NCBI GenBank assembly: GCA_001803565.1
Contig: MHDQ01000001.1
Location: forward strand, 1-20,355
Origin: Nitrospinae bacterium RIFCSPLOWO2_12_FULL_45_22
GTDB taxonomy: Bacteria > 2-12-FULL-45-22
Direction: 5' to 3'
Length of the DNA: 20,355 nt
The position numbers and the translations under genes were made by a program. Shown here piece after piece: positions 1 through 20,355 of the stretch (positions are counted from its first letter, which is position 1; every line of letters starts with the position of its first letter). The notes under the pieces are model-generated. The model worked only from the letters and a program-made list of their open reading frames with translations, ran no database searches and was not told the DNA's origin.

Positions 1-4
1 AGGG

Positions 5-21
5 TTTGTCAAGTTGACAAA
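5..21. promoter_or_regulatory. 17-bp palindrome overlapping the -35 box
   Basis: TTTGTCAA (5-12) and TTGACAAA (14-21) form a perfect 8-bp inverted repeat around a single G. The right half contains the whole -35 box, so a dimeric regulator bound here would block RNA polymerase. It may alternatively be the end of a repeat that starts before the window. No regulator gene is adjacent. Confidence 0.5.
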
Positions 22-42
22 GTAAATAAGCCCGCCTATACT
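14..42 (+). promoter_or_regulatory. sigma70-type promoter of the menaquinone operon
   Basis: A perfect -35 box TTGACA (14-19) and a -10 box TATACT (37-42, five of six consensus bases) are separated by exactly 17 nt. Transcription would start near 49, giving a leader of about 78 nt before the first gene at 127. No rho-independent hairpin or recognised riboswitch was seen in the leader. Seen directly in sequence; activity is inferred. Confidence 0.75.
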
Positions 43-126
43 GATTGGGTCACAATAAAGGAAGCTGGGTAGATAATGCTCCTGCGTCTTATCATAAATA
101 AGGATAGAGGCTAGATTATAATTCAT

Positions 127-1572
127 ATGGGGTATGGACACTTAGCAGAGTTTGTGGCTTGCCTGGAACGAGCTGGTGAACTGAAGCGGATCAAGGTGGA
201 GACCGACTCGTATTTAGAGATCAGTCAAATTACTGATCGGGTATGTAAGAGCCGGGGGCCTGCATTGTTGTTTGAACGGGTTAAAGGGTTCAATATGCCG
301 GTGCTAACCAATACTTTTGGGTCTTATAAGCGGATGTCCCTTGCGCTGGGTGTGAATGACCTGGAGGAAGTGAGTAAAAAAATAGAATCCCTCTTAGAGA
401 TGGGAATCCCTCAGGGCCTCATCCAGAAGCTCCGCTTGATACCTAAATATGCCCGCCTAATGGGCTATATACCAGAGGTAGTTAAGAAAGGGTCTTGCCA
501 GGAAGTAATTTATCAAAATGATGCTTCGTTTGGCCGGCTGCCCATATTACAATACTGGCCTAAAGATGGCGGACGCTACTTAACCGCTACCCAGGTATTT
601 ACTAAAAACCTGGAGGATGGCAGGCGTAATGTAGGGATGTACCGGATGCAAGTCTATGACGATCATCGGACAGGGCTCCATTGCCATATCCATCATGATG
701 GATATAGGGTATTCAGGCAATACCAGGAGGCCCAGACGAATATGGAAGTAGCAATAGCTTTGGGGGGTGATCCCGCGGTTACTTACGCGGCTAGTGCCCC
801 TATGCCCTGGGGAATGGATGAGCTATTGCTAGCGGGGTTTCTTAGAGGTAAGAAGGTAGAGCTGGTAAAATGCAAGACAATAGATTTAGAAGTGCCGGGC
901 AATGCTGAGATAATACTGGAGGGTTATGTAGACCCAGGAGAGATGGCTGAAGAAGGTCCTTTTGGTGACCATACGGGGTATTACTCACCACCCGACTATT
1001 ATCCGGTCTTCCATCTGACCTGTATAACCCACCGACAAAACCCTATCTTCCCAGCTATTTTGGTAGGGAAACCCCCGATGGAAGATGCCTTTTTAGGCAA
1101 AGCTACTGAGAGAATCTTCCTACCCCTTATCAGAAGCCAGGTACCAGAGATTATTGATCTGAACCTTCCAGTAGAAGGCGGGTTCCATAACCTGGCGATT
1201 GTTTCTATCAAAAAAGAATACCCTTTTCATGCCCGTAAAGTTATGCATAGCTTATGGGGTTTAGGTCAGTTGATGTTTCTCAAGGTTATTATTATAGTAG
1301 ATGAAGATGTGGATGTGCATAACTGGTCAGAGGTGATCTGGAAAGTAGGGAACAGTATTGATCCTAAGCGGGATATTTGTTTTGCTGATGGGCCAGTAGA
1401 TGTGCTGGATCATGCCTCTTATCTACCTATGGTGGGTTCTAAGATGGGGATTGATGCTACCAAGAAATGGCGTGAGGAAGGGTATGACCGGGTCTGGCCA
1501 GAAGAGGCCCGCATGAGTCCGGAGATAGTCCAACTGGTAGAGAAAAGGTGGAAGGAATATGGGCTGGGATAA
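127..1572 (+). CDS. mqnL: UbiD-family decarboxylase, probably menaquinone (futalosine pathway) decarboxylase
   Basis: A 481-aa protein of the UbiD family, whose members use prenylated FMN for reversible decarboxylation of aromatic or unsaturated acids. The N-terminus (GYGHLAEFVACLERAGELKRI) is typical of family starts. The catalytic region is intact: Arg173 in a VGMYRMQVYD-type segment, then EGPFGDHTGYY with Glu276 and Asp281, the R-E-D/E triad expected of UbiD enzymes. It overlaps the following UbiA-type prenyltransferase by 14 nt, and an MqnE gene follows, so the substrate is most likely 1,4-dihydroxy-6-naphthoate or its prenylated form in menaquinone synthesis. The enzyme is cytoplasmic and needs a UbiX-made cofactor; no ubiX is in the window. 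The Shine-Dalgarno is weak (AGAGG about 16 nt upstream). A ubiquinone or other aromatic decarboxylase role is possible but unlikely with this neighbourhood. Confidence 0.88.
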   Translation: MGYGHLAEFVACLERAGELKRIKVETDSYLEISQITDRVCKSRGPALLFERVKGFNMPVLTNTFGSYKRMSLALGVNDLEEVSKKIESLLEMGIPQGLIQKLRLIPKYARLMGYIPEVVKKGSCQEVIYQNDASFGRLPILQYWPKDGGRYLTATQVFTKNLEDGRRNVGMYRMQVYDDHRTGLHCHIHHDGYRVFRQYQEAQTNMEVAIALGGDPAVTYAASAPMPWGMDELLLAGFLRGKKVELVKCKTIDLEVPGNAEIILEGYVDPGEMAEEGPFGDHTGYYSPPDYYPVFHLTCITHRQNPIFPAILVGKPPMEDAFLGKATERIFLPLIRSQVPEIIDLNLPVEGGFHNLAIVSIKKEYPFHARKVMHSLWGLGQLMFLKVIIIVDEDVDVHNWSEVIWKVGNSIDPKRDICFADGPVDVLDHASYLPMVGSKMGIDATKKWREEGYDRVWPEEARMSPEIVQLVEKRWKEYGLG

Positions 1573-2410
1573 GCTAAAGGTTATTCTACAGGATATAAAA
1601 TTCCAGCATAGTATCTTTGCCTTACCGTTCGCCTTAATGAGTGCCTTTTTAGCCGCTCAGGGCATCCCTCCTCTGAATAAACTCCTCTGGATATTAGTGG
1701 CCATGGTATCGGCCCGAAGTAGTGCCATGGCCTTTAATCGGATGGTAGACTTTAAGTATGACCGGCTAAATCCCCGCACCCAGGCCTGGGCCTTACCTGC
1801 TGGCCAGATAAATCTATGGCAGTACGGGTTATTTTTAGCCCTAAACCTGGGGCTTTTCTTTTTTGCCTGTTACTCGCTTAATAGCCTGGCCTTTTACCTC
1901 GCCCCAGTGGCTATTGCTATAATCTTTTTCTACTCCTTTACTAAGCGCCTTACCTATTTGAACCATTTATTCCTGGGCCTGGCCCTTGGTATAGCTCCAG
2001 TTGGGGCCTGGATCGCCATAAGAGAAGAGCTATCCATAGAAGCCCTATTGCTCTCTGGCGCTGTACTGTTCTGGGTGGCAGGGTTTGATATTTTATATGC
2101 CTGTCAGGATGTAATATTTGATCGGCAGCAAGGGCTATATTCCTGCCCAGCCAGGTTTGGCATTGCGGAGGCCCTGGTATTTGCCCGAAGGCTGCATACC
2201 GGGATGATTATCCTACTCTTGCTGTTAGTTATAGTATCTCCTTTAAAATACCTATATCTGACCGGGGTATTACTGGTAGCTATTATGCTTGGCTATGAAC
2301 ATTCCTTAGTGAAACCCCATGATCTCTCCCGCTTAAATACCGCCTTTTTTACCCTGAATGGTGCCGTCAGTCTGGTCCTTATGGTCTTTACGATCATGGA
2401 GTTATTATGA
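1559..2410 (+). CDS. mqnP: UbiA-family prenyltransferase, probably MqnP
   Basis: A 283-aa integral membrane protein with about eight to nine hydrophobic helices. It carries the two Asp-rich motifs of UbiA prenyltransferases: N60-x3-D64-x3-D68 (NRMVDFKYDRLNPRT) and D184-x3-D188 (YACQDVIFDRQQG), which bind Mg2+ and the polyprenyl diphosphate. It starts inside the end of the UbiD gene and its ATGA overlaps the start of mqnE, so all three are translationally coupled. Family knowledge and context point to prenylation of the naphthoate or hydroxyaryl intermediate of menaquinone synthesis at the inner membrane. A 4-hydroxybenzoate prenyltransferase for ubiquinone is the alternative; the futalosine context argues against it. 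Confidence 0.9.
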   Translation: MGWDKLKVILQDIKFQHSIFALPFALMSAFLAAQGIPPLNKLLWILVAMVSARSSAMAFNRMVDFKYDRLNPRTQAWALPAGQINLWQYGLFLALNLGLFFFACYSLNSLAFYLAPVAIAIIFFYSFTKRLTYLNHLFLGLALGIAPVGAWIAIREELSIEALLLSGAVLFWVAGFDILYACQDVIFDRQQGLYSCPARFGIAEALVFARRLHTGMIILLLLLVIVSPLKYLYLTGVLLVAIMLGYEHSLVKPHDLSRLNTAFFTLNGAVSLVLMVFTIMELL

Positions 2411-3516
2411 GCACAGAAATCAACTTTTCGGATGCGGCATTAAAGACGATGGAAGAAAAGATAAGAGCGGGTGAACGTCTCTCTTTTGCTGATGGGTTGA
2501 CCCTTTTCCAGTCGCACGATCTGCTGGGAATCGGCTATTTAGCCAATATAGTGCGGGAGAGGTTCAATGATAACCGGACCTATTTCATCTACAACCGCCA
2601 TATTAACTATAGCAACACCTGTGAGAACCGGTGCTATTTCTGTGCCTTTAGCCGCGACAGAGCCGAGCCTGGGGCCTTTACCCTGAGTTTGGCTGAGGTC
2701 TTAGAAAAGGCTTCACAGGTTGCCAAAGAGCCAATAACAGAGTTTCATATTGTGGGGGGACTTAATCCTGACCTGCCTTTCTCCTATTATCTGGACATGT
2801 TACGTGAGCTAAAAAAACTTTACCCGCAGGTTCATCTCCAGGCCTTCACGGCTGTCGAGGTGGATTATTTTTCTCGGATAGCTGGTTTGTCGCTGGAAGA
2901 TACCTTGAAGGAGCTAGCCACCGCCGGGTTAGGTTCTCTGCCTGGGGGCGGTGCCGAGGTCTTTAGCCCCCGGGTCAGGCAAGCCTTATGCCCGAAGAAG
3001 ATATCGGGAGAGAGGTGGCTGGAGGTGATGCAAGCGGCTCACCATCTGGGTATTAAAAGCAATGCCACTATGCTCTATGGTCATATTGAAACTCCGGAAG
3101 AGCGGATTGACCACTTGATGAAGCTACGAGAGCTGCAGGATAAGACCCAGGGCTTTATGACCTTTATCCCCCTGGCCTTCCATCCACAAAATACTCAATT
3201 GGCTCATCTGCCTCCTACCACTGGGTTTCTGGATTTGAAGACCCTGGCTATCAGCCGCTTGATGCTGGATAATTTCCCTCATATCAAGGCCTTCTGGATC
3301 ATGTTAGGATTAAAATTAGCCCAGCTCTCCCTTAGCTTTGGCGTAGATGACCTGGATGGGACGGTAATAGAAGAGAAGATTACCCATGCTGCCGGTGCCC
3401 AGACCGCGCAGGGTGTGAGCCAGCAAGAACTGATCCAGGTGATCGAAGAAGCAGGTCGTATCCCGGTAGAGCGAGATACCGTCTATAATCTTATCCCAAA
3501 AACCAGCAGTAGGTGA
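2407..3516 (+). CDS. mqnE: Aminofutalosine synthase MqnE (radical SAM)
   Basis: A 369-aa radical SAM enzyme. The [4Fe-4S] motif CxxxCxxC is at Cys72, Cys76 and Cys79 (CENRCYFC). The segment SLPGGGAEVFSPRVR is typical of MqnE and the related MqnC and CofH. In the futalosine pathway MqnE joins the chorismate-derived 3-[(1-carboxyvinyl)oxy]benzoate to SAM-derived adenosyl radical, giving aminofutalosine. The start ATG overlaps the stop of the prenyltransferase by 4 nt. It is the last gene of the operon; a repeat-filled spacer follows. MqnC (dehypoxanthine futalosine cyclase) is the closest alternative, but length and the GGGAEVF segment favour MqnE. mqnA, mqnB, mqnC and mqnD are not in the window. 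Confidence 0.9.
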   Translation: MSTEINFSDAALKTMEEKIRAGERLSFADGLTLFQSHDLLGIGYLANIVRERFNDNRTYFIYNRHINYSNTCENRCYFCAFSRDRAEPGAFTLSLAEVLEKASQVAKEPITEFHIVGGLNPDLPFSYYLDMLRELKKLYPQVHLQAFTAVEVDYFSRIAGLSLEDTLKELATAGLGSLPGGGAEVFSPRVRQALCPKKISGERWLEVMQAAHHLGIKSNATMLYGHIETPEERIDHLMKLRELQDKTQGFMTFIPLAFHPQNTQLAHLPPTTGFLDLKTLAISRLMLDNFPHIKAFWIMLGLKLAQLSLSFGVDDLDGTVIEEKITHAAGAQTAQGVSQQELIQVIEEAGRIPVERDTVYNLIPKTSSR

Positions 3517-3592
3517 AACACAAATCTTCACTTACCTTTTTCTCAAAAAAAAAGACAACCAGGAGGAAAGCAAAGAGTTTTTGGCATCCTTC

Positions 3593-3757
3593 AAAAGTAG
3601 TTAACAATTTGACAAAAGGAAAATAGTTTTTTAACCCTTCACCGCAGAGAGCGCAGAGCCCACGGAGAGGCTAAAGAGTAGTTTTCTCTGCGATCTCTGC
3701 GTGCTCTGTGGTAAATTAGTAAAATGATTTTATTGACTAAAAGTGTTAACTACTTTT
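3593..3757. repeat. 165-bp MITE-like element with nested inverted repeats
   Basis: The ends are a perfect 14-bp inverted repeat, AAAAGTAGTTAACA (3593-3606) and its complement (3744-3757). Inside lies a second, imperfect inverted repeat: 3641-3669 (starting ACCGCAGAGAGCGCAGAG) against 3686-3712 (ending GTGCTCTGTGGT). There is no coding capacity. The inner arm resembles the 3' end of prmC at 7091-7113, so this family appears at least twice in the window. The shape fits a non-autonomous mobile element; no transposase is present to confirm it. Confidence 0.6.
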
Positions 3758-3789
3758 TGGCCGAAGTGAATGAGGCTGAGTTTTTGTAT

Positions 3790-3819
3790 TTGAAAAATGG
3801 GTCACTTGTAAGTTATATT
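3790..3819 (+). promoter_or_regulatory. Putative rpmE promoter
   Basis: TTGAAA (3790-3795) and TATATT (3814-3819) lie 18 nt apart, about 45 nt ahead of the rpmE start, just right of the MITE-like element. A strong ribosome binding site, GGAGGAGGG (3846-3854), follows. A reasonable sigma70-type match in an AT-rich stretch; not proven. Confidence 0.5.
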
Positions 3820-3863
3820 AATAATATCTGATAGGCATTTCTGTTGGAGGAGGGACTAGATAG

Positions 3864-4121
3864 ATGAAAGCGGGAATTCATCCTGAATATTTTGATACTA
3901 CTATAGTCTGTGCCTGTGGTGAGGCTATCCAAACCCGGTCTACCAAAAAAGACTACCGGGTGGAAATATGTTCCAAGTGTCATCCCTTTTTTACTGGGAA
4001 ACAGAAGCTAATAGACTCTGCGGGACGGGTGGAGCGCTTTAGGAAAAAATATAGCAGGCGGGAGAAAGGCAAGGAGGCAGTCGTAGGGAGTGAGGAGCAA
4101 GGAGTGGGGAGTAAGGAGTGA
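3864..4121 (+). CDS. rpmE: 50S ribosomal protein L31 with repeat-encoded C-terminal tail
   Basis: The N-terminal 66 residues are a complete zinc-type L31: [10 protein letters not shown] start, Cys16 and Cys18 (CAC), Cys36 and Cys39 (CSKC), then HPFFTGKQ and [11 protein letters not shown]31 bridges the two ribosomal subunits in the 70S particle. Family members usually have about 65-75 residues; this one has 85. The last dozen or so residues ([11 protein letters not shown]) are read from a 14-bp tandem repeat (4087-4120), and the stop codon lies in the last partial unit, so the tail looks like recent repeat-derived extension rather than a conserved domain. The strong GGAGGAGGG site sets the start. 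It begins the rpmE-thyX-prfA-prmC-murA string. Confidence 0.95.
4087..4120 (+). repeat. 14-bp tandem repeat at the 3' end of rpmE
   Basis: Unit 1 is GGAGTGAGGAGCAA (4087-4100), unit 2 is GGAGTGGGGAGTAA (4101-4114), and a partial third copy GGAGTG (4115-4120) completes it. The array encodes the end of L31 and supplies its TGA. It also provides the GGAG purines that precede thyX. Confidence 0.8.
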
Positions 4122-4133
4122 TTTAGGTTTTAT

Positions 4134-4835
4134 ATGAAGGTTATACTTTTACAAGCTACCCCTGACCCATTAAAGGCAGTAGCAAAGGCTGCCAGGCTCT
4201 GTTACTCGAGTTCGAACATAATGGATCTGGTCAATACCGATAGTGCCGAGGAGGAGGCTGAGCTGGTTGCCAGGATCGTTTCTTTAGGGCATCATTCAGT
4301 ATTGGAGCATGCCAGCTTTACTTTTGGTATTGAGGGTATCTCAAGGGTCACTTCCCATCAGCTTGTGCGGCACCGTATTGCTTCTTATTCCCAGCAGAGT
4401 CAAAGATATGTGAAACAAAAAGGGCAATTCCCTTATCTTATACCACCCACTATCCAAAATAATCCAGGGCTCAGGATAGAGTATGAAAAAATGATGGGTA
4501 CCATTCAGCAGCTTTACGATAAGTGCATATCCCAGGATATACCGGCAGAAGATGCCCGGTATCTATTGCCTAATGCCTGTGAAACTAAGGTCATAACCAC
4601 TATGAATGCCAGGGAATTAAGGCACTTTTTCCGGCTGCGGTGTTGCCGTCGTGCCCAATGGGAGATTAGGGAGATGGCGAAGCAGATGCTGAGGCTGGTG
4701 ATAGAAAAAGCCCAGGCATTGTTTCAAGGCGCTGGGCCAATATGCCTGGTCGGGCCGTGTCCAGAAGGCTCATTAGGCTGCGGTAACCCCGAAGAAGTCC
4801 GCATAGAATTCCGCTATTTATTAGATAAATACTAA
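4134..4835 (+). CDS. thyX: Flavin-dependent thymidylate synthase ThyX
   Basis: A 233-aa protein that makes dTMP from dUMP with FAD, NADPH and methylene-tetrahydrofolate. The signature RHR-x7-S is present as Arg79-His80-Arg81 and Ser89 (RHRIASYSQQSQRY). The His-rich segment GHHSVLEHASFTF lies ahead of it and the C-terminal RELRHFFRLRCCRRAQWEIR region is typical. Length is normal for the family. It starts 12 nt after rpmE with no strong ribosome binding site of its own beyond the GGAG of the tandem repeat, so it is probably co-transcribed. Presence of ThyX suggests that a classical ThyA is absent, which the window cannot test. Confidence 0.96.
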   Translation: MKVILLQATPDPLKAVAKAARLCYSSSNIMDLVNTDSAEEEAELVARIVSLGHHSVLEHASFTFGIEGISRVTSHQLVRHRIASYSQQSQRYVKQKGQFPYLIPPTIQNNPGLRIEYEKMMGTIQQLYDKCISQDIPAEDARYLLPNACETKVITTMNARELRHFFRLRCCRRAQWEIREMAKQMLRLVIEKAQALFQGAGPICLVGPCPEGSLGCGNPEEVRIEFRYLLDKY

Positions 4836-4956
4836 ATTCGAAATCCTAAATCCTAAACAAATGCGAATGATTAAAATTCAAAACTATAAAATGCTTTGGG
4901 ATTTGGATCTAGGATCTTGATATTGTTTAGGATTTAGTGCTTAGGATTTAGAATTT
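4834..4956. repeat. Inverted-repeat element after thyX
   Basis: The left arm (4834-4860, AAATTCGAAATCCTAAATCC and on) is complementary with small gaps to the right arm (4923-4956, starting TTGTTTAGGATTTAG). The left arm begins inside the thyX stop codon. The 62-nt centre is AT-rich and non-coding. It could fold as a long hairpin and fits a small non-autonomous repeat; no T-run makes it a standard terminator. Confidence 0.6.
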
Positions 4957-5019
4957 GATCCGCTGGGTTGGTATGAGTAAATGTGACAATATTGTGTTAA
5001 TGGGGTGTTAGATTAAGCT

Positions 5020-6090
5020 ATGCTGAATAGATTAGAACAGTTAGAAAAAAGGCACCAGGAATTAACCGAACGGCTGAGCAATCCACAGATTCTTAGCCAG
5101 CAAGGGGAGTATCAGAAACTGGTTAAAGAACATGGAGAACACTCTAAGCTCCTTCAAGTATTTGCGCAATATAAACGAGCATTAGAGGATATTGCTAAAG
5201 ATGAGGTCATTATTAAAGATGAGGCCGAGGACAAGGAGTTGAGGGATTTAGCCCGGCAAGACCAGGAAGAGCTAGAGAAAAAAAGGGTGGAGTTAGAGCA
5301 AAAGATCCGGCTACTATTGATCCCTAAAGACCCCAAAGATGATAAGAATATCATTTTAGAGATAAGGGCTGGCACTGGAGGGGAAGAAGCAGCCCTTTTT
5401 GTCGCTGATTTATTCCGCATGTACGGCAAATATGCCGAGAAAGAGAGATGGAGAGTACAGATGATAAATGCCCATCCTACCGGCATAGGGGGTTTTAAAG
5501 AAGCCATTGCCAGCATTGAAGGTAAAGGGGTTTACAGCAAGCTGAAGCACGAGAGTGGTACCCATCGGGTACAACGCATCCCCAGAACAGAGACCTCTGG
5601 TAGGATCCATACCTCAGCCGTCACAGTAGCGGTATTACCCGAGGCAGAAGAAATTGAAGTAGAGATAAACCCCGAAGATATCCGGGTAGATGTATTCCGC
5701 TCTTCTGGCCCTGGGGGGCAGAGTGTGAATACTACCGATTCCGCCGTACGGATTACCCATATCCCGACGGGAATAGTAGTGAGCTGTCAAGACGAAAAAT
5801 CCCAACACAAGAATAAGGCCAAGGCTATGAAGGTGCTACGGGCCAGGCTGCTGGATAAGCTGGAACAAGAGCAGCAGGCAGAGATCTCGCGGAATAGGAA
5901 AAATCAGATAGGTAGTGGTGATCGTAGTGAAAGGGTTCGTACCTATAACTTTCCCCAAAACCGGCTTACAGATCACCGTATTGGCTTAACCCTGTATAAG
6001 CTAGATTCTATTATGGAAGGAGAACTGGATGAGCTGGTGGAGGCAATGACCTTGTTAGATCAAGAGCATGCCCTGGCCCAGGTAGAGTGA
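5020..6090 (+). CDS. prfA: Peptide chain release factor 1
   Basis: A 356-aa class I release factor that recognises UAA and UAG and triggers hydrolysis of peptidyl-tRNA. The GGQ catalytic motif is at residues 232-234 ([18 protein letters not shown]). The stop-codon recognition tripeptide is P-x-T (residues 188-190, PRT) in [18 protein letters not shown], which marks RF1 rather than RF2 (SPF). The N-terminal third is a charged coiled-coil-like domain. The Gln of GGQ is the target of the methyltransferase encoded next. The ribosome binding site is weak. Length matches the family. Confidence 0.97.
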
Positions 6091-6172
6091 ACGTCATTAA
6101 TCACCTGTCATTAGTCATTAGGTTAAAGCCTTGTAGCTCTGCATTAACCAATGACTAATGACCAATGATGTC
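6091..6172. repeat. Inverted repeat between prfA and prmC
   Basis: TCATTAGTCATTAGGTTAA (6108-6126) pairs, with one bulged base, with TTAACCAATGACTAATGA (6144-6161). Outer ACGTCATT (6091-6098) is nearly complementary to AATGATGT (6164-6171). The structure begins straight after the prfA stop. It lacks a T-run, so it is more likely a dispersed palindromic repeat or mRNA-stabilising hairpin than a terminator. Confidence 0.6.
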
Positions 6173-6195
6173 GCTTATAGAGGCTTAAGGTCCAA

Positions 6196-7119
6196 ATGGT
6201 TACAAAAGCTAAAAGGGTTAGCTATTCGAAGACGGTTGCTCAGGCATTAAAATGGGCCGTTGCTTACTTGAAAAGAAGAGGGATTACCCAGCCCAACCTG
6301 GATGCTGAGGTTCTCCTGGGCCATACCCTGGCATTAGATAAGTCAGCCCTTTATTTCCAGCTCAACCACCCTATCTCTCCTACTGAATTAGCAACTTTTC
6401 GGCAAAGGATATATCGCCGCAGCCGACACGAGCCAGTAGCCTATATTATCGGCCAGAAAGAGTTCTGGTCCCTGGATTTTTCTGTCGGGCCAGAGGTATT
6501 AATCCCTCGTCCCGAGACCGAATTTTTGGTAGAAGAGACCCTGAAAATTGCCCAGGGTATGGACAAGGGTAATATTAAAATATTAGATATAGGCACTGGT
6601 AGTGGCAATATTGCTATAGCCTTAGCCAGAGAATTGGGCAGTTGTTGGATATTAGCCCTGGATATTTCCTTTAAGGCCTTGCTCCTGGCAATAAACAATA
6701 TCCAGAAACATGAGGTAGAAAAGAGGGTACAGCTTATTGCCAGCGATCTTTTTCAGCCTTTGAAACGAGCCGGCGCTTCCTTCCATATTATCCTATCCAA
6801 CCCACCTTATATTGCTGAGGAAGATTGGGAGTATCTCCCTCCTGATGTAAAGGAATATGAACCGAGGTTAGCCCTGGATGGAGGGGCAAAGGGGGATAGA
6901 TTTTTAAGGCGTATTATCCATGAAGCCCCGGACTATCTCTTGCCAGATGGATTTCTCCTCCTGGAACTGGGCCATAATCAGGCAGAAGCAGTTCAGTCCT
7001 GGGTAGAAAAAGAGCCTCGCCTTGACTGGATCAGCATCATACCTGATTATTCAAGCATCCCTCGAGTAGTGGTTATAAAAAAATTGCCTATTCACCGCGG
7101 AGCGCAGAGAACGCTGTGA
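6196..7119 (+). CDS. prmC: Release factor glutamine methyltransferase PrmC
   Basis: A 307-aa SAM-dependent methyltransferase that N5-methylates the Gln of the GGQ motif in release factors. The SAM-binding motif I is ILDIGTGSGNIAIALA (residues 129-144), and the catalytic NPPY motif is at 202-205 (ILSNPPYIAEEDW). The N-terminal helical substrate domain (about 10-100) with EPVAYIIGQKEFW and VLIPRPETE is typical. AAGG (6187-6190) precedes the ATG by 5 nt. The last ten residues (PIHRGAQRTL) are read from an ACCGCGGAGCGCAGAG repeat like that at 3641, so the true family C-terminus is probably around IKKLP. Placement directly after prfA matches many bacteria. Confidence 0.95.
   Translation: MVTKAKRVSYSKTVAQALKWAVAYLKRRGITQPNLDAEVLLGHTLALDKSALYFQLNHPISPTELATFRQRIYRRSRHEPVAYIIGQKEFWSLDFSVGPEVLIPRPETEFLVEETLKIAQGMDKGNIKILDIGTGSGNIAIALARELGSCWILALDISFKALLLAINNIQKHEVEKRVQLIASDLFQPLKRAGASFHIILSNPPYIAEEDWEYLPPDVKEYEPRLALDGGAKGDRFLRRIIHEAPDYLLPDGFLLLELGHNQAEAVQSWVEKEPRLDWISIIPDYSSIPRVVVIKKLPIHRGAQRTL
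7091..7113. repeat. Repeat relic overlapping the prmC 3' end
   Basis: TTCACCGCGGAGCGCAGAG at 7091-7109, continuing to 7113, closely matches the inner left arm of the element at 3639-3658 (TCACCGCAGAGAGCGCAGAG, one substitution and a 2-nt indel). It is read through by prmC and supplies its last codons just before the TGA at 7117. Confidence 0.6.
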
Positions 7120-7160
7120 TGAAACAACGGAGACGTAACCGTTCACCCGAGTGAGTTTTC

Positions 7161-7424
7161 TTAGCCACCAAGGCACAAAGACACCAGGGAAACGTAAAAC
7201 GCAAAGCTAAAAGTGCAAAGCTGAGGAATAATTACCTTAGTGCTTCATTTCATAAATACAGTTACGTATTATGCCTATTTTTAACCTCTCCTGTATTCCT
7301 GGTTTCCTTATCATAAGCACTTTCTCTCAAATACGTCACCGTAATTATGGATTAGAGCACTTAGTTTTACACTTTGCCTTTTAAGCTTTGAGCTCCTGAG
7401 TGGCTTGGTGCCTTGGTGGCTGAA
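7161..7424. repeat. MITE-like inverted-repeat element upstream of murA
   Basis: The ends carry TTAGCCACCAAGGCAC (7161-7176) and GTGCCTTGGTGGCT (7408-7421), a perfect 14-bp inverted core, with imperfect pairing extending inward for about 50 nt per arm. A related single arm is visible at 9618-9635 (GTGCCTTTTTGTGGCTAA). No coding capacity was seen inside. Confidence 0.6.
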
Positions 7425-7434
7425 TGATTACCAG

Positions 7435-7439
7435 AGGAG
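7435..7439 (+). promoter_or_regulatory. Ribosome binding site that decides the murA start
   Basis: AGGAG (7435-7439, within AGAGGAG) lies 7 nt before TTG at 7447. No other in-frame candidate start in this stretch has a comparable site. Confidence 0.8.
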
Positions 7440-7446
7440 AAATTTC

Positions 7447-8703
7447 TTGGAAAAGATTGAGATTATAGGCGGCAGAGCATTAAATGGTAAAGTACAGATC
7501 AGCGGCTGTAAAAACTCTACCCTGCCTATCCTGGCCACCACCTTGCTCTCTAAAGGAGTACATCGGTTAAAAAATGTCCCACGGTTGAGAGATGTAACTA
7601 CTTTCTGCCGACTCTTGGCGGGCATGGGCGCTGAAATCGTGGGGAGGCAAGGAGAGCGGGAATTACTCGTGGATACCACGGGCATAGATAAGTTAGAGGC
7701 CCCTTATGACCTGGTAAGGACTATGCGGGCTTCAGTACTGGTGCTGGGGCCATTACTAGCCCACTATGGAGAAGCAAGAGTATCTTTACCTGGTGGTTGT
7801 GCTATAGGGGCCCGGCCTATTGACCAGCATCTCAAAGGGTTGAAGCTCATGGGTGCCGAGATAGAGTTAATAGAAGGATATATCTATGCCCGGGCAAGGA
7901 GATTGCGAGGGGCTCCTATATATCTTGATATATCTACCGTCACTGGCACTGAGAACCTTATGCTGGCCGCTTGCCTGGCCGATGGTAAGACCATAATAGA
8001 AAATGCGGCCTGCGAACCTGAGGTAATAGAGCTAGCCCAAACGCTAATAGATAGCGGTGCCCGGATATATGGGGCTGGGACAGGTTCTTTAGAGATCCAT
8101 GGTGTCACCAGCTTATCACCTATAGAACATTCCATTGGCCCGGATCGTATTGAAGCCGGGACTTTTGCTATTGCGGCAGCTATTACTCAAGGAGAAGTGG
8201 AGATAGTGGGCTGTATCCCCGAACACCTTAGGGCCCTTATTATTAAACTGAAAGAAGCAGGGGTTAAACTAGAATTAGCCGACCACTCGTTACTGGTTCA
8301 GGGGCCGGCTGCGATAAAGCCTGTTAATATAGAGACCCTGCCCTATCCCGGTTTCCCTACGGACCTGCAAGCCCAGTTTATGGCCCTGATGTGCCTGGCA
8401 GAAGGCTCTAGTATAATCAAAGAGAATGTCTTCGAGAACCGCTTCATGCATGTCGCTGAGCTGCGGAGGATGGGAGCAGATATCCAGATTCAAGGGAGTA
8501 CCGCCTTAGTCAGAGGAGTAAAAGACCTTAAAGGGGCCTCGGTGATGGCAACAGATTTACGGGCCAGTGCTGCCTTAATTGTAGCCGGTTTAGCATCTAA
8601 GGGTGAAACTGTTGTTCACCGTATATACCATTTAGATCGAGGGTATGAACGGATCGAAGAGAAGCTCTCTTTATTAGGGGCAGACATAAAGAGGATACCA
8701 TGA
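7447..8703 (+). CDS. murA: UDP-N-acetylglucosamine 1-carboxyvinyltransferase MurA
   Basis: This enzyme transfers enolpyruvate from PEP to UDP-GlcNAc, the first committed step of peptidoglycan synthesis. From TTG 7447 the protein is 418 aa, the usual MurA length. It opens [20 protein letters not shown] with Lys22 and Asn23 in place. The catalytic Cys118 lies in [14 protein letters not shown], so the enzyme should be fosfomycin-sensitive by family rule. [13 protein letters not shown] and [14 protein letters not shown] are also typical. A longer reading from TTG 7405 would add 14 residues coded by the upstream repeat and is not credible. A terminator hairpin follows at 8739. Confidence 0.97.
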
Positions 8704-8738
8704 GACATCCATACCACCTTATCCCCTTAATCCTTTTT

Positions 8739-8763
8739 AAAATAGGGACAGCGCCTATTTTTT
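8739..8763 (+). terminator. Rho-independent terminator after murA
   Basis: AAAATAGG (8739-8746) pairs with CCTATTTT (8754-8761) around a 7-nt loop, and the T-run extends to 8763. It serves the plus strand best. The stop codon of the convergent HAD gene (8755-8757) lies inside the right arm, so the two genes share the hairpin. The stem is AT-rich and only moderately stable. Confidence 0.6.
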
Positions 8764-9450
8764 ATTGACAGAGAGCCCGCCGTTTATTGGGGGGGGGAGA
8801 GACCCCTCTAAAATCATCTTTAATTCTTCGATGTGATCAATAAGAAAATCTGGCTCTGCCTCCTCTAATTCCTCTTTACTCCTGAAACCATAGGAAACCC
8901 CGCAGGTATATATGCTGGCCCGTTTGCCACACTCTATATCAATGCCACTATCCCCTACTATCATCACCTGTTTGGGCCTCAGGGCAAATTTTTGGATAAC
9001 CAGATGGATAGAGGCAGGATCAGGCTTCCTGTGGGGTAAGCTATCACCACCTAAAACCATCTTGAAATAAGACCGGATACCTAATCCCTCCAAAACAGGG
9101 AAACAGAATTGATCAGGTTTATTAGAGATTATTATCTTGTCTAAAAACCAAAAACGCTCCAGGATCTCCTTAACACCAGGGAAAAGTACGGTATTATCCA
9201 AGAGATGTTGGCGGTAATATTCGCAGAAGATTTGCCAGGCCCTTTCTAATAGGTCATGATCGTCTCTCCCTAAGCACTGTTCTAGCAGCTTCTTGATACC
9301 CTCGCCCACAAATGTATAGATAATATCCTCTGCAAGGCCGGGTAGGCCCAATACCTGCAGGGTGTGGTTGGCTGCTTGAGCAATATCTTTTTTAGAGTCA
9401 ATCAGGGTGCCATCCAAATCAAAGATAATTAACTTCAAGTTATTGTGCAT
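8755..9450 (-). CDS. gph: HAD-superfamily phosphatase, phosphoglycolate phosphatase-like
   Basis: A 231-aa haloacid-dehalogenase phosphatase. Motif I is FDLDGTLIDS with nucleophile Asp11 and acid/base Asp13; motif II is around IIISNK; motif III is the Lys in HRKPDPASIHL; motif IV is IVGDSGIDIECG. A helical cap domain (about 20-85) separates motifs I and II, as in phosphoglycolate phosphatase, which removes 2-phosphoglycolate formed in DNA repair or oxygenase side reactions. The exact substrate cannot be told; pyrophosphatase PpaX and beta-phosphoglucomutase are alternatives. The gene is monocistronic and convergent to murA. Its 3' end crosses a run of nine G (C on the coding strand, giving SLPPP), a frameshift-prone tract, and its stop sits in the murA terminator. 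Confidence 0.82.
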   Translation of the reverse strand: MHNNLKLIIFDLDGTLIDSKKDIAQAANHTLQVLGLPGLAEDIIYTFVGEGIKKLLEQCLGRDDHDLLERAWQIFCEYYRQHLLDNTVLFPGVKEILERFWFLDKIIISNKPDQFCFPVLEGLGIRSYFKMVLGGDSLPHRKPDPASIHLVIQKFALRPKQVMIVGDSGIDIECGKRASIYTCGVSYGFRSKEELEEAEPDFLIDHIEELKMILEGSLPPPINGGLSVNKK

Positions 9451-9552
9451 ATTTTCCTATTATACTTATATTTCCACAATATTCCAGCAATACCTGACCT
9501 AAATTATAGACCGCCTTTTCTTGCCTATTTTTGGTTTATTAGAAATAGAAAA

Positions 9553-9573
9553 TGCTGGATTCAGAATCCAGCA
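9553..9573. repeat. Perfect 21-bp palindrome in the divergent gph/AAA spacer
   Basis: TGCTGGATTC (9553-9562), one A, then GAATCCAGCA (9564-9573). It lies midway between two divergent genes. It could be an operator or a dispersed palindromic repeat; a relic of the CCACCAAGGCAC-type repeat follows at 9618-9635. Confidence 0.55.
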
Positions 9574-9700
9574 GAAAGATTTTTATCTCCTGACTCCTAA
9601 CATTTTCTTGTGCCTTCTGTGCCTTTTTGTGGCTAAACTTTTACGTTTATTATTGATTTTTAATTTAATTTATCATAACATTACACTAAATATTCTGTCT

Positions 9701-9710
9701 GGGGAGGTGG
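9701..9710 (+). promoter_or_regulatory. Ribosome binding site that decides the AAA ATPase start
   Basis: GGGGAGGTGG (9701-9710) is the only strong Shine-Dalgarno in the region and sits 5 nt before TTG at 9716. Reading further upstream gives hydrophobic, repeat-derived sequence with no ribosome binding site. Confidence 0.75.
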
Positions 9711-9715
9711 AGCCC

Positions 9716-11107
9716 TTGTTACCGGATTATTTAAGATACTGGGGTTTTGAGAAACCCCCTTTCTCATTAGCGCCTGACCCAGAGATGCTCTATTTTAGCG
9801 CCCAGCATCGGGAAGGTTTGCTCCGGCTCAAATACGCTGTTTACAGTAACAAGGGTGGTGCGCTTCTGGTTTCCGACCATCCCGGGGATGGTAAGACCAG
9901 TTTGTTGCTCAAGCTGATCGCTGACCTGAGAGAAGAATCTAAAGAGAAGATAGTAGTAGCTTTTCTGGATCATCCTACCTTGACTGCCCCGCAAATGATC
10001 AGAGAGATTACCCGGCAATTAACCGCTGGTAAGATATCCCGGGATAAAATACATAATCTAAACCTTTTACGGGAGCATCTAAGAAAACTCCAGGAAGAAG
10101 GGAATAAGGCTATAGCCATTGTGGATGAAGGTCAGATGTTAGCCCATAGGCCAGATCTGTTGCAGGAATTAAGGATATTGCTAAATTTGTGCTATAAAGA
10201 CTCTTTCCTTTTAACTTTCATTTTTTCTGGCCAGAAACCTCTAGAGATCGCTGTCCGGCGCATGCCCGAATTCTGGCAGCGGCTGCCAGTACGGTTTTTC
10301 TTAGGGAATCTCAATCTAAGCGATACCAAGGGCCTGATAAAGTATCGGCTCCAGAATGCCGGTATTGAAGAGAGAGAAATTTTTACCGACACGGCTTATG
10401 AGGGTATATACCGCTTTTCTCAAGGATGTCCCAGGGTAATCTGTACCGTAGCAGACCTGGCTTTGCTTATAGGCCATACCAGTTATGCCAAAAAGATAGA
10501 TTTTGTTCAAGTATCACAAGCCTGTGCGGATATGAATAAGACGGGTACTGCTACTCATTACTACCATTACCTCCAATCTAAAGATCAGGAAAGACCTGTC
10601 ACCTATCCATCCGAACCGGACAAGAGGGATATTGTAGAGGAAGGGCAAACCTCCTATACCATAAAGAGGGATTTTCTCCTGGGCATAAATAAGATAAAGG
10701 CAGGAAATTTTCTGAAGAGGACCAACTATTTTGTCCGTAAATATAAGCTGGAAGGCCAAGAAGAAAAACCCTTCTTTGTCCTTCCTAAAGGGGGCCTATT
10801 CAGGGATTCAGTTCTATTAGAGATTAATGGTAATAGCCAAAACCTTTCATCTTCTAAGGCTGGTCTAGCCCTCAGCGATTCTGCTATCCATTTTATCCTG
10901 GAAAGAGATATTCATAAACTCCCCTATAGTACAATAAAGGTCTGCCGGACCATGCGCCGCATGCAAGGGGGGAAACCCGTTTACCAGCTCAGGATAGACG
11001 GAGATGCCCTATCCGGTTGGGTATCTTTCCCTTGCCTCAAAGAGGAAGCTAAAACCTTTGCTAATTTACTAGAAGGATATATTAAAGCTAAATGCAGTCT
11101 CCCTTAA
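9716..11107 (+). CDS. ExeA/GspA-like AAA ATPase with an extra C-terminal domain
   Basis: From TTG 9716 the protein has 463 aa. It opens with the ExeA-type motif YLRYWGFEKPPFSLAPDPEM (residues 5-24), then HREGLLRLKYAV. Walker A is at 54-61 (DHPGDGKT), with Asp where the first Gly is expected. Walker B is IVDEGQML with Asp137-Glu138, and FSGQKPL (170-176) fits the sensor region. Residues 278-330 look like a linker. Residues 335-457 form a separate beta-rich domain (KAGLALSDSAIHFILERD, then HKLPYSTIKVCRTM, ending in an amphipathic helix), which resembles bacterial PH-like domains; this is my inference. ExeA proteins assist secretin assembly or act as transposition-like ATPases, but no secretion, peptidoglycan-binding or transposase gene is nearby. 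Function unassigned. A hydrophobic upstream extension to 9521 is rejected. Confidence 0.75.
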   Translation: MLPDYLRYWGFEKPPFSLAPDPEMLYFSAQHREGLLRLKYAVYSNKGGALLVSDHPGDGKTSLLLKLIADLREESKEKIVVAFLDHPTLTAPQMIREITRQLTAGKISRDKIHNLNLLREHLRKLQEEGNKAIAIVDEGQMLAHRPDLLQELRILLNLCYKDSFLLTFIFSGQKPLEIAVRRMPEFWQRLPVRFFLGNLNLSDTKGLIKYRLQNAGIEEREIFTDTAYEGIYRFSQGCPRVICTVADLALLIGHTSYAKKIDFVQVSQACADMNKTGTATHYYHYLQSKDQERPVTYPSEPDKRDIVEEGQTSYTIKRDFLLGINKIKAGNFLKRTNYFVRKYKLEGQEEKPFFVLPKGGLFRDSVLLEINGNSQNLSSSKAGLALSDSAIHFILERDIHKLPYSTIKVCRTMRRMQGGKPVYQLRIDGDALSGWVSFPCLKEEAKTFANLLEGYIKAKCSLP

Positions 11108-11186
11108 TCAATCAGTTATGAGGAGCTATTAGCCCTATCAACTATCTGGAGGCGGAATACGCACTAATAAGGAAGGGGGAATAGTT

Positions 11187-12104
11187 ATGAGTAGAAGGAA
11201 GAGTAAGGTTATATCTTTAGCGGAAGCGGCAGGACTGGTACAGGATGGGCAGACGGTTCTTATCGGCGGGTTTATCTATCATAATAAACCGATGGCCCTG
11301 ATTCGGGAGCTAATAAAGAAAGGGATAAAAGACCTGACCCTGGTCGGGTGCCTTCATGGGGCCATTGATATGGACCTGCTTATTGGGCTCGGGGCCATAA
11401 AGAAACTCATGGTTCCTTATTTGGGTTTCGAGCACCTGGGTCTGGCCCCTTGTTACCGCCGGTTTGCCGAGGCGGGCCAACTGGATATCTGGGAATGTGA
11501 TGAGATCCATATCATTTCTGCTATGGAAGCCGCTGCGGCTGACCTACCCTGTATGTTGACCCGCGCCGGGGTAGGCTCTGACCTATTAAAACTTAACCCC
11601 GACCTGAAGCCCTTTACTGATCCCTTCCGGGGAGAACCGTTGGTACTGGTGCCCGCTATAAAGCCGGATATTGCCCTGTTCCATGCCCCTAAAGGCGATC
11701 TTTATGGCAACATCCACCACCTGGGCAGCCCCTTTGCCGATCTGTTAGCAGCGGAAGCCACGAATCGTTGCGGTGGTAAGGTGGTGGTGTGTGTAGATGA
11801 GATAATAGCCCCAGAAGAGGTTTGGCAAGACCCCAGGAAGACCACTATCCCTCATCCCCTGGTAGACTACGTAGTAGAGGTTCCTTATGGTGCCCATCCT
11901 TGCTCCTGCCACGGCTTATATGGCACGGATGAAGCGCACATGCAGGAATATATCAGTATGGGGGGCAAACCTGAGTCTTTTCAGGACTATCTTACCCGAT
12001 ATATTTATAGCGTAACAAGCCAGGAAGAGTACCTGGAACGAGTGGGTGGCATAAAGAAACTGACTGAATTGAAGAGAAGCATAAGTATGGAGGAATATCT
12101 ATGA
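11187..12104 (+). CDS. CoA-transferase family I, alpha (A) subunit, glutaconate-CoA-transferase-like
   Basis: A 305-aa subunit of the GctA/IpdA type. It has the N-terminal G-QTVLIGGF nucleotide-fold segment (22-29), the middle LTRAGVGSDLLKLNP segment, and DIALFHAPKGDLYGNIHHLG plus EATNRCGGKVVVCVDEI towards the C-terminus, all typical of the A subunit. A good ribosome binding site (GGAAGGGGGAA) precedes ATG 11187. The stop overlaps the B-subunit start (ATGA), so the subunits are coupled and probably form a heterocomplex. Glu103 and Glu106 (WECDEIHII) lie near the position of the important Glu105 reported for mycobacterial IpdA, but I place this from memory only. Possible roles are CoA transfer to a dicarboxylate or an IpdAB-like hydrolase of cyclic CoA thioesters. 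Confidence 0.85.
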   Translation: MSRRKSKVISLAEAAGLVQDGQTVLIGGFIYHNKPMALIRELIKKGIKDLTLVGCLHGAIDMDLLIGLGAIKKLMVPYLGFEHLGLAPCYRRFAEAGQLDIWECDEIHIISAMEAAAADLPCMLTRAGVGSDLLKLNPDLKPFTDPFRGEPLVLVPAIKPDIALFHAPKGDLYGNIHHLGSPFADLLAAEATNRCGGKVVVCVDEIIAPEEVWQDPRKTTIPHPLVDYVVEVPYGAHPCSCHGLYGTDEAHMQEYISMGGKPESFQDYLTRYIYSVTSQEEYLERVGGIKKLTELKRSISMEEYL

Positions 12105-12892
12105 GGGAAGATTATGGCAAGGCAGAACTAATGGCAGTCGTCCTCTCACGGGAGTTGAAGGATGGGGAGCTGGGCTCTCCAGGTGGGGCTTATAGCCAGA
12201 TAGCTATGGCTGCTATCCGCTTAGCGCAACTAACCCATGCCCCTAACCTGTCTTATGTTTGCAGTGCAACGGGTTATATAAACCATATGGTGGGGAAGAA
12301 ACCTTACCCTTTGCTCCCTTCTACTACTGACTATCGCAATATCTACGCTGGTTGCGAAGCAGCCCTGGATTTTCGCTCCATGCCCAAGCGACGAGACTTC
12401 TTCTTTGTCGGTGGCTTGCAGGTAGATAAGCATGGAAATATTAATCTATTAGGGATAGGTGACAATTATAAAAGACTAAAGATGCGGGGTCCAGGCACTG
12501 CGGGCTTGGCCTATGCTACCGCTATTGCCGGTAGGTTCTATATCTATCTGGCCCACCATTCTAAAAGGTTATTGGTAGAAAAGGTAGATTTTTTAAATGG
12601 ATTAGGCTATATTAATGGCCCTGGGTCAAGGGAGCGTCTGGCCTTGCCGGGCAAAGGTCCCCAACTGGTGGTTACACCATTAGCGGTAATGGATTTTGAG
12701 GAAGAAACCAAGCGGATGCGACTGAAATCTCTGCACCCCGGTGTATCCTTGCAGGAGGTAGTAGACAATACCGGATTCGAACTTATCATCCCTGATATAA
12801 TACCTACTACCACAGCCCCAACCCCGGAAGAATTAAGATGCCTCCGGGAACAGGTTGACATAAAGAGAGTGCTACCCAGCATGATAAAATAG
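12101..12892 (+). CDS. CoA-transferase family I, beta (B) subunit lacking the usual catalytic Glu
   Basis: A 263-aa subunit that aligns along its length with GctB: HAPNLSYVCS, then FFFVGGLQVDKHGNINLLGIGD, GYINGPGSRERLALPGKGPQLVVT and a PEELRCLREQVD end. In Acidaminococcus glutaconate CoA-transferase the catalytic residue is Glu54 in VESG. Here the aligned stretch is VCSA, placing Cys at residue 54. Family I CoA-transferases need that Glu to form the glutamyl-CoA thioester, so classical transfer is doubtful. An IpdAB-like ring-opening hydrolase, which lacks the Glu, or a Cys-based reaction, is plausible. It overlaps the A subunit by 4 nt and is followed by the repeat-rich GIY-YIG region. No beta-oxidation genes are adjacent to name the substrate. 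Confidence 0.85.
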   Translation: MREDYGKAELMAVVLSRELKDGELGSPGGAYSQIAMAAIRLAQLTHAPNLSYVCSATGYINHMVGKKPYPLLPSTTDYRNIYAGCEAALDFRSMPKRRDFFFVGGLQVDKHGNINLLGIGDNYKRLKMRGPGTAGLAYATAIAGRFYIYLAHHSKRLLVEKVDFLNGLGYINGPGSRERLALPGKGPQLVVTPLAVMDFEEETKRMRLKSLHPGVSLQEVVDNTGFELIIPDIIPTTTAPTPEELRCLREQVDIKRVLPSMIK

Positions 12893-12893
12893 A

Positions 12894-12927
12894 CATAAGC
12901 GTTCAGTTATCAGCTATCAGTGGTCAG
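12894..12927 (+). repeat. CATAAGCGTT copy and TCAG-rich short repeats after the B subunit
   Basis: CATAAGCGTT at 12894-12903 recurs at 12961-12970, where it begins the outer arm of the GIY-YIG unit. It is followed by iterated TATCAG/TCAG motifs to 12927. A similar TCAGCC(A/C)TCAG pair occurs at 14423-14447 after the LpxL-like gene. Confidence 0.45.
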
Positions 12928-13000
12928 ATGAGATTATCGTAAGGGGTGAGGGGTAACGGGCATAAGCGTTAACTTAAGAACACGGTGCTCTGGTGAATTC

Positions 13001-13027
13001 GTCATTCCGGCGAAAGCCGGAATCCAG
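13001..13027 (+). repeat. Left 27-bp palindromic repeat (dRS3-like)
   Basis: Contains ATTCCGGC-GAAA-GCCGGAAT (13004-13023), an 8-bp stem with a GAAA loop, preceded by GTC and followed by CCAG. The ATTCC-N10-GGAAT form resembles the neisserial dRS3 repeat (ATTCCC-N8-GGGAAT). It is the exact inverse of 13329-13355. Confidence 0.85.
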
Positions 13028-13037
13028 AAGGCAACAT

Positions 13038-13328
13038 ATGAATAGGCAACCCGCAGTATATATTCTGGCAAGTAAAAGAAATGGTACGCTATATGTCGGT
13101 ATAACGTCAGACGTGATCAAAAGGGTATGGGAACATAAAAATAATGTAGTGAAAGGATTCACTGAACGATACAGTGTCCATCAACTTGTTTGGTATGAAT
13201 TGCACGAAACCATGGAATCGGCTATCAGGAAAGAAAAGATGTTGAAGAATTGGAAGCGAGTCTGGAAACTTGAATTGATCGAAAGGAGCAATCCGAATTG
13301 GCAGGATTTGTATGAAACGATTGTTTGA
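13038..13328 (+). CDS. Small GIY-YIG nuclease-domain protein (YhbQ/COG2827 type)
   Basis: From ATG 13038 the protein has 96 aa, a single GIY-YIG domain. The two motif halves are VYIL (Tyr8) and LYVGIT (Tyr19, Gly21), followed by the expected Arg29 and His33 (KRVWEHK) and the Glu66 region (AIRKEKMLKNWKR), so the nuclease site looks complete. AGAAGG at the end of the left repeat serves as ribosome binding site about 7 nt upstream. The TGA stop directly abuts the right repeat. A longer reading from 12993 would translate the hairpin repeat and is rejected. Family members are single-domain putative endonucleases of unknown role. The tight framing by perfect inverted repeats suggests the gene travels with them. 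Confidence 0.88.
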   Translation: MNRQPAVYILASKRNGTLYVGITSDVIKRVWEHKNNVVKGFTERYSVHQLVWYELHETMESAIRKEKMLKNWKRVWKLELIERSNPNWQDLYETIV

Positions 13329-13355
13329 CTGGATTCCGGCTTTCGCCGGAATGAC
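13329..13355 (-). repeat. Right 27-bp palindromic repeat (dRS3-like)
   Basis: Perfect reverse complement of 13001-13027, with the same internal 8-bp hairpin (13333-13352). It begins on the base after the GIY-YIG stop codon and could also act as a 3' RNA hairpin for that gene. Confidence 0.85.
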
Positions 13356-13494
13356 GGTGCATGCTAACAATCGGAAACTGCGGGCTATAGAAGATAGCCT
13401 TAAGTTAGCGCTTATGGGGTAAAGGGGATCTCCTAATGCCTTAGCCCTTACGGATAATATTGAAAGCTGGACAATTAAAAAAAGAAAGGTGTGT

Positions 13495-14418
13495 ATGCCA
13501 AGAAACAAAGGTTTTTTTACTAAGGTTAAAGATTTTATAGTATGGAACCTGGTAAAGGCTCTTATGAGACTTATCCAGGCCATACCCTGGTCACTACTTC
13601 CTCGATTCAGCCACTGGATAGGAAATACCATTTTGAAGACCATGCCCAGGAGGAAGGGCATTGCCTTAAATAATCTGGAAATTGCCTTAGGTGAAGGATT
13701 GAGTAATATAGAGCGGGAAAATATCCTGAAAAAGTCTATGAGCGAGGTAGTGTTAGGGGGTGCCGAGATATTAAGATACCTTTCCCACCCACCTGACTCG
13801 TTTTTAGCTAAAATTGATTTCCAGGGCAAAGAATATCTAGACCAGGCCCTGAGGCAGGGTCGAGGAGTTATTTGTTTTGGTGCTCATTTTGGCAACTTCC
13901 CTTTGATGTTGATGGCCCTGGCAAATACCGGCTACCCAGTATTTGCTATTACCCGAGAACCCAAGAATGCTCGCTTAGCCCATTTTTTCGACCGGCTAAA
14001 AGAACAAGCCGGGATTGGTTATATCTCTGACAAACCTAAGGATATCTGCTTGCGCCGGGCTTTGCAATGCCTGAGAGGTAATAACATACTTTTTTTACAG
14101 ATAGACCTGAATGTAATCTCCGGCGCTGTCTGGGCCGAATTTTTCGGCAAATTAGTACCCACTTATCCGGGGGCAGTAATCCTCGCCTTAAGGACGGGTG
14201 CGCCCCTTATACCACTATTTATATACCGGAGAGATACCCTCTTCCATAAGATCGTTGCTGGCCCACCTATACCTCTGGATATTACTGGGAATAAAGAGAA
14301 GGATCTAGTAAAGAATCTTTCCAGGTTAAATAAGGTCATAGAAGAGTTTATCCGGCAGGATCCCACAGCCTGGTGGTGGCTACATAGGCGATGGCGCAAA
14401 GCCCGGCCCTTAATCTAA
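13495..14418 (+). CDS. LpxL/HtrB-like lipid A acyltransferase (lysophospholipid acyltransferase family)
   Basis: A 307-aa protein with an amphipathic or membrane-associated N-terminus (about 12-50). The acyltransferase block I is GVICFGAHFGNFPLMLM with His131. The usual H-x4-E/D motif is changed: position 136 is Pro. Later blocks are present: LQIDLN, FFGKLVPTYPGAVILALRTGAPLIP (split here by function, not position), and the family C-terminus PTAWWWLHRRWR. LpxL enzymes add secondary acyl chains to Kdo2-lipid IVA at the inner membrane; fabZ and lpxA follow, supporting a lipid A role. A GTG at 13489 overlaps the AAAGG ribosome binding site, so ATG 13495 is preferred. Whether the missing acidic residue abolishes activity, or marks a subfamily, is open. 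Confidence 0.82.
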   Translation: MPRNKGFFTKVKDFIVWNLVKALMRLIQAIPWSLLPRFSHWIGNTILKTMPRRKGIALNNLEIALGEGLSNIERENILKKSMSEVVLGGAEILRYLSHPPDSFLAKIDFQGKEYLDQALRQGRGVICFGAHFGNFPLMLMALANTGYPVFAITREPKNARLAHFFDRLKEQAGIGYISDKPKDICLRRALQCLRGNNILFLQIDLNVISGAVWAEFFGKLVPTYPGAVILALRTGAPLIPLFIYRRDTLFHKIVAGPPIPLDITGNKEKDLVKNLSRLNKVIEEFIRQDPTAWWWLHRRWRKARPLI

Positions 14419-14497
14419 GCCTTCAGCCATCAGTGTTCAGCCCTCAGTTTCCAGGCTTGAGTCTGATTGCCGGGCGCTCACAAGAAAGGAAAGGGAG

Positions 14498-14938
14498 ATG
14501 TTTGATGTCCGAGAGATAAGTAAATACTTGCCACACCGTTACCCATTTGCCCTGGTAGATAGGATAGTGGAGATGGAAAAGTTTAAGCGAGTTGTAGGGA
14601 TAAAGAATGTCACCGTAAATGAACCATTTTTTCAGGGCCATTTTCCTGACAACCCTATCATGCCTGGGGTATTGATACTAGAGGCTATGGCCCAGATAGG
14701 TGGGGTCTTAGGACTTTATTCCCTGGAAAGGCAAGGGGATCAACATATCTACTTCTTAGGGATAGATAAGGCCCGATTCAGAAAACCGGTGACCCCCGGT
14801 GACCAGATCCGATTCGAGCTGGAAGTAATCCATCATCGAGGGGGTATATGGCGATTTAAAGGGACTGCCCTGGTAGATGGCAACATGGTAGCAGAAGCAG
14901 AACTGTTGGCTATGACCCAGGGTAGTCAAGGAAAATAA
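14498..14938 (+). CDS. fabZ: 3-hydroxyacyl-ACP dehydratase FabZ
   Basis: A 146-aa hot-dog-fold enzyme that dehydrates (3R)-hydroxyacyl-ACP in fatty acid elongation. It competes with LpxA for hydroxyacyl-ACP, which explains why the genes are paired. The signature FFQGHFPDNPIMPGVLILEA carries catalytic His48 and Glu62; LPHRYPFALVDRI (11-23) is the family start. GGAAAGGGAG lies just before the ATG. lpxA begins 6 nt after the stop, so the two are one transcript. Length is normal. Confidence 0.97.
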   Translation: MFDVREISKYLPHRYPFALVDRIVEMEKFKRVVGIKNVTVNEPFFQGHFPDNPIMPGVLILEAMAQIGGVLGLYSLERQGDQHIYFLGIDKARFRKPVTPGDQIRFELEVIHHRGGIWRFKGTALVDGNMVAEAELLAMTQGSQGK

Positions 14939-14944
14939 TCAGCC

Positions 14945-15742
14945 ATGTCCATCCATCCTACTGTTATTATTGATAAGACAGCGGAGATAAGTCCGGAGGT
15001 AGAGATCGGCCCCTATTGTTATATTGGCCCTCAGGTCATTATTGAGCCGGGGTGCTTGATTGGGCCTCAAGTGGTAATTTTAGAAGGGACCAGGATAGAC
15101 AAAAACTGCTCTATCTATCCCGGCGCTATTATTGGCGGCAAGCCCCAGGATTATAAATTTAAGGACACTCCCTCTTTTGTTGAGATCGGGGAGGGCAATA
15201 TTATCCGGGAATATGTTACTATTCACCGCTCATCGGAAGAAGGGGGAAAGACCGTTATAGGTAATAATAACTTCCTGATGGCTTATACCCATATCGCCCA
15301 TGACTGTAAGATCGGCAATCAGGTAGTAATAACTAATTATACCGGCCTTTCTGGCTACGTTACCGTAGAAGATAAAGCCATTATTTCTGGTTATGTCGCC
15401 ATACATCAATTTTGCCGGGTAGGGGAGCTGGCTATAATAAGCGCCCAAACTGGCCTGTCTAAAGATATACCACCTTTTATGATTGGCGAGGGCCGGCCTT
15501 GCCTAATAAGGGGGATAAATGCTATTGGTTTGCGGCGGAATGGTATTCCACCCAAAGTACGGTTGGATATTCAACGGGCCTACCGTATACTATTCCGCTC
15601 TCAGCTTAATACTTCCCAGGCATTGGAGCGGATCAAAGAAGAGATAGAAACGGGCCGAGAGATAGCCCATCTAATCAGTTTCATTGAAAGCTCTCAGCGC
15701 GGTATCCACAAAGCCAAAGGGCTAATGGAAGGAGAAGAATAG
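14945..15742 (+). CDS. lpxA: UDP-N-acetylglucosamine O-acyltransferase LpxA
   Basis: A 265-aa left-handed beta-helix enzyme that transfers (R)-3-hydroxyacyl from ACP to UDP-GlcNAc, the first step of lipid A synthesis. Hexapeptide repeats run from about residue 5 to 170 (IGPYCYIGPQ, VIIEPGCLIG and on). The catalytic His is His119 in AYTHIAHDCKIGN (His125 in E. coli numbering). GGKPQDYKFKD and the AIGLRRNGI segment before the C-terminal helices are diagnostic. It follows fabZ closely and proves that the host makes an LPS-type outer leaflet or at least its first intermediate. lpxC, lpxD and lpxB are not in the window. Confidence 0.97.
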   Translation: MSIHPTVIIDKTAEISPEVEIGPYCYIGPQVIIEPGCLIGPQVVILEGTRIDKNCSIYPGAIIGGKPQDYKFKDTPSFVEIGEGNIIREYVTIHRSSEEGGKTVIGNNNFLMAYTHIAHDCKIGNQVVITNYTGLSGYVTVEDKAIISGYVAIHQFCRVGELAIISAQTGLSKDIPPFMIGEGRPCLIRGINAIGLRRNGIPPKVRLDIQRAYRILFRSQLNTSQALERIKEEIETGREIAHLISFIESSQRGIHKAKGLMEGEE

Positions 15743-15791
15743 GTCATCAGGTAATTACGCAATCATCTAATGACCCATTAACCTAATTACC
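15742..15791. repeat. Short inverted repeats after lpxA
   Basis: GGTAATTA (15750-15757) pairs with TAATTACC (15784-15791), and GGTCAT (15742-15747) pairs with ATGACC (15770-15775). The two pairings are alternatives and overlap the lpxA stop. The AT-rich stem is weak and lacks a T-run; the ribosome binding site AAGGAGGT of the next gene follows at 15793-15800. Confidence 0.4.
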
Positions 15792-15808
15792 CAAGGAGGT
15801 AAAGATAG

Positions 15809-16996
15809 ATGGAGCATTATGAGATTTTAGGGTTAGACCTGGGAGTAGAAAATAATCAGGTAGTGGGACAGGTAACAGGTGAGTTGAGCAAGGAATTATC
15901 CCTTTTCTTTTCTCTATTCTTAGCGCAGTTGAATAAAAATAAAGTCCTAGCTTCTAAAAATGGGTCTAATATATATAGTCTCTTCCTGCCATCTCTTCCC
16001 TCTAACGCCGGTACTCGCGAGCTTATCCGTAAACTAATGCGTAAATTTTTTCACCGCCGCATCCCCGCCACCTTAACCTTCGCAGTGACTTATCACTGCC
16101 AGGCAACTTGTATCCATTGCAGTTCCGAGCAGCATAAGTCTGCGGGTAAGGAAGAGCTCTCTACCAGTGAATGTCAGCGGGTAATAGATCAAGCCCTGGA
16201 CCTGGGAGTGATAAACATTGTCTTCACTGGTGGTGAGCCGCTCTTAAGAAAAGATATCTTCCAACTGATCAAGCATGTAGATAAAGACCGGGCTATTTGC
16301 AATATGTTTACTAATGGCCAATACCTCACCGATGATAATATAGAAAAACTGCTAGAAGCCGGTATATATGCCCTCTTAGTCAGCCTGGATAGCCCTGATC
16401 CGGAAAAGCATGATAGTTGGCGGCGGATACCGGGATTGTTTGAAATGACTACGGCTGGTATTCAGCGGGCTTTAAAAGCGGGGATCCTTACCGGTATATC
16501 TACCTATATATCCCGGGAAGGGCTAGCTGCGGGTGATCATGAAAAGATGATGGAATTGGGTAGACAACTCGGAGTGCATGAGGTAATCTTCTTTGATACT
16601 TTGCCGGCTGGTAGATTCCGGGATAACTATGAAGGTCTGCTGACCATGGAAGATAAAGAAGTTATTCGGGATTTTACCAATAAGTATCTCTATGATACCC
16701 AGTATCCAGGCATTATCACCCAGGCCTGGATCAACCACCCTAAGGGCTCAGGCTGTTTTGCTGGCAACGAACAATTTTATATTACCGCTTATGGTGATGT
16801 CTGTCCCTGTGATTTTACACCGCTATCTTTTGGCAATATAAGGGAGGCTGAGCTAAAGGATATCTGCGATAAGATGCTTAAGCATGAGGAATATAGAGAG
16901 AAGCGGGCTCATTGTCGCGTGCAGGACCCCATCTTCCGTAGTAAGTATTTATCAACCATACCAACCGGAGCGCCGTTGCCTTATCTATTAACATAA
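15809..16996 (+). CDS. Radical SAM protein with SPASM-like C-terminal cysteines, function unknown
   Basis: A 395-aa protein of the MoaA/PqqE-like radical SAM class. Residues 1-85 form an N-terminal region without a motif I recognise (MEHYEILGLDLGVENNQVVG). The radical SAM domain follows: Cys97, Cys101 and Cys104 (YHCQATCIHC), then FTGGEPLLRKDI (139-150) and a TNGQYL segment. The C-terminal third carries Cys316, Cys332, Cys334, Cys353 and Cys369, including YGDVCPCDFTPLSFGNI, a pattern like a SPASM or twitch domain that binds extra Fe-S clusters. Such enzymes modify peptides, proteins or cofactors. No small precursor peptide gene is nearby. A perfect AAGGAGGT ribosome binding site precedes the ATG by 8 nt. 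It converges with the dksA-like gene. Confidence 0.8.
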   Translation: MEHYEILGLDLGVENNQVVGQVTGELSKELSLFFSLFLAQLNKNKVLASKNGSNIYSLFLPSLPSNAGTRELIRKLMRKFFHRRIPATLTFAVTYHCQATCIHCSSEQHKSAGKEELSTSECQRVIDQALDLGVINIVFTGGEPLLRKDIFQLIKHVDKDRAICNMFTNGQYLTDDNIEKLLEAGIYALLVSLDSPDPEKHDSWRRIPGLFEMTTAGIQRALKAGILTGISTYISREGLAAGDHEKMMELGRQLGVHEVIFFDTLPAGRFRDNYEGLLTMEDKEVIRDFTNKYLYDTQYPGIITQAWINHPKGSGCFAGNEQFYITAYGDVCPCDFTPLSFGNIREAELKDICDKMLKHEEYREKRAHCRVQDPIFRSKYLSTIPTGAPLPYLLT

Positions 16997-17003
16997 GAAG
17001 ACC

Positions 17004-17366
17004 TTAACTCATAATCTTCTCGTTATGCTCCTGGTCTTCTTTGCAGGAAATACATAGGGTTGCTACTGGCCGGACCTTCAGGCGGTTCTCGTCAATCTTT
17101 TCCCCACACTCCTTGCAGATGCCAAAGGTACCATTCTCTATCCTCGAGAGGGCTTCATCAATCTTCTTAAGCAACTTCCGTTCCCGGTCCCTCAAACGCA
17201 ATAAGAAATTCCGGTCAGTTTCCCAGCGAGAGCGATCAATGGTGTCAGGAAATTCTTGCTTCCGATTCCTTAACTCCGTATTGACAGTTTTGGTAGCCTC
17301 TTCAATAATGACCTGTTTGCGTTTCAGAAGCTCAGCCTCAAAATGTTTGAGCTTTTTCTTATTCAT
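17004..17366 (-). CDS. dksA: DksA/TraR C4 zinc-finger family regulator
   Basis: A 120-aa protein with a long N-terminal coiled coil (about 1-75) and a C-terminal C4 zinc finger, Cys84, Cys87, Cys105 and Cys108 (CKECG, CISC). DksA binds in the secondary channel of RNA polymerase and works with ppGpp. The coiled-coil tip has Asp41 and Asp44 in DTIDRS, equivalent to the functional DxxDxA of E. coli DksA but with Ser in place of Ala, so ppGpp synergy is uncertain. It is shorter than E. coli DksA (151 aa). GGGGAAAGGGG lies just upstream of the start, and it has its own promoter (17415-17441). A DksA-like stress regulator of other type is the alternative. Confidence 0.85.
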   Translation of the reverse strand: MNKKKLKHFEAELLKRKQVIIEEATKTVNTELRNRKQEFPDTIDRSRWETDRNFLLRLRDRERKLLKKIDEALSRIENGTFGICKECGEKIDENRLKVRPVATLCISCKEDQEHNEKIMS

Positions 17367-17390
17367 GCCCCTTTCCCCTTAAATAATTAA

Positions 17391-17481
17391 GGCAAATCAC
17401 TAAATGCTGTAATATTTATAATAATTTCGGCCATATGTCAAGAAAGATTAGGCTAATTCAGCATTTTCCAGGGGATTTGCC
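17391..17481. repeat. Imperfect inverted repeat around the dksA promoter
   Basis: GGCAAATC (17391-17398) and AATGCTG (17403-17409) on the left match CAGCATT (17459-17465) and GATTTGCC (17474-17481) on the right. In a transcript reading through from the porin gene the arms could pair; in a transcript from the dksA promoter only one arm is present. Confidence 0.5.
17415..17441 (-). promoter_or_regulatory. Putative promoter of the dksA-like gene
   Basis: On the minus strand TTGACA (17441-17436) is followed after 15 nt by TATAAA (17420-17415). The -35 is perfect; the spacing is short. The leader would be about 40 nt. It sits between the arms of an inverted repeat (17391-17409 and 17459-17481). 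Confidence 0.5.
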
Positions 17482-17498
17482 GTTGTAGTCAACCTTTC

Positions 17499-18827
17499 TT
17501 AGAAGTTTACCTGGAGCCTCAGGCCGAAGATCCACAGTCCATCTTTATCACCATCTCCCCCAGGGTTTATGACATACTGAATATCCGGCGTAATGGCTAC
17601 CTCGCCCCAGAGGTTATACCGGTAATAGAGCTCAAAATAATGCTCATTCTTATCGGCTTTGTACCCATCAACATCCAGCGAGTGTTTTTTATAGTCCTTA
17701 CTGGTACGGCTCAGGCCATAGGCAAAGCCCAGATGGTCTTTGGCCCGGTGCCATCGGTTGCCTATAACCCTGCCACCCAGCGTAATTACCTGGTCAAATT
17801 GGGATACTTGGGGGTCTTGATAACCATAGCGGGCAAAGAGGGCCAGATTGCTACTAATACCCTGGTCTATGCTGAAACCGAACCCTTTATTATGCTTGCC
17901 ATTACCATCAGGGTTCTTCCATACGCTATGCTCCCGATTATTTTGCCAGGCATAAAGGCGGTAATTACCCTCCAGACCATAGTATCTGCGGTTGATATCT
18001 AATTCTGCGATCACGAAAGGCTCCCGGAAGGTATCCGAAAAATCCCCATCACTATCAAAATAGCCCAGTGAGCCTTCGACGGTTAGCCCTTTCTGATAGA
18101 TAGAGGTAAAACGGTAGGCCAGCCGGCTTCCAAAGCCATAACCATTATCATCCCCTCCCCAGTCAATACCTAAATTATTGACGAATAGATCGGCCATAAA
18201 CTGGTCGGTCTCGGTATTGGCCAGGCGGTTGGTATCAAAGAAGGCCGTGGGGTCCATTTTGCCCATGTTGAAAGAGAAACGTTGGTCGTAAATGGATGGC
18301 CAGGGATAGGTGGTGCCAAACCAGGCTTCTACCCATTGAAAGCGGGCATCGTCGAATTCCAGGTCAGAGTTAGGCCCGGAGAAGGTGTTGGGGAGCCACT
18401 TGGCTACCCCCTCCCCTTGGCCTACATCGGCCCGAAAAAAAAGATTCCCATAGGGTCCCACTGGTAAGCCAAGATTAAGATCGGCCGAGGTCGATAAGTC
18501 TCCTTTATTCTTTCTGCCGGTATTATTTTCCGTTCGCTGCATGATCAGAGTAAGGTCCCCACCCGCCTCAACGCTAGATATAGTTTCCAGGAGTTGAGCG
18601 GGATACTGCCGATAGCCTAAGCGATCCACTTCTCTCTCCAGGTATTGAACCCGTTCTTCGACGACCGGCTCTCCTGTCTCCTTTTCTACCAGCTTCTTTT
18701 CCAGTAGCTCAATCCGGGCCTTGAGTAACTTTATCTCTTCCTCCATTGTTAGCCCCAACGAAGGGATAGGTAATAGAATCAGCCAACCCAATACCATCCC
18801 ACTAATAATCCAGCGATAGCAAGACAT
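17499..18827 (-). CDS. Outer-membrane porin, OprB/iron-uptake-porin-like
   Basis: A 442-aa secreted protein. Residues 1-26 are a signal peptide (hydrophobic core GMVLGWLILLPIPSLGL). Residues 27-70 form a charged coiled coil (EEEIKLLKARIELLEKK) as in porins anchored to the cell wall. The rest is beta-rich with aromatic alternation (LFFRADVGQGEG, MGKMDPTAFFDTNRLAN, KNEHYFELYYRYNLWGEVAI) and ends in LRLQVNF, the terminal Phe expected of outer-membrane barrels. The conserved pattern fits carbohydrate-selective porin OprB and the cyanobacterial porins called iron uptake porins. Its place after P19 and FTR1-like genes suggests passage of metal ions rather than sugar. GGAGGGA precedes the ATG. Confidence 0.8.
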   Translation of the reverse strand: MSCYRWIISGMVLGWLILLPIPSLGLTMEEEIKLLKARIELLEKKLVEKETGEPVVEERVQYLEREVDRLGYRQYPAQLLETISSVEAGGDLTLIMQRTENNTGRKNKGDLSTSADLNLGLPVGPYGNLFFRADVGQGEGVAKWLPNTFSGPNSDLEFDDARFQWVEAWFGTTYPWPSIYDQRFSFNMGKMDPTAFFDTNRLANTETDQFMADLFVNNLGIDWGGDDNGYGFGSRLAYRFTSIYQKGLTVEGSLGYFDSDGDFSDTFREPFVIAELDINRRYYGLEGNYRLYAWQNNREHSVWKNPDGNGKHNKGFGFSIDQGISSNLALFARYGYQDPQVSQFDQVITLGGRVIGNRWHRAKDHLGFAYGLSRTSKDYKKHSLDVDGYKADKNEHYFELYYRYNLWGEVAITPDIQYVINPGGDGDKDGLWIFGLRLQVNF

Positions 18828-18855
18828 CTTTTATCCCTCCTGTTATCAGTTGGTG

Positions 18856-18890
18856 GTGTCAGTGTCAGTACCAGTTACTGACACTGACAC
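18856..18890. repeat. Perfect 15-bp hairpin between the P19 and porin genes
   Basis: GTGTCAGTGTCAGTA (18856-18870), loop CCAGT, then its perfect complement (18876-18890). It begins 5 nt after the P19 stop (in transcript order) and has no T-run, so it is unlikely to be a normal terminator. It could set mRNA processing, stabilise the upstream message, or be a dispersed repeat. Each arm itself repeats GTCAGT. Confidence 0.8.
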
Positions 18891-18895
18891 TAATA

Positions 18896-19438
18896 TTAAT
18901 ACCCGCCTCTTTTCCCTACACCCAGGAATTTGAAGGTCCATTCTACCTCAAAAGGCTTAAACCAGGGCCTTACCCCGGTCTCCCGGTCAGTATGGCGGCC
19001 AAAGTCCTTCCCCTTAGGCGGTTCAATCCGGTAGATCAATTTATACTCGCCCATACCGCCGGGCATCTTTACGTTATCTCCATAGTGGGCGCCATCATTA
19101 GCCGTCATAGGCATCATATGCCCGGTAACTTTTTCGCCACTCTCCAGGTTTGTTAATTCATAGGTGATAAAGAGGTGAGGGATCCAATCGCCCTCACCAA
19201 AACCATTAGGATTACCCTCAACGGCATGGATATCGACCTCCAGATGGATGTCAGACTCCTCTCGCTTCCGCATCATATCAGGCGGCTCCATCTCGATGGG
19301 CTGGAGGAAGACTGCCGCTATCTCCATACCATACATGTTCTGCGGGATACCGATAGGGGTCTCGATAGCCGATACCCCCGTAATAGCCCCTGAATAGATC
19401 AGTATCGCTAGCATCGTTCCCATAAATAATTTGTTCAT
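18896..19438 (-). CDS. P19/Tp34-family periplasmic iron-binding protein
   Basis: A 180-aa secreted protein with a signal peptide (1-24, MNKLFMGTMLAILIYSG, cleavage near VSA). The mature part matches the P19 (Campylobacter) / Tp34 family: SDIHLEVDIHAVEGNPNGFG (62-81) with His65 and Glu67, GDWIPHLFITYELTN, then MMPMTANDGAHYGDNVKM (108-125) with Met111 and His118. These supply the copper/iron site in the known dimer. P19 works with an FTR1-type permease in ferrous/ferric iron uptake. The ribosome binding site AAGGAGGTG (19452-19444) is nearly perfect and 5 nt from the start. The gene upstream encodes an FTR1-like periplasmic domain, supporting an iron role. Confidence 0.9.
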   Translation of the reverse strand: MNKLFMGTMLAILIYSGAITGVSAIETPIGIPQNMYGMEIAAVFLQPIEMEPPDMMRKREESDIHLEVDIHAVEGNPNGFGEGDWIPHLFITYELTNLESGEKVTGHMMPMTANDGAHYGDNVKMPGGMGEYKLIYRIEPPKGKDFGRHTDRETGVRPWFKPFEVEWTFKFLGVGKRGGY

Positions 19439-19443
19439 CTCTG

Positions 19444-19452
19444 CACCTCCTT
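19444..19452 (-). promoter_or_regulatory. Strong ribosome binding site of the P19 gene
   Basis: AAGGAGGTG on the minus strand, complementary to the 16S 3' end, 5 nt before the ATG. It suggests high translation of the periplasmic protein relative to its neighbours. Confidence 0.8.
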
Positions 19453-19527
19453 GAGCAAGTGGTTAATTAGTTATTGGTTATTGAAAAGCTATTAAATTTG
19501 TATTGCTTCGCCGAGTTCCCTCTGCTA

Positions 19528-20028
19528 TTAAATTCCTTTTTCCACCCCCTTTCTCCACAGCCACCAAAAGACCCCCAGCCCAGCAATAATCAGAATTAAT
19601 GGGGAGGCAAGCAGGAGGAAGGCCCTTAGTGGACTTCTTAGCCATGGGTTTTGGCCAGGGCTTTCTAGCTTGACTACTTCCAGAGAGATTTCTCTTATAG
19701 TCCTCTCAACTTCTGCTTCAAGAGCCCTGACCTCAGCCTTTCCCAGGGCCATCCGCCGTAGGTTATGAAATAAGCGCTCCAGTTGGAAGGCCCGCTTGCT
19801 GGATATCTTTTGGCGGATAACAGTCTCCAGGCCGCTGGCTTCAAAGGCCACAAAATAGGCATCACTGAAATTCCCCTCAGCCTCGTTGATCTTGCCGGCT
19901 TTGTAAGCCGCTAGACCCGCATCTAAGAAGCTTTGCACCTCTTTTAAGCCCTTCCTCAAATCATCGCTGGCCCAGGATATCCCTGACAGATAAATCCCAA
20001 CCATAAATCCGATTAAGACTTTTTTCAT
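19528..20028 (-). CDS. FTR1-like periplasmic domain protein without the permease
   Basis: From ATG 20028 the protein has 166 aa: a signal peptide (1-20, VLIGFMVGIYLSGISWA), a helical periplasmic domain (about 22-125) and one C-terminal membrane helix (about 135-157, LLLASPLILIIAGLGVFWWL) with a basic end. EAEGNFSDAYFVAFEASGLE (49-68) matches the periplasmic N-terminal extension seen ahead of FTR1 iron permeases in several bacteria. The permease with its REGLE motifs is missing here and is not found downstream in any frame before P19. It could be a split subunit whose permease lies elsewhere, or a separate metal sensor or adaptor. AGGGAGGGG just upstream favours this start over ATG 20091. Confidence 0.7.
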   Translation of the reverse strand: MKKVLIGFMVGIYLSGISWASDDLRKGLKEVQSFLDAGLAAYKAGKINEAEGNFSDAYFVAFEASGLETVIRQKISSKRAFQLERLFHNLRRMALGKAEVRALEAEVERTIREISLEVVKLESPGQNPWLRSPLRAFLLLASPLILIIAGLGVFWWLWRKGVEKGI

Positions 20029-20355
20029 AATCCCCTCCCTGAAGTGATTACTAATCAATCGCAAACAATAAGCAAAAAAATATCGCCCCATAAGGATAAC
20101 GAGGAATGATGCCTTAATTAAACAGGGATGCGGAAAGATAATCCAGACCTGTATTAGAGCTTCAAAACCCCGGCTATGATTACTATTTTTCGTAATAGAT
20201 CAGCTATGCGGTTCGATGCCTCATAGTAACCAGGGATCGGCCTCAGTTTAGAATGTAAGCTTAACACCGATTTTCGCAGAACTATTTGATATAAGATTTT
20301 CATCGGTTTTTCTCTGAGCCGATCGTAAATAATGTAATAAAAAAAGCATGATACA
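20029..20355. other. Gene-free region upstream of the iron operon
   Basis: No credible gene is seen in these 327 nt on either strand. It includes the ribosome binding site and 13-bp palindrome near 20045, a second TGATTACTA at 20177-20185, and AT-rich sequence towards the window edge. The promoter of the minus-strand operon is probably here, but no convincing -35/-10 pair could be picked. Confidence 0.6.
20045..20057. promoter_or_regulatory. 13-bp palindrome ahead of the iron operon, candidate operator
   Basis: TGATTA-C-TAATCA is a perfect palindrome 17-29 nt before the first start codon. Its form recalls a Fur box (TGATAAT-n-ATTATCA) but is shorter. TGATTACTA recurs at 20177-20185 within an imperfect palindrome. 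Metal-dependent repression is an inference. Confidence 0.4.

Follow-up and report, generated by a model that had tools for sequence, protein, structure and literature searches.

A small GIY-YIG nuclease gene between inverted CGTC REPs: a candidate REPtron-like mobile unit

The window analyzed here, a 20,355-nucleotide stretch of DNA from Nitrospinae bacterium RIFCSPLOWO2_12_FULL_45_22, holds a small GIY-YIG nuclease gene between two inverted palindromes, and the question is whether gene and palindromes form a unit that moves. We consider it fairly probable, from the sequence of the locus and its parallels in other bacteria, that this is a mobile unit of the CGTC type, organized like a REPtron, in which the nuclease gene lies between two cognate CGTC REPs.

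The gene, its arms, and the enclosing MITE

The features of the locus are collected in Table 1. The ATG lies 10 nt downstream of the left arm, and no nucleotide separates the stop codon from the right one; an earlier note on this DNA had described a 96-aa GIY-YIG gene with the same placement. A ribosome-binding-like AAGG stands directly 3' of the left REP, before the gene; an alternative GTG start at 12993, upstream of the ATG, would read through the left REP.

Table 1. Coordinates of the nuclease gene and surrounding repeats in the window
Feature	Position	Strand	Remarks
Left terminal repeat of MITE, CATAAGCGNTAACTTAAG	12961..12978	+	Encloses the REP unit, probably nested
Left CGTC-1 REP	13000..13027	+	Tag pointing outward
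Left REP tag, CGTC	13000-13003	+	
Left REP stem, first half, ATTCCGGC	13004-13011	+	
Left REP loop, GAAA	13012-13015	+	
Left REP stem, second half, GCCGGAAT	13016-13023	+	
Left REP tail, CCAG	13024-13027	+	
GIY-YIG nuclease gene	13038..13328	+	96 codons 13038-13325, stop TGA 13326-13328
Right CGTC-1 REP	13329..13356	-	Exact inverted copy of left REP; tail abuts stop codon
Right terminal repeat of MITE	13399..13416	-	Inverted partner of 12961-12978

The only Pfam match of the product is to the GIY-YIG family (PF01541, E = 5e-15), with none to any other family, HUH tyrosine transposases of the IS200/IS605 kind included. Residues Y8, Y19, G21, R29, H33, and E66 are conserved, and the catalytic residues Y8, Y19, R29, H33, and E66 are invariant across 35 homologues. 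An AlphaFold2 model (pLDDT 95) has the GIY-YIG fold and, among solved structures, comes closest to a UPF0213 protein; its similarity to Slx1, a branched-DNA nuclease, is weaker. The protein is probably a nuclease specific for DNA structure or sequence.

The 2013 survey that described CGTC REPs (Di Nocera 2013, PMC3733652) gives the anatomy of a CGTC-1 REP as a tag, an 8-bp stem starting with AT, a 4-nt loop, and a CCA tail; we took CGTC, TGTC, or CCTC as the tag. The window arm, CGTC-ATTCCGGC-GAAA-GCCGGAAT-CCA, fits in every feature, and judged by these features the arms are textbook CGTC-1 REPs. The two are 28 nt long and 100% complementary, one base more than the perfect 27-bp inverted repeats first described; the resemblance to neisserial dRS3 remarked on at the time also holds, dRS3 being the CGTC-1 REPs of Neisseria (PMC3733652).

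The second inverted pair reported around the arms exists as described (17 of 18 positions complementary), but it is not, as had been supposed, a further layer of the same unit. The nucleotide similarity between the window unit and a related locus, L050 (88% identical), extends to this outer repeat, ending at about 12961 and 13419, and elsewhere in the same genome the repeat terminates a 224-bp MITE that lacks the gene (L215). The outer repeat was thus rejected as a component of the REP unit, since it belongs to an unrelated MITE with a gene-less copy, and for the same reason the window REP unit is probably nested in a MITE that carried it. The MITE with terminal repeat CATAAGCGCTAACTTAA encloses the unit both in the window and at L050 but is a separate element, as its gene-less copy shows; members of this family lie at C24:7346-7569 (L215) of the own-genome assembly (G000) and also on contigs C71, C107, and C117. 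Direct repeats flank the MITE at L050 (GCTGGAG) and at the 224-bp copy (TCCCTAAGCCC); the window copy shows no clear one. At the thresholds used, the third, weaker inverted pair claimed outside these did not appear. The sole repeat seen there is a direct one, CATAAGCGTTCAGTTA (12894-12909), which precedes the unit and partially copies the outer MITE end. In the left arm of L050, a further palindrome of about 24 nt, ccccggatcggggtccgggg, splits the REP loop.

Association of the nuclease gene with CGTC REPs

The arm pattern occurs 8 times in the own genome (assembly of 3.67 Mb, 85% complete), and 2 of these occurrences flank the nuclease gene. With so few copies, chance flanking of the window gene is negligible (rough expectation, 8e-6 across all genes). 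Five of the remaining copies are in head-to-head heterodimer REPINs with a 10-nt spacer and one is in a REPIN of another type; the copies are dispersed and mostly head-to-head dimers, as is usual for CGTC-1 REPs, and not the solo arms that the earlier note had pictured as offspring. The five heterodimer REPINs are embedded in a longer repeated element, which has flanks tatacacagcgtccaaattaaatacgcataagt / atacagagcgacataattatttgcgcataccaacattgcc and the heterodimer at its center (contigs C306, C302, C283, C40, and C34; loci L002-L005 and L011). That the own genome is poor in REPs and that its REPINs lie within other repeats count against the reading we prefer; many gene-bearing genomes hold tens to hundreds of REP copies. 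No GIY-YIG gene was found in the sole same-order relative of the host, whose assembly is only 68% complete.

A scan in which an alignment of 11 homologues was run against one genome for each species gave 80 loci from many phyla, selected by protein similarity alone. CGTC REPs stand head-to-head within 150 bp of 40 of the 80 nuclease genes, and 65 have at least one REP within that distance, compared with head-to-head flanking of 5/622 other open reading frames (ORFs) of these loci and 0/218 small ORFs (Fisher, 3e-37). Near the nuclease gene there are 2.8 REPs per kb, elsewhere in the loci 0.10 per kb. A motif-free test, which scored the best inverted repeat between left and right flank against a threshold of 12, found such repeats at 72 of 88 homologues and at 0 of 212 random window pairs, and the result was reproduced in 150 evenly drawn Pseudomonadota genomes (22/30 loci versus 2/185 windows). 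At the head-to-head loci, the median distance is 9.5 nt from the last aligned codon to the start of the right arm and 26.5 nt from the end of the left arm to the first aligned codon; about a fifth of the homologues are without recognizable arms. The REPtron-like arrangement proposed from the window is thus borne out and recurs throughout the family, and REPs, rather than lying at random with no enrichment beside GIY-YIG genes, are concentrated at the gene.

More distant GIY-YIG genes proved unusable as a negative control because several are themselves flanked by other GTC-tagged palindromes. This is so within the group at 41 to 54% identity (L026, L028-L030, L032, and L048, with L047 flanked in one orientation), many of whose members have a KAGSR-like motif and which are often flanked by palindromes of the ATTGCGAG or ATGCTGAGCG kind. 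GIY-YIG genes at 28 to 37% identity are mostly without arms, L033 excepted.

As in RAYT REPtrons, the enzyme gene is flanked by its own REP type. Left and right stems are the same in 35 of 51 loci, versus 13.7 expected by shuffling (maximum, 22). On the protein tree, which comes from a short alignment and leaves many forks unresolved, the sixth stem base changes 6 times versus 17.7 in shuffles (minimum 14 in 200 shuffles) and the REP class 6 times versus 13.4. Three paralogues within genome G064 have different stems (ATTCCGAC/ATACCGAC, ATTCTGGC, and ATTCCCGC), and paralogues within G260 and within G082 likewise have different REPs. The carriers of a Neisseria gene group with CGTCATACTCGGG-type flanking REPs all hold 80 to 252 copies of that REP (5/5 genomes).

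Genomes with the gene also tend to be rich in REPs. Many CGTC REPs were found in 15 of 33 gene-bearing and 13 of 117 gene-less Pseudomonadota (5 or more copies; p = 4e-5) and in 5/6 distant genomes with the gene versus 5/53 without it (p = 3e-4), and two Neisseria comparisons of gene with REP abundance gave p = 3e-4 and 8e-4; all four tests ignore the relatedness of the genomes, so that they are support and not proof. REPs in genomes without the gene, namely the 13 Pseudomonadota and Neisseria G093 and G094, call for gene loss or another mover. Genome G044, with 30 REP copies, contains several short broken GIY-YIG matches that might be relics of lost units.

The nuclease had no match in phages. 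Plasmids gave 33 records, some of them REP-flanked. Plasmid pRheCIAT894e of Rhizobium sp. CIAT894 carries a unit (L251) whose 33-nt arms, CTCCGTCATCCCAGGGCTTGACCCTGGGATCCA, are perfect and which is followed on the right by more copies of that REP; another plasmid locus (L250) has no CGTC arms. A search for a clean empty site among Rhizobium plasmids yielded none.

Movement of the unit and competing explanations

The earlier note had also supposed that the unit spreads, and several comparisons agree. Across the stretch bounded by their tags, two paralogues of one assembly (L081 and L092) are 88% identical, and beyond it they are unrelated; the similarity between L102 and L115 likewise stops at the arms. 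Neisseria genes about 97 to 98% identical (L147 of N. gonorrhoeae, L162, and L163) occupy three different sites: judging from the translated flanks, one is near pilC, one in the pdxA-rne gap, and one between ftsY and pilC. In the cases open to testing, then, gene and flanks are not fixed at one locus. Units at sites empty in relatives, which the note had suggested looking for, are exemplified by the pdxA-rne site, occupied in G128 only and without the gene in four sister species; all empty-site data come from this single genus, in which recombination is frequent. At the orthologous gap G060 has one REPIN, G094 and G108 have REP arrays, and G098 has neither. Counting against the preferred reading, as do the homologues without arms, several homologues (L079, L088, L101, and L128) are vertically inherited. 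Another Neisseria nuclease group, found at one site in many species, is undergoing decay by stops and truncation (L173-L176, L179, L181, and L182, most of them at one orthologous site). Genome G189 has four GIY-YIG unit copies (L241 and L259-L261), 75 to 87% identical and aligned from about -142 to +104, with arms of up to 71 nt, which have apparently multiplied.

If the locus is such a unit, the nuclease would bind the REP hairpin, extruded or single-stranded, for example on the lagging-strand template, and would nick or cut near the REP tag; host repair or recombination would then copy the REP pair to another site, either with the gene (a REPtron) or without it (a REPIN). GIY-YIG enzymes are not known to form a covalent intermediate, and we would therefore expect a homing-like cut-and-copy step via REP homology and not HUH-type strand transfer. 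The placement of the gene inside a REP pair and the unoccupied sites that bear REPINs would suit a homing-like route, and the breakpoints at REP tags a transposition-like one.

The same placement could mean that the nuclease is a homing endonuclease that parasitizes REPINs, cutting the REP dimer and inserting between its arms by recombination without spreading REPs. GIY-YIG domains are classical in homing nucleases, homing genes lie inside their targets as this gene lies inside a head-to-head REP pair, and the unoccupied orthologous Neisseria sites hold REPIN arrays. Alone, however, such parasitism accounts neither for REP copy number tracking the gene nor for the joint diversification of REP type and protein clade, and we regard it as unlikely.

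Less likely still, the gene may be a passenger, moved together with its REPs by another enzyme or by repeat recombination, with the nuclease having another role, for example in the repair of cruciforms at REPs. The apparent nesting of the window unit in a MITE that has terminal repeats of its own, the direct repeat at the MITE ends of L050, and the recombination of Neisseria REP arrays would all suit a passenger. Yet other genes of the same loci are almost never so flanked, transposases show no such pairing in PMC3733652, and the association of gene with REPs persists in genomes with very few REPs. That chance or annotation bias is at work, REPs merely adjoining many small genes, might be suggested by their commonly intergenic position (PMC3733652), but the small-ORF, other-ORF, and random-window controls make this so improbable that we reject it.

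Relation to known systems and significance

The candidate unit shares with the RAYT (TnpA-REP) REPtron, an HUH tyrosine transposase gene with GTAG REPs, the placement of one small enzyme gene between inverted REPs, a REP type specific to the enzyme type, dispersed REPINs, and a patchy distribution with gene loss. It has neither an HUH transposase nor GTAG-tagged REPs, however, and because enzyme (GIY-YIG) and tag (CGTC) both differ it is not a RAYT REPtron, although by analogy it may work like one. Other differences are that in many loci little or nothing separates the right arm from the stop codon and that CGTC/GIY-YIG units seem to move whole, which RAYT REPtrons are said not to do (PMC6006769). 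With the CGTC REP super-family, which includes dRS3 of Neisseria and RPE-4/RPE-6 of Rickettsia, the arms have tag, stem, loop, tail, and head-to-head dimers in common. The 2013 survey reported no transposase gene alongside these REPs and concluded that they lack a dedicated transposase (PMC3733652); here the putative partner is a nuclease that is not a transposase.

Two protein groups are also close. UPF0213 small GIY-YIG proteins have the same size, fold, and conserved residues, and the structure records found for them (PDB 1zg2 and 1ywl) state neither a function nor an association with repeats. The GIY-YIG homing endonucleases I-TevI and I-BmoI have the same catalytic domain and a gene within the putative target, but the window protein is a free-standing 96 aa with no separate DNA-binding domain, and its putative target is a dispersed palindrome instead of a unique gene site. 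A 2025 REP survey mentions neither nucleases nor RAYTs, and no report in the open-access literature searched links GIY-YIG proteins to REPs, dRS3, or CGTC repeats.

Since the same gene-REP pairing recurs in many phyla, the small GIY-YIG family appears to be the best candidate for the long-missing partner that spreads CGTC REPs. The wider proposal, that these nucleases are dedicated mobilizers of the whole CGTC/GTC-tagged super-family (dRS3, RPE-4/6, ATTGCGAG-type palindromes, and others) and so a second, non-HUH system of REP mobilization, independent of RAYTs and acting via nuclease-triggered copying, seems to us evenly poised. CGTC REPs are widespread in bacteria, and the 2013 survey left their mobilizer unknown (PMC3733652); a conserved enzyme partner would make their origin directly testable. 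If the proposal is true, there have been at least two origins of REP systems, involving unrelated nucleases. The very common annotation "GIY-YIG nuclease family protein" would also gain a function, and there would be a way into the study of genome plasticity, in Neisseria among others.
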